From assembly GCA_026418015.1 (NCBI GenBank), contig JAOACE010000013.1:310001-374000 (forward strand): a stretch of DNA of 64,000 nt, read 5' to 3'. This DNA is from Leptospiraceae bacterium (lineage in GTDB: Bacteria; Spirochaetota; Leptospiria; Leptospirales; Leptonemataceae). Positions 1 through 64,000 of the stretch are shown in pieces. The first letter of the stretch is position 1. Each line of letters starts with the position of its first letter. The position numbers and the translations under genes are program-made. A model generated the notes under the pieces. The model was not told the origin of the DNA, made no database searches, and saw only the letters and a program-made list of their open reading frames with translations.

Positions 1-144
1 ATTTTTTTCTTATCCATTAGGATTAACATAGATAATCAAAAAGTTTAATCGTCAATAAAATAATAATACTAACTTTATTTGATTAAAAACTTAAAACTTA
101 AAAAATTATGTTGATTCCATTTGTTAAAAAAAAAATATTGTTCT

Positions 145-516
145 ATGGAACCACGTTATTTTCAGTATTTGGCTCAAGAAAAAGCAACAGAGCCACCAAG
201 TTTACCCTCTGGTAATGGACAACAACCCTCGTTGTGGACTGCATATTATCCTTTAATAATGGTTTTGATTTTTTTTGCAATATTATACTTTTTTTCTATT
301 CGTCCACAAAGAAAAGAAGAGCAGCGAAGAAAGGATTTATTAGCGCGTTTAAAAAAGGGCGATGTAGTTATAACACAAGCTGGTATTATCGGTTCTGTTC
401 ATTCTATTAAAGATGATACAGTGGTTTTAAACCTTCAGAATAATGCAAGAATGGAAGTTTTAAAATCAACTATTTATGATTTACGAAACAAACCACAAAA
501 CCAAGATCAAGAATAA
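145..516 (+). CDS. yajC: YajC, Sec translocase accessory subunit
   Basis: Small single-span inner-membrane protein that associates with SecDF. The sequence has a short N-terminus ending in YLAQEKA, one hydrophobic span (about residues 28-48, rich in Leu, Ile and Phe) followed at once by RPQRKEEQRRKD, then the family hallmark KKGDVVITQAGIIGSV and a small beta-rich tail. This order and length are normal for YajC. I chose ATG 145. The same frame also opens at TTG 121, but that start adds eight residues across a run of ten A bases and has no ribosome site. First gene of a yajC-X-secD-secF operon; the stop is one base from the next start. Identity is secure, the start less so. Confidence 0.9.
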   Translation: MEPRYFQYLAQEKATEPPSLPSGNGQQPSLWTAYYPLIMVLIFFAILYFFSIRPQRKEEQRRKDLLARLKKGDVVITQAGIIGSVHSIKDDTVVLNLQNNARMEVLKSTIYDLRNKPQNQDQE

Positions 517-517
517 A

Positions 518-856
518 ATGATAAGAAAGTTCACCATATTAGCTTTGTTGATTTTTCTAAATATTAGCGTTATCAAGCCTCAAACACCTGATACTTCCCC
601 ACCAGATACATATAAAGAAGTTCTACCTGGATATAAAAAACAATCAAAGATTGTTGTGGACAATAAACCGGAAGAAAATCAACCACAAAAAGAAGTAAAA
701 AAAGAGCAGCCAGAAAAACCTAAAAAAGAAATCATCAACGAAGAACCCAAAAAAACCTTTTCTATTAAAGAATTATTAGAGAATAAAAACGTTGTTAATA
801 TAATTTTATTAATAATAATTTTTATAATATTTTTTATATATCGAATAAGGAAGTAG
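518..856 (+). CDS. Small bitopic protein between yajC and secD, function unknown
   Basis: I do not recognise a family. The 112-residue product has an N-terminal signal-like hydrophobic segment (MIRKFTILALLIFLNISV), a charged Pro/Lys/Glu-rich linker of about 55 residues, and a C-terminal hydrophobic anchor (residues 90-108) ending in YRIRK. This predicts an exported domain held in the membrane by its C-terminus, or a two-span hairpin. The frame extends upstream to 476, but ATG 518 sits just after the yajC stop and begins the signal segment, so it is the natural start. Six bases separate its stop from secD, so it is cotranscribed with the Sec genes. A role with SecDF/YajC is inferred from position only. 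Confidence 0.75.
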   Translation: MIRKFTILALLIFLNISVIKPQTPDTSPPDTYKEVLPGYKKQSKIVVDNKPEENQPQKEVKKEQPEKPKKEIINEEPKKTFSIKELLENKNVVNIILLIIIFIIFFIYRIRK

Positions 857-861
857 ATAAA

Positions 862-2772
862 ATGAGTAAACTAATAGGTAAAACAATTATAGTATTAGGG
901 ATATTGATCATAAGTTTTATATTGCTTTTACCAAACTATGATATCCGAAAAATAGAAATCCATTTTTTAGAATATTACAGGACAGAAGATGGTCAAAAAA
1001 TTGTTATTACAGAAGAGCAAATCAGAAACTTTTTAGAATCAGAAAATGGATTAAAAGGATTCTTTCCACAATCGAAGTGTTTGGAAAGCGATCCGGTTAA
1101 AGAAAGAAAATGCACCGTAGAACAAAGATTTTTTACACCAACGAAATTGAATGAATTTACACAACGTTTTCCTAATCTTGTTGACAACAGAAAAACCAAG
1201 ATTCTACCCCATAGAGTGGAAAAATTCCTAGGTTTTTTTTCTCAATCTGGAGTTAAAAAGCTATCTTTAAAATTAGGTCTAGATCTACAAGGTGGTATGA
1301 GGGCAATTTTTCGTGCAGATTATGATGCTTATCTTCAACACCTTAAAGATAAATATCAACCCATTTTAGAAGAATTAGAACAAAAATTAAAAAACGAAAA
1401 ACTTTCTGCCCAAGAAAAAGAAGAAATCGAAAATAGAATCAAAAATATCAACAGGAATTTTGAACTATCAGAAACAAAAAAATTAGAATTACTCGAAGAA
1501 GCACGTTCTATTATAGAAAAACGGTTATCGAACCAAAATTTAACAGAACCAGAAATTCGCATTCAACCATCAAGTTATAGCATTAACGTAGACTTACCAG
1601 GCGTTGCAAATTCAGCAGAAGTACTAGAAATCATTAAAAGCACAGTTACCGTAGAATATAGACTTGTAAACGACGAAGCGACAAATCGCCTTAATACACC
1701 AGAATTTTTATCTTATATTAAAAAATTACAAGAAATCTATCGCGAAGAAAGACCCGATTTTTACGAAGCAAAAAAAATATTAGAAGAAATTCAAAATAAA
1801 GCAAACTTAAGCGAAAAAGATGGAAAAATCTTTTTGTATTGGAGAAAAAGTAGAACGGGTCAAGGAAAATATTTACCCTATGAATTTCGCGTTCTTGGAC
1901 CAGTAGTATTAGATGGTAGCGATATGGCAGATGCAAGAGAAGCGATTAATCCTAATAGCACATGGTATCAGATCAATTTTGTTTTAACAGCGGAAGGCGC
2001 AGAAAAATTTGCAAAGATAACACGCGAAAATATAGGGAAAAGATTAGCTATTCTATGGGGCGATCGAGTTGTTTCTGATCCAGTTATCCAAGGACCAATT
2101 GTTGGAGGTAATGGAGTTATAACAGGTCAGTTTGACTTAAAAGATGCAAGAGAAATTGCTAATGTGATTCGCGAAGGTGCATTACCCTTACCATTAGAAA
2201 TTATTTCTGTTTCTTATATCGGTCCTACGCTTGGACTTCAATCTATTAAAACAGGTGTATATGCAGTTATCTTAGGGTTTTTATTGGTAAACATTTTTAT
2301 GATTCTATATTATCAAGTTGCTGGCATTATAGCTGTGATCGTTTTATTCTACAATCTGGTCTTATTATCTGCACTGTTAACTTTATTAGAATTTACTTTA
2401 ACATTACCAGGTTTTGCTGGATTGATTTTAACAGTTGGTATGGCTGTTGATGCAAATGTTATCATCTACGAACGAATGAGGGAAGAATTGCGAATGGGAA
2501 AATCCACAGCATTTTCTGTTAACGCTGGTTTCGAAGACTCCTTTTGGACTATATTGGATGCCAACATAACAACGCTCATTTCTGCTGTAATCCTTTATTA
2601 TACAGGTGATGGACCAATTCAAGGTTTTGCGATTACTCTATTTTTTGGTCTTTTAACATCCATCTATACATCCCTATATGTTTCTAAGTATTTATTTGAA
2701 TTACTCATTGATGGACTTAAGCTCAAAAAAATCTGGATTGGAAAAGGAATTACCTTCGGAGAAAAAAAATGA
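862..2772 (+). CDS. secD: SecD, protein-export membrane protein
   Basis: RND-type component that uses the proton gradient to help pull exported proteins across the inner membrane. One N-terminal span (residues 6-24) is followed by a large periplasmic region with the SecD signature LGLDLQGGMR near residue 140, a head region, and five C-terminal spans (about residues 455-625) with the conserved GMAVDANVIIYERMREE. At 636 residues it is long. The extra length lies in the first periplasmic stretch (residues 35-115, with four scattered Cys) and in a lysine/glutamate-rich, coiled-coil-like insert around 160-215. The stop overlaps the secF start by four bases (ATGA), indicating translational coupling. 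Confidence 0.96.
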   Translation: MSKLIGKTIIVLGILIISFILLLPNYDIRKIEIHFLEYYRTEDGQKIVITEEQIRNFLESENGLKGFFPQSKCLESDPVKERKCTVEQRFFTPTKLNEFTQRFPNLVDNRKTKILPHRVEKFLGFFSQSGVKKLSLKLGLDLQGGMRAIFRADYDAYLQHLKDKYQPILEELEQKLKNEKLSAQEKEEIENRIKNINRNFELSETKKLELLEEARSIIEKRLSNQNLTEPEIRIQPSSYSINVDLPGVANSAEVLEIIKSTVTVEYRLVNDEATNRLNTPEFLSYIKKLQEIYREERPDFYEAKKILEEIQNKANLSEKDGKIFLYWRKSRTGQGKYLPYEFRVLGPVVLDGSDMADAREAINPNSTWYQINFVLTAEGAEKFAKITRENIGKRLAILWGDRVVSDPVIQGPIVGGNGVITGQFDLKDAREIANVIREGALPLPLEIISVSYIGPTLGLQSIKTGVYAVILGFLLVNIFMILYYQVAGIIAVIVLFYNLVLLSALLTLLEFTLTLPGFAGLILTVGMAVDANVIIYERMREELRMGKSTAFSVNAGFEDSFWTILDANITTLISAVILYYTGDGPIQGFAITLFFGLLTSIYTSLYVSKYLFELLIDGLKLKKIWIGKGITFGEKK

Positions 2773-3683
2773 AGATAATGAAATATAAAAATTTTTATTT
2801 AGCTTTTTCCCTTATATTAGCCATAAGTTTTTATCTGATTACATTTTTATATTATGGTGGGTTCGAAAAATCCATCACATTTAATGGTGGAATTAGAATT
2901 ACCTTAATTATGCAAGAAGGTAAAACAAAAAATGATGTAGAAGATGGTGTAAAAAAAGCTGGATTCAACAAATTTAGTGTAAGGCTGGTTGACTTAAAAG
3001 AAAATAAATACGATATCGAATTTGGCCCAGAAGTAAGAGAACTTTTAAAAGAACAAGCCAAAGATGAAAGAAATATTGCAGAACAATTAGAGTTAAATCT
3101 TTTGCCACATATAAACATTCCCAAAGAAAATATTATATCAAGAGAAATTATTTCTGCAAGTTATGGGTTTAATTTATTCGAAACTGCTCTATCTGCACTT
3201 TTCTGGACTCTTGTACTCATCACTGTATATGTATCTTTTCGTTTTGATTTTTCTTTCGCATTGGGAGCAACACTTGCATTAGTACACGATTTAATTATAA
3301 CCATGGGGTTTATTGGTGTAGCTCGAATTGAACCATCCATTCCTGTTGTCGCTGCGATTTTAACAATGTTAGGATATTCCATCAACGATACCATCATTAT
3401 TTTTGATAGAATTCGCAAAAAGATAAGAGATAAAAACGATTTGCTCAATCAATCTTTATTAGATTCTGCGATTGTAGAAACATTTTCGAGAACGATTATT
3501 ACATCTTCTTTAACAATGTTATCACTAATCGCTATCGTGATTAGCAAAGCCGAATCCTTAATTGATTTTTCCTTAGTGCTTCTATTTGGAATTATTATTG
3601 GTACTTATTCTTCGATAACAATTGCAACACCAATTATGTATATATATGAAAAATTCCGCCTTAAGCGGTCAGCTGCCACTTAA
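2769..3683 (+). CDS. secF: SecF, protein-export membrane protein
   Basis: Partner of SecD. The 304-residue protein has one N-terminal span, the SecF periplasmic signature FNGGIRITL at about residue 38, and five C-terminal spans. The conserved LTMLGYSINDTIIIFDRIRK motif sits near residue 200, where the SecDF proton-relay Asp and Arg positions lie. The start overlaps the secD stop (ATGA); a second in-frame ATG three codons later is possible. Its own 3' end overlaps the start of ribD, so the transcript probably continues into the riboflavin gene. Confidence 0.96.
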   Translation: MKIMKYKNFYLAFSLILAISFYLITFLYYGGFEKSITFNGGIRITLIMQEGKTKNDVEDGVKKAGFNKFSVRLVDLKENKYDIEFGPEVRELLKEQAKDERNIAEQLELNLLPHINIPKENIISREIISASYGFNLFETALSALFWTLVLITVYVSFRFDFSFALGATLALVHDLIITMGFIGVARIEPSIPVVAAILTMLGYSINDTIIIFDRIRKKIRDKNDLLNQSLLDSAIVETFSRTIITSSLTMLSLIAIVISKAESLIDFSLVLLFGIIIGTYSSITIATPIMYIYEKFRLKRSAAT

Positions 3684-4935
3684 TTTTTATCAAGAACTAT
3701 GGAAACAATCTCTCTTGGCAATAGGAAGGACTGCTCCTAATCCACCTGTTGCCACGATTATAACTTATCAAAACCAAATTATTGCATCTGGTGCAACAGA
3801 ACCACCTGGTCTAAGACATGCAGAGATCGTTGCACTTGACGAAATAGATCATCAGATTCATAAGTATCCAAATCATCTATATCTCTATGTGACTCTTGAG
3901 CCCTGTTCCACTTATGGAAGAACTAAACCATGTGTATTAAGAATCAACCATTATCAAGATAGAATTAAGAAAATCTTCGTAGAAAATTTCGATCCATATC
4001 TTAATAAGACTGGAATAAAATATCTAATAGAAAAAGGTTTTGATGTTGAGGTTCAATCGTTTTTTAAAAAACCCCATTTTGCACTAGAACCCTTTTTTTC
4101 TGTTATAAAAGAGAAAAGGCCTATATATCACATCAAAGTTGCCACTATGCCTGATGGTTTAATGGGGGTTTCAAACAAATCGATTTCTATTACTGGTAAA
4201 TTAGGAAAATTCATTACTATGTTAATGCGTGCAAAAGTTGATGCAGTAATTGTAGGACCCGGAACCACATCCATCGACTTACCTTCGTTAGATTTAAGAG
4301 AGATAAACTTAGATGACGAAGAGCTAGCGGTTGTCGAAAAGAGCATGGATTATTTAAACAAAAATACACAACTATTGTACAATGATTATCCCAAAGTTTA
4401 TTACGATGAATTTCTTCGAGGCTTAATTTTATTCTACAAAGATATTTATAAAAATTTTCAATATTTCAACTATCAACCTAAGCGAATTTTGATATTAGGT
4501 AGATATTTTAGTAATTTTATAAATTTTTTTAAAAAACAAAAGCAACTTACAGAAAAAACTAACCAACCATTTTATTTTTTAATTCAAGAAAAATACAAAA
4601 ACGATTATCCATTAGAAAAACTAGATAAAGAGAATATAAGGATTTTTCCTAACTTAGATTCCGAAAATTTTTTTAGTGAACTCAACCAATTCTTAATCGA
4701 AATTGATGTTCATAGAGCATTAATTGAATCCGGCGAAAGGTTTTTTTCTGTAAGTTTTCCCCATTTAACAAAAAACGACAAAATCTATTGGATAGAAAAT
4801 ACCTCTTTTGAAGAAAACCAATCCGAAGAATTACCCCTAAGCGAAAGAAAGCATTGGTTCTTTTCGAATTATGATTTGATTCTCAAAGATAAATTTTCTC
4901 TTGGACATTTAAATTTATATGCATTAACAGTTTAG
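3646..4935 (+). CDS. ribD: RibD, bifunctional pyrimidine deaminase/reductase
   Basis: Carries out deamination and then reduction of the GTP-derived pyrimidine in riboflavin synthesis. The N-terminal deaminase domain has the PNPPVATII stretch, zinc ligand and catalytic Glu in HAEIVAL, and the second zinc motif EPCSTYGRTKPC. The C-terminal reductase domain begins at HIKVATMPDGLMG and contains VDAVIVGPGTTSIDLPSL. At about 429 residues it is longer than the usual 360-370. The surplus is a Tyr/Phe/Lys-rich stretch in the middle of the reductase domain (about residues 225-330). I chose ATG 3646, which overlaps secF by 38 bases; ATG 3622 is also in frame. No other rib gene lies in the window. Confidence 0.88.
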   Translation: MKNSALSGQLPLNFYQELWKQSLLAIGRTAPNPPVATIITYQNQIIASGATEPPGLRHAEIVALDEIDHQIHKYPNHLYLYVTLEPCSTYGRTKPCVLRINHYQDRIKKIFVENFDPYLNKTGIKYLIEKGFDVEVQSFFKKPHFALEPFFSVIKEKRPIYHIKVATMPDGLMGVSNKSISITGKLGKFITMLMRAKVDAVIVGPGTTSIDLPSLDLREINLDDEELAVVEKSMDYLNKNTQLLYNDYPKVYYDEFLRGLILFYKDIYKNFQYFNYQPKRILILGRYFSNFINFFKKQKQLTEKTNQPFYFLIQEKYKNDYPLEKLDKENIRIFPNLDSENFFSELNQFLIEIDVHRALIESGERFFSVSFPHLTKNDKIYWIENTSFEENQSEELPLSERKHWFFSNYDLILKDKFSLGHLNLYALTV

Positions 4936-4936
4936 T

Positions 4937-5296
4937 TTATTTATTATCTTCCCACCTACCAGTCAATAAGTTGATGCTATTTTGAATGATCGATGTACTT
5001 GTCTTTGCAATATTTTTCGCTGTTTCTTCTATCATAGAAGGACTAATTGATTCGTTGATTGCTTCTTTAAATCCTCGTTTAACTTCTTCTTTGAATTCTG
5101 GCAACAATTCTTTTCCCGCTTCATGAAAACCTTCTTTCAATCGTTCTTTAAAAATTAGAATATATTCATCTATCAGTAATTCTGCTTTTTGTTTAAAACT
5201 TTTCTTAAAATAATAGTACAAAATCCCAAACGTAAAAAAAGCGGTTAACAAACCTGTCACAATACTAATAAAAATTCCAACAATAATATCTTGCAT
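4937..5296 (-). CDS. Membrane-anchored helical protein, function unknown
   Basis: Not a family I can name. From ATG 5296 the product is about 119 residues: an N-terminal membrane span (residues 5-30, IIVGIFISIVTGLLTAFFTF), then an all-helical cytoplasmic part with repeated amphipathic segments (FKERLKEGFHEAGKE, FKEEVKRGFKEAINES) and a Ser/Thr/Asn-rich tail. The frame also opens at 5323. I prefer 5296 because a promoter-like TTGACT-16-CATTGT lies six bases before it, which would make the mRNA leaderless. Convergent with ribD, with one base between the stops. Confidence 0.65.
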   Translation of the reverse strand: MQDIIVGIFISIVTGLLTAFFTFGILYYYFKKSFKQKAELLIDEYILIFKERLKEGFHEAGKELLPEFKEEVKRGFKEAINESISPSMIEETAKNIAKTSTSIIQNSINLLTGRWEDNK

Positions 5297-5302
5297 AATT
5301 TC

Positions 5303-5330
5303 ACAATGTAGTAGAATGTTCAAAAGTCAA
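5303..5330 (-). promoter_or_regulatory. Candidate promoter giving a leaderless start at 5296
   Basis: Minus-strand TTGACT (5330-5325), a 16-base spacer, CATTGT (5308-5303), then six bases to the ATG. The -35 is good and the -10 weak (three of six). Supported mainly by the recurrence of this layout elsewhere in the window. Confidence 0.4.
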
Positions 5331-5390
5331 TCAATATACAAAAAAAGATTGTCTTTGTAAACAATGTTCTATTAAATAATTTATACAACT

Positions 5391-6635
5391 ATGAGTAGAA
5401 TATTACTTTTTCAGGTTTTCTTTATTAGTATTTTATTGCTATTGATTTTGTTTGAGTTTATCATATATAAAAGATGGTCGAAGAGAATTGTTCAAGACAA
5501 GTATAAAAAAATATTTTCGTGGGTATATTGGTTTATTGCAATTTCTTCTAAGTTGGGTTTGATTTTGTTTTTATTTTCTCGCAATCGTTTTTACATAGAG
5601 ATACAAGGATTTTTAAAGCCCATTTATTATTTTTTACTTTCTTGGAATTATGCTTTTTTCTTTGGTTTCTTGTTCTGGATAATTTGTTTTATTTTTTTAT
5701 ATATTTTATATTATATTTTTTCTAAAATTAATCCATCTTCCGAAAAACAAAATTCATCTTCTATTTCGAGAAAAGCATTTTTAACAACCTCTGCTGCTAT
5801 AATATTAGATTCTACTCCTTTTTTAGCAGCAGGGATGAATTTTTCGGGGATGTATTTAGGCTCGAAAGATTTTGTAGTGTTTTCGAAAAAAATTAAAATC
5901 GATGGTCTTCCATCTGCTTTTAGTGGTTTTAGAATTGTCCAAATTTCTGATATTCATATTGGTTCATTGATCAACGAAGCATATTTAAAGCCTACATTAG
6001 AAATGATTTTGTCCCTAAAACCAGATATAATTGTTGTTACAGGGGATATCTTAGACAATTCTCGGTTGTATTTATCGACGGTGGGATGGTATTTTCGAAA
6101 ATTGAACGAAATTGCTCCTGTCTACGCAATCTTAGGGAATCACGATCATATTGATTCACCTTTATTTTTAATAAAAACATTGCAACAGACGAATTCCAAT
6201 ATTCTTGTAAATCAATATAGCGAAATAAAAAGAGGCAAATATTCCCTCAACATTATTGGATTAGATTATCCCATCAAACACTTCGAAACCAAAAAAACAC
6301 GATCCCAATTTACAGAAGAATACTTTGAATCTGTGTATAAAAATTTAATCAAAAAAGATCAAATCAATATTGTAATGAATCATCATCCTGCGGAATTCGA
6401 AATATTAAAGAAAAAACCAATACATTTGGTATTAGCAGGTCATACCCATGGTGGTCAAATTATGCTAAGCGAAAATCGAGAATCTTCCCTTTCGTTAGCA
6501 TCGAATTTCTTAAAATATTATGTAGATTTATACACAGAAAATGGTGTTCATCTTTATGTAAATCGTGGATTAGGACATTGGTTTCCGTTAAGAATCAACT
6601 GTCCACCGGAAATAACTTTACTTGAATTGTATTAA
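5391..6635 (+). CDS. Membrane-anchored calcineurin-like metallophosphoesterase
   Basis: The N-terminal 135 residues contain about four hydrophobic spans. The rest is a metallophosphoesterase domain with the ordered metal-binding motifs QISDIHIGS, TGDILDN, LGNHDH, NHHPAEF and AGHTHGGQ, all intact. This arrangement (integral membrane anchor, cytosolic or periplasmic phosphoesterase) resembles the YkuE/YaeI group, some of which act on UDP-diacylglucosamine or other envelope phosphates; the substrate here cannot be read from sequence. Its 3' end runs up to the next gene, a lipoprotein lipase, in the same direction. A weak promoter (TTGTAA 5355-5360, TAATTT 5377-5382) ends eight bases before the ATG. 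Confidence 0.88.
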   Translation: MSRILLFQVFFISILLLLILFEFIIYKRWSKRIVQDKYKKIFSWVYWFIAISSKLGLILFLFSRNRFYIEIQGFLKPIYYFLLSWNYAFFFGFLFWIICFIFLYILYYIFSKINPSSEKQNSSSISRKAFLTTSAAIILDSTPFLAAGMNFSGMYLGSKDFVVFSKKIKIDGLPSAFSGFRIVQISDIHIGSLINEAYLKPTLEMILSLKPDIIVVTGDILDNSRLYLSTVGWYFRKLNEIAPVYAILGNHDHIDSPLFLIKTLQQTNSNILVNQYSEIKRGKYSLNIIGLDYPIKHFETKKTRSQFTEEYFESVYKNLIKKDQINIVMNHHPAEFEILKKKPIHLVLAGHTHGGQIMLSENRESSLSLASNFLKYYVDLYTENGVHLYVNRGLGHWFPLRINCPPEITLLELY

Positions 6636-6654
6636 TTTCAAAAAAAATTATACC

Positions 6655-7677
6655 ATGCATCTAAAAAATAACTTTGTTTGTATTATTCTTGTAATATCGC
6701 TTTTGAATTGCAGTACAAAAAATAAAAATGATTATAGTTTACTTGCTTCCTTAGGTCTAATTGAATCCTTAGGAAATTATTGGGCAAAAATCTATAAATT
6801 CAACCCCAATATTGTTAATGATCCAACCAACATTGCTTATATTGATGTTGCAACACCTCAGATAGTTGATAATTCCAAAACCAAGATCATTTTAATTTCT
6901 GGATGGAACTACAACGATAGAAGCAATAGAAGTTACCCAACAATAGATGAACTAAAAAATAGAGCATTGAACACAAACTGGGGACATTTTGTTCCAACAA
7001 CTCAATTTGCATTATTGATCAGCAATTACGAAGTATATACATTTGATTATTTAACATCTGATCCAATTGATACAAACGGTTATAGACTTAGAGTTTTAAT
7101 GGATGACCTGTTTCATAAATATAACAATAATGTTATCATTTTTGCTCACTCCATGGGAGGACTAGTAAGCCGTTTTGCTCTATACTATTCCGAAAGACCA
7201 GCATACATCAAAGCAATCATAACATCTGGAACACCTTTTCATGGTTCTCCTTGGGCAAGTCCACAATACCAAAAAAATAAAACTGTCTTAGGTTCTTTGG
7301 CTAATTTTTTAACAGATTCAGAAGGTGGAAGAGACTTGGCATGGGATAACTATGATTTTAGTCTTAATGGTGCATTTAATATCAAGCTTTATAACATAAA
7401 TCAACAGAGAGATAGAGACGATTTAATCTATGCTTTGTATGGCGAAATTCCCGGTGGTAATACTTATGCCTCGGATTCCAACCAGAATTTTTTAACGTTT
7501 TGTTCTGTTTTAAATGACTTTGCATCCCATGACTGTATTGTTCCTTCGCGAAGTGCAATTCTTGATGGTAATCCCCTTAGAGATAGAAAAAAGATAGGAA
7601 ATTATGATCATAGTGATATTAACTGGCATACCAATTTTGTTCGTAATTACTTGTTAACTTACATAAATAACTTATAA
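6655..7677 (+). CDS. Lipoprotein alpha/beta-hydrolase (lipase/esterase family)
   Basis: From ATG 6655 the protein starts with a lipoprotein signal (hydrophobic IILVISLLNC, Cys at about residue 18), so it should be lipid-anchored. The body is an alpha/beta-hydrolase: the nucleophile elbow is AHSMGG (Ser in a G/A-x-S-x-G motif), followed by SRFALYYSERP, a TSGTPFHGSPWAS stretch typical of secreted lipases, an Asp in SHDCIVPSRSA and a late His in DINWHTNF. That gives a complete Ser-Asp-His set by inspection. The frame also opens at 6622 inside the upstream gene, but only the later start yields a signal peptide. Acts on an ester outside the cytoplasm; the substrate is unknown. Confidence 0.8.
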   Translation: MHLKNNFVCIILVISLLNCSTKNKNDYSLLASLGLIESLGNYWAKIYKFNPNIVNDPTNIAYIDVATPQIVDNSKTKIILISGWNYNDRSNRSYPTIDELKNRALNTNWGHFVPTTQFALLISNYEVYTFDYLTSDPIDTNGYRLRVLMDDLFHKYNNNVIIFAHSMGGLVSRFALYYSERPAYIKAIITSGTPFHGSPWASPQYQKNKTVLGSLANFLTDSEGGRDLAWDNYDFSLNGAFNIKLYNINQQRDRDDLIYALYGEIPGGNTYASDSNQNFLTFCSVLNDFASHDCIVPSRSAILDGNPLRDRKKIGNYDHSDINWHTNFVRNYLLTYINNL

Positions 7678-7751
7678 TCTTCCTCTACGACATATTGTTA
7701 TATTTTTATTTCAATATTTTATTTTATTTCTGTATTCTGATAGCATCTACA

Positions 7752-7766
7752 TGGCATTTTTATTGC
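7752..7766 (+). promoter_or_regulatory. Candidate sigma-54 (-24/-12) promoter of hsp20
   Basis: TGGCAT (7752-7757), five bases, TTGC (7763-7766): the GG and GC dinucleotides are exactly ten bases apart, as sigma-54 requires. The predicted transcript starts near 7778 and gives a leader of about 30 bases with AGGAGG at 7795-7800. No convincing sigma-70 pair with proper spacing competes at this place. I could not find a clear activator-binding repeat upstream. Confidence 0.55.
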
Positions 7767-7806
7767 TTATAAACCAATTAGATAAAACTTAAAAAGGAGG
7801 TTGGAT

Positions 7807-8193
7807 ATGACAGCACTAATGAAAAAAGATCAAATTCAACAAGTAGAGAAAGCAGAAAAAGCAAGACGTTTTTATACTCCACCAGTAGATATATTCGAAA
7901 ATAACGAAGAATATTTATTATACGCAGAAATTCCTGGTGCAAGCGAAAACGATGTTGTTGTAACCATAGAAAAAAATGTGCTAACCATTACTGCAAAGGT
8001 GAATGTAGATGTACCCGAAGGATATAGATTATTTTATTCCGAATATGGTATTGGTGATTACAAACGTTCTTTTGAATTAGGAAACGAAATTGATCAAGAC
8101 AAAATAGAAGCTACTGTAAAAAATGGAATCTTAAAATTACGTTTACCCAAAATTCAACCCACTGTGAAAAAAATTCAAATCAAAACCCTGTAA
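7807..8193 (+). CDS. Hsp20 small heat-shock protein
   Basis: ATP-independent holdase of the alpha-crystallin family. The 128-residue protein has a short N-terminal arm, the crystallin core beginning at PPVDIFENNEEYLLYAEIPGA, the conserved EYGIGDYKRSFELG strand pair, the family motif ATVKNGILKLRLPK and a short C-terminal tail. ATG 7807 is chosen because a perfect AGGAGG lies six bases upstream; the TTG at 7801 is too close to that site. It stands alone behind its own promoter and overlaps the convergent glycosyltransferase gene by 14 bases. Confidence 0.93.
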   Translation: MTALMKKDQIQQVEKAEKARRFYTPPVDIFENNEEYLLYAEIPGASENDVVVTIEKNVLTITAKVNVDVPEGYRLFYSEYGIGDYKRSFELGNEIDQDKIEATVKNGILKLRLPKIQPTVKKIQIKTL

Positions 8194-9073
8194 AACGAAT
8201 ATAATCTCGCAAAAATTCGAAAGATGGGAAAAAAATCCCATCTTCTCTACTTTCGTAGAGACATTTTATTACTGGAATTGGATGCCATAACCACGGATCA
8301 GTTGTTCCAAAAATCGCAATTCCATTTATTCCCAAAAACGATGCTAAATGTGTTAAACCAGAATCATTTCCTACATAAAAGCCATGATTTTGGACTAAAT
8401 GTATGAACTCAAACGTTGTACTAATCTTAATATAATTTATAAAATTTTTAAAATAGATGTAAAAATTTTCTTTGGTATTGGGTTCCGCTGGACCTTCTAC
8501 GATGGTTATATTCATATTATGGTTTAATAAATAATCGATTAGCAAAAAATAATTCTTCCAATCCCAAATTTTATGTTTAGAGCCAGCCCCAGGATGAATT
8601 AAAATATCATTGTTTTTTTTAGAAAAATTCAAACAATAATTATAATATTTTACCGGTAGGTTTAATTCATATAAGATTGATTCCAGTAAATAACGTCTTA
8701 CAGATACTTTTTTCGTGGGAATAGAAGATAGATAAATAATCTTTTTTTTTGTAAATCGCTTTAAACGTTCATAGAGTTCTTCTTTTTTATGGTAGATCAG
8801 AATTATGATGTCGAATTGTTCCAAAAAATCCAACAAAAGATTAAGTTTATTTCCAATGTTTCGAAAATCATCTTCTTCCAAAAACAATGGTAAAAATAAA
8901 GCCTGATCGATGGATATTCCTTTACCTAAATTAAAATACGAAATTAAAGAAACATAATCAGCATTGCCAACAAAATTAATGTTAAAACCATATTCTTTTA
9001 AATTTTTTAGTAGATCAAAAGATAGAATCGTATCGCCTAATGCACCAGGTTTTATGATCAAAATATTTTTCAT
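8180..9073 (-). CDS. Glycosyltransferase family 9 (heptosyltransferase-like)
   Basis: Transfers a sugar, in this family usually ADP-heptose, to the LPS core at the inner face of the cytoplasmic membrane. The N-terminus IIKPGALGDTILSFDLL is the family signature. The C-terminal donor-binding part has DILIHPGAGSKHKIWDWKNY and VGNDSGLTHLASFLG with the invariant NDSG-TH, then FGTTDPWLWHP. At 297 residues it is slightly short for WaaC/F types. A gmhB gene elsewhere in the window supports heptose synthesis. Its ATG overlaps the stop of the upstream gene, so the two are coupled. Confidence 0.85.
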   Translation of the reverse strand: MKNILIIKPGALGDTILSFDLLKNLKEYGFNINFVGNADYVSLISYFNLGKGISIDQALFLPLFLEEDDFRNIGNKLNLLLDFLEQFDIIILIYHKKEELYERLKRFTKKKIIYLSSIPTKKVSVRRYLLESILYELNLPVKYYNYCLNFSKKNNDILIHPGAGSKHKIWDWKNYFLLIDYLLNHNMNITIVEGPAEPNTKENFYIYFKNFINYIKISTTFEFIHLVQNHGFYVGNDSGLTHLASFLGINGIAIFGTTDPWLWHPIPVIKCLYESREDGIFFPSFEFLRDYIRFTGF

Positions 9074-10233
9074 TTTATCAGAAGAGATTTTTTAATACTG
9101 CTTAATTTTTTTAGATTATATGTGCCAAAAATCTCTTTCTGTAATTTATATTCGATTAGCTTTGTATTATAAAAACATAATATATCGAAAATGTTTAGAT
9201 TACACTCAGGTTTAATATGTACTTTTAAAACATCGTCTTTTGAGTATAAAAATTCCTCGTTAAAATAATAATCCAAGTAAGATTGATAAGTTTCTAACCG
9301 AATATATTGTATTTTTTCGATATTTTGAATTATATTAGAAGGTATTTTGGATATCTGATTTTGTTTATATAATTTATAATATGCTATAAATAAATTTTCG
9401 TAATAATAAACATGATTTGGTTTGTCTATCTCATTTTTACTAATTAGTAAATCTTTTTCTAATTGTTCGTAGAATTTAATATAATTTAGTTGATTATATT
9501 TATAAAAATAATTTGTAATTTGATCTATTAAATATTTTTTTAACGAAGCATTGTTAATATTTTTAACAAGATCATAATGTTTTAACTCTATTCTATGATT
9601 ATAGATTAGTGTTAGCAAATATTCGTAAAGAAAGTTGTCTGAAAGTCTCCTATCTTTTCTAAAAGAAACATATTTTTCGGATAAAGTTAGCTCTAATCTA
9701 CTTAAATTTCTTTTTCGTATTTCTTGTAATGTGACAATCATCAAATCATCTCTATTTTGAACTAAATGAATATATTGATTTATATACATTTCTTGTTTAT
9801 CTTTGTTTAATAATCCATTGTTCGAGGAAACTTCGTAGAAGAATAAAAGGTTCAAAAAATTTTTTAACGGCTCGTTTAATGTTAAAGGTTCGGGTTGTTC
9901 AGAAAAATCGGAATTTTTTAATGCCATCTCGAAACAATATTCTGAGTAATCTAATTCATTTTCATAAAAGTAATAAATCGCATAAAGGTTCCATTCATTA
10001 GAAGAAAGATCACTTGCTGGAAGTTTTTTTAAATCATTAAAATTTTTATAATAAATTTTTATATTATTGTCGCGAAAAAATAAATAATCGTTAATAATCA
10101 TCGCATCTATCTGTTGACTTTTATCTTGAATAGAATGGCAAAATGTAAAAAAAATTAAACTATGGATTAAAATTATATTTTGAAAGCTCAAATTCTTTAA
10201 GCAATATTTTAAGATATTCTCTATCATATACAC
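9070..10233 (-). CDS. Probable lipoprotein or secreted helical protein, unknown
   Basis: No recognised domain. The frame opens at 10233, but a signal-like segment (IILIHSLIFFTFC) begins only after codon 15. A TTG at 10191 would give a compact signal peptide with a loose lipobox ending in Cys and cut the overlap with folK from 74 to 32 bases. The mature part is about 345 residues, rich in Tyr, Asn, Ile and Lys, mostly predicted helix, with repeated patterns of the form YYFYENELDY / LYEYLLTLIYN that could be TPR-like; I cannot confirm this. It sits between folK and a glycosyltransferase in one minus-strand transcript. Confidence 0.6.
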   Translation of the reverse strand: MYMIENILKYCLKNLSFQNIILIHSLIFFTFCHSIQDKSQQIDAMIINDYLFFRDNNIKIYYKNFNDLKKLPASDLSSNEWNLYAIYYFYENELDYSEYCFEMALKNSDFSEQPEPLTLNEPLKNFLNLLFFYEVSSNNGLLNKDKQEMYINQYIHLVQNRDDLMIVTLQEIRKRNLSRLELTLSEKYVSFRKDRRLSDNFLYEYLLTLIYNHRIELKHYDLVKNINNASLKKYLIDQITNYFYKYNQLNYIKFYEQLEKDLLISKNEIDKPNHVYYYENLFIAYYKLYKQNQISKIPSNIIQNIEKIQYIRLETYQSYLDYYFNEEFLYSKDDVLKVHIKPECNLNIFDILCFYNTKLIEYKLQKEIFGTYNLKKLSSIKKSLLIK

Positions 10234-10633
10234 CTGGATGAGGGATTATTAAGTTTTCTGTATTTATCGTTAAATCTTCGTAGAACAAAATATCAATATC
10301 AATTTCTCTTGGACCATACCTAAAACGATGTTTTCTTCCAATTTTTATTTCCAATTGTTTTAGATAATTTAACAACTCAAATGGAGTAAGAATTGTTTCT
10401 ATTTCGATGATCTGGTTCAAGAAATCATCTTGTTCTTTATAAAGAATAGCGGGATTTTTTAATACAGAAGATGTTTTAATAACTTTGCAATATCCTTCGT
10501 TATGGATATAATCAATTGCTTTATTTATATATTCTGATTTGGGCTCGATGTTCGATCCTAAGGAAAGCAATACTTTCGATAAAGATTTAATGAATAGATT
10601 TTGATTTTTTAAGTCTGTAATCTTCTGCATCAA
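10160..10633 (-). CDS. folK: FolK, HPPK (dihydropterin pyrophosphokinase)
   Basis: Transfers pyrophosphate from ATP to 6-hydroxymethyl-dihydropterin in folate synthesis. Hallmarks present are LLSLGSNIEPKSEYI, the IGRKHRFRYGPREIDIDILFY block with the metal-binding Asp pair, and IPHPGVYDREY. The only ATG starts (10633 and 10630) put about 20 extra residues before LLSLGSN, which normally lies within the first five residues of FolK, and overlap the DnaC-like gene by 47 or 44 bases. A non-ATG start nearer 10575 is therefore possible. The function is clear, the start doubtful. Confidence 0.88.
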   Translation of the reverse strand: MMQKITDLKNQNLFIKSLSKVLLSLGSNIEPKSEYINKAIDYIHNEGYCKVIKTSSVLKNPAILYKEQDDFLNQIIEIETILTPFELLNYLKQLEIKIGRKHRFRYGPREIDIDILFYEDLTINTENLIIPHPGVYDREYLKILLKEFELSKYNFNP

Positions 10634-11456
10634 GGTGAATTTCTAAACACATTTCTTTTAGTCTACTAAAAACCCTACCATTAGAAATTTCTTTCCAAGA
10701 ATCCATTGGTTCATTGGATGTAAGGATGGTTAAAAGATTTTTTTCGTACCGTGAATCAATTAAATCATAAAGAACATTATTTACCCACGGGCTATCTTTT
10801 TGAACACCAAAATCATCAATCACTAATATTTCTATGTTTGCTAATTCTTCTTCGATTTTTCGTCCTTCTCCATAATATTCTGACTGTGGATTAAAAGTGT
10901 CGCGAATCTTCCCTAATATATCGCGAGAAATCTTTGCATATTTAACAGGGATTTGATACAAACGAATCATCTCGTTTAGGATAATACAAGATAGAAGCGT
11001 TTTTCCTGTCCCTGTCCTTCCATAAAGATATAAACCATAAGTATTTTTATTCTTGGGATATTCTTTTATTACAGCATAAACATGATCTATGGCAAATAAA
11101 AAATTTTCGCTTCCTGTAATGTTCACATCAATAGAAGTTAACAATTTATCTTTATATCTTGATGGAATTCCCGAAAGTTTCTGTAAAAATAAGATTTTTT
11201 TTAATGCTAATCGTGCTCTTTTTGATGGGCATTCCTTCATACAGTTATCTTTTGAATCAAAATATTCGTATGGAGGATTGCCATCGCATAAAGTCATTTT
11301 TTCTACGCATGTGCATAATTTGTAAGAATTTTCACCCGGCAGTGCAAAAGGATCTAAAATAATTCCCAATCCATTACAAACAGTACATGACTCATCTCCA
11401 TAGTGAGGAGCATTTCTTTCTAAATCGAGTTTTATATCTTCTAAAAAGTGTTTCAT
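10587..11456 (-). CDS. DnaC/DnaI-like AAA+ ATPase
   Basis: Resembles helicase loaders. The N-terminal third carries a Cys-rich region (CTVCNG near residue 21, then CTC, C, and a C-x3-C pair up to residue 75), likely a zinc site as in DnaI. The AAA+ core has Walker A GRTGTGKT near residue 148, Walker B IEILVIDDFG near residue 210, and sensor-1 LTILTSNEP followed by the Arg-containing GRVFSRLKEMC. These are the hallmarks of DnaC-type loaders and their IstB relatives; no transposase is nearby, so IstB is unlikely. It heads the minus-strand run into folK. Confidence 0.82.
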   Translation of the reverse strand: MKHFLEDIKLDLERNAPHYGDESCTVCNGLGIILDPFALPGENSYKLCTCVEKMTLCDGNPPYEYFDSKDNCMKECPSKRARLALKKILFLQKLSGIPSRYKDKLLTSIDVNITGSENFLFAIDHVYAVIKEYPKNKNTYGLYLYGRTGTGKTLLSCIILNEMIRLYQIPVKYAKISRDILGKIRDTFNPQSEYYGEGRKIEEELANIEILVIDDFGVQKDSPWVNNVLYDLIDSRYEKNLLTILTSNEPMDSWKEISNGRVFSRLKEMCLEIHLDAEDYRLKKSKSIH

Positions 11457-11503
11457 TCTATAAATTTTTTCTTGATTTTATCAATATCTTATTTTATTTT
11501 TTA

Positions 11504-11543
11504 ATTGATTAAACATTTTTAGTAGATTTATGCTTTAATCAAT
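11504..11543. repeat. Perfect 10-base inverted repeat upstream of the FcpA-like gene
   Basis: ATTGATTAAA (11504-11513) and its exact reverse complement TTTAATCAAT (11534-11543), 20 bases apart, in the divergent region between the DnaC-like gene and the FcpA-like gene. The right arm runs into a TAATTTTTT tract. It could be a regulator-binding site or a weak hairpin. Confidence 0.45.
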
Positions 11544-11562
11544 AATTTTTTAATGGATTGCA

Positions 11563-11590
11563 TTTATTTTTATTTTTTAAAAACCGATAA
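11563..11590 (+). promoter_or_regulatory. Candidate sigma-28 (FliA) promoter
   Basis: ACCGATAA at 11583-11590 matches seven of eight bases of the sigma-28 -10 box GCCGATAA. At the usual 11-base gap lies an A/T stretch matching about five of eight of TAAAGTTT (TTATTTTT from 11564). Transcription would start near 11597, giving a leader of about 25 bases with AGAGG at 11609-11613 before ATG 11622. The same CCGATA core lies before the gene that starts at 30172. Confidence 0.5.
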
Positions 11591-11621
11591 ATCAAAATAA
11601 GAAACTATAGAGGTGATAATT

Positions 11622-12548
11622 ATGAAAAAAATTATCTTATTAACAACTTTACTTTACACAATAGGAAGTCTAACGGCACAGCAACAACCTGCTCAACCAA
11701 CACAACCGACTCAGCCAACAAGTACTATTATTAATCCAGCAAATCCAACTCCTTATGAACCAACACCAGGAGAACTTGTAACAGAAGAAGTGGACGAAAC
11801 TCAATTAACAGAAGAACAAAAGCGTGTACGAGTAAGAAATTTAACAGCAGAAGAACTTTGGAAAAATGCGGATTATCGCGACTATGATCCTTCTTTTACT
11901 GAATTACATCGTTTATCAAAAGCATTTGCAAACAATAAATACAGATTGGCATTATCTTCTTTTCAAGCTGGCATTAATTCTATCATCAAAATGAGGGACG
12001 AAGTAGAACTACTCAGAAAACAAAGTGCGGAAACTAGAAGATTCAACGAAAAATGGTACTGGCAAGTAGTAGATAGAAAAGCACAAGAAGAGAGAACGAT
12101 AAACAGAATGAAAAGACAAGCAAAACAAGAAGCAGTAACATATTTTACTCGCGCTATCAATTATTTAGATGAAATCATTAATCCAGACCTTAGAGAAAAA
12201 GAGCCATTTAAAAAATTATTATCTGCTGTATATAGAAACTGGGTTATGTATCAATACGATTTAGGAAATATTCCTCAAACAATTCCTGTTCTCGAACATT
12301 ACATTCAAATTGACGAAAACGAAAAAGAATATCCTGCTCATAAATATTTATCCCAAGCTTATGCATTCCAAGAAAATATGATTAAAAAATATAAAATGGG
12401 AACAGAAGATCAAATGCTAAGATTCCGTTATAAGAAAAACGTCCATTTGTTAAGAGCAACAGAGCTTAAATATGGTAAAGAATCTGCTGAATATAAACAC
12501 GTAGTAACGCTTGTCAATAGAGACGAAATTATCTCTATAATGCCATAA
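11622..12548 (+). CDS. Candidate FcpA-type flagellar sheath (coiling) protein
   Basis: From ATG 11622 (AGAGG upstream) the 308-residue product has a clear Sec signal ([19 protein letters not shown]), a Gln/Pro/Thr-rich mature start ([14 protein letters not shown]), then an all-helical domain from [19 protein letters not shown] to the end with many Tyr and Arg. Length, signal, Pro-rich start and the [17 protein letters not shown] block resemble my memory of leptospiral FcpA, the periplasmic flagellar coat protein needed for coiled flagella; this was not checked by alignment. A sigma-28-like promoter supports a flagellar role. It is a single gene closed by a strong terminator. Alternative: another periplasmic TPR-like protein. 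Confidence 0.6.
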
Positions 12549-12570
12549 TTTTATTCAAAGCCTCTATTTA

Positions 12571-12600
12571 AAAATCCCCTTCTTTCTTGGGGATTTTTTT
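12571..12600 (+). terminator. Rho-independent terminator of the FcpA-like gene
   Basis: AAAATCCCC (12571-12579), loop of nine bases, GGGGATTTT (12589-12597), running into eight T. It lies between two convergent genes and directly abuts the stop of the minus-strand gene. Confidence 0.85.
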
Positions 12601-14093
12601 TATTTAGGAATATCCTTTTCGATTTTTTCCCTATATTCTGGGTTGATTTTTGAATAATATCTGCCTAATTCGATTAAATCATTTTTGTTCAATACATTCT
12701 TTTGATAGAGGTTTAATGCTAATTCCCACATATTTTCGTAAACAACAGGTAATTTAATCTTTAAATTAATCAGTTCATCGATGGATTTTCCTAATGTCTC
12801 TTCTAACAATTCGTAAATACCATTTTGATCGGGTATAGGATACGCTCTATGTATGAATGCTGCATATATTGGGTTAACTTTTCCATGGATCTGATAGTTA
12901 TCTTTTACTAGTTGAAAAATTTGGTATGCCAAATCTCGATTTATAGCATCTTTCCCTTTAAACCTTAGATTATACAAAAAGCTTACAATTTGTTCTTCTT
13001 CTATTGCACCAGTTAGAAGCAATTGATACAACGTAATAATTAAAAAATCACTTTCTGTATTATCTCCGATAAAAATTTCTTTTGCAAACGTAGGTTGCAT
13101 TTTTCTTAAAAACAATAATACCTTTAATTTATACGCCGTCTGGTCTACCATTGTTTGCATCGTTGCATTCAAGAACTTTACAGAGCGATTCAACATTTCG
13201 TTTATACCTTGATTTAAATATTCATTGATATTTGTAATTACGTTAAAGATTTTTGTAGAAATATTCGAAACAGGGTTTGTAACCTTTTTTAAATATAACC
13301 CATCAATAGGTATTTGGAATCTCTTAAAGACACCCTCCAATACGCGATGAAAAAAAGAAGGGGATGCAGAAATAAAGATTAGAGGATATTCGTAATGTTT
13401 TATTTTTCTGTATAACTCGTCCATTCCTGGTATAGGTTGTTTATTTTCTATCCTTTCTAACAATGTTTCTAACAATCCCTGTCGATCTTCAAACCTCGTA
13501 TTTAAAAATGTTTTATCAATATCGGATATAATCACAAAATCTTCGTAATTATTGGGTAAAATACTTAACCTTCCAAAACCGATAGGTAATTCCTGTGAAA
13601 ATAGTGGATTCATACCTGTTGTTAAAAAAGCAAGATCCAGAAAATTTTGACGAATCGAATCTGTTCCTTTTAGGTGGGTTCGAATCAAATATTTTCCAGA
13701 TTCTAACTTAGGAACAATTTTCTTTAATGGAAGTTCAAAAATTCCAAAAGTATTTGCAGTAAGATTAGGTACAGAAGCAATTGGTTTAACATCTAGAAGT
13801 TTATCGATGCTTTTATCTTCGTATGGAATAATATCAATTTGTATACGTGGATTTCTAACTATTCCCATATTGATATCTTGAACTGCGCGAAATCTATTAA
13901 TCATCGATTGTGGTAGCATACAAAAAATATCCCAATTTTCGTTAAGATAATTTTCTAATACAGGAATATCAACAACCTGCCCTTTGATCTCTACGCGATC
14001 AGATTGACCTACAAAACCATTATACAATGCTATTCTTTTTTTCCCAACAATAGGTAGGTTAAATTCATTGTTTAATTCTTTTTCTTTTTCCAT
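12600..14093 (-). CDS. App1-like phosphatase domain protein (DUF2183)
   Basis: About 497 residues from ATG 14093 (purine-rich AGAG upstream); the frame also opens at 14156. The centre holds a HAD-type catalytic motif ISDIDKTFLNT (DxDxT), followed by PLIFISASPSFFHRVLEG and GDNTESDFLIITLY, the three blocks of the App1/LNS2-type phosphatidate phosphatase domain. The N-terminal 200 residues are beta-rich (GFVGQSDRVEIKGQVVD), as in bacterial DUF2183 proteins; the C-terminal 170 residues are helical and unassigned. No signal peptide, so cytosolic. Lipid phosphate is the plausible substrate. Divergent from the deacetylase-fold gene. Confidence 0.78.
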   Translation of the reverse strand: MEKEKELNNEFNLPIVGKKRIALYNGFVGQSDRVEIKGQVVDIPVLENYLNENWDIFCMLPQSMINRFRAVQDINMGIVRNPRIQIDIIPYEDKSIDKLLDVKPIASVPNLTANTFGIFELPLKKIVPKLESGKYLIRTHLKGTDSIRQNFLDLAFLTTGMNPLFSQELPIGFGRLSILPNNYEDFVIISDIDKTFLNTRFEDRQGLLETLLERIENKQPIPGMDELYRKIKHYEYPLIFISASPSFFHRVLEGVFKRFQIPIDGLYLKKVTNPVSNISTKIFNVITNINEYLNQGINEMLNRSVKFLNATMQTMVDQTAYKLKVLLFLRKMQPTFAKEIFIGDNTESDFLIITLYQLLLTGAIEEEQIVSFLYNLRFKGKDAINRDLAYQIFQLVKDNYQIHGKVNPIYAAFIHRAYPIPDQNGIYELLEETLGKSIDELINLKIKLPVVYENMWELALNLYQKNVLNKNDLIELGRYYSKINPEYREKIEKDIPK

Positions 14094-14136
14094 TTTAGCT
14101 CTCTTGTTGTTGTGATATAAAAATAATTGAATCTTA

Positions 14137-14164
14137 TTGAAATATAAATCAAGCAAATTTTAAT
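14137..14164 (+). promoter_or_regulatory. Promoter giving a leaderless start at 14173
   Basis: TTGAAA (14137-14142), 16-base spacer, TTTAAT (14159-14164), then eight bases to ATG 14173. No Shine-Dalgarno fits in so short a gap. Confidence 0.55.
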
Positions 14165-14172
14165 GGATTTAA

Positions 14173-15078
14173 ATGACTAAAAACAAAATTCTCAAACCTA
14201 TTTTTATTTATTCGGATAATTATAATATACCACTACAAGGACATGTTTTTCCAGCTATCAAATTTTCTTTAATATACAAAAAACTCAAAGAGGACCCTCG
14301 TTTCGAAAATCATAAATTTATTGAACCAGTTCCAGCAACTATTGATCAACTTAAATTAGTTCATGACAAAGAATATTTAAACGATTTAATTTATTTAAGG
14401 TTTTCCAAAAGAGTCTATCGAAGTGAACTACCTCTTAACAAAGAAATTATTGATGCATTTTTTCTAGCAACAGGTGGTACAATCTTGGCTGCGGAATTAG
14501 CATTAGATGCAGGTAGAGCAATGAATTTATCAGGAGGATTTCATCATGCTTTTGCTGACCATGCAGAAGGATTTTGTTATATAAATGATGTTGCAGTAGC
14601 GATACGCGTTCTTCAAAAAGAAAAAAAAATTTCCAAAGCATTGGTTATTGATCTAGATGTTCATCAAGGAAATGGAATATCAAAAATTTTCCAAAAAGAT
14701 AAAAAAGTATTTACATTTTCTATGCACGAAGAGAAGAATTATCCCATAAAAGAAAAAAGTAGCTTAGATGTTGGTTTAGAAACAGGGATAAAAGACGAAG
14801 AATACTTGAACCTTTTAGAAAAGAGTCTTGCTTATATTAAAAAAAATTTTAATCCAGATATTATCTTTTACGTAGCCGGTGTAGATCCTTACGAAATGGA
14901 TAGATTAGGTGGTTTATCTGTAACAAAAGAAGGTTTAAAAAAAAGAGATATTATGGTACGAGATTTTATGCCAGACAAACCTATTGTAATTGTTCTTGCT
15001 GGTGGATATGCCATGAATACAGAAGATACAGTAAATCTACACGTACAAACAGCAGAAGTAATGGCAGAACTCTATTAA
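14173..15078 (+). CDS. Histone-deacetylase-family hydrolase (AcuC/HDAC fold)
   Basis: Zinc-dependent amidohydrolase of the arginase/deacetylase fold. Diagnostic stretches are LSGGFHHAFADHAEGFCYIND (charge-relay His pair and Asp), VIDLDVHQGNG (zinc ligands Asp and His), and YVAGVDPYEMDRLGGL (third zinc-binding Asp and glycine-rich loop). At 301 residues it has the compact size of bacterial class II-like deacetylases. Bacterial members deacetylate acetyl-lysine enzymes such as acetyl-CoA synthetase, or polyamines and acetoin-related substrates; no acs or acu gene is adjacent, so the substrate is open. Confidence 0.88.
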   Translation: MTKNKILKPIFIYSDNYNIPLQGHVFPAIKFSLIYKKLKEDPRFENHKFIEPVPATIDQLKLVHDKEYLNDLIYLRFSKRVYRSELPLNKEIIDAFFLATGGTILAAELALDAGRAMNLSGGFHHAFADHAEGFCYINDVAVAIRVLQKEKKISKALVIDLDVHQGNGISKIFQKDKKVFTFSMHEEKNYPIKEKSSLDVGLETGIKDEEYLNLLEKSLAYIKKNFNPDIIFYVAGVDPYEMDRLGGLSVTKEGLKKRDIMVRDFMPDKPIVIVLAGGYAMNTEDTVNLHVQTAEVMAELY

Positions 15079-15140
15079 AATTTATTTATTCAAAAAAATT
15101 TTATTAAGATGTAATAAAATATGCCAACAATAATTATAAG

Positions 15141-16031
15141 ATGCTTTTTCCTATGAGTTTATTTGGAAAATTAGAAGATTTTTGGTCGGATAAAGAAAAA
15201 AAAAGAAAATCCCCAGAGAATGTTCCGAATACAGATAAAAATATTGAATTACCAGAAATTACTAATGATGAACTACTCGATGATTTACATGTAAAACCAT
15301 TAATCGAAGGCAAAGTAGGAAATAAAACCTATATCTTTGGTAAATTTTCTGAACAAGAAATTTATGAATTAATGAATTGGTCTGGTGTATTCGAAAAGAT
15401 CAAATTAAAAGGATACGACGAATTTAACCTCGAATTACAATATCTTTCAGAAATGGATCAACGAATTTTTGTAAAATCGAAAGGCGAAGTTCTTATTCAT
15501 ATAAGGTTAAAGTTATCTTATTTTAGGTTTCGCTTTTCTCCTGGTGCTCCCTCTAGAAAATTATTATACATTGACTGGTTAATGACAAGAGATCCCAAAA
15601 GAAAAGATCAATTAAGAAAACCATTATTTCCGGGACAAGATGCGCCAGGCTTAGGAATTTTTAACGAAGTTGCCGACTTTGTATTCAACCTTGCATTAGG
15701 ATTAGGAGTTAAAGGAGCATTCAATATTCCAGAATACTTTCACGATGCTATATTATTCCATCGACAATTTCGTTTTTATGATCCTCAAAGAGAAGCGTTT
15801 TTTCGAGCATTACTTAGAGATTTGCGAAGATATGGTGTAAGAGAAATTTCCGATGCATTAATTCAAAATCGGATAATAGATCAAGATGGCCAAATTGTAA
15901 ATTGGATACCCGGAGAAATGATATCGTTAATAGATCCAGAATTTAGTGATTTTATCTGGAATAAAGACTACTTTATGAAAATAGTTAGGTATTTAAAACG
16001 CTTCCATTTTCGATTAGTAGAAAAACAATAA
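15141..16031 (+). CDS. Conserved cytosolic protein, function unknown
   Basis: I do not recognise it. About 296 residues, or 292 from the second ATG at 15153, with no signal or membrane span. After a charged, poorly conserved-looking first 50 residues the protein is dense in aromatic and Arg residues (LSYFRFRFSPGAPSRKLLYIDWLM, FHRQFRFYDPQREAFFRALLRDLRRYG). The Pro/Gly-rich centre (FPGQDAPGLGIFNEV) looks like a folded enzyme or binding domain. It follows the deacetylase-fold gene in the same direction after 62 bases and is convergent with the aminotransferase. Nothing in the sequence justifies a function. Confidence 0.7.
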   Translation: MLFPMSLFGKLEDFWSDKEKKRKSPENVPNTDKNIELPEITNDELLDDLHVKPLIEGKVGNKTYIFGKFSEQEIYELMNWSGVFEKIKLKGYDEFNLELQYLSEMDQRIFVKSKGEVLIHIRLKLSYFRFRFSPGAPSRKLLYIDWLMTRDPKRKDQLRKPLFPGQDAPGLGIFNEVADFVFNLALGLGVKGAFNIPEYFHDAILFHRQFRFYDPQREAFFRALLRDLRRYGVREISDALIQNRIIDQDGQIVNWIPGEMISLIDPEFSDFIWNKDYFMKIVRYLKRFHFRLVEKQ

Positions 16032-16035
16032 TTTA

Positions 16036-17184
16036 CTAGAAAGATTTCATTACTTTAATTATTTCTTCGTATTCTTCTTCTGTCATGTAAGGAAATAAAG
16101 GGAGGTTGATTACAGACTGAGTAATCCTTTTCGCATTTTCGCCGCCAATTTTATGTTTTAGGTATGACTTTGCACCTTTTTGTTCAGAAACTGCTTCTGG
16201 ATATACAATACCATAACCAATTTGATGTTTTTTTAGGTGTTCAATTAGTTTTTCTCTTTTTTCATTTTCTATCAAAATTACGTTTAAATATCCATTTTCT
16301 TCTATCTGTATGCCCGTTTTACTTGATTTTAAAATTGTTCCATCAAGCGATTTTAAACCAGGTGTTGTATGAACTTGAAATTCTTTTAAATCATTTCTAT
16401 ATCGTTCTGCAATCCTTCTACGAGACTGTATTCTATTGTTTAAATAAGGAAAGTTGATGTTTAAATAAGATGCTTGCAAATTCCCTAAACGCGAATTCCA
16501 CCCAACTAGTCCATGAGAATAATGTAACTCTCTACCATGATTTCCTAAAGAACGAACTCTTTCTGCCAATTCTTTGCTATTTGTTAGAACTGCTCCTGCA
16601 TCTCCTGCTGCACCAAAAACCTTTGCAGGATAAAAACTTATGGTAGAAATATAAGCATTTTTATAGATGGATTCATTATTCACTTTTACCCTATAGGATT
16701 GTGCACCATCTTCGATTAATAAAACATTTTTTTCTTTCGCATATTTACGAAATTCGTAAACATATTGAGATGTCCAACCATATAAATGTACAAGAATAGC
16801 TGCCTTGGGCTTAAATTTTTCTACCGCTTCCTGAAACAAAAAAAAGTCCATTTGCAAATCTTGAAGATCAACATCCACAGTAATAGGTTCAGCACCTACA
16901 TTAACGACTGCTTCGAATGTTGCCCAAAAAGTAAGGTCTGGTAATAAAACCTTATCCCCTGGACCGACACCACAAGCCCGCAATGCTAATTGTATTGCAT
17001 CTGTTCCGTTTGCACATCCAATAGCAAACTCAACAGAGTTGTCAGTTTTTAAGGAATTTTCGAATTGTTCGACTTCCTTTCCACCGATAAATTGCGTATT
17101 TTTAGTGATTTCATTAACCTTTGCAGTATATTGTTCTATGATTCCATCTTCGAAACGTTTTAAATCAATAAATGGTACAGACAT
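16036..17184 (-). CDS. DegT/DnrJ/EryC1/StrS sugar aminotransferase
   Basis: PLP-dependent aminotransferase that aminates keto-sugar nucleotides for surface polysaccharide. The start VPFIDLKRF, the PLP-phosphate loop GCANGTDAIQLALRA, the LPDLTFWATFEAVVNVGAEPI stretch, Asp and Gln in LIEDGAQSY, and the Schiff-base Lys in SFYPAKVFGAAGDAGAV are all typical. About 382 residues, full length. ATG 17184 is chosen over the TTG at 17193. No other nucleotide-sugar gene is adjacent, so the particular sugar cannot be named. Confidence 0.92.
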   Translation of the reverse strand: MSVPFIDLKRFEDGIIEQYTAKVNEITKNTQFIGGKEVEQFENSLKTDNSVEFAIGCANGTDAIQLALRACGVGPGDKVLLPDLTFWATFEAVVNVGAEPITVDVDLQDLQMDFFLFQEAVEKFKPKAAILVHLYGWTSQYVYEFRKYAKEKNVLLIEDGAQSYRVKVNNESIYKNAYISTISFYPAKVFGAAGDAGAVLTNSKELAERVRSLGNHGRELHYSHGLVGWNSRLGNLQASYLNINFPYLNNRIQSRRRIAERYRNDLKEFQVHTTPGLKSLDGTILKSSKTGIQIEENGYLNVILIENEKREKLIEHLKKHQIGYGIVYPEAVSEQKGAKSYLKHKIGGENAKRITQSVINLPLFPYMTEEEYEEIIKVMKSF

Positions 17185-17219
17185 TATATCCAATTATTTA
17201 TTAAAACATCCTAAGACAA

Positions 17220-17939
17220 TTAGATTTTATCTTTTTGATAATGTTTTAAGATCAATTCATACCCTGGAAGATCCTTTTTTAACCAATCGAATAAAATCAT
17301 TTCTTTTTCTTGTGATGATAAACCCCACTCGATGTTGGTTCTTCGTAATTTTTGAGTCAATGTATAGACTGTGATGGCACAAGCAACAGATATATTATAA
17401 CTTTCGACAAAGCCATACATAGGTATTTGAATAAATGTATCTAAGCTCTCTAATGCAGTTGAACTTAAACCATTTTTTTCTGAACCAAAAACAAATGCAC
17501 TCGGACAATCGAGAACAATTTCTTCCAAAGTAAAATTTTTCTTGCCCTCTATGGGATAGGAACTCATCCCAAAAACTCTATATCCCTTGCTTTTTAAATG
17601 ATTAAAACAATATAGAGTCGGGTCTTCTTTGTAGATATTCTGATTATATCGATAAAGACTCAACCACTTTCCACTTCCCATCGAAACTCCTTCCTTGGTA
17701 GTAAAGAAATTATTTCGCTCTATAATGTGAATATCTTGAATCCCGTTTGCATCGCAAGAGCGAAGACAGGCAGAACCATTGTGAGGATCAAAAATATCTT
17801 CTAACACTACTGTAATAAATCGCGTCCTATTAGAAAGAACATTTAAAAGGCGTTCTTTTCGTTTTTCAGAAATAAATTCTAACAAGATTCGAGTCTTTTC
17901 TGTCAAAGGAAATTCTTTAGTATCTCGAGATAGATTCAT
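17220..17939 (-). CDS. TrmH-family RNA 2'-O-methyltransferase
   Basis: SPOUT methyltransferase that methylates a ribose 2'-OH, in TrmH at guanosine 18 of tRNA. From ATG 17939 it has about 239 residues. An N-terminal helical part is followed by VVLEDIFDPHNGSACLRSCDA (the N-x-GS-x2-R motif), AFVFGSEKNGLS, and the knot-forming IPMYGFVESYNISVACAI. The C-terminal extension ELILKHYQKDK is short. The open frame runs on to 18011, but that would overlap the start region of the divergent ParB-like gene and adds a Cys/His/Asn-rich stretch unlike the family. tRNA Gm18 specificity is inferred. Confidence 0.86.
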   Translation of the reverse strand: MNLSRDTKEFPLTEKTRILLEFISEKRKERLLNVLSNRTRFITVVLEDIFDPHNGSACLRSCDANGIQDIHIIERNNFFTTKEGVSMGSGKWLSLYRYNQNIYKEDPTLYCFNHLKSKGYRVFGMSSYPIEGKKNFTLEEIVLDCPSAFVFGSEKNGLSSTALESLDTFIQIPMYGFVESYNISVACAITVYTLTQKLRRTNIEWGLSSQEKEMILFDWLKKDLPGYELILKHYQKDKI

Positions 17940-17970
17940 CAAAAAATGATGAAAATTTTGTTTATTTTGT

Positions 17971-17998
17971 TTGCAAGTTGAATTTATTTTTCTATTGT
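17971..17998 (+). promoter_or_regulatory. Promoter giving a leaderless start at 18006
   Basis: TTGCAA (17971-17976), 16-base spacer, TATTGT (17993-17998), then seven bases to ATG 18006. The GTG at 17997 lies inside the -10 box, so it is unlikely to be the start. Confidence 0.6.
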
Positions 17999-18005
17999 GG
18001 CATAT

Positions 18006-18398
18006 ATGCAAATTCCATTAAAAGATATAAAGATACCACCACGCGTTCGAAACAAAAAGATAGATGTGGATGATTTAGTAGAATCTATGTCGGAATTTGG
18101 TCAATTACAACCAATATTGATAAATCAGGATTACGAACTAATTGCTGGATATCGACGCTATAAAGCGGCAAAAAAGTTGGGCTGGCAAACCATCGATGTA
18201 AAAATTATCGATGTAAAAGATAAGAAAAAACGTGTTCTAATAGAACTAGAAGAAAACCAAGCAAGAATGAACTTTACCGCAGAAGAAATCGAAAAAGCAA
18301 AAAAAATGCTCTCTCGATACAATCAAAATGGCTTTTTTTACCAACTATGGATTAGCATTATTGAGTTTTTTCAGAATTTATTCGGATACTGGAAATAA
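18006..18398 (+). CDS. Short ParB/Srx-fold protein with hydrophobic tail
   Basis: 130 residues. Residues 1-85 are a ParB/sulfiredoxin-type domain: MQIPLKDIKIPPRVR, VESMSEFGQLQPILI, YELIAGYRRYKAAKKLGW (the GxRR nucleotide-binding motif) and ELEENQARMNFTAEE. The usual KorB/HTH domain and dimer domain of chromosomal ParB are missing. Instead, after about residue 105 the protein ends in an aromatic, hydrophobic helix (FFYQLWISIIEFFQNLFGYW). ParB-fold proteins bind CTP; whether this one does is unknown. It is not the segregation ParB: no parA is near and it lacks the DNA-binding module. Confidence 0.75.
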   Translation: MQIPLKDIKIPPRVRNKKIDVDDLVESMSEFGQLQPILINQDYELIAGYRRYKAAKKLGWQTIDVKIIDVKDKKKRVLIELEENQARMNFTAEEIEKAKKMLSRYNQNGFFYQLWISIIEFFQNLFGYWK

Positions 18399-18413
18399 TT
18401 CTATCAAAAACAA

Positions 18414-19157
18414 TTAAACTAACATACCTTCTTTTCTTTGTATATTCTCCATGATCTCTCGCGAACGATTCATTATATATTCTACTGCTTTATCTTCTTC
18501 TAATCCAGAAAATTCTTTTTCGGAAATCGGATCTGCAAATATTACTTTTACTTTTTTGTATTGCACTCTTAACGGTATCTTAACTACTTCTTCGGGAAGC
18601 CCCATCGCTTGTCGAATTGCCGGTGGTAATGGAATTGCAGTAATTTCTTCTTCGATGGGTACTATAACAAATGGTATGATAGGAGCTTTTGCCTTATAAG
18701 CGAAAATAGCAAACCCTGAATGAAATTGAACCATAGGTGCAGCAAAATCATTTTGTACCATATAATCATGCCCCTCGGGAAAAATGCCTAAGATTTCTCC
18801 TTTTTTTAATACAGTCATAATCTTTTTTATGGAACTTATACTTACATTTCCATGTATATCCATGGGAATCACACCAGTATTCTGCATCAACGTTTCGAAA
18901 ACAGGAATTTTCTTTGTATATTCCGCGGCAATCCAAGAAATATAGTAAGGAACAATAGAAGCAATAATAAAGGGATCCATATCAGAACGATGGTTCCCAA
19001 TAATGATTCTTCCGCCAGAAGAAGGGATTTTTTCTAAACCTTCGTGCTTTATATCTACAATAATGTTTAAAATAGGACTTAACAATACCTTTAAACCTTG
19101 AAAGATATCTTTTTCATTCCAATTTATAAAAGGGATAATTCTGTTCGATTCTGCCAT
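18414..19157 (-). CDS. plsC: PlsC-type 1-acyl-glycerol-3-phosphate acyltransferase
   Basis: Membrane-associated acyltransferase that adds the second acyl chain of phosphatidate. The catalytic NH-x4-D motif is present in IIIGNHRSDMDPFIIA, and the substrate-binding block reads GIFPEGHDYM instead of the usual FPEGTRS, so the Thr-Arg pair is replaced. IIPFVIVPIEE matches the fourth block. 247 residues, typical. The start is supported by a promoter with a perfect TTGACA whose -10 ends seven bases before the ATG. A different lysophospholipid acyltransferase is possible given the altered third block. Confidence 0.82.
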   Translation of the reverse strand: MAESNRIIPFINWNEKDIFQGLKVLLSPILNIIVDIKHEGLEKIPSSGGRIIIGNHRSDMDPFIIASIVPYYISWIAAEYTKKIPVFETLMQNTGVIPMDIHGNVSISSIKKIMTVLKKGEILGIFPEGHDYMVQNDFAAPMVQFHSGFAIFAYKAKAPIIPFVIVPIEEEITAIPLPPAIRQAMGLPEEVVKIPLRVQYKKVKVIFADPISEKEFSGLEEDKAVEYIMNRSREIMENIQRKEGMLV

Positions 19158-19164
19158 ACAACTT

Positions 19165-19192
19165 ATACTAGAATATAAATCGAATGTGTCAA
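19165..19192 (-). promoter_or_regulatory. Promoter giving a leaderless plsC transcript
   Basis: Minus-strand TTGACA (19192-19187), 16-base spacer, TAGTAT (19170-19165), then seven bases to the ATG at 19157. The best -35 box of the leaderless group. Confidence 0.65.
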
Positions 19193-19234
19193 TTTTTATT
19201 TGTCCTAAAGTAAGATTTTATAAACAAGGAACTT

Positions 19235-21022
19235 ATGAAGCTTATTTTTCCTATTTCTTACGAAGAAGCTCTAAAACTTGATCCCAACATTCGAAAAAAT
19301 AAAAAAAACTATTGGATTATATTCGAAAACCCAATAGAAAAAATTTGTTTAGAAGAATCTTTTGATGTTTTAATGACAGTTCGCGAAATACAAAATTTTT
19401 TTGATAAATGGAAAAGTTATAACAAGTATTTCGCTGGCTTTTTCTCTTACGATTTAGGATTTTATTTATTAAATTTAATAAATAATAATAATAAATATTT
19501 ATTAAAATTACCATTGATTTTTGGTGGTTTTTTTGATTCTTACAGAATTAGCGAAGATTTAGGTTTGATATCGAAAAATATCTATCTTAATAACTTTAAA
19601 GTGTTCGAAACCTATAAAAACTATAAGGATAAAATAATTAAAATTCGCGATTATATTCATAAGGGAAATGTTTATCAAATCAACTATGCTTTTCCAGTTC
19701 AATTTTCAACATATGGTGAACCTTTAAATTTGTTTTATGCATTATGGAATAAACAAAAGTCATGGAATGCTTCTTTTATTCAAAATGATGATTTTTTTAT
19801 TATTTGTGCTTCGCCCGAAATGTTTTTTTACTGCGAAGATAATCAAACCACTTTAAAACCAATGAAAGGAACTTCGAAAAAATATCCATCGTTAAGAAAA
19901 AATATTCAAGCAGTGCAATACTTAAAAAATTCTAAGAAAGAATTGGCAGAAAATGCAATGATAGTCGATTTAATTCGAAATGATTTAGGTCGAATCTCTA
20001 AGATTGGAACAGTAAAAATTGATCATTTGTTTAAAATAGAAATTTACGAAACTATTATACAGATGATATCCCAAATTTCTTCGACGTTAAGAGTACCACC
20101 TAACGATAAAAATTTCTGGGAAGCATTATTCCCATCAGGTTCTGTAACAGGTGCACCAAAAATCAGTTCCATCAAATATATACAAGAATTAGAAACTTAT
20201 CGTAGAGGAATTTATACAGGTTCCATTGGTTGGAAGATAAATAAATATTCTAAATTTAATGTTGCTATAAGAACCATTATAGGTTCAAACCTTAATTCGT
20301 ATTATTATGTAGGCAGTGGTATAACTTATGATTCTTTACCAAGAAAAGAATTCAAAGAATGCATGAATAAAATCAAATTTTTAAAAGAAGCACAAAAAGA
20401 ATTAAAACCAGATTATATATTTACTACAATGAAATTTTCTGGAGGAATTATCTATTACGAAAAGTCTCATTTAAAAAGGCTTAAAGAAACAAAAATGTTT
20501 TTTCAATATCCTATAAAAGAAAATAAAATTATAAAAAAATTTATAAAAATTAAAAAATATCTATTGCATTTAAAATATCCCATTAGAATACATTTTCGCG
20601 TTTATAAAAATGGGAAAATTTATGTTCATCTTTCGAAACTCAATTATAAAAAAAATTATAGAATAGGTATATCCAATATCAAAACTGATTATAATAATAT
20701 TTTTTTATATTACAAAACATCCAATCGTGAAATTTATCAAAGTGAATTCGAAAAATATAAAAATCATTTTGATGAAGTAATTTTTTTAAATAAAGATGGC
20801 TATATAACAGAAGGAAGTTTTACCAATATCATTATTAAAAAAAATGGACTATTTTACACACCACCTGTAGCTGCTGGGTTACTGGATGGCATTCTAAGGA
20901 AAAAAATCATAAAAAAATGGAAAATCCAAGAAAAAAATATTAGTTTAGAAGAGTTAAAAAACGCAGATCAAATCTTTCTTGTAAATAGTGTTAGAGGAAT
21001 TATTAAAGCTCAAATGGAATAA
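19235..21022 (+). CDS. pabB: PabB-PabC fusion, aminodeoxychorismate synthase/lyase
   Basis: Makes p-aminobenzoate for folate from chorismate. Residues 1-385 are the chorismate-binding component I: GNVYQINYAFPVQF, ICASPEMFF, LKPMKGTSKK, NAMIVDLIRNDLGRIS and PSGSVTGAPKISSIKYIQELE. Residues 395-595 are a class IV PLP lyase (PabC): EKSHLKRLKETKMFF, then YITEGSFTNIIIKKNG and PVAAGLLDGILRKKII. The lysine-rich linker near residues 420-450 includes the expected catalytic-Lys region. The amidotransferase PabA is not in this window. ACAAGGA upstream is a fair ribosome site. The product would feed the same pathway as FolK at 10.2 kb. Confidence 0.9.
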   Translation: MKLIFPISYEEALKLDPNIRKNKKNYWIIFENPIEKICLEESFDVLMTVREIQNFFDKWKSYNKYFAGFFSYDLGFYLLNLINNNNKYLLKLPLIFGGFFDSYRISEDLGLISKNIYLNNFKVFETYKNYKDKIIKIRDYIHKGNVYQINYAFPVQFSTYGEPLNLFYALWNKQKSWNASFIQNDDFFIICASPEMFFYCEDNQTTLKPMKGTSKKYPSLRKNIQAVQYLKNSKKELAENAMIVDLIRNDLGRISKIGTVKIDHLFKIEIYETIIQMISQISSTLRVPPNDKNFWEALFPSGSVTGAPKISSIKYIQELETYRRGIYTGSIGWKINKYSKFNVAIRTIIGSNLNSYYYVGSGITYDSLPRKEFKECMNKIKFLKEAQKELKPDYIFTTMKFSGGIIYYEKSHLKRLKETKMFFQYPIKENKIIKKFIKIKKYLLHLKYPIRIHFRVYKNGKIYVHLSKLNYKKNYRIGISNIKTDYNNIFLYYKTSNREIYQSEFEKYKNHFDEVIFLNKDGYITEGSFTNIIIKKNGLFYTPPVAAGLLDGILRKKIIKKWKIQEKNISLEELKNADQIFLVNSVRGIIKAQME

Positions 21023-21026
21023 AAAG

Positions 21027-21305
21027 TTATTTTTCTACATCTATCACCTTAATGACCTTTTTTGTTTTCCATGGCCTATAAGGTGCTAATGCTTGCATTC
21101 TTTTTTCTGGAACATAAAAGATCCTATCACCATATTTTACCAATATACCTTTATAATGAGCATACTTTGTCTTGTGATCCACCAAACCAATTTCTTCTAC
21201 ATCGTTCCAATTTTCGCATGTTTTTAATGTGGGTATATGTCTTAAATGCAACTCCCTAATAGTTCCATCTTGTACTGAATCTTTTAAAATTTTTTCCCAT
21301 TGCAT
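21027..21305 (-). CDS. Small conserved-looking protein, unknown
   Basis: 92 residues, cytosolic, no family recognised. Rich in His, Lys and Trp with a beta-strand pattern (KYAHYKGILVKYGDRIFYVPEKRM) and two Trp near the ends. It lies between the pabBC stop (four bases away, convergent) and gcvPB, 32 bases downstream of which it starts, so it may be the last gene of the gcv transcript. No functional statement is possible. Confidence 0.55.
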   Translation of the reverse strand: MQWEKILKDSVQDGTIRELHLRHIPTLKTCENWNDVEEIGLVDHKTKYAHYKGILVKYGDRIFYVPEKRMQALAPYRPWKTKKVIKVIDVEK

Positions 21306-21337
21306 AGCTATATTCTATTCTATATAAAAAATATCGT

Positions 21338-22816
21338 CTATTTTGTAAAGTAATTTAATATTGGATTTCTTGCAACTCCAGCTTCGTCTATTTTCCCTAC
21401 GAATGTATTATTGGGTGTTTCTTTTAATGATTCTTCTTTATTTTCCATACGTTTGATAATATCTTTGATTGCATTCGTAAATGCCACAATGGTTTCTGGA
21501 CTTTCTGTTTCTGTTGGTTCAACCATAATTGCACCTGGAACAATTAGAGGAAAATAAACCGTTGGGGGATGGAAACCATAATCAATCAATGTTTTTGCGA
21601 GATGAATGGTTTCGTATCCTAATTTTTTAAGAGTAGAATGATTAAACACCACTTCGTGCATAGAAGGATTTTCGGAAGCAACCTTTAGAACATCTTCTAA
21701 TTCTTTTTTGATTAGATTAGCATTCAAAACTGCATGCTCTGCCACTTTATGGATTTGATTACCCCAGCTAAGAATATAGGTTAATGCACGAATCAACATT
21801 CCTGTATGTCCTAAGCCAGCTTTTACTCTACCAATACTTTTAGATGGATTAGAAAAATAATAATAATTTTTTTCTTTATCGTATTCCACAATTGGACCAG
21901 GTAAAAAATCTTTTAAACGATCGCTAACAACCACTGCTCCTGCACCTGGTCCTCCACCACCATGAGGAGTACTAAATGTCTTATGTAAATTCAGATGAGC
22001 AACATCGATCCCCATATTCGATAAAGAAATTTTACCAATCAGAGCATTATAATTTGCTCCATCCATGTACAACAAAGCGTCGTTTTGGTGTAAGATTTCG
22101 GCAATTTCTCCAATTTGTGTTTCGAAAACTCCTAAGGTATTTGGATTGGTAATCATCAATGCAGCAACATGTTCATCAATAGAATTTTTAAACAATTCTA
22201 AATCTAATGTGCCTTCTTTCGTAGATTTTAATTCTTTTACTTTAAAACCAGCAAAAGAACAAGTAGCAGGATTTGTTCCATGGGCACTATCTGGAATAAG
22301 AATTGTATCTTTGTTGCTATTTCCTTTCGCTTTGTGATAAGCTCGGATTAGAAAAATTCCTGTCAACTCTCCGTGGGCACCTGCAGCTGGTTGTAATGTT
22401 ACTGCTGGCATATCTGTAATAGTTTTAATCAATTCTTGTAATTCGAATACCAATTTTAACAAAGGTTGAATGTATTTTTCTTCTAATGCTGGATGTAATT
22501 GTAAGAAATAGGAATTATTCGCAATCTCTTCGTTGATTCTTGGATTATATTTCATTGTGCAGGAACCAAGTGGATAAAATCCTAGATCTATTCCATAGTT
22601 CCAAGTCGATAATCGCGTAAAATGTCGTACCACTTCTGGTTCAGAAACTTCGGGTAAATTGATGTCTTCGCGTAAAAGCTCTTTAGGTAGGTTTAATTCT
22701 ATATCTTCTAAGTCGTCGTTATAAATAGTAAAAGACGTTTTTCCTTTTTGGGAAAGTTCAAATATCAAAGGCTCTTCGAATAATTGCGCATTTCTTGTTT
22801 GTCTTATTTTATTCAT
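21338..22816 (-). CDS. gcvPB: GcvPB, glycine dehydrogenase (decarboxylating) subunit 2
   Basis: Catalytic, PLP-binding half of the split P-protein of the glycine cleavage system. The PLP Lys lies in NLHKTFSTPHGGGGPG; DSAHGTNPATCSFAG and MDGANYNALIG are the other PLP-site blocks, and GLGHTGMLIRAL is conserved. 492 residues, full length. It follows gcvPA by nine bases with an AGGAG site (plus-strand CTCCT near 22823). Decarboxylates glycine and passes the aminomethyl group to the GcvH lipoyl arm. Confidence 0.96.
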   Translation of the reverse strand: MNKIRQTRNAQLFEEPLIFELSQKGKTSFTIYNDDLEDIELNLPKELLREDINLPEVSEPEVVRHFTRLSTWNYGIDLGFYPLGSCTMKYNPRINEEIANNSYFLQLHPALEEKYIQPLLKLVFELQELIKTITDMPAVTLQPAAGAHGELTGIFLIRAYHKAKGNSNKDTILIPDSAHGTNPATCSFAGFKVKELKSTKEGTLDLELFKNSIDEHVAALMITNPNTLGVFETQIGEIAEILHQNDALLYMDGANYNALIGKISLSNMGIDVAHLNLHKTFSTPHGGGGPGAGAVVVSDRLKDFLPGPIVEYDKEKNYYYFSNPSKSIGRVKAGLGHTGMLIRALTYILSWGNQIHKVAEHAVLNANLIKKELEDVLKVASENPSMHEVVFNHSTLKKLGYETIHLAKTLIDYGFHPPTVYFPLIVPGAIMVEPTETESPETIVAFTNAIKDIIKRMENKEESLKETPNNTFVGKIDEAGVARNPILNYFTK

Positions 22817-22825
22817 GATAATCTC

Positions 22826-24172
22826 CTATTTACATGCTGCCACTAAGGATTGTTTCCATCGATCGATATCTTGTTTGGTCATTGTTTCGTTAAAACTCAC
22901 CAATAAATGATTTTCGTCCATTACTGTACCTACAAATAGATTTTGGGATTCTAATACTCGTTCAAATACTTTTCTTGCAGATATAGGTGTTTTTAAGTAA
23001 AGTTCGTTGAACACAGGAGAATTTGGATAAACAATTTTCACTTCCATCTGGTTTTTTAGTAATTGTTTAGCATATTGAGTTAATTTTGCACATCTTAAAG
23101 CAATCTGTCTTAATCCCGATTTACCTACTACACTTAAATAAATGGTTGCGCGTAATGCCATTAAACCTTGATTTGTACAGATATTCGACGTTGCTTTTTC
23201 TCTTCGTATATGTTGTTCGCGAGCAGATAAAGTAATTACAAATGCTCTGTTATCATGTTTATCTTTCCCCATACCAATCAATCGACCTGGCATACTTCTT
23301 ATGTATTCGTTTTTTGTTCCAAGAAACCCCAACCAAGGACCACCAAAATTTAAAGGAATTCCAAAAGATTGCCCTTCGCCACAAACAATATCTGCATATT
23401 TTCCTGGTGCTTCCAACAACCCTAAACTGATGGATTCTAATACTGCCACAACAAACATTAAGCGATGACTTTTAACAATTTCCGAAATCTGTTTTAAATC
23501 TTCGATTACGCCATAAGCATTAGGAGATTGAACAACAACAGCCGAAAGACTTTCTTTTTGAGCTTCTATCTTTTGTTTTAGATCGTTTATATCAATTTGT
23601 CCAAGATCATTATGTTTAATAAATTCAAACTCGAAGGGACCAAATTCAGAATAGGTTTTAATGGTTTCTATGTATTCTTTGTGAAAAAGCGAAGAAACCA
23701 AAACTTTGTATTTTTTTTGAATGCGACAAGCCATTAAGATTGCTTCTGCAACAGCGGTTGAACCATCATAAAGAGAAGCGTTAGAAATATCTGTTCCCAT
23801 CAACTCTGCCATCATGGTTTGATACTCGAACATGGCTTGGAGTGTCCCTTGACTTACTTCAGGTTGGTAAGGTGTATAAGCAGTCAAAAACTCCCCACGC
23901 GATATTATTGGATCGATGATTGATGGTATTTCGTGAGCATGTCCATTTCCACCCATATAATTTTCATGAGTTGCAATAACGAGGTTGGATAGAGAAATCG
24001 TTTCTTTTATATATCGCCTTATTTCGTGTTCTGTTTTTGGTCGATCTAGACTTTTAGATGTATTTTTAAAGTATTCTTTTGGTATATGAGAAAATAACTC
24101 ATCTATATGATTTTTGTTTAAACGGTTTAAAATTTCACTAACTTGATGGGGAGAAATAGGCAAATACTTCAT
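22826..24172 (-). CDS. gcvPA: GcvPA, glycine dehydrogenase (decarboxylating) subunit 1
   Basis: Structural, PLP-lacking half of the split P-protein; forms a heterotetramer with GcvPB. Recognised by KYLPISPHQVSEIL at the start, GNGHAHEIPSIIDPIISRGEFLTAYTPYQPE, MMAELMGTDISNASLYDGSTA and GFLGTKNEYIRSMPGRLIG. 448 residues, typical. Placed between gcvH and gcvPB with spacers of 15 and 9 bases, so one transcript makes H and both P subunits. Confidence 0.96.
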   Translation of the reverse strand: MKYLPISPHQVSEILNRLNKNHIDELFSHIPKEYFKNTSKSLDRPKTEHEIRRYIKETISLSNLVIATHENYMGGNGHAHEIPSIIDPIISRGEFLTAYTPYQPEVSQGTLQAMFEYQTMMAELMGTDISNASLYDGSTAVAEAILMACRIQKKYKVLVSSLFHKEYIETIKTYSEFGPFEFEFIKHNDLGQIDINDLKQKIEAQKESLSAVVVQSPNAYGVIEDLKQISEIVKSHRLMFVVAVLESISLGLLEAPGKYADIVCGEGQSFGIPLNFGGPWLGFLGTKNEYIRSMPGRLIGMGKDKHDNRAFVITLSAREQHIRREKATSNICTNQGLMALRATIYLSVVGKSGLRQIALRCAKLTQYAKQLLKNQMEVKIVYPNSPVFNELYLKTPISARKVFERVLESQNLFVGTVMDENHLLVSFNETMTKQDIDRWKQSLVAACK

Positions 24173-24187
24173 ATCGAATTCCTTTTA

Positions 24188-24586
24188 TTAATCTTCGTGT
24201 TGTTCTAACGAATCCACATATTCTTTGTATTCTTTCGCAGACAACAATCGATTTAAATCTTCTTTGTTAAAATCTTTGATTTTTAGGATCCAACTTCCAT
24301 AGGGATCATGGTTAATTTTCTCTGGTGATTGAATTACCTCTTCGTTTTTCTCTGCAATAACGCCCGAAATTGGTGCATATATATCTTCTGCTGCTTTTAC
24401 CGATTCAATTGTTCCTAATGATTCACCAGCTTCTACTTTTTCGTCAACATTTTTAATATCTAAATAAACGACATCTCCTAAGGAATGTTGAGCGAAATCA
24501 GTAATGCCTATAATTGCAACATCACCATCAATTTTTATCCATTCATGGGATTTGGTATATTTCAAATCTTCTAGTATTTGACTCAT
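24188..24586 (-). CDS. gcvH: GcvH, glycine cleavage H protein
   Basis: Lipoyl carrier of the glycine cleavage system. 132 residues; the lipoyl Lys is Lys64 in GTIESVKAAEDIYAPISG, the canonical context. DFAQHSLGDVVYLDI and HDPYGSWILKI are also conserved. First gene of gcvH-gcvPA-gcvPB; its upstream region (24587-24660) holds a TATAAT-like box about 50 bases before the ATG but no glycine-riboswitch fold that I can see. The T-protein gene is unlinked, at 45.5 kb. Confidence 0.96.
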   Translation of the reverse strand: MSQILEDLKYTKSHEWIKIDGDVAIIGITDFAQHSLGDVVYLDIKNVDEKVEAGESLGTIESVKAAEDIYAPISGVIAEKNEEVIQSPEKINHDPYGSWILKIKDFNKEDLNRLLSAKEYKEYVDSLEQHED

Positions 24587-24664
24587 AACATCAATTTTTT
24601 TAAAACTTATTTCTTGTAAATGTTTATATTATATTGTTTTTTTGTTAACATAGAAAAAATAAAC

Positions 24665-24693
24665 TTGAAATTTTTCTTCAATTAACTTATTAT
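24665..24693 (+). promoter_or_regulatory. Promoter giving a leaderless start at 24701
   Basis: TTGAAA (24665-24670), 17-base spacer, TATTAT (24688-24693), then seven bases to ATG 24701. It would drive the MNT/HEPN pair. Confidence 0.6.
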
Positions 24694-24700
24694 AAGATTA

Positions 24701-25192
24701 ATGAACCTTAAAAACAAAGTTCAAATTATTCTAGAAGAATTAAATAAACTTGTACGGGATCACTACAAAGATGATTTAATTTCTTTGATCGTTTTTGGCT
24801 CTATTGGTCGAGGAACATTTAGAGAAGATTCGGATATTGATCTACTAATTATTGCGAACAATTTACCGAATGGAAGAATAAAACGGATCAACCATTTTAT
24901 GCCAGTAGAAGAAAAGATGGAATCATTGTTAAAATCATTGGAATTAAATCAGATGTATCTTTCTACGATTATTAAATCGCCAGAAGAAGCAATAAAAGGA
25001 AGTCCTCTATTTTTGGACATGATCGAAGATGGAATTATTTTATACGATAAAGATAACTTTTTTAAAGATATATTAAATAAATTAAAAGAAAATTTACAAA
25101 AATTAGGTGCAAAAAGAATTCGCGTAGGGAATATTTGGTACTGGAAATTAAAAAAAGATTATCAATTTGGCGAAGAAATCAAGCTCCTATGA
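24701..25192 (+). CDS. MNT-type nucleotidyltransferase (HEPN partner)
   Basis: Minimal polymerase-beta-fold nucleotidyltransferase. The catalytic motif is complete: FGSIGRGTFREDSDIDLLI contains GS, exactly ten residues, then DxD. 163 residues. Its stop overlaps the start of a HEPN-domain gene (ATGA), the standard arrangement of MNT/HEPN pairs. In the characterised MntA-HepT system this protein AMPylates and silences the HEPN RNase; here that role is inferred. Transcribed from a predicted leaderless promoter. Confidence 0.85.
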   Translation: MNLKNKVQIILEELNKLVRDHYKDDLISLIVFGSIGRGTFREDSDIDLLIIANNLPNGRIKRINHFMPVEEKMESLLKSLELNQMYLSTIIKSPEEAIKGSPLFLDMIEDGIILYDKDNFFKDILNKLKENLQKLGAKRIRVGNIWYWKLKKDYQFGEEIKLL

Positions 25193-25593
25193 CGAATTTG
25201 GATTTAGCAAAAAGTTATTTTAAAAAAATTGATGCTCGAATTAAAGTATTATATATTTTCTTCAACGAAAAAGATTATTCAGATGTTGTTAGAAAAACAC
25301 AAGAATTAGTAGAATTAGCTTTAAAAGGAATGCTTCGATACATAGGTATTGAACCACCCAAATTGCACGATGTAAGTAGTTTATTAATAGAATACAAAGA
25401 CTTATTTAAACCAGAGATCCAACCACATATCGATAAACTTGCAATGATTTCTAAACGATTAAGAAAAGAAAGAGAATTATCCTTTTACGGAGACATCGAC
25501 TTTATTCCTACAGAAAATTACACAGAAGAAGATGCAAAACAATGTTTGGAAGATGCAGAATTCGTTCATAGAATTGTGCAAATTTTAAAATAA
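25189..25593 (+). CDS. HEPN-domain protein paired with MNT
   Basis: 134 residues from ATG 25189 (coupled ATGA with the MNT gene); an earlier in-frame start lies inside the MNT gene. Helical HEPN fold: VVRKTQELVELALKGMLRYIG, PPKLHDVSSLLIEY, RKERELSFYGD and YTEEDAKQCLEDAEFVHRIV. The R-x4-6-H RNase motif of HepT toxins is not obvious: the His after PPKL is ten residues from the nearest Arg. It may therefore be the substrate-binding type of HEPN (as beside kanamycin-nucleotidyltransferase-like enzymes) rather than an active toxin. Confidence 0.82.
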   Translation: MTNLDLAKSYFKKIDARIKVLYIFFNEKDYSDVVRKTQELVELALKGMLRYIGIEPPKLHDVSSLLIEYKDLFKPEIQPHIDKLAMISKRLRKERELSFYGDIDFIPTENYTEEDAKQCLEDAEFVHRIVQILK

Positions 25594-25620
25594 AATTTAT
25601 CAAATTTTTTACATAATTAT

Positions 25621-25646
25621 TGATTGATTTATCAATCACTTTTTTT
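25621..25646 (+). terminator. AT-rich hairpin plus T-run after the MNT/HEPN pair
   Basis: TGATTGAT (25621-25628), TT, ATCAATCA (25631-25638): a perfect 18-base palindrome followed by C and eight T. It can act as a weak intrinsic terminator, or as an operator of the next gene. Confidence 0.45.
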
Positions 25647-25656
25647 TGGATATTGT

Positions 25657-26256
25657 ATGTCAAATATGGATTCGAAAAAAGAGTTGGTAGCTTTTCCTAG
25701 TAAATATGGAACGGATTGGCATCATAACAATTGTTTTGGTTGTGGAAGAGAAAATCCTTTTAGTTTAAGGGCTGACTTTACTTTTGACGAAGAGTTTGGC
25801 GAAGTAAGATTTCAATATATTATACGTAAAGAATACGAGGGAGCTCCCGGATATTCTCATGGGGGAATTTTGGCATCTTTATTAGACGAAGCACAAGGAT
25901 GTTTATGTTTTCATATTGGGCATGTGGTAATGACAGAAAAATTGCACATGAACTATCATAAAGCTGTGCCATTAAATACACCAGTTTATATACGCGCATG
26001 GTTAACTGCCGTACGAAAAAGAAGAATCTATACACGAGGAATCATCTATACCATCGATCCAACAACACAAAAAGAAGAGCTACACGTAAGTTCGAGTGCA
26101 AGTTGGTATGTTTTACCAGAACGTATTCAGAAGAAAATTTTTCAGATAGAAATGTCCGAAGAAAAAATGGAGCACCAACGTAAAGTTTTAGAACTAAATC
26201 GCAAAAGAGCAAAAGAGATTCGTCTTCGACTAAAACAACAGAATAAATCAAAATAA
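25657..26256 (+). CDS. PaaI/YbgC-like hotdog thioesterase
   Basis: About 199 residues from ATG 25657. The hotdog core runs from NNCFGCGRENPFSLRADF through YEGAPGYSHGGILASLLDEAQGCL (the HGG and downstream Asp/Glu of acyl-CoA thioesterases) to EKLHMNYHKAVPLNTPVYI and an alternating strand pattern. A lysine/arginine-rich helix (about residues 165-199) is an addition to the fold. The FGCGxxNPxSL start is seen in thioesterases annotated as THEM4-like. The substrate acyl-CoA is unknown; stand-alone gene. Confidence 0.83.
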   Translation: MSNMDSKKELVAFPSKYGTDWHHNNCFGCGRENPFSLRADFTFDEEFGEVRFQYIIRKEYEGAPGYSHGGILASLLDEAQGCLCFHIGHVVMTEKLHMNYHKAVPLNTPVYIRAWLTAVRKRRIYTRGIIYTIDPTTQKEELHVSSSASWYVLPERIQKKIFQIEMSEEKMEHQRKVLELNRKRAKEIRLRLKQQNKSK

Positions 26257-26261
26257 TAATT

Positions 26262-26864
26262 CTATCTTAAAGAATATTCCTTCCACCAATCGGGTTGGGA
26301 AAATTCTACAATTGGTTCATTTTTTAATTGATTTGCTAATTCTAAACATTCAATGCCCGGTTTGTATTTTACCACATAAAATGTCTTACCAGCCAGCATC
26401 TGTTTTTGTATCAACGTCAAACCTCTTTTTTCGAGAAAATTCAGAATTTCTTGTTCTTTTACTTCTTCTTTAAACAATAGGATTAGATTGCCAGGTAATG
26501 CCATCAATGTTCCATTTTCGGATAAAAAGACTTCTGATACAGGAATATCGGAAGCAATATTTTTTGTAAATCTTCCTTGCATAACTTGATTTTTTATCTT
26601 ATTATCTTGTACGCGATAGATCTTTACGTTTCCGGATTTTTTTATGGGCACTGCATTGGAATCATAAGATTTTATGTATGAACGATTAGGATGTAATTCT
26701 GCCAGTAAATCCTCTTGTAAATAAACCTTGATTTGTTGATTTCCATCAAAATATGTATACTCTTTCCCTTTTGGAGTGGATTTGATTTTTTCTTGCGAAT
26801 CAATGCTTTTAATCGACATCAAAACAATTATTAAAAAAACAATTGTGTATGTTGGATTTTTCAT
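26262..26864 (-). CDS. Secreted orphan subtilase-prodomain-like protein
   Basis: 200 residues with a Sec signal (YTIVFLIIVLMSIKSIDSQ). The mature part has a beta-rich first half. The last 75 residues (LILLFKEEVKEQEILNFLEKRGL through AGKTFYVVKYK to LANQLKNEPIVEFSQPDWW) follow the pattern of the N-terminal prodomain of fervidolysin-like S8 proteases, which ends in VEYAEPN just before the catalytic domain. Here the protein stops ten residues later and no catalytic domain follows in any frame. It could be a free chaperone/inhibitor, or a remnant. Convergent with the thioesterase gene, five bases between the stops. Confidence 0.6.
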   Translation of the reverse strand: MKNPTYTIVFLIIVLMSIKSIDSQEKIKSTPKGKEYTYFDGNQQIKVYLQEDLLAELHPNRSYIKSYDSNAVPIKKSGNVKIYRVQDNKIKNQVMQGRFTKNIASDIPVSEVFLSENGTLMALPGNLILLFKEEVKEQEILNFLEKRGLTLIQKQMLAGKTFYVVKYKPGIECLELANQLKNEPIVEFSQPDWWKEYSLR

Positions 26865-26901
26865 ATTTTTTCAAAATATCAAGAACTTGGATTGAAGCAA
26901 G

Positions 26902-27828
26902 TTATTTTTCAAAACCTAATCGCCAATATGCAATACCCTTTAATCGATAATGATGAGCTAAGTTGATCATTTCTTTACGAAAATTCGAGTCTGGATAAAA
27001 TAAAACCTTTTGATTTTTATTATAAACAATCTTTGTTCCAAAATTTAACGATGTCTGAACTTCTTTTATTTCGTTAGAATACAGGATTTTCTTAGAATAA
27101 GAAAAATCAACAATTCGGGAACGATTCGTTTTTATTTCCCATTCATACCCATAAAGAGGAATGCCTAAATAAATTTGATGTGGTTTAAAATACTTTAATG
27201 ATTCTTGAATATTTTTTTCTGCCCAACTTAACTCGCTTACTGGACCTGGATTTGTTTTAGGATTATGATAGTCATAAGTCATTAAAACGATTTCGTCTAT
27301 ATAAGGATGTAAAATAGATAAGTTATGAAATTTATTATACTTTATTTCCCATATAGGTGGGAAGATTGCTACGGTTAATTTTTTATTCGATTGTTTTAGG
27401 ACATTTTGCAATTCTTTAAGAAAATCTTTAAAGTAAGGAGTTTCTTTTTCTGATAGATACTCAAAATCTATGTGTACACCAGAAAAGGGTTCTATTAAGT
27501 TAACAATATTCTTAATTGCTTTTGGATAATTTGAGGAATTTTTTAAAAATTGAATGCCTTCTTTTGTATTCTTTAAAGTAACAAGAGGATAAACATTTTT
27601 ATTTTTTAGAATATTTTCGTATGATTTTAAATTTACATCTTGGGATAAATTTCCTTCCTGATCGATTTTGAACCCAGTTATAGAAATGATCTTGTAATCA
27701 TTAATCTTAGTTCGAACGTAAGGATCTTTTAGAGTAGGATGATAAATATATATCCACTCTTCGACAGCATATAATTGATAAAAAAATAATAATATATATA
27801 TTATAAATATTTTTATATAATTTTTCAA
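26902..27828 (-). CDS. Secreted GH18-family glycosidase-like protein
   Basis: 308 residues with a signal peptide (IKIFIIYILLFFYQLYA). TIM-barrel blocks of glycoside hydrolase 18: SGVHIDFEYLS (the D-x-E catalytic pair; the first Asp of the longer D-x-x-D-x-D-x-E is not kept), KKLTVAIFPPIW, VLMTYDYHNPKTNPGP, IYLGIPLYGYEW and a final KGIAYWRLGFE. This pattern is closest to the chitinase-like/spore-cortex type (YaaH, YvbX) that cleave or bind GlcNAc polymers, so a peptidoglycan role in the periplasm is plausible. Lies 37 bases downstream of the peroxidase transcript's terminator region on its far side, upstream of the orphan prodomain gene. Confidence 0.8.
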   Translation of the reverse strand: MKNYIKIFIIYILLFFYQLYAVEEWIYIYHPTLKDPYVRTKINDYKIISITGFKIDQEGNLSQDVNLKSYENILKNKNVYPLVTLKNTKEGIQFLKNSSNYPKAIKNIVNLIEPFSGVHIDFEYLSEKETPYFKDFLKELQNVLKQSNKKLTVAIFPPIWEIKYNKFHNLSILHPYIDEIVLMTYDYHNPKTNPGPVSELSWAEKNIQESLKYFKPHQIYLGIPLYGYEWEIKTNRSRIVDFSYSKKILYSNEIKEVQTSLNFGTKIVYNKNQKVLFYPDSNFRKEMINLAHHYRLKGIAYWRLGFEK

Positions 27829-27835
27829 ATTTGGA

Positions 27836-27867
27836 ATAAAAAACCTCGGGCAAAAATACCCAAGGTT
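27836..27867 (-). terminator. Rho-independent terminator of the peroxidase gene
   Basis: On the minus strand AACCTTGGG, loop, CCCGAGGTT (27867 down to 27842) forms a nine-pair stem with one G-U pair, followed by TTTTTT. Placed seven bases after the stop codon. Confidence 0.85.
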
Positions 27868-27873
27868 AAAGAA

Positions 27874-28869
27874 TTATTTTACTTCGCGAGATTTATCTGT
27901 TAAAGATTTTAAGAATGCCACGATACTTTGAACTTCTTCGTCAGTAAGCTTTTTGTTTAATTGTAACCATGCCATTTGTTTTACTGCATCTTCTAATGTT
28001 TTTGCTTGTCCATCATGAAAATATGGTGCAGTTAATGCAACATTTCTTAAAGAGGGTACTTTAAACATATATTTATCTTCTTCTTTTTTTGTTACGTTAT
28101 ATCTTCCTAAATCTTTTGTTTCGTAAGGGTTCAATTTACCCATTTTTTGGTAAGAATTTCCTCCTAATAATGCACCATTGTGGCATTGAATACAACCAAC
28201 ATCCATAAAGGTTTTTAAGCCTTTTTGTTCTTCTGGTGTTAGAGATTTTGCATCGCCTTTTAAGAAATCATCAAATCTATCTTTTGTTATTAAAGTAGAT
28301 TCGAATGCTGCTATAGCTTTTGCAATATTTTCGTATGTAATTGCTTCTTTTTCGTTGGGGAAGGCTTTTGGAAATAAATCTTTATATTCTTGAATTGCAG
28401 AAATTTTTTTTACTACTGCTGCTTCTGATGGCATTGCCATTTCTACTGGGTTTAAAATTGGACCTTTTGCTTGTTCGACTAAATCTTTTGCTCTTCCATC
28501 CCAGAACTGAGCAATATGGAAACCTGCATTAAGTACAGTTGGTGCGTTTCTTTCGCCTTTTTTTCCTGGTAATGCTCCATCAGATACAGGTTTGTTATCG
28601 ACACCTGGTCCATTGTTATCTAATACATGACAGCTATTACATGCTTGCTGATCGTTAACAGACAATCTCTTATCGAAATAGAGTAATTTTCCTAACTCAA
28701 TTTGCTCTTTCGTTACATTTTCGAAGCCTGGCATTTTATCTGGCAATGGTTTAAAAATTTGATTCGCTTTTTGGATTAATTCTTGTGTTTCTTTATCTTT
28801 ACTTTTACAGTTAAATCCCACAGCGAAAATGATTGATAAAATTAAAGTTATTTGGATTATCTTTCTCAT
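27874..28869 (-). CDS. Di-haem cytochrome c peroxidase, lipoprotein form
   Basis: Reduces hydrogen peroxide to water in the periplasm using electrons from cytochrome c or another donor. Two c-type haem sites: CNSCH near residue 81 and CIQCH near residue 225. Also conserved are GKLLYFDKRLSVNDQQACNSCH, GERNAPTVLNAGF, QFWDGRAKDL and APYFHDGQAKTLEDAVKQMAW. The signal ends in GFNC, so the protein is predicted to be lipid-anchored, unlike soluble CcpA. 331 residues. A strong AAGGAGGGA site precedes the ATG, and a terminator follows, so it is a monocistronic unit. Confidence 0.93.
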   Translation of the reverse strand: MRKIIQITLILSIIFAVGFNCKSKDKETQELIQKANQIFKPLPDKMPGFENVTKEQIELGKLLYFDKRLSVNDQQACNSCHVLDNNGPGVDNKPVSDGALPGKKGERNAPTVLNAGFHIAQFWDGRAKDLVEQAKGPILNPVEMAMPSEAAVVKKISAIQEYKDLFPKAFPNEKEAITYENIAKAIAAFESTLITKDRFDDFLKGDAKSLTPEEQKGLKTFMDVGCIQCHNGALLGGNSYQKMGKLNPYETKDLGRYNVTKKEEDKYMFKVPSLRNVALTAPYFHDGQAKTLEDAVKQMAWLQLNKKLTDEEVQSIVAFLKSLTDKSREVK

Positions 28870-28985
28870 TCTTAATCCCTCCTTATTGTATAAAAAAACA
28901 AATTTTGAAATATTAACAAGCAGTCAATTAGAATTATTGAGTTATTTATGATAAAACTTTTTATATATTTTTTATAAATTTAACA

Positions 28986-29019
28986 TATGAATTGCGGCAG
29001 TAAAATACCGCAATTCATA
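28986..29019. terminator. Perfect 12-base hairpin between 29030 gene and peroxidase
   Basis: TATGAATTGCGG (28986-28997), ten-base loop, CCGCAATTCATA (29008-29019). It lies ten bases after the stop of the minus-strand gene. The T-run is displaced, so termination is likely but not classical; an RNA-stabilising 3' hairpin is the alternative. Confidence 0.6.
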
Positions 29020-29029
29020 ATAATTGTTT

Positions 29030-30172
29030 TTATGTATCTGGTAGAGGATTTTTTGGTTTGGGTGGACTTTTATCTTCTAAAATTTCTACTGGTGGTTTTT
29101 TATTCTTATAATATCTAAATTTAATCATAACATCGAATTCATCATCAAATCGCATGTTTCTAGCATCGACAGTATCTACGTGCCACTTCTCTGGAGTTCT
29201 AAAATCAAAAATGGGATGAAGATTTTTTGGATATACATAGGGATTTTTCGACCAATTCATCTTAACGCCGTGTAAAGAAGGAATTTCGCCTTGTTTATCG
29301 TCGATTTTTTCGGTTTTACCAAATTGATTAAACAAAGGATAGTTATCGTAGGGATATTTTAACGCGAAAACAAATTCTGCATTTAACTTCGTTTGTTTTG
29401 CATGTTCAATAGCTTTCATGTATAAATCAATTCTTTTTACCAAAACATCTGGTGCAATTTTTTGAGTTTTGTTTGCTTCTCTTTCTAATTCGACGGCTTT
29501 TTGTCGAGCTTGTTTTGCCAAACCTAAAAACTCATAACCTTTTTGAGATGCTTGCTCGATTTTATATTTGTTTATAGCCCAGTGGAAGTTTCTTGGATCA
29601 TACCTTCGAGGATCTAAGGGGATTTCTCTTGCTTTGTCGAAATCTCTTCTTAATTTCGAGTTTGTACCAAAATCCATCGAAATATCAACTAATGACATAT
29701 CATTTGGATCGTTGGGATTTTTTTTCTCGATTGCTTCTCTAAACATTAACTCTGCTCTATCGATATACTGCTGACTTAAAGACTCCAATAATTTATCTAT
29801 TACAGCTTCTGCTTCTAAAAATCGCGAATATGCATTTACATAGTTTTTTTCGTAAAGATATACAATACCTTCTTGATAGATTCTTTTCGCTTTACGATAT
29901 AAACCTACATGTATGCCAGGATTTTTTATCCTTTCTTCTGGATCACTTGGCAAACATTCTGGGAAAGGATCGCAAGGGAAGTTATATACCATCGGTCTTA
30001 ACTTTCTTAAATGTTCTATTAGTAGATTACGATGAAATACTGCTTTTTCTCCAGCTGATTCAGCTTGCAAAGTAGATGCTTGTAAAAATAAAATCATCAA
30101 TAATAAAAAGATATTCTTTAAAGAGAAAATCTGGGTATTTTTTTTGAATATTGTTAAAATTTGTTTTGCCAT
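29030..30172 (-). CDS. Secreted helical protein under a sigma-28-like promoter
   Basis: 380 residues: signal peptide (about residues 20-38, IFLLLMILFLQASTLQA), then a helical domain with TPR-like alternation (KAKRIYQEGIVYLYEKNYVNAYSRFLEAEAVIDKLL) and an Asp/Tyr/Pro-rich C-terminal third (DFRTPEKWHVDTVDARNMRFDDEFDVMIKFRYYKN) ending in a Lys/Pro tail. Two Cys close together in FPCDPFPEC may form a disulphide. I do not recognise a named family. The promoter resembles that of the FcpA-like gene, and both products are secreted, helical and Tyr-rich. A periplasmic flagellar sheath or associated role is therefore a reasonable inference, not a demonstration. Confidence 0.65.
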   Translation of the reverse strand: MAKQILTIFKKNTQIFSLKNIFLLLMILFLQASTLQAESAGEKAVFHRNLLIEHLRKLRPMVYNFPCDPFPECLPSDPEERIKNPGIHVGLYRKAKRIYQEGIVYLYEKNYVNAYSRFLEAEAVIDKLLESLSQQYIDRAELMFREAIEKKNPNDPNDMSLVDISMDFGTNSKLRRDFDKAREIPLDPRRYDPRNFHWAINKYKIEQASQKGYEFLGLAKQARQKAVELEREANKTQKIAPDVLVKRIDLYMKAIEHAKQTKLNAEFVFALKYPYDNYPLFNQFGKTEKIDDKQGEIPSLHGVKMNWSKNPYVYPKNLHPIFDFRTPEKWHVDTVDARNMRFDDEFDVMIKFRYYKNKKPPVEILEDKSPPKPKNPLPDT

Positions 30173-30190
30173 ATGGATATCCTTTACTTT

Positions 30191-30218
30191 TATATCGGAA
30201 ATAAATATAGCAAAATTA
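30191..30218 (-). promoter_or_regulatory. Candidate sigma-28 promoter of the 29030-30172 gene
   Basis: Minus strand TAATTTTG (30218-30211; five of eight to TAAAGTTT), 11 bases, TCCGATAT (30199-30192; six of eight to GCCGATAA). The spacing is exact. AAAGG follows about ten bases before the ATG. Confidence 0.45.
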
Positions 30219-30290
30219 TAGTATCTTTTTATTTTTACGTCAATTCAAATAATAAATTTAAAGATAATATGGATAAAACTGGAGGTTTTG

Positions 30291-31169
30291 ATGAATAATA
30301 ACCAAAGAAATATATCCTACAGAATGAAGGATCCAGTTATATGTCCAATATGTGGAGCGAAGTATTTCAAAGAAATGCTTCTTACAGGAGGAGGAAGATT
30401 AATTGCTGGGAATTTAACACCTGAACTTCGTAGGTTATACGTTCCCTCTAAAAAATTCGGTGTTGTGATTCCATTAATTTATCCCATATCTGTTTGCCCA
30501 AGTTGTTTTTATGCTTCTTTCGGCGATGATTTTAACAAACTTCAAGATGTAGAAATTATGAAGATTAAATCAGAAATTAATTCAAGAAAAGAAGGGATTC
30601 AAAAAATATTCGGTAAGTTGAACTTCGAAGATAATCGAAATTTGGTAACTGGCTCGGCATCTTACATTCTGGCAATTGATTGTTATCAAAAACGTGGATA
30701 TCAAGTAGCTCCAACACCTAAAAAAGCAATTTGTTCTCTTAGAGCAGCATGGTTATTAGGAGATATGCACGAAAAATTTCCCGATATTGGCTATGATAAA
30801 ATACAAAAATTTTTATATTTAAAAGCGATGAATTATTACAAAACTTTAATGGATATCATGAGTTCTGGAAGCGAACCTCACGATCAATTTGTTCATCTTT
30901 TAGGTCCAGATACAGATAAAAACTGGGGATTTGATGGAGTAATTTACTTAAACGGTTATTTCAATTTTAAATTCTTAGACGAATTAGCAAAAAACGATGA
31001 AGAAAAATTAAAAATATTAGAAGAATCCAAACGATTAGTAGGAAAGTTATACGGAATGGGGAAAGCATCTAAAGCAAAACCTTCTGTTTTAATTAACTTA
31101 GCAAGGGACTTATACGAATCCATTAATGCAAAAATCGAACAAATCACAGGTGTGAAAGTAGCTGAATAG
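30291..31169 (+). CDS. DUF2225 protein
   Basis: 293 residues. The N-terminus carries two Cys pairs in the DUF2225 pattern: DPVICPICGAKYFKEMLLTGGGRLI and PISVCPSCFYASFGDDF, a probable zinc site. The rest is helical, TPR-like (KFLYLKAMNYYKTLMDIMSSGS). DUF2225 proteins are common in spirochaetes and clostridia; the function is not established. ATG 30291 is set by GGAGG at 30281-30285. It directly precedes truA, two bases from stop to start. Confidence 0.88.
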   Translation: MNNNQRNISYRMKDPVICPICGAKYFKEMLLTGGGRLIAGNLTPELRRLYVPSKKFGVVIPLIYPISVCPSCFYASFGDDFNKLQDVEIMKIKSEINSRKEGIQKIFGKLNFEDNRNLVTGSASYILAIDCYQKRGYQVAPTPKKAICSLRAAWLLGDMHEKFPDIGYDKIQKFLYLKAMNYYKTLMDIMSSGSEPHDQFVHLLGPDTDKNWGFDGVIYLNGYFNFKFLDELAKNDEEKLKILEESKRLVGKLYGMGKASKAKPSVLINLARDLYESINAKIEQITGVKVAE

Positions 31170-31171
31170 AC

Positions 31172-32035
31172 ATGAAGTACGCATTAACTATTGCTTACGA
31201 TGGAACAAAATTCGAAGGAATGCAAATTCAGAATAACGAAGTAACCGTACAAGCAAAGATAGAAGAAGCATTAAAAATCATTTTTCGTACTCCTTTAAGA
31301 ATTGCAATAGCTGGAAGAACCGATGCTGGTGTACATGCAACGGGACAAGTTATAAGTTTTAAATCTCCCGGAGAAATTACGAACATAGACAGGTTTATTA
31401 ATTCTATTCATGCATTAGCTGGACCGGATATAAGTGTTATGAATTTTCATTCTGTTCCAAATAATTTTCATGCAAGGTTTGACTGTATTGCCCGAGAATA
31501 TGAATATTTAATCTATTGTGGTAGAAAAAATCCTATTTTTTTAGAAAATAAAGTTTGGCATTTATACGAAGAACTCGATTTAATATCCTTACATGAAGAA
31601 GTTCAACAACTTACCGGAGAGAATGATTATAAAGCCTTTTGTAAAAAATCCAACGAAAATACTGTAAGATATATTGAATACATAAAAATTGATAAAATCT
31701 ATGAACCATTCTTAAACTTACCATTGTATTCTATCAAAATTCGCGGAAATGCTTTCTTACACAATATGGTTAGGATAATTGTTGGAACCATTGTTGATCG
31801 CGCAAAAAATAAATTGATGTATTCCTTTAAAGAAATATTAGAATCGAAAGATAGAACAAAAGCTGGAAGAACTGCTCCACCAGAAGGATTATATTTTCGA
31901 AAGGCATATTATCCAGATATACCAGAACTTAGAAATAGTGGATTAAATCTATTAGAAAACTATCCTGTCTTTGGAAGTTCCTATTACAAAGATTTGATGA
32001 AAAATAATATTCGACTTGAAAATATCCACAAATAA
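31172..32035 (+). CDS. truA: TruA, tRNA pseudouridine(38-40) synthase
   Basis: Converts uridines 38-40 of the tRNA anticodon arm to pseudouridine. The catalytic Asp is in AGRTDAGVHATGQVISF. Also typical are ALTIAYDGTKFEGMQIQ at the N-terminus, NFHARFDCIAREYEYLI, and AFLHNMVRIIVGTIV. 287 residues, slightly longer than E. coli TruA because of a C-terminal extension of about 25 residues. No Shine-Dalgarno; translation is probably coupled to the DUF2225 gene two bases upstream. Confidence 0.95.
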   Translation: MKYALTIAYDGTKFEGMQIQNNEVTVQAKIEEALKIIFRTPLRIAIAGRTDAGVHATGQVISFKSPGEITNIDRFINSIHALAGPDISVMNFHSVPNNFHARFDCIAREYEYLIYCGRKNPIFLENKVWHLYEELDLISLHEEVQQLTGENDYKAFCKKSNENTVRYIEYIKIDKIYEPFLNLPLYSIKIRGNAFLHNMVRIIVGTIVDRAKNKLMYSFKEILESKDRTKAGRTAPPEGLYFRKAYYPDIPELRNSGLNLLENYPVFGSSYYKDLMKNNIRLENIHK

Positions 32036-32047
32036 TTTTGCATTAGA

Positions 32048-32689
32048 ATGGATTTTAGGTTATTTATCACAAGACTGTTAAGAATTGTTATAATGATTTT
32101 TTATATCTACAATCCTTTGTTTTCTCAAACTTTCGAAGAAGGAATAAAACATGAAGTTGGTTTTTGGGTTGGTGGCTCATTCCCTGCTCCAAATTCTAAA
32201 ATGGCAAATACATTAGATTCTAGTCTAGGATTTGGTTTATTCTATCGGTTAGATTGGCCATCTCCCTTTTTATTAGAGGGAGGTCTTTCTTATGGAAATT
32301 ATCAATCATTATCAACACAACAATTATTGACTATACCAGTATATTTTTCTTTATGCTATCCAATTCCTGCATTTACTAAATTTCAGCTTTTGGGAAAGCT
32401 TGGTGCTGGTGCTACTTATCTACAAATAAGACCATACAATGTTAGTGGTTGGGATCCTATTCTTTACGGTGGTTTAGAATTTTCTATATTAGCAAGCAAG
32501 CGATTTAAAGTTGGACTTCGATTAGATGGATATTATATATACGATAGTTTTAGAAAAAAACCCGATACATTAGAGCTATTATTATTGTATCCTGGAACCT
32601 TCGATCCGCGAACTTATAATAGTTTACAATATAAAAATGTAGATGGTACAGTATATAATTTTGGTTTAATGGTATCTTTTTTATTTTAA
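32048..32689 (+). CDS. Predicted outer-membrane beta-barrel protein
   Basis: 213 residues with an N-terminal signal (LLRIVIMIFYIYNPLFSQ). The mature part alternates hydrophobic and polar residues in many short strands with Gly/Tyr turns (VGFWVGGSF, GFGLFYRLDW, LLEGGLSYGNYQ, FKVGLRLDGYYIYD) and ends in NFGLMVSFLF, a terminal Phe as recognised by the BAM machinery. An eight- to ten-stranded barrel fits the length. Specific function unknown. Follows truA by 12 bases and precedes a lipoprotein. Confidence 0.75.
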   Translation: MDFRLFITRLLRIVIMIFYIYNPLFSQTFEEGIKHEVGFWVGGSFPAPNSKMANTLDSSLGFGLFYRLDWPSPFLLEGGLSYGNYQSLSTQQLLTIPVYFSLCYPIPAFTKFQLLGKLGAGATYLQIRPYNVSGWDPILYGGLEFSILASKRFKVGLRLDGYYIYDSFRKKPDTLELLLLYPGTFDPRTYNSLQYKNVDGTVYNFGLMVSFLF

Positions 32690-32706
32690 ATGATTTGAGG
32701 TTAGGT

Positions 32707-33972
32707 ATGAAAAATATAAAAAAAAACACACTAATATTTTTATATGTTTTTTTTATAACATTTTTTTTACAATGCAAAAAGGACTCATCAAAACCTTTGT
32801 TAAGTTTATTATTTAACAATAAAATAACGGTTATATTAAAAGGAACTTATGCTTCTGATAGACCATTAGATTTTAGCGAAATTAACAATAATCAAATCTT
32901 TGTAGATAACAATAACGCATCTACAACAGAAACCATCAATAATAGTAGTGTACCGAGTTATAGCGATTTAGCAATTTTTTTAGATATTGGAGAAATCCGT
33001 GTATCAACAAAAGCACCATTATCAAATTTATCAAATATAACTAATCAAAAGGATTCAGAAGATTTTTGGGATGTTCTAGCACCAACAAGACAAGTTTATT
33101 GTAATAAAATTTATAATACGAATACAGAATTAAATAGCTGTTTAAAGAATAACGGTTTTTTGAATTTTAATCTTTTAATGAATGGTACAGGCGTTATCTA
33201 TCCATCTCGCGATGTTGGTGCTGGTATATACCTACATGGTGGAGTCTTCTTTCGCGGTTTATTTACTGGTTATGCAAAATTAGGAAGTACAGATTACATT
33301 GGTAGGTTTGATAATGTTCAATACCCAGGTGCAGATATTATGCGATTACTCAACTACGATCCCGATGCAGATAGTGGAACGATTGCAGTTTTACCTCCAC
33401 AACTATTTCCACTTCACCATATCACCTATCCAGGTACCGAAAATGTAACCATTTATGCCGAATACATACCAACAATTGTAGAATTTCGATTTAATCTTAA
33501 AGAAAATCTTATGCTTCATTCTTATCAAGATTCAGCAACTGGGGAATATTTTACCTTTGTAGGTATTAGTGATTGGAGAAAAAAACACGAATCACAAGTT
33601 TATAGTGGAGGAAACTTATTAGTAAGAATGAGAATGATCTATCCCAGTTGGTCGAATAAAATAAGAATTAGTGGAGGGACATATACAACAAGACATTATT
33701 ATGCATTGTATTACCGAGATGAATGCAGAAATGGAAGTTGCAATAAAGATAATGATCTATTACCATTAGCTGCAACACCAGTACGAAACGGAAATGACAA
33801 CATTCTTCAAGATATCATGCCTGGAAGTTATTTATTACAATGTAGATACGATGATGTTTATGATGGTTATCCAGAAAAGGTATTATCAGAAATTCCTATC
33901 GAAATAAGTGGGTACAATCAAACCATCGATGTAAATTGTACTTGTGGATATAGTACAACTTCCGGTTGTTAA
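32707..33972 (+). CDS. Large lipoprotein, unknown
   Basis: From ATG 32707 (AGGTTAGGT upstream) about 421 residues. Lipoprotein signal LIFLYVFFITFFLQC with the Cys near residue 22. The mature protein is beta-rich with paired Cys (QVYCNKIYN, LNSCLKN, RDECRNGSCNKDN, LLQCRYD, CTCGYSTTSGC at the end) that could form several disulphides. The stretch GTYASDRPLDFSEINNNQIFVD resembles a small fold near the membrane. I know no family. Position after an outer-membrane barrel gene suggests an envelope pair. Confidence 0.68.
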   Translation: MKNIKKNTLIFLYVFFITFFLQCKKDSSKPLLSLLFNNKITVILKGTYASDRPLDFSEINNNQIFVDNNNASTTETINNSSVPSYSDLAIFLDIGEIRVSTKAPLSNLSNITNQKDSEDFWDVLAPTRQVYCNKIYNTNTELNSCLKNNGFLNFNLLMNGTGVIYPSRDVGAGIYLHGGVFFRGLFTGYAKLGSTDYIGRFDNVQYPGADIMRLLNYDPDADSGTIAVLPPQLFPLHHITYPGTENVTIYAEYIPTIVEFRFNLKENLMLHSYQDSATGEYFTFVGISDWRKKHESQVYSGGNLLVRMRMIYPSWSNKIRISGGTYTTRHYYALYYRDECRNGSCNKDNDLLPLAATPVRNGNDNILQDIMPGSYLLQCRYDDVYDGYPEKVLSEIPIEISGYNQTIDVNCTCGYSTTSGC

Positions 33973-34244
33973 TGAAGGTTCATCCCATTTTGTGGAAATG
34001 TAAAGAATATTTAAAAAACAATCAATATTTCGAAGCACATGAATATTTAGAATCTTTTTGGCAGAAAGAAAATCATTCCCAAAAAAAAGAAATGCAAGGA
34101 TGTATTCAATTCTTTGCTGCACTCGAACTACTAAAAAGAAAAAAACTTGGTAGCAAAAATGTTTTTTTAAAATCCTTAAACAAAGTCAACAATCCAAAAT
34201 TAATAAAGATTTTTTATAAAATATACAATAAAAAAAATTTATGA
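33972..34244 (+). CDS. DUF309 protein
   Basis: 90 residues from ATG 33972, which overlaps the preceding stop by one base (TAATG). DUF309 pattern: HPILWKCKEYLKNNQYFEAHEYLESFWQ, then a helix with MQGCIQFFAALELLKRKKLGS, corresponding to the family's F-x-AHE-x-LE-x-x-W and IQ-A-A motifs. A small helical cytosolic protein, found widely but without an assigned reaction. Ends the truA-barrel-lipoprotein run. Confidence 0.85.
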   Translation: MKVHPILWKCKEYLKNNQYFEAHEYLESFWQKENHSQKKEMQGCIQFFAALELLKRKKLGSKNVFLKSLNKVNNPKLIKIFYKIYNKKNL

Positions 34245-34342
34245 TACTTAAATATTTAGGTAATCATTTCCAAAAATAAAAACATTTTATAGAATTTAGT
34301 TTTATTTGACCTTGCAATGTATTATAAAAATTCAGACTTAGG

Positions 34343-34846
34343 ATGAATCAATTACCCAATTATCCCATAGTTGGTATTATAATGGGAAGTCAATCCGATC
34401 TCGAAACGATGAAGGAAGCAGCATTAATTCTTAAAGAATTTCAAATTCCATACGAAATACAAGTTGTATCTGCTCATCGAACACCAGAATGGATGTTCGA
34501 ATATGCAAAGAGTGCAGAAACAAAAGGATTAGAAGTAATCATCGCAGGAGCAGGTGGAGCTGCACATCTTCCTGGAATGACAGCTTCTCTAACAACTTTA
34601 CCTGTAATTGGGGTTCCCGTTCAATCAAAAAGTTTAAACGGTTTAGATTCCTTATTATCGATTGTTCAGATGCCGGCGGGAGTTCCAGTTGCAACTGTTG
34701 CCATTGGAACTTCTGGTGCGAAAAATGCTGGATTGTTAGCAGTTCGAATTTTAGCAAACAAATATCCGCATTTAAGAGAAAAACTTCATCAATTTTACAA
34801 TAGCATAAAAAATTCTGTCTTAGAACAAAAAAACATAGAACTATGA
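34343..34846 (+). CDS. purE: PurE, N5-carboxyaminoimidazole ribonucleotide mutase
   Basis: Moves the carboxyl group from N5 to C4 of the aminoimidazole ribonucleotide in purine synthesis. Signatures: [33 protein letters not shown] (catalytic His), [19 protein letters not shown] and [34 protein letters not shown]. 167 residues; class I, as its partner PurK follows with an ATGA overlap. It has its own upstream gap of 98 bases with AT-rich promoter-like sequence but no clear consensus. Confidence 0.96.
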
Positions 34847-36030
34847 ATTTAACCTCTTTTACAATAGGTATTATCGGTGGTGGCCAATTGGGAAGAATGC
34901 TCGCTTATGAAGCTTTTAAAAAAGGCTTTAAGATTGCTGTTTTAGATCCCGATCCCAATGCACCAGCAATGCAAATTTGTCATTTTCCTATTGTTGATGA
35001 TTTCGACAGCGAAGAAGCTTTTTTAAAACTAATCCAATATGCTGATGTAATTACCTACGAATTCGAAAATATAGAACCAGAATTATTAATATATTACCAA
35101 AACCAAAAACCTGTTTTTCCAAACCCAGATATTCTAAAAATTTCTAAAAATCGCAACAAAGAAAAAAAGTTCGTAGAAAAATACAATGTAGCAATTCCTA
35201 AAATCTATCCCATAAACACAATCGAAAATAATAGAGATTTTATAAAAAATTTATACAATAATTTAATAGAAACAAAAAGTGATTGGATCATTAAAACCTC
35301 CGAAGGTGGATATGATGGCAAATTTCAAATCCATTTTAATTATTCTTACATAGCGTTAGAAGAATTTATAAATCATTTGGAAGGAATTTTTGGTGTTTTT
35401 AAAACCCATCAAATCTCTGTAATTATCGAAGAAAAGATCAATTATGATTTTGAATTTAGTATTATTGCCTGTGGATATAAAAAAACATCAAACGAGATCG
35501 ATGTAGTTTTTTTTCCTATTTTTATTAACGAACATAAAGAAGGTATTCTACGAAAAACATTATCTTTAAAAACATTTGATATACCAGAACTCCAAGAATT
35601 AAAAGAAAAGATCAGACAAATTATAATAGATTACCATTACATTGGTTTGTTAACGATGGAGTTTTTTTATCATAAAAATAAAATATATTTTAACGAAATG
35701 GCACCGCGTCCACATAATTCTGGTCACCTTACCATCGAAGGATGTAATTATTCCCAATTTGAACAACATATCCGTGCTATTTCTAATCTTCCTGTTCATC
35801 CACCAATTTTATTGAATCATGCAGGAATGCTCAACCTTGTATCTTTTAACAAATTAGACAAAAATCCAAAAATTATCGAAGAAATTTTAAAAATCGAACA
35901 AACTTATTTCCATTATTATGGGAAAAAAGAGCCCAAAGAAAAAAGAAAAATGGGACATATCACTATTGTTAACGAGGAAGAATCAAAACTAAAAGAAATT
36001 TTAAATTATTTAGAAAATTTAATTTATTAA
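34843..36030 (+). CDS. purK: PurK, 5-(carboxyamino)imidazole ribonucleotide synthase
   Basis: ATP-grasp enzyme making N5-CAIR from AIR, bicarbonate and ATP for PurE. N-terminal [23 protein letters not shown], the [15 protein letters not shown] stretch, ATP-grasp [17 protein letters not shown] and [16 protein letters not shown], and [18 protein letters not shown] with the metal-binding residues. 395 residues. Start overlaps the purE stop by four bases. Confidence 0.95.
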
Positions 36031-36036
36031 TTATTT

Positions 36037-37188
36037 TTATAAATTTGATATAATTTCTTCTAAAAATCTTTTTAACATTGGAAATTTATTGCGATTTAAA
36101 TCGGATTTATTGTTATGCTTTTCGATGGTTTTTTTATAGATAGAGCCTAACTGCACTTTTAATGTGTTACCAGAAATATTCAAAATATTAAGGATTTCTT
36201 TTCTGTCCTTATTTTCTAATACATAGCGACAAATCATTGCTTCTTGATGGGTTAACCCATATTCTTTTCTAAGTTTTTCGTAAATCTTTTCGAAGGATCC
36301 AACCGGTACAGGAGGAGAAAATAAAATATTAAAAAATAGTAATGATAAAAACGACGTTATAACTGCAAACAAGAAAAATAGAAACTTATTTTCGTAAATG
36401 ACATGAATTAAATCAGAGAATATCCAAATTATGATCAATGTAAGAGCAATAGCAGATATGATTCCACTAACTTTTAAAAAAAACTTAGCTTTATTTTCTA
36501 AATATTGCTCTCTAAAATAAATTGCTGCCAAAATGGTTGTTAAGACAGCATCTGCTGCATTCCCAATAGGCAATGTATTAAATCCCCATAGAGCGACAAA
36601 ATTAGTTATAGAAGCTAATACAATTAAAACAAAAATTCCTGTAATAATTTTTACTCTTTTATCCTCTGGATGATTTTTGATATACACAAATAGGTAATAA
36701 AAGCTAACTATAAATACAAATAACCAATATAGATTTGTTATATAGGAACCATAACCAGCATTAGGATAAAAACCCCAATCAAACTTATTTACACCGTTGA
36801 TAAAAAGATTGTTTCGAGAAGAAAAAAAATAAGAATAATTTAGAAGTATATACCATACAAAAGAAAAAAACAAAGAAATCTTCATGATTTTTTCTATTGT
36901 TGGGATAGATGTCTTACTAAGTTCTAAACTAAACAATAAAAAAGAATTTGTCATCAATAACTGAAATGTATACATATAAAATAAATTCTGAATGGCTTGC
37001 TCTGGTGTTGGTGCAATATATGTTAAAAATAAATATAGATTCCATCCAGCAATCCCAACATAAAACATAGTTAAGGTAAAGCGAGATTGTCTACGTTCTC
37101 CACTAAAATACAAAACAATCAAAATAGCGATATCTGCCAATAATGCAGCAAAAGGAACAATATAAAAATACAAAAATCGATGATCCAT
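36037..37188 (-). CDS. Membrane-bound LuxR-type regulator (multi-span sensor)
   Basis: From ATG 37188 about 383 residues. The first ~290 residues contain about nine hydrophobic spans with short loops, resembling the 7TM sensor part of some histidine kinases. The last 75 residues are a LuxR/GerE-type helix-turn-helix: EYGLTHQEAMICRYVLENKDRKEILNILNISGNTLKVQLGSIYKKT, with the recognition helix at NISGNTLKVQLGSIYKK. No kinase or receiver domain is present. It would bind DNA while embedded in the inner membrane and respond to a signal sensed by the spans. Convergent with purK, six bases apart. Confidence 0.78.
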   Translation of the reverse strand: MDHRFLYFYIVPFAALLADIAILIVLYFSGERRQSRFTLTMFYVGIAGWNLYLFLTYIAPTPEQAIQNLFYMYTFQLLMTNSFLLFSLELSKTSIPTIEKIMKISLFFSFVWYILLNYSYFFSSRNNLFINGVNKFDWGFYPNAGYGSYITNLYWLFVFIVSFYYLFVYIKNHPEDKRVKIITGIFVLIVLASITNFVALWGFNTLPIGNAADAVLTTILAAIYFREQYLENKAKFFLKVSGIISAIALTLIIIWIFSDLIHVIYENKFLFFLFAVITSFLSLLFFNILFSPPVPVGSFEKIYEKLRKEYGLTHQEAMICRYVLENKDRKEILNILNISGNTLKVQLGSIYKKTIEKHNNKSDLNRNKFPMLKRFLEEIISNL

Positions 37189-37246
37189 TCGTCTAAACAA
37201 ATATTTAAGTTTTTAACAATTTGTAAATTATTTTTTAACTATATTG

Positions 37247-37732
37247 TTAAATTCTTATTAAAGGTCTAAACCATGGTATTCCTAATATTAAAATTATTAA
37301 AGAAATTGAACTAATAATGATAATTTTTTTATAGTGATTTAGGTTTTCTATCTTTTTAACAGAAACATTTAAATAATGTATTAATCCTACAAAAATCAAC
37401 ATTAATATGGGATGTTCCACCACAATGATTCTTAATTCTCTTTGTTTCATAACCATAGTAAAATCAGTCCATAGTCCCACTATATTGGGATTTAAAAAAT
37501 ACAATGTGAACCCAATCAAAAATTGAATATTTACAAGTATGGTTAATACCAAAGAAATCTTTCTTAAAATAATTTTGGACGAATCTAGAAAATTGTTCGC
37601 TTGGGATTCATTCATTTTGATTTTACTTTTTATTCCAAGTATATCGATAATGACTTTGATCATTAACCCAACAATTACAATCAAAATAGCCCAACGAATC
37701 AAGTTATGCAAAGATAAAACAAAATTTATCAT
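37247..37732 (-). CDS. Four-span membrane protein (cytochrome-b-like annotation family)
   Basis: About 161 residues from ATG 37732; the frame also opens at 37792. Four spans, with LSLHNLIRWAILIVIVG in the first, FLIGFTLYFLNP in the second, RIIVVEHPILMLIFVGLIHYL in the third, and IILILGIPWFRPLIRI in the fourth. The pattern of an LH-x2-RW start, a central HP and a terminal PW is what I recall from small Bacteroidetes membrane proteins often labelled cytochrome B; the two His could ligate haem, but this is unproven. Divergent from gyrA. Confidence 0.6.
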   Translation of the reverse strand: MINFVLSLHNLIRWAILIVIVGLMIKVIIDILGIKSKIKMNESQANNFLDSSKIILRKISLVLTILVNIQFLIGFTLYFLNPNIVGLWTDFTMVMKQRELRIIVVEHPILMLIFVGLIHYLNVSVKKIENLNHYKKIIIISSISLIILILGIPWFRPLIRI

Positions 37733-37803
37733 GACTTCAAAAAAATAAATGCTTAAAATTTGAAAAGTTTTTATTGATTTTCTGTTTATCATTAGAAAAA
37801 AAA

Positions 37804-40314
37804 ATGTCCTTAATGGAAAATAGAAACGAAGAACATTTTAATCCAATCATAATGCCCGATATAAGCGAAGCAATCAAAAAGGGTAATCGCATAGTCGAGG
37901 TAGATTTAGAGAATCAAATGAAATCTGCCTACTTAGATTATGCGATGAGCGTCATTGTAGGTAGAGCATTACCTGATGTTCGAGATGGATTAAAGCCTGT
38001 TCACAGAAGAATTCTATATGCAATGCACGAAAGGGCATGGAGGCACGATAGACCTTTTGTAAAATGTGCGAAAATTGTTGGGGAAGTAATAGGTAATTAC
38101 CATCCTCATGGCGATATGGCTGTATACGAAACCTTAGTAAGGATGGCACAAGATTTTGTAATGAACATACCTTTGATCGAAGGGCAAGGAAATTTTGGTT
38201 CTATCGATGGAGATAGTCCAGCAGCTTATCGTTATACAGAAGCTCGATTAACAATTGCTGCAGAAGAATTACTTCGCGATATCGATAAAAATACGGTCGA
38301 TTTTATCCCAAATTTTGATGATACGAGAGAAGAACCTACTGTTTTACCTGCTGGACTTCCTAATTTATTGATCAATGGTTCAAGTGGTATTGCAGTAGGG
38401 ATGGCAACCAACATTCCTCCACACAATCCAGCAGAAGTGATTAAAGCAGTTAACGCTCTAATTGATAATCCAAATTTATCTATAAAAGAATTAATGAAGA
38501 TTATCCCCGCACCAGATTTTCCCACTGGTGGAATTATTATTGGTGGCGAAGGATTAAAAGAAGCTTACACAACTGGCAAAGGATCTATTAGAATAAGAGC
38601 CAAAATCGACATAGAAGAAACCAAGAAAAAAAAGACTCTACTTGTGATAAAAGAAATTCCCTATCAAGTAAACAAAAAAAATGTATTAGAAAAAATAGGA
38701 GAATTAGTTCAAAATAAAATCATCGAAGGAATTGCAGATATCAAGGACTTATCCGATAGACATGGTATTCGCGTAGAAATCGAATTAAAAAAAGATGTTA
38801 ATCCACAGATTGTATTGAATCAGTTGTATAAAATGACTCAACTACAAGTAAGCTATGGAATCATTTTCTTAGCACTTGTAGATGGACAACCTAAGATCTT
38901 AAACCTAAAAGAAATCCTAACGGAATATATTTCTCATCGTAAACAAGTTATAGTAAGAAGAACTAAATACGAATTAGAAGAAGCAGAAAAAAGAGCTCAT
39001 ATATTAGAAGGATTAAAGATTGCGTTAGATTTTATCGACGAAGTAATCAAAATCATTCGTTCTTCTAAAACAGTCGAAGAAGCAAGAGAGAGATTGATCA
39101 AACGTTTTAAACTTACAGAAATTCAGGCTAATGCAATTCTTGACATGAGATTACAAAAATTAACCTCGTTAGAAAGTCAGAAAATCATCGAAGAATTAGA
39201 AGAATTAAAAAAGAAAATCGAAGACTTTAAAGATATTTTAGCAAAAGAGGAGCGCCAATACCAAATCGTAAAAGAAGAATTGAATACAGCATTAGAAAAG
39301 ATTTCTAAGGATCATTCTAAACGGCTATCCGAAATTGATCAAAGCTCCGTAGATACAACATCATTCGAAGTAACGGATTTAATCCATGACGAAGATGTGA
39401 TTATATCAATTTCTAACGATGGTTTTATAAAAAGAACCAACATTGATTCTTTTAGAAGACAAAAAAGAGGTGGAAAAGGTATAAAAGGAACAACACTTCG
39501 TAAAGAAGATACAGTAAAAATTTTAGCACATGCTTCTACTCACGATGCCCTTTTATTATTTTCTAACAAAGGTAAAGTTTTTAGCGTTATGGTGCACGAA
39601 ATTCCAGAAGCTTCGCGAGATGCTCGCGGTAAATCTTTAAAAGCACTATTAAACCTTGCCCAAGATGAATTTATTACAACCGTTTGCGCCGTAGAAGATT
39701 TTTCTAAGGATAAAGCCATTGTAATGATTAGTAAAGAAGGAATTCTAAAAAAATCAGATTTAGAGCTATTCAAAAATTCTAAAAAGAAAGGAATTACAGC
39801 CATTAACTTGCGAAAAGAAGACGAGCTTGTAAAAGTTTGCATTGTAAACCCCAAAGATGATATTATTATTGCAACAAAACATTGCTTAGCACTTAGAACA
39901 AACCTAGGAAAAATGAGAAGCCAAGGAAGAAATGCAGCTGGCATCATTGGAATTAAACTCGAAAAAGATGACGAAGTAATCGGAATGGATGTAATCGGTA
40001 AGAAAAAATATATATTGGCAGTATCTGAGAATGGTTATGGAAAACTTATGGAAGAAAAAGAATTTTCTGTCAAAGGGCGAGGTGGCAAAGGTATGACATA
40101 TTTTAAAAATACCGAAAAAACAGGATATCCTTCCGCTATTGCTTGTGCTAATAAAGATGATGAATTGTTTATCATCCTTTCATCGGGAAATATTATTCGT
40201 CTAGGAATCGAAGAAATATCGATACAAAAAAGAAATACATCTGGTATTCGATTAGTAAGTGTTGATAATGATTCTGATAAAGTAGAAGATATTGCAATTC
40301 TTCCCAATCAATAA
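37804..40314 (+). CDS. gyrA: GyrA, DNA gyrase subunit A
   Basis: Breakage-reunion subunit of DNA gyrase. Catalytic Tyr144 is in AAYRYTEARL; other blocks are YAMSVIVGRALPDVRDGLKPVHRRILYAM and the C-terminal beta-pinwheel with the GyrA box QKRGGKG (in SFRRQKRGGKGIKGT), which separates gyrase from topoisomerase IV. Start at ATG 37804 (836 residues); the frame opens 30 bases earlier. In the quinolone pocket the residue equal to E. coli Ser83 is Met105, and Asp87 is Glu109. gyrB is not in the window. Followed by a strong bidirectional terminator. Confidence 0.96.
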   Translation: MSLMENRNEEHFNPIIMPDISEAIKKGNRIVEVDLENQMKSAYLDYAMSVIVGRALPDVRDGLKPVHRRILYAMHERAWRHDRPFVKCAKIVGEVIGNYHPHGDMAVYETLVRMAQDFVMNIPLIEGQGNFGSIDGDSPAAYRYTEARLTIAAEELLRDIDKNTVDFIPNFDDTREEPTVLPAGLPNLLINGSSGIAVGMATNIPPHNPAEVIKAVNALIDNPNLSIKELMKIIPAPDFPTGGIIIGGEGLKEAYTTGKGSIRIRAKIDIEETKKKKTLLVIKEIPYQVNKKNVLEKIGELVQNKIIEGIADIKDLSDRHGIRVEIELKKDVNPQIVLNQLYKMTQLQVSYGIIFLALVDGQPKILNLKEILTEYISHRKQVIVRRTKYELEEAEKRAHILEGLKIALDFIDEVIKIIRSSKTVEEARERLIKRFKLTEIQANAILDMRLQKLTSLESQKIIEELEELKKKIEDFKDILAKEERQYQIVKEELNTALEKISKDHSKRLSEIDQSSVDTTSFEVTDLIHDEDVIISISNDGFIKRTNIDSFRRQKRGGKGIKGTTLRKEDTVKILAHASTHDALLLFSNKGKVFSVMVHEIPEASRDARGKSLKALLNLAQDEFITTVCAVEDFSKDKAIVMISKEGILKKSDLELFKNSKKKGITAINLRKEDELVKVCIVNPKDDIIIATKHCLALRTNLGKMRSQGRNAAGIIGIKLEKDDEVIGMDVIGKKKYILAVSENGYGKLMEEKEFSVKGRGGKGMTYFKNTEKTGYPSAIACANKDDELFIILSSGNIIRLGIEEISIQKRNTSGIRLVSVDNDSDKVEDIAILPNQ

Positions 40315-40341
40315 AAAAGTACCTCTGTTCGAGGTACTTTT
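40315..40341. terminator. Bidirectional terminator between gyrA and the PIN/TRAM gene
   Basis: AAAAGTACCTC (40315-40325), five-base loop, GAGGTACTTTT (40331-40341). The stem is perfect and has A/T flanks on both sides, so it can serve both convergent genes. Confidence 0.85.
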
Positions 40342-40351
40342 GATAAATATT

Positions 40352-41440
40352 TTATCTTTTAGTTCTTTTAAGGATATTATCTTTGGGTTTTTTGTTTTTT
40401 AAGTCTTGATCTAATTTTAAATTTTGTTGTTGAAGTTCTTCTTCCGAAACTGGTCCAATTGCTTTTGTAAAAATCATTTTCCCTGCAGCGGTTTGAATAA
40501 TGGAAGTAACACTTACTTTAACAACCTTTCCAATTAATTCTCTACCATCTTCTATTACAACCATTGTTCCATCATCTAAATAACCAATGCCTTGATTTTC
40601 GTCTTTTCCTTCTTTAACTACTTGTATTCGAAGTTCTTCGCCCGGTAAAACAATCGGTCTTAATGCTTCTGTAAGAGCATTTAAATTCAACACTTGCACA
40701 CCTTGAACTTCTGCAACCTTTTCCAAATTAAAATCATTTGTAATCAACTTACCACCAATATCTCTTGCTAATTGTATCAACTTCGAATCAACATCTCTAA
40801 TGTCTGGATAATCAATATAACTAATTTTAACTTTTATATTATTTAACTGCTGGAGTTCATTCAACATATCTAAACCACGTCTGCCGCGATTGCGTTTAAT
40901 GGGATCTGCTGAATCGCTAATCAATTGTATTTCTCTAAGCACAAAATTTGGTATTATAAACGGACCTTCGATAAAATTAGTTTTTGCAATTTTTAGAATT
41001 CGACCATCGATAATCACCGAAGAATCCAATATCTTTTCTGAACCAACAGGCTCTTCTTTTGCAAATTCATTAGGAGATATAACATTACTTAATGGTAGAG
41101 AACCATAAAAATATCCAAAGAAGCCCCCAAGAAAAAGAAATAGCAATAATATATCAAAATACCAATTCCTTAAAATTTCTGAGCTATCCATAAATATATT
41201 TTGAATTAAACTATAAAAAAACCAATTAAAGACAAACCCCAAGCCAATCCCTAAAAGAGCAAATATCCATTTTCGCTTTTGATCTTTCGTAAATTTTTGG
41301 TTGAAAATTACTAAGATCTCTGATAGTATCAAAAAGACACCACCAACAATAGAAGAATAGATTAAATTTGATTGAATTAAATAAGAAATGCCAAAAGCAA
41401 ATATGCCTAAAACAAGAGGCACTAAAATATAAGTTAACAT
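40352..41440 (-). CDS. PIN/TRAM-domain membrane protein (YacL-like)
   Basis: 362 residues. Four N-terminal spans (residues 1-125), a PIN nuclease-fold domain ([20 protein letters not shown], then [42 protein letters not shown]; the acidic residues Asp, Glu, Asp and Asp are kept), and a TRAM RNA-binding domain ([28 protein letters not shown]). This is the YacL architecture. In many bacteria it lies beside carD and isp genes; here carD is directly upstream, while isp genes are absent. Strong AAGGAG before the ATG. Confidence 0.9.
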
Positions 41441-41503
41441 AAGAAACTCCTTTTAATTTAGGTTTTATTCTAAGGAGCTATTGGAATTTATTAGGCACTC
41501 AGA

Positions 41504-42106
41504 CTATTGTTTAGAAAGTAGTTCAGAAACCAGGTTTTTTGCTTCTTCTAATGGGATATTTTTAGCTATAGCAAGCTCTCCCGTTACCAAGGCATAGGCT
41601 GTTTCGTATAGACGGCGTTCCATTAAAGATAATTCTTTATCTTTGGCTCTTTTATAAAGATTTCTACAAACCTGAGCTATTTCAAAAATGGAACCAGATT
41701 TTATTTTGTTTAAATTGTTCTGATATCGGATTTTCCAATCTTCTTCTAATTCATCCTGTTCTTCTTCTAAGATTTTTAGAACCTTCTTTACTTCTGTTTT
41801 TTTTATAACAGGTCTTATTCCAGCAGTTTCTACATTATCTACTGGAATTTTGATGGTTAAATTTTTATCAACAATGTGAATTATATAATAGGGCTTCTTT
41901 TGGTTGGAAACCTTTAAACTTTCTATACCAATAATTTTACCTACACCTTGGGATGGATAAACAATATAATCATTAACCTGAAATTCCAAATTCTTTTCTT
42001 TTAATGATTCCATATCATTTTCTATTCTTTTTGGTTTTTTTTCTTTAATTTCGCTCTTTTTGGATTTTACATCTTTCTTTTTATTTTTTGGATCTGTCTG
42101 AGGCAT
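41504..42106 (-). CDS. carD: CarD/CdnL-family RNA polymerase-binding regulator
   Basis: Binds the RNA polymerase beta subunit and stabilises open promoter complexes. About 200 residues from ATG 42106. The first 50 are Lys/Asp-rich and disordered-looking. The RNAP-interaction domain begins at FQVNDYIVYPSQGVGKIIGIESL, and the C-terminal helical DNA-binding domain at SGSIFEIAQVCRNLYKRAKDKELSLMERRLYETA, both highly characteristic. The frame runs upstream to 42181, but that adds 25 residues outside the family. Divergent from the thiolase gene. Confidence 0.93.
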   Translation of the reverse strand: MPQTDPKNKKKDVKSKKSEIKEKKPKRIENDMESLKEKNLEFQVNDYIVYPSQGVGKIIGIESLKVSNQKKPYYIIHIVDKNLTIKIPVDNVETAGIRPVIKKTEVKKVLKILEEEQDELEEDWKIRYQNNLNKIKSGSIFEIAQVCRNLYKRAKDKELSLMERRLYETAYALVTGELAIAKNIPLEEAKNLVSELLSKQ

Positions 42107-42239
42107 AATAATTCCAATTATTGCTCCAAGTCTATTTAGAAATATTTCCCTTTTTTGACAACTCTTTTTTGTTAAAAACACTTGAAATTCTTGTTTTTAG
42201 AAAAAAATTGACATAAAAATCAATTTTTTTGGAGGAAAC

Positions 42240-43451
42240 ATGAATCCCGTATATATTATTGATGCAGTAAGAACACCTCGCGGTAAAGGAAAAAAAAGAG
42301 GAGCATTGGCTCATTTACATCCTGTTGATTTAGCAGCCTATTGTTTAAAATCTATCCCAGAAAGAAATCAACTCGATCCAGCACTAATAGAAGATGTTAT
42401 CTTGGGTTGTGTCTCTCAAGTAGGTGAACAAGGTGCTTGTATCGCAAGAAATGCAGTACTTGCTTCTGGTTTACCTATTTCTATTCCAGGATATACATTA
42501 AATCGATTTTGTGGATCTGGTTTACAAGCAGTTCAGAATGCTGCAGCAATGATTGGTTCTGGAATGATGGATATAGTTGTTGCAGGTGGTGTTGAATCCA
42601 TGAGTCGTGTAAAAATGGGCGCAGACATAGAAGGTTTGGATCTAAGTGTTGGTAACGAAACCCTAAAAAATAATTTTAACCTCGTTCCACAAGGAATTTC
42701 TGCGGATCTAATCGCAACCATTTACAATATTACACGCGAAGAAGCTGATCGTTTTGCAGAACAAAGTCAAATCAATGCTCATAACGCAATACAAAATGGC
42801 TACTTTAAAAAAAGTATTATTCCCGTACCAGCAGAAAAAGGTGGCTTTGTAGAATTAGACGAACATCCAAGAATAGAAAATACTTTTGAATTTTTATCCA
42901 ACCTTCCCGCAGCATTCAAAACAATTGGAGAAAAAGAATTAGATGCTATTGCGTTAAAGACTTATCCACAAGTAAATAAAATCAACCATATCCATACTTT
43001 GGGAAATTCTTCTGGTGTCGTAGATGGAGCTGCTACTGTTTTACTTGCAAGCGAAGAAGCAGTAAAAAAATATCATCTTAAACCACGTGCGCGAATTGTA
43101 TCTACCGCGGCAGTTGGAACAGAACCCACAATTATGTTAACAGGACCAGTGCCAGCATCCCAAAAAGCCTTACAAAAAGCAGGTCTAAAAGTAGAAGATA
43201 TAGACTTATGGGAAATCAACGAAGCATTTGCTGCTGTTGTAATTTATACAATGCGACAATTAGGTATACCAAGAGAAAAAGTAAATGTAAACGGTGGAGC
43301 GATAGCACTAGGTCATCCCCTTGGAGCAACAGGTGCAATTCTATTGGGAACAATTGTAGATGAACTAGAAAGAAGCAACAAAAGATATGGATTAGTGACC
43401 CTTTGTATTGGTGGTGGAATGGGCGTAGCAACCGTTGTTGAAAGAGTTTGA
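42240..43451 (+). CDS. Acetyl-CoA acyltransferase (thiolase)
   Basis: Condenses or cleaves acyl-CoA in fatty-acid metabolism. Nucleophilic Cys in [15 protein letters not shown], catalytic His in [20 protein letters not shown], second Cys in [13 protein letters not shown], and [16 protein letters not shown]. 403 residues, standard for the FadA type. GGAGG at 42231-42235 is a strong ribosome site. Single gene with its own terminator; a second, longer thiolase is in the lipid operon at 59.8-61.1 kb, so the two probably differ in chain length or direction. Confidence 0.92.
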
Positions 43452-43458
43452 TTTTTTT

Positions 43459-43485
43459 CCAGAAGGTGTCAGCCTTCTGGTTTTT
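43459..43485 (+). terminator. Rho-independent terminator of the thiolase gene
   Basis: CCAGAAGG (43459-43466), six-base loop, CCTTCTGG (43473-43480), then TTTTT. Perfect stem, eight bases after the stop codon. Confidence 0.88.
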
Positions 43486-43536
43486 ATCAAAGATTAATTT
43501 GATTTTCAATGAACTGATACAGAAAAAAATGATTCT

Positions 43537-44676
43537 ATGGACGAATACATCTATAAAAACTGGAGAGAATTAGAAAAAGAATATCAAAATTTAAAAAATC
43601 AGTTTCTTACTACTTGGAACAAAAATCAAATTGATGCGAAAATCGCAGAATTAAAAGATTTAGAACAATTAATGAATCAACCGAACTTCTGGGATGATAC
43701 AGAAAATGCAAAAAATATAAGTCAAAAAAAATCCTCATTAGAAAAAAACCTAAAACCATGGATGGATTTAAACAATGCTATAAACGATTTTCCCATAATG
43801 ATTGATTTAGTAAAAGAAGAACATAAAGAAAACGAAGAAGAAGCCTTAATAGAATTATCGAAAGAACTGAATCAATTAAAACAAAAATTAGAAGATATTC
43901 AAATTTCTTTAGCACTTTTAGGAGAAGACGATAGTAAAAATGCAATTTTAACCATCGTTTCTGGTGCAGGTGGAACAGAAAGTCAAGATTGGGCAGATAT
44001 GTTATTAAGAATGTATACGCGATGGATTCAGAAAAAAGGTTTTGATTACGAAGTGATTGATTATCAGCCTGGAGAAGAAGCTGGGATAAAATCTGCAACA
44101 TTATTAGTAAAAGGAGAAAATGCATTTGGATTGTTAAAATGCGAAAATGGAGTCCATCGTTTAGTTCGACAATCCCCTTTTAATGCAAACAACAAAAGAC
44201 ATACATCCTTTGCATCTGTTCATGTAGCACCAGAAATTGACGACAGTGTTGACATAGAAATTGATGAAAACGATCTTCGCATCGATACCTATCGTTCTAG
44301 TGGTGCTGGTGGTCAACATGTGAATAAAACAGATTCTGCTGTACGCATTTTACACATTCCTACTGGCATTGTGGTTCAATGTCAAAACGAACGATCGCAA
44401 CATAAAAACAAAGCTACAGCTCTAAAATTGTTAAAATCTAAGTTGTATGAGCTAGAAAAACAAAAAAAGAAACAAGAAATAGAAGCAAGATCTGGAGAAA
44501 AAAAAGATGTCTCTTGGGGAAATCAAATTCGAAGTTATGTATTCCATCCCTACAAACTTGTTAAAGATTTAAGAACAGATTACGAAACCTCCGACGTAGA
44601 AAGTGTAATGGATGGAGAAATCGATGATTTTATCAAAGCATATTTAAAAGAAATCGCTACACTAAAAACTCAGTAA
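43537..44676 (+). CDS. prfB: Peptide chain release factor 2, without frameshift
   Basis: Releases the nascent chain at UGA and UAA. The GGQ motif is in SSGAGGQHVNKTDSAV and the codon-reading motif is SPF in LVRQSPFNANN, which defines RF2 rather than RF1. 379 residues. The N-terminal helical part (residues 1-45) joins the second part (QLMNQPNFWDD) in one frame, with no CUU-UGA site. Many bacteria autoregulate prfB by a +1 frameshift near codon 25; this gene has lost it or never had it. Nearest neighbour is the convergent GDT1 gene. Confidence 0.95.
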   Translation: MDEYIYKNWRELEKEYQNLKNQFLTTWNKNQIDAKIAELKDLEQLMNQPNFWDDTENAKNISQKKSSLEKNLKPWMDLNNAINDFPIMIDLVKEEHKENEEEALIELSKELNQLKQKLEDIQISLALLGEDDSKNAILTIVSGAGGTESQDWADMLLRMYTRWIQKKGFDYEVIDYQPGEEAGIKSATLLVKGENAFGLLKCENGVHRLVRQSPFNANNKRHTSFASVHVAPEIDDSVDIEIDENDLRIDTYRSSGAGGQHVNKTDSAVRILHIPTGIVVQCQNERSQHKNKATALKLLKSKLYELEKQKKKQEIEARSGEKKDVSWGNQIRSYVFHPYKLVKDLRTDYETSDVESVMDGEIDDFIKAYLKEIATLKTQ

Positions 44677-44683
44677 TGGACGT

Positions 44684-44956
44684 TTAATCCGAAAAAATCG
44701 TCCAAATACCAACTATTATAAACGCAATACCAGCAATCAGTTTAAGATATTTTTCACTTATATATTGAGATATAAACGATCCAGCAAAAACCCCAATAGC
44801 AGACGTTAAAACCAATGCAAAAGAAGCACCCAAAAAAATATCCAAAAGACTTTTTTCTTTGTTCGAAGCATAAAGCAAAGTAGCCAATTGCGTTTTATCG
44901 CCCAATTCTGCCAAAAAAATTGTCCAGAATACAATTAAAATTGTTTTTATATCCAT
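44684..44956 (-). CDS. UPF0016/GDT1-family membrane transporter, half-size
   Basis: 90 residues, three hydrophobic helices. The family motif E-L-G-D-K-T is present once, in IFLAELGDKTQLATLLYA, followed by FALVLTSAIGVFAGSFI. Full-length members (TMEM165, GDT1, MneA) have two copies of this motif in a six-helix protein and export Mn2+ or exchange Ca2+. A single-motif protein must pair with itself or a partner. Overlaps the upstream membrane-protein gene by ten bases. Confidence 0.8.
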   Translation of the reverse strand: MDIKTILIVFWTIFLAELGDKTQLATLLYASNKEKSLLDIFLGASFALVLTSAIGVFAGSFISQYISEKYLKLIAGIAFIIVGIWTIFSD

Positions 44957-45336
44957 GAACTTTCTCCTATAATTAAAATCAATTTGTTCGAATAAAAGTC
45001 TAATTTATCGAAAATTTTAAAATGTTGTTTTTTCGCATAAGATAAAATTTGTAAAATTGATATACCAACATACCAAATTACTAAAATCAATTGTAGCAAA
45101 AAAAAGAGATAATTAAAAAAAGAAAAATTCAATAGGCTTGTAATAAAATAATATAAAACATAGAATAACGAACTCTTAAACAAAAAAATCAAAGAAACAA
45201 AAAAACTACGATAAACATAAGGTTTTTTTTCTGCTTCTTCTAAATAAAATAATCCTACTATCCAATTTAAAATGAATGGCAGAATGCTAAAATAAAACAA
45301 AATTTCTTTTATATTTTCTTTAACTTGTTGATTCAT
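44947..45336 (-). CDS. Small multi-span membrane protein, unknown
   Basis: 129 residues, about three spans: FSILPFILNWIVGLFYLEE, SLIFLFKSSLFYVLYYFIT and FLLQLILVIWYVGISIL. The outline (SILPF near the start, charged loop, then a VxR/FxxQ-like part) is loosely like DUF4870/Tic20-type small membrane proteins; I would not name it. Its 3' end overlaps the half-size GDT1 gene, so the pair may form a complex, an inference from coupling only. Confidence 0.55.
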   Translation of the reverse strand: MNQQVKENIKEILFYFSILPFILNWIVGLFYLEEAEKKPYVYRSFFVSLIFLFKSSLFYVLYYFITSLLNFSFFNYLFFLLQLILVIWYVGISILQILSYAKKQHFKIFDKLDFYSNKLILIIGESSWI

Positions 45337-45360
45337 AACTTGATAAAGCGAAAATTTAAA

Positions 45361-45399
45361 TCACTCTTACGTCAAATATTATTTCTTTAAGAAGAGTGA
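45361..45399 (+). other. Inverted repeat upstream of gcvT
   Basis: TCACTCTT (45361-45368) and AAGAGTGA (45392-45399), 23 bases apart, then CAATTTTTG. It lies about 70 bases before the gcvT start, between divergent genes. It could be an operator or a leader hairpin. It does not resemble a glycine riboswitch. Confidence 0.3.
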
Positions 45400-45468
45400 C
45401 AATTTTTGATTATTCATTTGACTTGATTGATTCTAATCTTTTTTTAGATTTATTAAACAGAGGATTTT

Positions 45469-46638
45469 ATGACGCTAAAACGCACTTATTTATTAGAAGA
45501 ACATAAAAAATTAAAAGCTCGGTTGGTTCCCTTTGCAGGTTGGGAAATGCCTGTTCAATATACTTCTATTATAGAAGAACACTTGGCAGTAAGAAACCAT
45601 GTAGGAATTTTTGATGTTTCCCATATGGGAGAAATTCAAGTTAAGGGAAAAGATGCTATTTCTTTTTTAGAACAACTTACTCCAAATACAATCGAAGATC
45701 AAAAAATATATCAAATTCGATATAATGCAATTTTAAACCATGATGGTGGTGTAAAAGATGATGTAACAATATTTCGCGAATCAAACGATAGTTTTTTTAT
45801 CATCGTCAATGCTAGTAATGTTGATAAAATTTGGCAATATCTTAACGAAGAAAAATCACATCAAGGGCGAAAAGAATTAGAACTAATCAACCAAAGCGAT
45901 GAATATTCTATGTTAGCTATTCAAGGACCAGAGGCAGAGAATATAACCATAGAAATTTTTAAAGATTATGCAAATTTTATAAAAGAACTTAAATATTATT
46001 ATTTTTCTGATATTCAATATCATAACGAAATTGTTCGAATCAGCAGAACTGGATATACGGGCGAAGATGGTTTCGAAATCTTATGCAATCATAAATTAGC
46101 CATTCATCTATGGAACGAGTTTATAAATCATAAAGTAATTCCGTGTGGATTAGGTGCTCGCGATAGCCTTCGGTTAGAAGCAATGTATCCTCTCTATGGA
46201 CACGAACTAAAAGAAGATCGAACCCCAGTAGAAAGTGGTATTGGATGGATTGTTAAAGAAAAAGATGTAAATTATTACGCAAAAGAAAAGCTTCTTAACC
46301 AGAAAAAAAACAATCCAGAAAAAATCATTGTACCTTTTGTTATGATCGATAAAGGAATCCCACGCGAAGGCTATAAAGTCTATGGTAAAGAATTTACAGA
46401 AGGTTTTAGTTCACCACCTTGTTTGTTACCAGAAATGCTAACGGAATTAGATATAATCGGAGAAGTTCAGAGTGGATTATATTCCCCATCGCTTAAAACT
46501 GGTATAGGAACTGCCTTTTTACCCTTTAATTTTAAGAATACCGAAAACGAAATTTGTATTGAAATTCGCGATAAAATGTTTAAAGCAAAAGTTCATAAAG
46601 GAGCGTTTGTAAAAGGAACTGCTGGTAAAAAGAAATAA
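45469..46638 (+). CDS. gcvT: GcvT, aminomethyltransferase (T protein)
   Basis: Transfers the methylene group from the GcvH lipoyl arm to tetrahydrofolate and releases ammonia. VPFAGWEMPVQYTSIIEEHLAVRNHVGIFDVSHMGEI is at the N-terminus (the conserved Asp and FDVSHMGE), with the folate-binding YTGEDGFEI and PCGLGARDSLRLEAMYPLYGHEL. 389 residues. ATG 45469 follows AGAGGA at 45459-45464. Stands apart from gcvH-PA-PB by about 21 kb and is convergent with prmA, with no gap. Confidence 0.95.
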   Translation: MTLKRTYLLEEHKKLKARLVPFAGWEMPVQYTSIIEEHLAVRNHVGIFDVSHMGEIQVKGKDAISFLEQLTPNTIEDQKIYQIRYNAILNHDGGVKDDVTIFRESNDSFFIIVNASNVDKIWQYLNEEKSHQGRKELELINQSDEYSMLAIQGPEAENITIEIFKDYANFIKELKYYYFSDIQYHNEIVRISRTGYTGEDGFEILCNHKLAIHLWNEFINHKVIPCGLGARDSLRLEAMYPLYGHELKEDRTPVESGIGWIVKEKDVNYYAKEKLLNQKKNNPEKIIVPFVMIDKGIPREGYKVYGKEFTEGFSSPPCLLPEMLTELDIIGEVQSGLYSPSLKTGIGTAFLPFNFKNTENEICIEIRDKMFKAKVHKGAFVKGTAGKKK

Positions 46639-47544
46639 TTATTTTTTTCTAAGTTCTACAAGAGCCCATTCATCTTTTTCTAACGTAGATTTTATAGAAA
46701 AAGCATCTTTAAAGATTTGTTCTATATCGGCGATTTGTTCTGTTCCAATTCCAGAAATTACCAGCCTTTCTGTTGAAATATTTTTTATGTAATTTTGATA
46801 TTTTAAAAAAACTGGAAGAGTTAAATTTGCCAAAATAATGTCATAATGGTTGATGATTCGCGGATCATCCCAACTGCATTCGAACAAAAAGATCTTCTTG
46901 TTAAGTTCTACTTCTAATGAGTTATAACTTAAATTCTTTTTTGTTGATTCAATCGCATTTATATCGATATCAAAAGCATAGATGAATCTTGCATGTTTTT
47001 TTAAAGCTGCAATCGATAATATACCCGATCCACAACCAGCATCCAAAACAATTTTATTTTGTATGTCGTTATCATCTATCCATTGAATCATCAATTGAGT
47101 TGATTGATGAAGCCCAGTCCCAAAAGCCATTCCGGGTTCAATGTATAATGGTATAATATTTTCTTTTAGAATGATATTCTCTTTATGCCAAACTGGTACT
47201 AAATAAAAATTTTTCGAGATCATAAACGGCATAAATGAATTTTTATAGTCTTCCCAATAATTTCTTTCTTGAATAAGATTTTCTTCTATATAGTAATCGT
47301 TTATATTAAGCGAAAGAAGAACTGTTTCTACTTCCCAACGGGCTCTTTCGTCACTTACAGGAAAATAAAATAATATCTTCTTTCTTTTATTATTAGTATT
47401 TACTTCTTCTTCGTCATATACAACTTCGTAATATCCTATTAAATTATTTATAAAATAATTATCTAAATATTCATTAATTTTATTTAGATATTCCTCTGAT
47501 ATCTCTACGAGTATTTCTTGATAAATTGATTGGTTCTGATTCAT
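46639..47544 (-). CDS. prmA: PrmA, ribosomal protein L11 methyltransferase
   Basis: Methylates lysines and the N-terminus of ribosomal protein L11. About 301 residues from ATG 47544 (TTG 47562 is the earlier frame start). The substrate-binding N-domain is divergent. The methyltransferase domain has PGMAFGTGLHQSTQLMIQWI, VLDAGCGSGILSIAALKK (motif I) and YDIILANLTLP (the NLTLP catalytic-loop motif). Starts five bases after the stop of the 590-residue gene upstream. Confidence 0.9.
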   Translation of the reverse strand: MNQNQSIYQEILVEISEEYLNKINEYLDNYFINNLIGYYEVVYDEEEVNTNNKRKKILFYFPVSDERARWEVETVLLSLNINDYYIEENLIQERNYWEDYKNSFMPFMISKNFYLVPVWHKENIILKENIIPLYIEPGMAFGTGLHQSTQLMIQWIDDNDIQNKIVLDAGCGSGILSIAALKKHARFIYAFDIDINAIESTKKNLSYNSLEVELNKKIFLFECSWDDPRIINHYDIILANLTLPVFLKYQNYIKNISTERLVISGIGTEQIADIEQIFKDAFSIKSTLEKDEWALVELRKK

Positions 47545-47548
47545 GCTA

Positions 47549-49321
47549 TTAAATGTTTCCAAAATGCGTTTGAAGCTCTTCTTCTGTTAACTCTAATTCT
47601 CTTAATGTTAATTCGCCTTGTTCCATTTTATATGCGATTGTATAAGCAGTTGCATAAGCATCTCTTATAATTTCTTTTACTTTTCTTTTATGCATTAGTT
47701 TTCTCTTCGATTCGTCTATTTCTAATTCAATTACATCTTCTGGATTTAAGATATACTGATTTTTTTCGCGTAAATCCTTAAATAAAATCAATAAAATATG
47801 TCTACATTTAGTTATGTATTCCAACATTATTTTATAAGTCTCTTTTGCAGCAGTTTTTCGCCTTGTTTCGAAGTAATCTAACTTCTTCTGATAATCCAAA
47901 GAATTTTTGTTTGCTGACTCATCGTTTTTTATTTTTTGATATTCACTATAATCTTCGTAATATTTCTTAAACTGAGCATAAATTTTTCTAAAAGATTCGT
48001 AAAGAATGGACATATCATTTTTTAAGTTTACTCTAACTCCTCCTTGCATAAATGTATTAATCTGAATTTTATTTGTAAGAAAGATAAAACCAAATTGATC
48101 ATCAAAAAAATTTAACAATAAATAAGAAATCCAAACTTTATCTCGAAAATCACTAAACTTAAATTCATCTTTTGGATCGTACATTGCTTTTAATTGTCGA
48201 AGAGTAAAGAGGCTAATAATGCGAAGTCCAAACTGATAGATTTTATTGTGTATTTCTTCTTTTTTGGCTGCTTCGTCTTTCTGTTCGCTTTCTTTTACAG
48301 CAGTTTGTTGAACGCTTTCTTGTTGATTGATGGTTTTATTTGGTTCTTGTTGGTCTGTTTTAGAAGATACAAGTTTTCCTAATGATTCTAAATTCACATC
48401 TTTAAAATCTTGGTATCGTTTTGGATCTATTTTATCTTCGATTTTAACATCGATCATTTCTTCGAATAAATCGGTAAATGGTTCTAGTTTCTTTTTTTCT
48501 AAGTATTGAGCAATTAGAATAAATTTCGGAAATGCATTATACATTAATACATCCCAACTTTCTTGAATTCTCTTTTTTTTATTTTTATAAATATCTGATG
48601 GTTTTTTTTGTATATTTTGTTGAATATCGATAGAATCCAATAAAAGTTTTAAGGTAAGTTCACCAAATGGTTTAAAACAATACAGCTTTCTTAAAAAATG
48701 AAAAACTGGAATCCGAATGATTTCGATAGAAACAGACTCTTCGCTATTGATCTGCGAAGACGTTAAACTATTCAACAAATTTCTATCGTATAAAAGATAG
48801 ACGCGTTTTAACAATTCTAAATATAAGGGTGTATAGGTTTTTTTAAAAATTTCCATGTATTTAGGATCAGATAAAAATTCTGTTGCCAAGATATTGCATT
48901 CCAAAATCGACTTTTTAAAATCAAGGTTTAAAAAAGATAAAAATGACGGTTTTAAAATTTCTTTATTAAAATAAGTAATCCCCTTAAACCATAATTGCAT
49001 TTTTAGACTAAAAATAGCCAAAGGCGAAGACGCTTTTTCTAAAATAGATTCCCTCGTTACCTTTTCTTTTGCTAATCGCTCTGCTTCTTTTAATTTTTCT
49101 TCTTTTAGGATTTGAGAAGGCAATTTTCTATCATCGTATCCTTTTTTTTGCTGTTGTGATGATAGTTTTGGCTGATTTTCTAAATTTTTTTTGATAGATT
49201 TTTCCTGAAGTACCTTTCCCCCTTTTTCTACAAAGGTTTGCAGCAACTTTTTTCGCTCTTCTTCACTTAATTCATGAGCTTTAATTGCCTTCCTGGTTTT
49301 ATCAAATTCCAATTCATCCAT
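47549..49321 (-). CDS. Large Lys/Glu-rich cytosolic protein, unknown
   Basis: 590 residues; no signal or membrane span, and no motif I recognise. The N-terminal 100 residues are highly charged (EEERKKLLQTFVEKGGKVL, EKLKEAERLAKEKV) and may be disordered or coiled-coil. Residues 110-280 and 340-560 are helical with many aromatic residues (KYYEDYSEYQKI). A Gln/Lys/Glu linker sits near residues 320-355. Ends with YAYTIAYKMEQGELTLRELELTEEEL-like helix. It may be part of a leptospiral conserved set, but I cannot show this. Upstream partner of prmA in one transcript. Confidence 0.6.
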   Translation of the reverse strand: MDELEFDKTRKAIKAHELSEEERKKLLQTFVEKGGKVLQEKSIKKNLENQPKLSSQQQKKGYDDRKLPSQILKEEKLKEAERLAKEKVTRESILEKASSPLAIFSLKMQLWFKGITYFNKEILKPSFLSFLNLDFKKSILECNILATEFLSDPKYMEIFKKTYTPLYLELLKRVYLLYDRNLLNSLTSSQINSEESVSIEIIRIPVFHFLRKLYCFKPFGELTLKLLLDSIDIQQNIQKKPSDIYKNKKKRIQESWDVLMYNAFPKFILIAQYLEKKKLEPFTDLFEEMIDVKIEDKIDPKRYQDFKDVNLESLGKLVSSKTDQQEPNKTINQQESVQQTAVKESEQKDEAAKKEEIHNKIYQFGLRIISLFTLRQLKAMYDPKDEFKFSDFRDKVWISYLLLNFFDDQFGFIFLTNKIQINTFMQGGVRVNLKNDMSILYESFRKIYAQFKKYYEDYSEYQKIKNDESANKNSLDYQKKLDYFETRRKTAAKETYKIMLEYITKCRHILLILFKDLREKNQYILNPEDVIELEIDESKRKLMHKRKVKEIIRDAYATAYTIAYKMEQGELTLRELELTEEELQTHFGNI

Positions 49322-49378
49322 ATTTTTTATTATAAATTATCAGTTGTAATTTTTCTATCAATAAAAAAAATATCAAGT

Positions 49379-49747
49379 ATGACAGAAAATCAAATAAAAA
49401 ATTATATTCAAGAAGAATTCAAAAATCAAGATAATTCTAAACTACTCGGTATAGTTTTCTTTGGCTCTCGTGTAAAATTCTCCGAAGAAGAATTAAAAAA
49501 TTCTTTGAATTCTGATTACGATATAGGAATTATTTACGATGGCGAAATACCAGACTTTAACACACCAGAGGATTGGGATTTGTTTTTATGGTCGAAAGAA
49601 AAGTGGCTTAAAGGTTTTGCACTACAAGTTGAATTGGCTCGATATGCAAAAATCTTATACGACCCAGAAGGAATTATTCAAAAACAATTTCAGTTTATTC
49701 AAGAGAAAATTTTACCCTTTTGGTTAGGATATATAAAAAATTTTTAA
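49379..49747 (+). CDS. Solitary minimal nucleotidyltransferase-like protein
   Basis: About 122 residues from ATG 49379. LGIVFFGSRVKFSEEELKN and SDYDIGIIYDG give the GS and DxD elements of the polymerase-beta nucleotidyltransferase fold, but 15 residues separate them instead of ten, because of a charged insert. The remainder (WDLFLWSKEKWLKGFALQVELARYAKILYD) is consistent with the fold's helical end. There is no HEPN gene next to it. Divergent from the 590-residue gene. Confidence 0.7.
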   Translation: MTENQIKNYIQEEFKNQDNSKLLGIVFFGSRVKFSEEELKNSLNSDYDIGIIYDGEIPDFNTPEDWDLFLWSKEKWLKGFALQVELARYAKILYDPEGIIQKQFQFIQEKILPFWLGYIKNF

Positions 49748-49785
49748 ATTCATAATATAAATTTATTCTATCATCTAAAAAACAT

Positions 49786-49812
49786 TTGACTTAATTTTTA
49801 CATAATTATACT
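49786..49812 (+). promoter_or_regulatory. Promoter giving a leaderless panE-like transcript
   Basis: TTGACT (49786-49791), 15-base spacer, TATACT (49807-49812), then seven bases to ATG 49820. The spacer is one or two bases short, but both boxes are good. Confidence 0.6.
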
Positions 49813-49819
49813 TTTTACT

Positions 49820-50761
49820 ATGGATATTCGTTCAATCGCAATAATTGGTGCTGGTGCTGTTGGAGGTTTCTATGGAGCTAAATTACAAAATGCAGGATAT
49901 CAAGTAGAATATTTATCTAAATTTCTTAATTCTGGTAGGTTAAAAATAAAAAGCATTTGGGGTGATTTCGAAGTTTCCATTAAAGTATTCGACGACACAA
50001 AAAAAATGCAAATTCCAGACTTAATTATTGTAAGTACAAAACTCTTACCAGATATTCCCATGATCGAAATCATTCAACCTCTTTTAAAAGAAAATAGTCT
50101 TATTCTCTTTTTACAAAATGGAATCAACCAAGAAGAAAAGTTTTATTCTTTTATAAATAAAAATAAATTATACAAAAAAATGAATTTAGTTATTCTCGGT
50201 GGATTAGCTTTTACCTGCATTAATCGTATATCACCGAAAGAAATTCATCATATTGATTATGGAAAAATAAAAATAGGTGCATTACTCAAAGAACATCAAC
50301 GCGAAGCAAAAAAAATAGTAGAAATCTTCCAAAGTGCTGGTATAGAAACCGAATACACAGAAAACCTTAGAAAAGCTCGTTGGGAAAAACTCTTTTGGAA
50401 TATCGCGTTTAATACTCTCTCCGTATTAGGAAATCAAGCTACCACAGATGAGTTAATTCAATCCCCTTACACAGAAGAACTTGCAAAATTGTTGATGCTC
50501 GATATCTATAAAATTGCTCAACACGAAAAAAATGCTCCAAATAAAAAAATCGTCCAAGATATGATCGAAAGAACAAGAAAAATGAAGCCATACAAAACCT
50601 CTATGTTGATCGATTTCGAAAATAAAAAACCAATGGAAATTGACGCGATAGTCGGAGAACCATTAAATCTAGCAAAAAAATATAAAATAGATACACCTTA
50701 TTTAAAATTTTGTTACAATCTATTAAAGTTTTTAGACCAAAAAAACCAATCTATAAAATAA
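49820..50761 (+). CDS. panE: Ketopantoate reductase (PanE/ApbA family)
   Basis: NADPH-dependent reduction of 2-dehydropantoate to pantoate for coenzyme A. The Rossmann start SIAIIGAGAVGGFYGAKL, the PDLIIVSTKLLPD strand, LFLQNGINQEE, and the substrate lysine region RKARWEKLFWNIAFNTLSVL are family marks. C-terminal MKPYKTSMLIDFENKKPMEIDAI contains the conserved Ser and Glu. 313 residues. No other pan gene is close. Other ApbA-family reductases are possible, but the motifs fit PanE well. Confidence 0.88.
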   Translation: MDIRSIAIIGAGAVGGFYGAKLQNAGYQVEYLSKFLNSGRLKIKSIWGDFEVSIKVFDDTKKMQIPDLIIVSTKLLPDIPMIEIIQPLLKENSLILFLQNGINQEEKFYSFINKNKLYKKMNLVILGGLAFTCINRISPKEIHHIDYGKIKIGALLKEHQREAKKIVEIFQSAGIETEYTENLRKARWEKLFWNIAFNTLSVLGNQATTDELIQSPYTEELAKLLMLDIYKIAQHEKNAPNKKIVQDMIERTRKMKPYKTSMLIDFENKKPMEIDAIVGEPLNLAKKYKIDTPYLKFCYNLLKFLDQKNQSIK

Positions 50762-50814
50762 CAATTTTATGATGCTCCTTTTACCAACCATTGTATGTTA
50801 AAATTATTTTTTTG

Positions 50815-50843
50815 TTGATGAACTAAATAGAATAAAATAATGT
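50815..50843 (+). promoter_or_regulatory. Promoter with almost leaderless start at 50853
   Basis: TTGATG (50815-50820), 17-base spacer, TAATGT (50838-50843), nine bases to ATG 50853. No ribosome site is visible. Confidence 0.45.
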
Positions 50844-50852
50844 CTAATTAGT

Positions 50853-51167
50853 ATGAAGCTACTAAAAAAAATACTTTATTTGACGACACTGATTGTTTTC
50901 GCGATGAGTATATACGCACAAGAAAACGAAGTTGTTGGTTTAGTAAAAAAAGAAAATATCAACCAGAAAGAAACATTAATCTTTATTTTGGATAATAACG
51001 AAAAATACGAAATCTCTGGAAAATTAACTTCTTTTATTGGATCATTCTACACAAATCAAAAACTAAAAGTATTAGGCAAAATATCCAGATTTAGCGCTGA
51101 TGAAAAAAAAGAAAAGAAACTTGATGGTCAAATAGAAATCAAAGAAATCATTGTGACAATTCAATAA
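50853..51167 (+). CDS. Small secreted beta-rich protein, unknown
   Basis: 104 residues with a clear signal peptide (LLKKILYLTTLIVFAMSIYAQ). The mature 84 residues are beta-rich (EVVGLVKKENINQKETLIFILDNNEKYEISG, LKVLGKISRF, GQIEIKEIIVTI) and look like a single OB-fold or SH3-like barrel, as in periplasmic DUF5666/BOF proteins. I cannot assign a family. A hairpin follows the stop, so it is a separate unit. Confidence 0.62.
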   Translation: MKLLKKILYLTTLIVFAMSIYAQENEVVGLVKKENINQKETLIFILDNNEKYEISGKLTSFIGSFYTNQKLKVLGKISRFSADEKKEKKLDGQIEIKEIIVTIQ

Positions 51168-51180
51168 AACGCGATATTAA

Positions 51181-51206
51181 AATTGCATGGCATACGTCAT
51201 GCAATT
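51181..51206 (+). terminator. Hairpin after the small secreted protein gene
   Basis: AATTGCATG (51181-51189), eight-base loop, CATGCAATT (51198-51206), then GGTGATTTTT. Perfect nine-pair stem; the T-run starts five bases later, so efficiency is uncertain. Confidence 0.6.
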
Positions 51207-51318
51207 GGTGATTTTTCTATTACTACATAAAGTAAAACTTCTATAGAAAATTTAGCAGCTTTTCGAAATCATAAATAAATAACTATTTCACCATTTGTAA
51301 AATATACAATAAATTTTT

Positions 51319-51849
51319 TTAAACAAATTTTAAAATACATTCTGCGGCTTCTTTTAGGTTTTTTGCAACATAAATAAGGTTGGTTGGCTTTTTTTCGATA
51401 GGTTTCGTTTCTGCATCAATCAATACGCCCTTAATGTTTAAATTTTCTCCTGCAAAGATATCTCTTAAAGAATCTCCGATAATCCAACTTGTTTTTAGGT
51501 TTATAGTAGGATATTTCTCCAATGCTTGCAGAATTAATCCAGGTTTTGGTTTTCTACACATACATTGATCTTCTTCCGTATGTGGACAAAAAAATATATC
51601 TTTGATAAAAATATTCTGCGATTTTAATATATCCAAAATACGCTGATTTACTCTGTGCATATCTTCTTCTTTGTAGTATCCTCTTCCTATTCCCGATTGG
51701 TTGGTAATAATAATGAATTCATATCCAGCATTGTTTAATAATTTTAGACCATCAATCACGTAGGGTAAAATTTGCACTAAATTTGGGTCGGATAAATATC
51801 CAGGATCATAATTGATTGTATTATCGCGATCTAAAAATATTATATTCAT
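51319..51849 (-). CDS. gmhB: GmhB-type heptose-bisphosphate phosphatase
   Basis: HAD phosphatase that removes the 7-phosphate of D,D-heptose 1,7-bisphosphate on the way to ADP-heptose for LPS. FLDRDNTINYDPGYLSDP holds the two catalytic Asp, IIITNQSGIGRGYY the second motif, and CPHTEEDQCMCRKPKPG the zinc-binding Cys/His cluster of GmhB. SWIIGDSLRDIFAGENLNIKGVLI ends the fold. 176 residues. The related histidinol-phosphatase also has this cluster; no his gene is present, while a GT9 heptosyltransferase is. It follows queC by four bases. Confidence 0.86.
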   Translation of the reverse strand: MNIIFLDRDNTINYDPGYLSDPNLVQILPYVIDGLKLLNNAGYEFIIITNQSGIGRGYYKEEDMHRVNQRILDILKSQNIFIKDIFFCPHTEEDQCMCRKPKPGLILQALEKYPTINLKTSWIIGDSLRDIFAGENLNIKGVLIDAETKPIEKKPTNLIYVAKNLKEAAECILKFV

Positions 51850-51853
51850 ATAA

Positions 51854-52540
51854 TTAATATAATTTATATTTTTTCACTAATGGATCTTCTATACCTAATT
51901 CCGAGAATCCTTTTAATCGAATTTGGCAACTATCGCATTTTAAACACGGTTTTCCATCTTCGCCTGCTTGATAACAACTCGAAGTATAACTAAAATCTAC
52001 CCCAAGCTCTAAACCTAAACGAATAATTTCTGACTTTTTTTTATCAATTAAAGGTGCATGAACCTTAAAAACATTTCTACTCACTCCTGCTTTTGTTCCT
52101 AAATTTGCTGTAAGTTCGAAAGATTCAATAAATTCTGGACGACAATCAGGATAACCCGAATAATCCAACGCATTCGCACCTATAAAAACATTCATGATAT
52201 CGCGAGATTCTGCAAAAGCTGTTGCAAACGATAAAAATATTAGATTTCGCGCAGGAACATAGGTAATCGGAATTTCGTTATCAATGGATCTATTTTCTGG
52301 AACTTGAATCGTCTTATCTGTTAAAGCAGAATTTTTGAAAATTTCATTCTGAATCTTTACGATAAAAAATTCCTTCGCTTTTACCTGTTCTGCATGGTAT
52401 TTTGCAAGTTCTAATTCATACTTATGTCTTTGACCATAATCGAAAGATAAAACATAAACATCATACTCTTGATTTGCATAATATAGGGTTGTTACCGAAT
52501 CAATTCCTCCACTTAATAAGACGACTGCTTTGGGCTTCAT
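51854..52540 (-). CDS. queC: QueC, 7-cyano-7-deazaguanine synthase
   Basis: Converts carboxy-deazaguanine to preQ0 with ATP and ammonia in the queuosine pathway. N-terminal PP-loop VVLLSGGIDSVTTLYY, VYVLSFDYGQRHKYEL, YVPARNLIFLSFATAFAE, and the C-terminal zinc-binding CYQAGEDGKPCLKCDSC. 228 residues. Lies in queD-queC-gmhB order with 12- and 4-base spacers; gmhB in this run is the unrelated member. queE is not in the window. Confidence 0.95.
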   Translation of the reverse strand: MKPKAVVLLSGGIDSVTTLYYANQEYDVYVLSFDYGQRHKYELELAKYHAEQVKAKEFFIVKIQNEIFKNSALTDKTIQVPENRSIDNEIPITYVPARNLIFLSFATAFAESRDIMNVFIGANALDYSGYPDCRPEFIESFELTANLGTKAGVSRNVFKVHAPLIDKKKSEIIRLGLELGVDFSYTSSCYQAGEDGKPCLKCDSCQIRLKGFSELGIEDPLVKKYKLY

Positions 52541-52552
52541 ACTTTACTCCTT

Positions 52553-52915
52553 TTATTCATCACCGTTATAAATCGCGCGAGCAGTACAAGTTTCGTGAAC
52601 AACAATTTGCTTTAAATTTGGTAATAATGGTTTGATTTTTTTCCACAGCCAAATAGCAATCTGTTCTGATGTAGGATTTTCTAATCCCTCTATTTCGTTT
52701 AATAAGCGATGATCTAAATGCTCTTCTACAATGGGTTTTACAATTTTAGAAATTTCACCAAAATCCATCACCCACCGATAAACAGGATCGACCTTCCCTT
52801 CTACATGAACTTCGAACCGAAAAGAATGTCCATGTAATCTTTTACACTTATGACTTTCTGGTAAATTGGGTAAATAATGCGCTGCTTCGAAAGAAAATTC
52901 TTTGACAATAATCAT
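52553..52915 (-). CDS. queD: QueD, 6-carboxy-tetrahydropterin synthase
   Basis: First committed step of queuosine synthesis from dihydroneopterin triphosphate. FSFEAAHYLPNLPESHKCKRLHGHSFRFEVHVEG contains the three zinc His and the catalytic Cys; WVMDFGEISKIVKPIVEEHLDHRLLN and NPTSEQIAIWLW complete the fold. 120 residues, typical. First gene of the run into queC, divergent from the zinc-ribbon gene. Confidence 0.94.
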   Translation of the reverse strand: MIIVKEFSFEAAHYLPNLPESHKCKRLHGHSFRFEVHVEGKVDPVYRWVMDFGEISKIVKPIVEEHLDHRLLNEIEGLENPTSEQIAIWLWKKIKPLLPNLKQIVVHETCTARAIYNGDE

Positions 52916-52961
52916 AAGTTCAATTAATTTTAAAATACTCTCATTACTATCAAATTTTATT

Positions 52962-53342
52962 ATGTGGGATTATATTATAAAAAATATCTTAAAAAAAGAC
53001 ATCAAAGAAGAGTCGAATATTCATAAAACTTTACCTCTTTCTTACGTGGAAAGTCATAAAAAAACGAAAATCGAACCAAAAGAATTCGAAAATACTTTTT
53101 CTTCGTCGAAACATCCGAAACAAACAAATATACCGAAAAGAATTCTTATATGTCCTGTATGCAATACACCTATGCAGACAAAAATTTTTCCAATTTCACA
53201 AGTAGAAATTGATGAATGTCCTAAATGTAAAGGGATTTTCTTAGATAAAGGAGAACTACAAGAAATTCTAGGCGCAGATATTGAAATTGAGCATAAAGAC
53301 AAACCAATTGTGATCTACTCTCCCCATGGATTAAAATCATAA
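52962..53342 (+). CDS. TFIIB-type zinc-ribbon protein
   Basis: 126 residues from ATG 52962; the open frame begins earlier at 52902. The C-terminal half has the zf-TFIIB pattern: ICPVCNTPMQTKIFPISQVEIDECPKCKGIFLDKGELQEIL, with two CxxC pairs 22 residues apart. The N-terminal half is basic and Ser/Thr-rich, possibly disordered. Such small zinc-ribbon proteins are widespread and mostly uncharacterised. Confidence 0.78.
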   Translation: MWDYIIKNILKKDIKEESNIHKTLPLSYVESHKKTKIEPKEFENTFSSSKHPKQTNIPKRILICPVCNTPMQTKIFPISQVEIDECPKCKGIFLDKGELQEILGADIEIEHKDKPIVIYSPHGLKS

Positions 53343-53380
53343 ATGCTTTACAAAAAGAAAAACTTCTAAATTATGGTTTT

Positions 53381-54385
53381 ATGACTATTAAATATCTTAA
53401 AAAATCCTTGTTTTTATTTTTATTTCCTGTTAGTTTGTTTAGTTTAGAAAAACCCAATTTTGATTTTAACAAATGGTTTTATACGATTTCTCCATTTTGG
53501 GGAGAAGGCTATAATGCAAATCAAATTCCTTTTCGACTTATAGAATATAAAAACGACAAGCCAGTTCTACATAGTGGAAGTAAAAGCTTCTCTGGGAGTG
53601 GTAAAGGTTCTGGTGTTGAATTTATGGCATTTAATCCCGACTGGCAAATACTCTATGTTGGTTTCTACTTTCCTATGTATCCCAACAAAGATAGCACTTC
53701 TTTGTATAATTATATTCAAAATATAAAAACAGAAGTAACTGGTCATGTCTTTTCTCTGCGATATAAATTTTTGAAATACGAAAAATCAGAAATCTTTACA
53801 GGAATGTCGTATTTTCAAGGAAATGGTCCGCATGATTATTCTATCGTAAACAATTTTGTTCTGTATAGCTACTCTACCAATCAGTTTGTTCAAATCCCCC
53901 AAGTGAACGTAAAGGTTTATGTGGAAGATCCCAACCCTTATGTAGGAATCTCTTATAAACTTCCCATACAAAACTGGAAAATCGATGCAATTTATTCTTA
54001 TGGTTTTGAACGCGTAAATACAGATTTACAGACTAGTATAGCAAGAACTGTTGATTCTAACAACGCTTTACAAAATTTTGATTCATTATCCATATTACAA
54101 TATAACATAGAAAATAGCAATATTTTACCTTTGAATTATACGATTCGAAAAAAATATTTTGCAAATCGATTCGCTTTATCTTTATTTATGGACTATCGAA
54201 GATTTGTTTCCTTAAGAATAAACCTAAGAAGAGATCTAACGTTTAATCGATGGGTATCTAATGCTGTATTTAACCTTATCTTTTCTCAGTATATGGGACT
54301 ATCTTTTTTTTACGAATATAGCGAAAGAAGTGTGGGTACTATTAGATACTGGTTAATCGGACCAACTTTTGTATTTCAATTTTGA
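53381..54385 (+). CDS. Predicted outer-membrane beta-barrel protein
   Basis: 334 residues with a signal peptide (KSLFLFLFPVSLFS). The mature part has many amphipathic strands with aromatic girdles (WQILYVGFYFPMYP, VFSLRYKFLKYE, NVKVYVEDPNPYVGISYKL, WKIDAIYSYGFERV, FALSLFMDYRRF) and ends in TIRYWLIGPTFVFQF, with a C-terminal Phe. A barrel of about 12-14 strands fits. An early Ser/Gly run (SGSKSFSGSGKGSG) may be a loop. Substrate unknown. Confidence 0.72.
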   Translation: MTIKYLKKSLFLFLFPVSLFSLEKPNFDFNKWFYTISPFWGEGYNANQIPFRLIEYKNDKPVLHSGSKSFSGSGKGSGVEFMAFNPDWQILYVGFYFPMYPNKDSTSLYNYIQNIKTEVTGHVFSLRYKFLKYEKSEIFTGMSYFQGNGPHDYSIVNNFVLYSYSTNQFVQIPQVNVKVYVEDPNPYVGISYKLPIQNWKIDAIYSYGFERVNTDLQTSIARTVDSNNALQNFDSLSILQYNIENSNILPLNYTIRKKYFANRFALSLFMDYRRFVSLRINLRRDLTFNRWVSNAVFNLIFSQYMGLSFFYEYSERSVGTIRYWLIGPTFVFQF

Positions 54386-54423
54386 ATGATATTATAATCC
54401 GAAAATAGGTACGATTTGGATAG

Positions 54424-54906
54424 TCATTTTTTTTTATAAAAATGATCAATTATTTGTATAATTTCTTTTTCGTATTTTTTATAAGTGTTCTCCTCCCCAA
54501 AAAATTCTACTAAATAGATTTTTTTAGGATCAGTTGGCTTTATAGAAAAAGCAAGCCCATAAATATAATGATTCTCTTTTATTTGAGCTCTGGTTTTTAC
54601 AAATTCATACTCTTTTTTAGATGTTTTTTCTAAGATTTCGTATCCACTCTCTTCTAGATAACTTAATATGCTCTCTTTCCAAACTTGGATGGAATTCGAA
54701 AATGGTTCGTTTTTTTCTTCTCTTATTGCTATTCTGACACCTTCTGGGGTAATATATTTTTCTAAATAGCATTCTTTCTCATCACGAACTAATTTTGATG
54801 AACATTTATTTGTATATTCTGCAAAAATTGAACTTTCTTTCGGTTGATTCGTTATACAATAACTGATAAAAATTAACACGATAATGAGATAGATTTTACT
54901 TTTCAT
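54424..54906 (-). CDS. Lipoprotein matching the C-terminal domain of the DUF4349 gene
   Basis: 160 residues; lipoprotein signal IYLIIVLIFISYC. The mature domain is alpha/beta. It can be aligned by eye with the last ~105 residues of the 55497-56729 product: EGVRIAIREEKNEP against SGVGIRVGFIENEP, a Trp soon after, a Y-x-IL-x-K step, and a final VEFFGEENTYKKYEKEI against INEIYYPEKEYFEKYKKTI. So it looks like a free-standing copy of that domain. Third gene of the operon; its start overlaps the second gene by eleven bases. Function unknown. Confidence 0.68.
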   Translation of the reverse strand: MKSKIYLIIVLIFISYCITNQPKESSIFAEYTNKCSSKLVRDEKECYLEKYITPEGVRIAIREEKNEPFSNSIQVWKESILSYLEESGYEILEKTSKKEYEFVKTRAQIKENHYIYGLAFSIKPTDPKKIYLVEFFGEENTYKKYEKEIIQIIDHFYKKK

Positions 54907-55495
54907 GGAATCTCTCCAAAAAATTAAAAATTCCTAATTTAGATACCCAGTAAGGATAGGGTTTTTTAGGTAAACTTCCTTTTTCTATGTTGATAAATTG
55001 AATCTCTACATTCATAGAATTTGCTAACTCTAAGTAGTAATTATAATTTCCTTTTAATTCTTCTAATTCTTGTATTACTTTGGATATTTCTTGTTCCATT
55101 TCTAATGTTTGAACTAACGAAGCTTCCTGTGTTAATTGATTTAGCTGCTGAAGATATTGCTCTTTTACTTTTATACTTACTTGTAATGATAAGATTTGAT
55201 CCGAATAATCCACCGAAGAAAAATTCTGAGATACTATGATTCCTCGATTATTTAGAAAATTTAATATTTTTTCTTTAGTAATCCTCTTGGGAAAGCTCAA
55301 TGCTATTCTTTGATTACTAAACGAAGCAATATATCCATTTTGTTCATTCGTAAACTTTAATATTTCTCTTCGAACCAGTTCCGGAGAAGATACCCTAATC
55401 GTTAAGCTAATTTTTGTATGAATATAATCCTGCTTTAAATCCTTCGGAAAAAGAAAAAAGGCAGTGAACAAAAATAAAATCATAAATCGATGCAT
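54896..55495 (-). CDS. Secreted DUF4349-like protein
   Basis: About 199 residues from ATG 55495 (signal RFMILFLFTAFFLFPKD); the frame opens 39 bases earlier inside the upstream gene. The mature part has the DUF4349 layout: a first strand-helix-strand unit (ISLTIRVSSPELVRREILKFTNEQNGYIAS), a second (IALSFPKRITKEKILNFLNNRGIIVS), then a long coiled-coil of about 55 residues (QLTQEASLVQTLEMEQEISKVIQELEEL) and a closing strand (MNVEIQFINIEKG). It lacks the C-terminal membrane span seen in many DUF4349 proteins. Directly follows the larger DUF4349 gene. Confidence 0.7.
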   Translation of the reverse strand: MHRFMILFLFTAFFLFPKDLKQDYIHTKISLTIRVSSPELVRREILKFTNEQNGYIASFSNQRIALSFPKRITKEKILNFLNNRGIIVSQNFSSVDYSDQILSLQVSIKVKEQYLQQLNQLTQEASLVQTLEMEQEISKVIQELEELKGNYNYYLELANSMNVEIQFINIEKGSLPKKPYPYWVSKLGIFNFLERFHEK

Positions 55496-55496
55496 A

Positions 55497-56729
55497 TTAA
55501 AATAACTCCTCGATGGTTTTTTTATACTTTTCAAAATACTCTTTTTCTGGATAATAGATCTCGTTTATAACTACATAAGATTTATCTCGCGAATGCTTTG
55601 TCCAAATACCTATTGTATAGTAATATTGATTTACACCATCTATAATTTCTGTATGCAGATAATTTAATTTCGATCCTTTTTTTTCCATCAAGATATTGTA
55701 TTTTCTTTTAAGAAATTCTTCTTTTAATGCCAACAACCAAAAATCTTTCGAGCCAACAGGTTCATTTTCGATAAAACCCACGCGAATACCAACACCAGAA
55801 GAATTATAAATTATATAATCATCATTTTTTATAAATTTTTCTTTATTGTTAAAAAAATCAGAAGGGATTTTTATAGAATCAAAAATTTCTTTTGCTACAA
55901 ACGATTCGTAAAAACTTAGATCAGTGTTAAAAATAGTTCTTTTTAATGGATCGATTTTTCTTATCCAATCAAAAGGGGATATTTTTACAATAGAATTTTC
56001 TTCCCTCTCTTTGGTTGATAAATAAACCTCGATCGTAGAATAGGTAGCTTTGTCTTTTAAAAATTTTTGCTTTGCTTCTAACTCTTCTATTTCTGCTGTT
56101 AGACGATTGATTTCTTTTAGAATTTTCGCTTTTTGTTTTACATCTTTAACATTCTTAAAGAGTTCATATAGTCTATCGCGAAGTTTTTTTAATGTATTCA
56201 ACCGCGATTCCACATCTTGAAGTTTTTTTGTAACATCTTCTGCTCTAATTTGATAAGAAGAGATATAACCGATTTTGAATAAATCATCTAATGCATTAAA
56301 AAATTTATCTACGGGAACTCTTATTTTAATTCGTGCTTCGTTTCTTTCTTGATGGATCTGGGAAGATTCAATATATCCTTTATAGGAATCGATGATAGAT
56401 TTAATGTTATCAATTGCATGTTCTATCCTTCGAACTTGTATGTTTAATTGTGATTCATAAATAATTTGTCTTTTTGTAGTATTTTCTTGATTATAAATTG
56501 CCTCTTGTTGTTGAATAACACTTTTTTGTTCTACGTCTAAGTTATCTTGCGAAGAATCGCGCATACTTTCTACACTTTTGTAACGTTTTACAATTGCTGG
56601 AATCTGAGAAACATCTTCTGCTTCGGGATAAGATTTTGGTTCTTTTTTTACGAGATAACCACTACAAGAAATAAAATATAGTACGATAACCAATATTAAC
56701 AGAAGATAATTTTTCACAAAAATAATCAT
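55497..56729 (-). CDS. DUF4349 lipoprotein with fused C-terminal domain
   Basis: 410 residues; lipoprotein signal YLLLILVIVLYFISCSG. Residues 80-250 are the DUF4349 domain: ESQLNIQVRRIEHAIDNIKSII, GYIESSQIHQ, ARIKIRVPVDKFFNALDDL, a coiled-coil (LQDVESRLNTLKKLRDRLYELFKNV to AEIEELEAKQKFLKDKA) and YSTIEVYLS. Residues 300-410 form an extra alpha/beta domain that resembles the product of the third gene in this operon. ATG 56729 is the open start. A GTG at 56717 would give a shorter signal and has a TTGACT upstream. DUF4349 proteins are envelope-associated, role unknown. Confidence 0.78.
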   Translation of the reverse strand: MIIFVKNYLLLILVIVLYFISCSGYLVKKEPKSYPEAEDVSQIPAIVKRYKSVESMRDSSQDNLDVEQKSVIQQQEAIYNQENTTKRQIIYESQLNIQVRRIEHAIDNIKSIIDSYKGYIESSQIHQERNEARIKIRVPVDKFFNALDDLFKIGYISSYQIRAEDVTKKLQDVESRLNTLKKLRDRLYELFKNVKDVKQKAKILKEINRLTAEIEELEAKQKFLKDKATYSTIEVYLSTKEREENSIVKISPFDWIRKIDPLKRTIFNTDLSFYESFVAKEIFDSIKIPSDFFNNKEKFIKNDDYIIYNSSGVGIRVGFIENEPVGSKDFWLLALKEEFLKRKYNILMEKKGSKLNYLHTEIIDGVNQYYYTIGIWTKHSRDKSYVVINEIYYPEKEYFEKYKKTIEELF

Positions 56730-56771
56730 TTAATACTATTAAATTTAGTCAATTATTTTTTATAATAAAAT

Positions 56772-56806
56772 TAAAAAAAGTTTCTTATGGAAACCCATAA
56801 GAAACT
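56772..56806 (-). terminator. Rho-independent terminator of the lipid operon
   Basis: On the minus strand AGTTTCTTATGG, four-base loop, CCATAAGAAACT (56806 down to 56779), followed by a run of seven T. It lies 19 bases after the stop of the last gene of the minus-strand lipid operon. Confidence 0.88.
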
Positions 56807-56825
56807 AAAACGACGTGGCATGCGA

Positions 56826-57686
56826 CTAAGAATTTATAAACTGAATAAATTCTTGTTTTTTATTTTCGTCAACAAAATAAGGAGAAACCTTGTGAATAAT
56901 TTCTTGTGCAATCTGTGGTGATGTTAGTTGTTTTTTTAAAGCTTGTTTGTAGATGTCTAAATTTCCGTTATATTGTTCAAATATAGCAGCGATCTTAGAA
57001 AAATACCCTTTTTGCAGCATTGTTTTAAATATATCTTCTACTTGTTTTTGTTGAATTGTTGGCATTAATTTTTGAGTAAAGTTGGGTTCTAATTCATTTA
57101 CAACATCTGTTAAAAAATTTATATCGAAATGCTGCATTAAAGAAATGATTTGTTTCTCTTGCATAAACCGAACAATATTAGCGCACATATAAGGTGTAAG
57201 AGCCATGCTAGCAATTTTCGCAATGATAAAATCTGGCAAGATAGAAGCATTTTTTGCAAGTCGTTCAAAAACTATATCGAGAACTACTTTTAAATTTGTT
57301 TCGAAGTAATGAATATTTTTATAAAGAATGTAAAAATCATTCTTATTTGCTTCGAATTCTTCTTTCGATATACCAAAAGAATTATGCAAATATCCATATA
57401 TTTCTTGATCATTTAATCGATTGCTTATAGACGAAATAAAACTATGATAATCTTTAAATTGAAATTTTGGTGCTTCTCCTAACAAACCTTTTAAAAAGAA
57501 AGGAATAATTCCATCGACTGTGTACAAATAATCTAACACATTTTTGATGTTTTTTTCATTCTTCTTCATAAACAGATGAAAATATTTTTCGTACAAAGCC
57601 TTATTTTGCACTCTCTCTATCTCGTTATGTTTGTAATTTTTTACTAATTGTTCAATTTGTTTTGCACTATCTCTATGAAATGGCAT
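56826..57686 (-). CDS. Helical cytosolic protein ending the lipid operon, unknown
   Basis: 286 residues, no signal, no membrane span. Almost wholly helical, with repeating hydrophobic spacing (FLKGLLGEAPKFQFKDYHSF, LPDFIIAKIASMALTPYMCANIVRFM, FLTDVVNELEPNFTQKLMPTI), perhaps ARM/HEAT-like. I know no family. It is 24 bases downstream of the CoA-transferase gene and shares its terminator. A lipid-droplet or polyester-associated role would be a guess from context only. Confidence 0.65.
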   Translation of the reverse strand: MPFHRDSAKQIEQLVKNYKHNEIERVQNKALYEKYFHLFMKKNEKNIKNVLDYLYTVDGIIPFFLKGLLGEAPKFQFKDYHSFISSISNRLNDQEIYGYLHNSFGISKEEFEANKNDFYILYKNIHYFETNLKVVLDIVFERLAKNASILPDFIIAKIASMALTPYMCANIVRFMQEKQIISLMQHFDINFLTDVVNELEPNFTQKLMPTIQQKQVEDIFKTMLQKGYFSKIAAIFEQYNGNLDIYKQALKKQLTSPQIAQEIIHKVSPYFVDENKKQEFIQFINS

Positions 57687-57710
57687 ATAAACCCCCTGTT
57701 AGTATATTTT

Positions 57711-59741
57711 TTAGGAAACTAAACTAATGACATTGTTGTTAGTTTTTGATTTAGGTTCAATGGATTTTTTCTTCTTACTGGATTTTAATTCACCTAGAGA
57801 AAAATTCTTTCCTGTTACAAAAGAGATATCCAGTATATTTAGTTTATCAGAAATATGAATGACTGCATCGCTATTCGCTAAAATATCTTTTTCTACATCA
57901 ATTCCAGGCAAAACATCTGTTAAAAGTAAGCCTTTATCTGTTAATTTGAATATTCCCACATCAGTTACGTAGAAAACCTTTTTACTCTTAGCTAATGCCT
58001 GTTTCGCATTAAAGGTGATTTGAGATACCTTCGATACAAATTTTTTCTTACCTGGCTTTTGTAAGTTTAATCCCTTCTCTGTAATAAGAACTTTACTTTT
58101 CCACATAAATGGACCAATAAAAATAATTGTCTTTGCACATTTTGTAATGTTAGGAAATCCTCCTGGTCCTACAAATTCAGAAATGGAAGGTCCTTTCGCC
58201 GATACATTTACATTACCTTCGGAATCTGTTTCTAACATTCCTAGCACTGTTACATCCAATTCTTTTTCGTATTGATGAAACATCCAAGAGCTTTGTTGAA
58301 TCATATCTGGATTAACCGCTGCACCAAAAAAGATTCCAGAAACAGGTAGACCACCATATACACCACTTTCTGTCGTAAAAATCAAATCTTTATATAAACC
58401 TGTTTCGTATAAGATTCTACTTACTTCTTCTGGTAAACCAATTCCAATGTTTACGATAGAGCCTTTTTCGATGTTTTTTACGAACACATAAGTAGCAAGC
58501 AATGCTAAGATATTGTCAATTTCTCTTCGATATGGTGTTATTCCTAATATGTTGTTAATAATCTTAACCTGGGAAACAGCGAAATTAATATCATCGATTC
58601 CACCTTCTTCTTTTTCTTGGATTACCTTAGGTAAAAACATTTTCCAATAATTTCTTTGTTTAACACCACCAACTTGTTCATTCTTAGGATTAACGACAAT
58701 TCTATCAACTTTTTCTGATGGTATAGAAATCTTCGATTTATTTTTAGGTATGATATCACTAACTGCAATCAAGACCAAACCTTTGTTATATTTTACCGCG
58801 TCTATCGCGTCATAGATTTCTGTTATAACTGCTGCTTTATCTAAGTAAACATTTCCTTCTTCGTCGGCATAAGGTGCAGAAATCAACGCATATTCTATCT
58901 TAGGTAAACTATATTCTAGTAGATTATTTTTTACATTTATATAATTTTTATTCGTAAATGTAACCCTCGAACCACTTCCAACTCGCGGATCTAAAAATGT
59001 TCCAATACCAGTGTCTGATAAGATAGAATAAACACCCTTCTTTTGTGCTTCGATTAAAAAGGTTAATTCTCCTTGTGGCATTGTATGTAATTCTAAATGT
59101 CCCTCTTCTGCAAGTTTTAACAATTTTTTTGCAGTTTCTAAATGACCACAAATATACTCTTTTAACAAACCAGGAACATCTAATTCTTCTATTGTTCCAG
59201 GTGCTTTACCTCTACCACCTTGTGCAGAAACACTTATCCAAGTTAGGTTTTTTGGATGTCCTTTTTCTAAATAGACCTCGCGTAGCGCTCTAAAAAAAAT
59301 TGAACATCTTCCATTAGCAGCAAATCCACTTGTATAGACAACACTATTGTCATTTATAAGAGATACGGCTTCTTTTGCAGTTACAATCTTAGGGTTATGA
59401 ATACCAGAAGGTTTATAACTTGTTGGAAATTCATCCCAATGGATACGATAATCCAACAATTCTATTAGATTTTTTATAAATCTTTCTGAATTTTCTGATA
59501 GTAAATTTACGACAATTTCGGACAATACATAGTTGATTCGAAGTAAGGTATTATAAAGTTCGGGAATTTGTTTAATTTGTTCATTTAAAATACCTTTTAT
59601 GATAGGATTCTCTAAAAATGGCAATGGAAGTTGTCTTATTTCTTCCACAAGTCTTGTATGAAATTCTTCCCCCTGCAATATACCTTGCTCTGCCTTTTTT
59701 CTAATATCATACAATATTTCTTTTGCTATTTTTTGATACAT
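57711..59741 (-). CDS. Type I acyl-CoA:carboxylate CoA-transferase, extended
   Basis: Moves CoA between acyl groups by a glutamyl-CoA intermediate. The alpha half starts at NPKIVTAKEAVSLINDNSVVYTSGFA, with SAPYADEEGNVYLDKAAVITE; the beta half has SIVNIGIGLPEEVSRIL and the catalytic Glu in FTTESGVYGG, then GGFPNITKCAKTIIFIGPF. This is the propionate/acetate CoA-transferase (Pct-like) type in one chain. At 676 residues it carries about 115 extra N-terminal helical residues. AAGGAGAG is a strong ribosome site. Operon position after a thiolase suggests it frees or loads short acyl-CoA products. Confidence 0.87.
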   Translation of the reverse strand: MYQKIAKEILYDIRKKAEQGILQGEEFHTRLVEEIRQLPLPFLENPIIKGILNEQIKQIPELYNTLLRINYVLSEIVVNLLSENSERFIKNLIELLDYRIHWDEFPTSYKPSGIHNPKIVTAKEAVSLINDNSVVYTSGFAANGRCSIFFRALREVYLEKGHPKNLTWISVSAQGGRGKAPGTIEELDVPGLLKEYICGHLETAKKLLKLAEEGHLELHTMPQGELTFLIEAQKKGVYSILSDTGIGTFLDPRVGSGSRVTFTNKNYINVKNNLLEYSLPKIEYALISAPYADEEGNVYLDKAAVITEIYDAIDAVKYNKGLVLIAVSDIIPKNKSKISIPSEKVDRIVVNPKNEQVGGVKQRNYWKMFLPKVIQEKEEGGIDDINFAVSQVKIINNILGITPYRREIDNILALLATYVFVKNIEKGSIVNIGIGLPEEVSRILYETGLYKDLIFTTESGVYGGLPVSGIFFGAAVNPDMIQQSSWMFHQYEKELDVTVLGMLETDSEGNVNVSAKGPSISEFVGPGGFPNITKCAKTIIFIGPFMWKSKVLITEKGLNLQKPGKKKFVSKVSQITFNAKQALAKSKKVFYVTDVGIFKLTDKGLLLTDVLPGIDVEKDILANSDAVIHISDKLNILDISFVTGKNFSLGELKSSKKKKSIEPKSKTNNNVISLVS

Positions 59742-59756
59742 ATACTCTCCTTATAT

Positions 59757-59778
59757 GCAGCCGCATAAAAGCGACTGC
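59757..59778. other. GC-rich hairpin just upstream of the CoA-transferase ribosome site
   Basis: GCAGCCGC, six-base loop, GCGACTGC, one mismatch. On the minus strand it precedes the AAGGAG of the CoA-transferase by five bases; on the plus strand it is followed by six T. It could trim expression within the operon or stop antisense transcription. Confidence 0.4.
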
Positions 59779-59808
59779 TTTTTTATTTATTAACATTGTT
59801 GTCATTTT

Positions 59809-61107
59809 TTAGTTGACAGCTTCTAAAATTGCAGCTCCTCCTAAACCACCTGCTGCACAAATTCCCACCAATGCTCTTTTCTTTTTAGAAAGTTTTAATT
59901 CATTTGCTAAATTACCGATAATCCTTGCACCCGTAGCACCAAATGGATGGCCAATAGCAATCGAACCACCATTAACATTCATTTTTTCTCGTGGAATTTT
60001 CCCTACTGCTTTATCTTTTTTTAGTTTGTATTTCGCGAAAGAATCACTCTCTAATGCTTTTAGAACAGATAATACTTGTGCTGCAAATGCTTCGTGAATA
60101 TCAAACACATCTATGTCATCCAAGGTTAATCCAGCTTTATCGAGTGCATTAGGAATAGAAATTGCTGGACCAATCAATAATTGATCTGCTGGATCAACAC
60201 CAACATAATCCCAACTTAGAAAATATGCTAATGGCTCATAACCTAATTTATTTGCTTTTTCTTCACTCATCAATAAAACTGCTGCTGCCCCATCAGTTAG
60301 TGTACTCGCATTACCTGCTGTAATTGTTCCATCTTTTGCAAAAGCTGGTTTAAGTTGTCTTAATTTTTCTAACGTTGTATCTGCTCTTACAATGGTATCT
60401 CGATAGACAGTATTACCATTCACAGTTACGGGAATTATTTCGTTATCAAACCTTCCTTTTTCGTATGCTCTTGCAGATTTTATATGAGATTCATAAGCCA
60501 ACTGATCTTGTTCTTCGCGAGAAATATTATTTTTCTTTGCCATTACTTCTGCTGCTTCTCCCATTAATTGGCCTGTTGTTCTTTCGCGAGCATCGGGCAT
60601 TTTGGGAATTAGATCTGTAAAGGGCGCTAACTCTGGAAGTATTTTAAGATAATCCATAGGAGTGGCTTTTTTTGACATTACCAAAGGAGCTAATGCTCGA
60701 ACTAATTTTTTTGGTAAGCTCACTTCTGCGTTGGAAATAGATTCGCTTCCTCCTGCTATTACAACATCTGCTTCGCCTCTTTCTATTGCAGCAGCTGCAA
60801 GAGTCACAGATAGTAAGCTAGATGTACAAGCCCTCGTAACAGTAAATGCTTCTATTTCTCGCGGTAGGTTCAAATCTAATGATATTTCGCGTGCAATATT
60901 TGGATAAGTATGAGGTAGAAGCACAGCTCCCCAAATTACTTGATCAATTTCGTGGTAAGGTAATTTGGTCTTATCCAATAAACCTTTTACTGCAATTTTT
61001 CCTAATTCTATTGTATCTAGTTTTAAATATTCTTGAAAAGCTCTTGTAAAGGGTGTTCTAATACTACTAACAATTACTGCTCTTCTTTTTTTGTTCAATA
61101 TTTCCAT
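59809..61107 (-). CDS. FadA2/FadI-type acetyl-CoA acyltransferase
   Basis: About 432 residues from ATG 61107, which has AGGAG eight bases upstream. Thiolase with the catalytic Cys in TVTRACTSSLLSVTLAAAA, MNVNGGSIAIGHPFGATGARI with the His, and VGICAAGGLGGAAIL with the second Cys. Long loop domain (SLPKKLVRALAPLVMSKKATPMDYL) as in FadI/FadA2. Works with the MaoC and FabG genes just upstream: hydration, 3-hydroxyacyl oxidation, then thiolysis. Confidence 0.92.
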   Translation of the reverse strand: MEILNKKRRAVIVSSIRTPFTRAFQEYLKLDTIELGKIAVKGLLDKTKLPYHEIDQVIWGAVLLPHTYPNIAREISLDLNLPREIEAFTVTRACTSSLLSVTLAAAAIERGEADVVIAGGSESISNAEVSLPKKLVRALAPLVMSKKATPMDYLKILPELAPFTDLIPKMPDARERTTGQLMGEAAEVMAKKNNISREEQDQLAYESHIKSARAYEKGRFDNEIIPVTVNGNTVYRDTIVRADTTLEKLRQLKPAFAKDGTITAGNASTLTDGAAAVLLMSEEKANKLGYEPLAYFLSWDYVGVDPADQLLIGPAISIPNALDKAGLTLDDIDVFDIHEAFAAQVLSVLKALESDSFAKYKLKKDKAVGKIPREKMNVNGGSIAIGHPFGATGARIIGNLANELKLSKKKRALVGICAAGGLGGAAILEAVN

Positions 61108-61126
61108 AACTTTACTCCTTTTAAAA

Positions 61127-62542
61127 TTATGCACCTAAAAGTGCTCCACCACAAACGCGAATCACTTGACCAGTAATTCCATAACTACCTGGTGAAATCA
61201 AAAATGTAATTAATTGACCAACATCTTCTGGAAGTCCACCCTGAGATAGATTACTTAACCTTCTGCCAGCCTCTTTTACAAATAATGGCAACACAGCTGT
61301 CATTTTTGTTTCGATAAATCCAGGAGCAACAGCATTAACAGTAATACCTCTTTTTCCTACTTGTTCAGAGAGATGCTTAACAAAACCAATCAATGCTGCC
61401 TTAGTTAAGGAATAATTGGTCTGTCCAAAATTACCAGCAATTCCAGAAATAGAAGATAGACATACAATATGACTAAAATCATCCAATACATTATCCAATA
61501 GTGATTTATTTAATCCCAATATTGCTTTTAAATTTACTTGTAAGACTTGATCCCATTGTTCTTCTTTCATATTCGCGATAGTCTTATCGCGTGTTATACC
61601 AGCATTATGAACAACACCATCTAATTTTCCGAATTTTTCTTTGATTTTATCAGTAATCCTTGCGTAAGATTCAGGATCCATTAAATCATCCAATATGGGA
61701 TATCCATTTAAACGTTCTGCAACTTTTCCTAAATCTTCGCCTGCTAAAGGGTGATCCAATAATATTACATTTGCTCCTTCTTGTGCAATCAACTCCGCAG
61801 TTTTTTCTCCAATTCCTCTCGCCGCACCAGTTATTAAAATATTTTTTCTATCAAGTGAGCGATAAAATGGGATTTCTTTGGGAGCTTTAGCTAAATTCGA
61901 CACCCTAAAAACTTGATTATCTACAAATGCAGAAAGTTCAGACAATATAAACCTTACAACGCCTTCGATTCGCTCTTCTGCTTTTTCGCGTACATAAATA
62001 ATGTTTGCTGTGCTACCTTTTTTTCCGATTTCTTTAGCAATACTTCTTGTAAATCCCTCTAATCCTTTTGAACACACAGCTCCTTCGATTGTTTTTTGAT
62101 CTTCTTCTGCTTTTGCAATAATCAAGATTCGTCCGTTAGATGCAAGTTTTCGAATGTTGTTATGGAAAAAATAATAGATAGATTTTAATTCATCTGGATT
62201 TTGTATTCCTGTTGCATCAAACACCAATGCATGATATTTTTCTTGTTCTTGTAAAAATATACCCCCTATGCCTTTTCTAATCTCTTCGTATATGGAACGT
62301 ACTTGTTGTTCTATAGAAGGATCGATATAAATTTGAGCACCAGCTTTTAAAAGTGTAGTTGCTAATATATCTTGGACAATTGTTTTTCCATAACCACCAA
62401 CGTTGATTTTTTTATCTTCTAATATTCTTTCTTTCCATGGTCCTTTATAGCGTTTTAAAATTGGTGGAAGTGGAATACCTATGGACGTTGCAATTTGTTT
62501 TGTTAAGGGATTTTTTTCTAATTCTAGTAATATATCATTCAT
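61127..62542 (-). CDS. High-molecular-weight FabG (FabG4-type) reductase
   Basis: 3-oxoacyl reductase with two Rossmann domains. The N-terminal ~210 residues are a degenerate, flavodoxin-like domain (GGYGKTIVQDILATTLLKAGAQIYI, YHALVFDATGIQNPDELKSIY). The C-terminal ~260 residues are a full short-chain dehydrogenase: ILITGAARGIGEKTAELI, VHNAGITRDKTIANM, catalytic Ser/Tyr/Lys in CLSSISGIAGNFGQTNYSLTKAALIGF. 471 residues match the mycobacterial FabG4 size. Strong AAAGGAGG upstream. It probably uses CoA esters and NAD(H) in degradation. Its stop overlaps the upstream end of the thiolase frame, and translation is likely coupled. Confidence 0.9.
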   Translation of the reverse strand: MNDILLELEKNPLTKQIATSIGIPLPPILKRYKGPWKERILEDKKINVGGYGKTIVQDILATTLLKAGAQIYIDPSIEQQVRSIYEEIRKGIGGIFLQEQEKYHALVFDATGIQNPDELKSIYYFFHNNIRKLASNGRILIIAKAEEDQKTIEGAVCSKGLEGFTRSIAKEIGKKGSTANIIYVREKAEERIEGVVRFILSELSAFVDNQVFRVSNLAKAPKEIPFYRSLDRKNILITGAARGIGEKTAELIAQEGANVILLDHPLAGEDLGKVAERLNGYPILDDLMDPESYARITDKIKEKFGKLDGVVHNAGITRDKTIANMKEEQWDQVLQVNLKAILGLNKSLLDNVLDDFSHIVCLSSISGIAGNFGQTNYSLTKAALIGFVKHLSEQVGKRGITVNAVAPGFIETKMTAVLPLFVKEAGRRLSNLSQGGLPEDVGQLITFLISPGSYGITGQVIRVCGGALLGA

Positions 62543-62554
62543 TTTAGTCCTCCT

Positions 62555-63496
62555 TTATTCTTTTGTTTTAAAATTTCCTACTAAATAAGCTCTTGCTAAT
62601 TTTGCGTCTGCTAAATAAAAATGATTGTTTTCTCGTAGGTAATATAGTTTAGGTTTTGCTGGTAAGAGTAATGGTTTAGTAAATTTAATTTCTATTTCTT
62701 TGATTTTAGAAACATTCCCAGCAAAAAGGTTATTATTGATTGCCTCTATACTAAATGCAGAAGATGCAAATCCATGTAAAATCACTCTTTTAAATCCCAT
62801 CATGTTTGCATAAGGTTCTAACCAATGTACTGGATTAACATCACCGCTTAGAAGACTATAATTTAATCCAGTATTCGATGGGAAATTAAAGCTTGCTATT
62901 TCTTTTGCTTCGAAAGGTACAACATATTCTTGTACTGTTTTTTTTTTCTTTTCTGATGTATTAGATTTCTCTTTTTTGGGTAATCGAAGTAATGTTGTTA
63001 GATATGCAATCAATGCTTCTTTCGAGGTTTCTGTTTCCGAAACCACTTTGGTAGTAAAATATAGTATATTGTTCTTTTCTTCTATTTTTTGTAATTGTGC
63101 TTTTACATAGATTTTTTCGTTTCTTGGGATTGGTCCATTGATTTCTGCTTTATAGCCAGCATTCATAATTTCTATAAAGTTAAAAGGTAAATCGCTTAAC
63201 GCCCTTTCTATAACAGGAAAAGCCCATTGGGGGAAGAAATGAAAAGGAACTTCCCCCTTATAAGCAGCAACATTCGCTTTTAGAAATTTTAAGTAATCAT
63301 CGATCAATTTGTTAGAACGCGACTGTAGAACTTGATAATATTCTGGAAATGTTTTTTGCAGCAATTCTTCGATGTTTACTTTTTTATCTCTTGATTGAGT
63401 TAATCCCTGAATCGCGGCATGTCCAATGGACTTCAACACATCAACTTGTTCTAACAAATATAATGGTGACACATTAGGTATTTTTATCAACTCCAT
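62555..63496 (-). CDS. MaoC-type hotdog enoyl-CoA hydratase (HtdX-like)
   Basis: 313 residues with two hotdog units. The C-terminal unit carries the hydratase-2 motif: LNYSLLSGDVNPVHWLEPYANMMGFKRVILHGFASSAFSIEAI, with the catalytic Asp and His in order. The N-terminal unit (VPFHFFPQWAFPVIERALSDLPF, GYKAEINGPIPRNEKIYVKAQL) is degenerate, as in fungal/mycobacterial R-hydratases. Makes (R)-3-hydroxyacyl-CoA for the FabG enzyme downstream. GAGGAG before the ATG; 12 bases to the FabG gene. Confidence 0.88.
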   Translation of the reverse strand: MELIKIPNVSPLYLLEQVDVLKSIGHAAIQGLTQSRDKKVNIEELLQKTFPEYYQVLQSRSNKLIDDYLKFLKANVAAYKGEVPFHFFPQWAFPVIERALSDLPFNFIEIMNAGYKAEINGPIPRNEKIYVKAQLQKIEEKNNILYFTTKVVSETETSKEALIAYLTTLLRLPKKEKSNTSEKKKKTVQEYVVPFEAKEIASFNFPSNTGLNYSLLSGDVNPVHWLEPYANMMGFKRVILHGFASSAFSIEAINNNLFAGNVSKIKEIEIKFTKPLLLPAKPKLYYLRENNHFYLADAKLARAYLVGNFKTKE

Positions 63497-63509
63497 AAAA
63501 AATACTCCT

Positions 63510-64000
63510 CTATGCTACTCTAATTCTATCCATATGGTTTGATAATTCTCTTAGAATTCTATCTCCCAATGTAGTTATTTCTCGATAGTTTGCTTCTACA
63601 CGTAATTCAGCTTTTTCTAAATACTTAAAGAATAATTCTTCTCTTTCTGGATATCTAATTGCTTGGCTTAATAAAATCTTACAGATTGCTTTATCTACAA
63701 GAATTTTTGTTAATCTTTCTGCATGCAGTAGAGAAGGAGCAAAATCTCTTTTTGGATCCCAATTAGAAGTTATAACATTTACCCATCTTTCTACGGGAAT
63801 ATCTTTTAATGTGGTGATTTTTAAAGCAGCTACCCTTGCTAACAATAAGAGTAATACATCATAAGCAATTATTTCTAGTTTTGCTACCCTTCTTACGCGT
63901 GGATCAGGATTGATTAATGCTTTGGATCTTGCAGCAATATATTTTTGTATAAAACTTTGTGGTTCTCTTATGATCTCCATCATTGAATCTTTCATAGCCA
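63510..64000 (-). CDS. Helical protein, probably C-terminal part of an acyl-CoA dehydrogenase
   Basis: The frame is open to the window edge. An internal ATG at 63995 would give 162 residues, but the real start may lie outside. All helix, with DPRVRRVAKLEIIAYDVLLLLLARVAAL, ERLTKILVDKAICKILLSQ and YPEREELFFKYLEKAELRVEANYREI. It resembles the extra helical tail of large FadE5-type dehydrogenases more than a free protein. The operon order (dehydrogenase, MaoC, FabG4, thiolase) supports this. No flavin-binding part is visible here, so the assignment is an inference from position. It precedes the MaoC gene by 13 bases. Confidence 0.5.
   Translation of the reverse strand, partial: AMKDSMMEIIREPQSFIQKYIAARSKALINPDPRVRRVAKLEIIAYDVLLLLLARVAALKITTLKDIPVERWVNVITSNWDPKRDFAPSLLHAERLTKILVDKAICKILLSQAIRYPEREELFFKYLEKAELRVEANYREITTLGDRILRELSNHMDRIRVA

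Follow-up and report, generated by a model that had tools for sequence, protein, structure and literature searches.

For the DUF4349 family (PF14257), the searched literature that mentions the domain gives no function. In members of this family a lipobox or signal peptide precedes the domain, as it does in genes 1 and 2 of the locus described here, but in relatives, proteins with DUF4349 as their only domain (e.g. L076:6264-7010) carry a hydrophobic, membrane-like tail at the end, after a GPLGW[VI] motif. In the position of this tail, gene 1 has a PsbP/DcrB-like domain and gene 2 simply stops. With the PsbP/DcrB (DUF1795)/Mog1/Eag-chaperone fold, gene 3 and the C-terminal domain of gene 1 share the predicted topology and the best PDB matches, but here the fold is coupled to DUF4349 and occurs in duplicate, and it shows no significant Pfam match and a TM-score of about 0.5. 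The nearest described architecture that we found is PA1624 of Pseudomonas aeruginosa, a periplasmic protein of two domains, one of which is Mog1p/PsbP-like and resembles DcrB (PMC7716261). Its partner domain, however, is OmpA-like instead of DUF4349, and the order of the domains is reversed. The spirochaete flagellar collar is likewise periplasmic, and the locus adjoins the collar gene flbB in one clade, but the flagellar context is missing in most genomes that carry the locus. As far as PMC11750108 says, no product of the triplet is among the named collar proteins (FlbB and FlcA-D).

The window, i.e. the whole stretch of 64,000 nucleotides that was analysed, contains three adjacent genes on the minus strand, all of which were confirmed as ORFs. 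Gene 1 (55497..56729, minus strand) encodes a lipoprotein of 410 aa with a signal peptide and the lipobox FISC22, a disordered linker (residues 23-84), a DUF4349 domain (87-245), the junction SPFxWI (251-260), and a PsbP/DcrB-like C-terminal domain (C-domain) of ~125 residues (~284-410). Gene 2 (54896..55495, minus strand) codes for a secreted DUF4349 domain alone (199 aa), which stops at a W[IV]xxL junction motif; a signal peptide is present, and there is no cysteine where the lipobox would be expected. Gene 3 (54424..54906, minus strand) encodes a lipoprotein of 160 aa (lipobox ISYC17) with a PsbP/DcrB-like domain, and it duplicates the C-domain-coding segment of gene 1 (55497..55874, minus strand). 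The lipobox cysteines of genes 1 and 3 are invariant in relatives. A single base separates the stop of gene 1 from the ATG of gene 2, and 11 bases are common to genes 2 and 3. The triplet looks like a transcription unit of its own, because a terminator-like hairpin of 12 pairs followed by a T run (56779..56806, minus strand) stands between it and the co-directional gene upstream, and because the downstream neighbour has the opposite orientation. Three such hairpins were found against 0.7 expected, and all of them, including this one, are consensus matches only. The convergent neighbour (53381-54385) is a secreted protein of 334 aa, probably a beta-barrel; the same neighbour occurs in a second genome (L059:4511-5518), where the gene order beyond is similar. 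The upstream gene (56826-57686) encodes a protein of 286 aa in which a repeat weakly resembles MgtE_N (E 5e-4, below the cut-off); a transporter domain is absent.

Both gene 1 (E 3.7e-37, 128.2 bits, residues 87-245) and gene 2 (E 5.6e-10, 39.4 bits) exceed the curated cut-off of 27.7 bits for DUF4349. An earlier note, made from the DNA letters, had read the first as a lipoprotein with DUF4349 plus a C-terminal domain and the second as a secreted DUF4349-like domain alone, and the Pfam matches, the FISC22 lipobox, and the signal peptide of gene 2 agree with both readings. For gene 3 and the C-terminus of gene 1, Pfam returned no family match in the window. Profile-profile comparisons (hhalign), in which each alignment was made solely from relatives of one gene, matched gene 3 to residues ~284-410 of gene 1 (99.0%, E 6.3e-18) and gene 2 to the DUF4349 profile of gene 1 (98.2%, E 4.3e-14), whereas the negative control of gene 2 against gene 3 gave 2.2%. 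These comparisons bear out what the note had seen by eye, namely that gene 3 is a lipoprotein homologous to the C-terminus of gene 1 and that the two modules occur once fused and once separate. The match between genes 1 and 2 covers the junction motif, which reads SPFxWIxxL in the former and W[IV]xxL in the latter; the split point is therefore a domain boundary. F, N, and P are invariant and Y and E nearly invariant in the columns conserved in both the gene 3 and the gene 1 C-domain sets, and the residues previously picked by eye (GV, NEP, W, Y, E) include conserved columns. That the resemblance arose by chance, or reflects a recent local duplication without lasting importance, is extremely improbable in view of the hhalign E-value of 6e-18, the clean control, and the conservation over 24 genera.

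Beyond this internal homology, a sequence search of the PDB with the gene 1 and gene 3 profiles yielded chance-like matches only, and NCBIfam contained no meaningful match for the triplet. Neither DcrB (PF08786) nor PsbP (PF01789) matched gene 3 of the window. The best Pfam matches in relatives were sub-threshold (PsbP E 0.0068, DcrB E 0.0074), as they reached 16.8-16.9 bits against cut-offs of 27.2 for DcrB and 23.5 for PsbP, and by sequence these proteins thus fall outside both families. AlphaFold2 modelled the DUF4349 domain and the C-domain of gene 1 mostly with a pLDDT of about 85-95 and the linker as disordered. The predicted DUF4349 fold is b-a-b-b-a-b, with two long helices that form a helical hairpin and a final strand. 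For the C-domain, the topology b-a-b-b-b-b-a is predicted, and the elements of the gene 3 model (pLDDT 89, pTM 0.77) have the same order; the predicted folds of the two thus agree, as would be expected if the earlier alignment by eye was correct. In Foldseek searches against the PDB, gene 1 matched, among others, 3lyd, DcrB, SciW, LpqN, and PsbP, which were assigned to the C-domain from the targets and the alignment lengths, and gene 3 matched PsbP, DcrB, SciW, EagT6, and Mog1. The Foldseek probability was 1.00 for PsbP (2xb3), DcrB (6e8a), SciW, and EagT6 at TM-scores of about 0.4-0.55. According to these models, gene 3 and the C-domain of gene 1 would match the PsbP/DcrB/Mog1 fold, at the fold level only. 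Because the best E-values are modest (4e-4 and 8e-4) and the TM-score is about 0.5, this match is no proof of common ancestry or common activity. It does agree with the sub-threshold PsbP and DcrB matches in relatives, which had been obtained before the Foldseek search.

The modelled similarity to DcrB, SciW/EagT6, LpqN, and PsbP might mean that the triplet resembles DcrB in function and contributes to membrane homeostasis or to the maturation of lipoproteins. Its C-domains would then be binders of lipids or signal segments at the inner membrane. DcrB, a lipoprotein of the inner membrane, has been linked to membrane fluidity (PMC9487459), and Eag chaperones shield transmembrane segments (PMC7773334). 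However, this fold is common to proteins of unrelated roles, and the Pfam matches to DcrB and PsbP, at E about 0.007, are below the cut-offs and confined to relatives, with none in the window. We thus consider a role of this kind unlikely.

The distribution of the triplet was analysed in 48 genomes of the class and in 393 genomes of the phylum, which we take to be the Spirochaetota of the GTDB. Within the class, an HMM of gene 3 matched 12 genomes with exactly two matches each, and in all 12 one match was gene 3 and the other the C-terminus of the adjacent gene 1 (E 1e-4 to 2e-12 for the C-terminus). An HMM of both C-domain sets found 35 of the 393 phylum genomes, from 24 genera and 12 families, and the two matches per genome were almost always about 1.1 kb apart. 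The set that the earlier note had proposed to look for in Leptospirales thus recurs in relatives, but it is spread over the phylum instead of being confined to that order. Carriers that could be named by matching contigs were Leptospiraceae and Spirochaetaceae (7 loci, all from MAGs). Among the 35 carriers, the order gene 1-gene 2-gene 3 was found in every locus where it could be checked: 28 have three separate genes, in three genes 2 and 3 are fused, one (L160) is irregular, and three loci are cut by contig ends. The genes commonly overlap by 4 bases in relatives. Both copies were present wherever the contig could be read, and no carrier had a single copy on an uninterrupted contig. The operon can nevertheless be lost, as no DUF4349 gene was detected in a close relative from the window's own genus (G002, 95% complete). 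Flanking genes vary between genera; they include queC/queD-like genes and the beta-barrel gene in the genus of the window, and a ubiE-like gene in genus g2. Outside the clade with flagellar neighbours described below, they were set aside as functional clues because they are genus-specific. In one genome (L063:4931-6166), the gene for a putative lipoprotein of 411 aa, which matches nothing in Pfam or NCBIfam, overlaps the start of gene 1.

Phylogenetic analyses illuminated the origin of the two copies. In a maximum likelihood tree, 34 gene 3 domains and 33 gene 1 C-domains are separated by one branch (support 99/94, 100% of bootstraps), and the DUF4349 tree shows the same split, with a support of 90 for the gene 1 domains and 96 for gene 2. 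These clean splits reflect one ancient duplication that predates the divergence of the carrier families and of which both copies were retained. The pairwise identities of the four domains over 30 genomes correlate at 0.88-0.92, as co-inheritance predicts, and any genes that are inherited together should show such a correlation. In L060:7312-8352 (346 aa; genome G001) and in L159:5635-6627 (330 aa; G237), genes 2 and 3 form one fused gene, and this is partially so, by the available evidence, in L153 (G062), where the reading frame stays open over the gene 2/gene 3 junction up to the contig end. Each of these genomes is nested among split relatives: the other two carriers in the genus of G001 are split, G062 stands beside the split G108 (100/95), and G237 groups with the split G297 in family f45. 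The fusions, all of which lack the signal peptide and lipobox of gene 3, are thus most simply explained as independent re-fusions. On these sequence data, genes 2 and 3 have fused orthologues elsewhere, which is stronger Rosetta-stone evidence than that offered by gene 1, which is a paralogue and therefore not, on its own, a classical Rosetta stone. The Rosetta-stone argument put forward in the earlier note is partly supported: the three fusions, together with the gene order and membership in 35 genomes, strengthen the view that products 2 and 3 are partners. At one further locus (L160:5723-6486, G361), gene 2 is shorter in the region of the helical hairpin and is frame-shifted relative to gene 3, which has no lipobox. 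This locus represents either a decayed gene 2-gene 3 fusion or an assembly error.

As the three genes stay side by side in 35 of the 393 phylum genomes, their products probably function as a single, hitherto undescribed membrane-anchored complex; with reasonable though limited confidence, we picture it as an obligate periplasmic, lipid-anchored heteromer of two homologous halves. Each half would consist of a DUF4349 unit (a b-a-b-b-a-b sheet plus the long helical hairpin) connected with a PsbP/DcrB-like unit, half one being the single chain of gene 1 and half two being made up jointly of products 2 and 3. Both would derive from the ancient duplication of the DUF4349-C-domain unit, the second copy being held as two genes. 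The three independent fusions suggest that products 2 and 3 pair 1:1, and the strict co-retention of both copies suggests that this pair forms a pseudo-dimer with gene 1; the halves would assemble at the membrane, within the periplasm. Alternatively, gene 1 and genes 2 and 3 may be functionally separate paralogues that share an operon and make no contact, for example as condition-specific versions. Sequence and synteny cannot tell contact from shared regulation, but both copies occur in all 35 genomes where the contig is readable and no single-copy genome was found on an uninterrupted contig, and we regard such independence as improbable. The heteromeric complex, if it exists, may serve at the membrane as a chaperone or scaffold without enzymatic activity. 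More speculatively, its PsbP-like units could hold hydrophobic or membrane segments, by analogy with the Eag chaperones of the same fold, and in at least one clade it may serve the assembly of periplasmic flagella. For DUF4349, which lacks a described function in the searched literature, the locus provides a strict partner domain, a predicted fold of this partner, and a lead from gene context. The maintenance of single-chain and two-chain halves over about 24 genera, with repeated re-fusion, makes the triplet a clear natural example of the way in which duplicated subunits may turn into an obligate heteromer.

The lead from gene context comes from families f12, f31, and f41, in which the operon lies downstream of, and is co-directional with, the Pfam-annotated genes fliG-fliH-fliI-fliJ-SLT (where present)-flbB. 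The identity of flbB is supported by NCBIfam collar_FlbB matches of 147-177 bits (cut-off 110). A clear flbB was found in 30 triplet genomes, and in 8 of them the operon has this position directly behind flagellar genes, which hints at a tie to periplasmic flagella. The triplet could thus be a clade-specific part of the flagellar collar or motor, located by the FlbB ring or by a peptidoglycan opening made by the SLT protein, and the collar of Borrelia burgdorferi has unassigned densities, one of which is perhaps transmembrane or lipidated (PMC11750108). However, all 8 genomes belong to these three families, and elsewhere the triplet and flbB are far apart or on different contigs: in the window genome they are on C16 and C18, respectively, and in the single-contig chromosome of G050 they are about 0.9 Mb apart. 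Moreover, most flagellated genomes of the phylum have no triplet. The presence of FliM does not really differ between genomes with the triplet (32 of 35) and those without (306 of 358), and it carries no information, since almost every genome is flagellated. In G237 (L159; 1.5 Mb, 96% complete), no FliM or FlbB match was detected, but the triplet is retained, with genes 2 and 3 fused. The triplet is thus not encoded with flagellar genes wherever it is present, and given the unlinked majority of lineages, the uninformative FliM distribution, and G237, the flagellar link is a one-clade lead and not a general property. A collar or motor part therefore seems doubtful to us. Guarded, too, is our view of the wider idea that the pseudo-symmetric DUF4349-PsbP-like heteromer, with its two lipoprotein anchors, would be an undescribed periplasmic machine of Spirochaetota that helps to build or hold the periplasmic flagella or the surrounding envelope in its carriers. 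Should the flagellar link prove true, the triplet would be a further, lipid-anchored part of spirochaete motors, in which unassigned densities remain. Some relatives in the genus of G237 (G171, G265, and G317) have weak FliM matches only. In L152:3159-3734 and L142:8553-9158, the gene between fliJ and flbB encodes a small SLT transglycosylase without a visible signal peptide, and its position suggests a flagellar peptidoglycan cutter.
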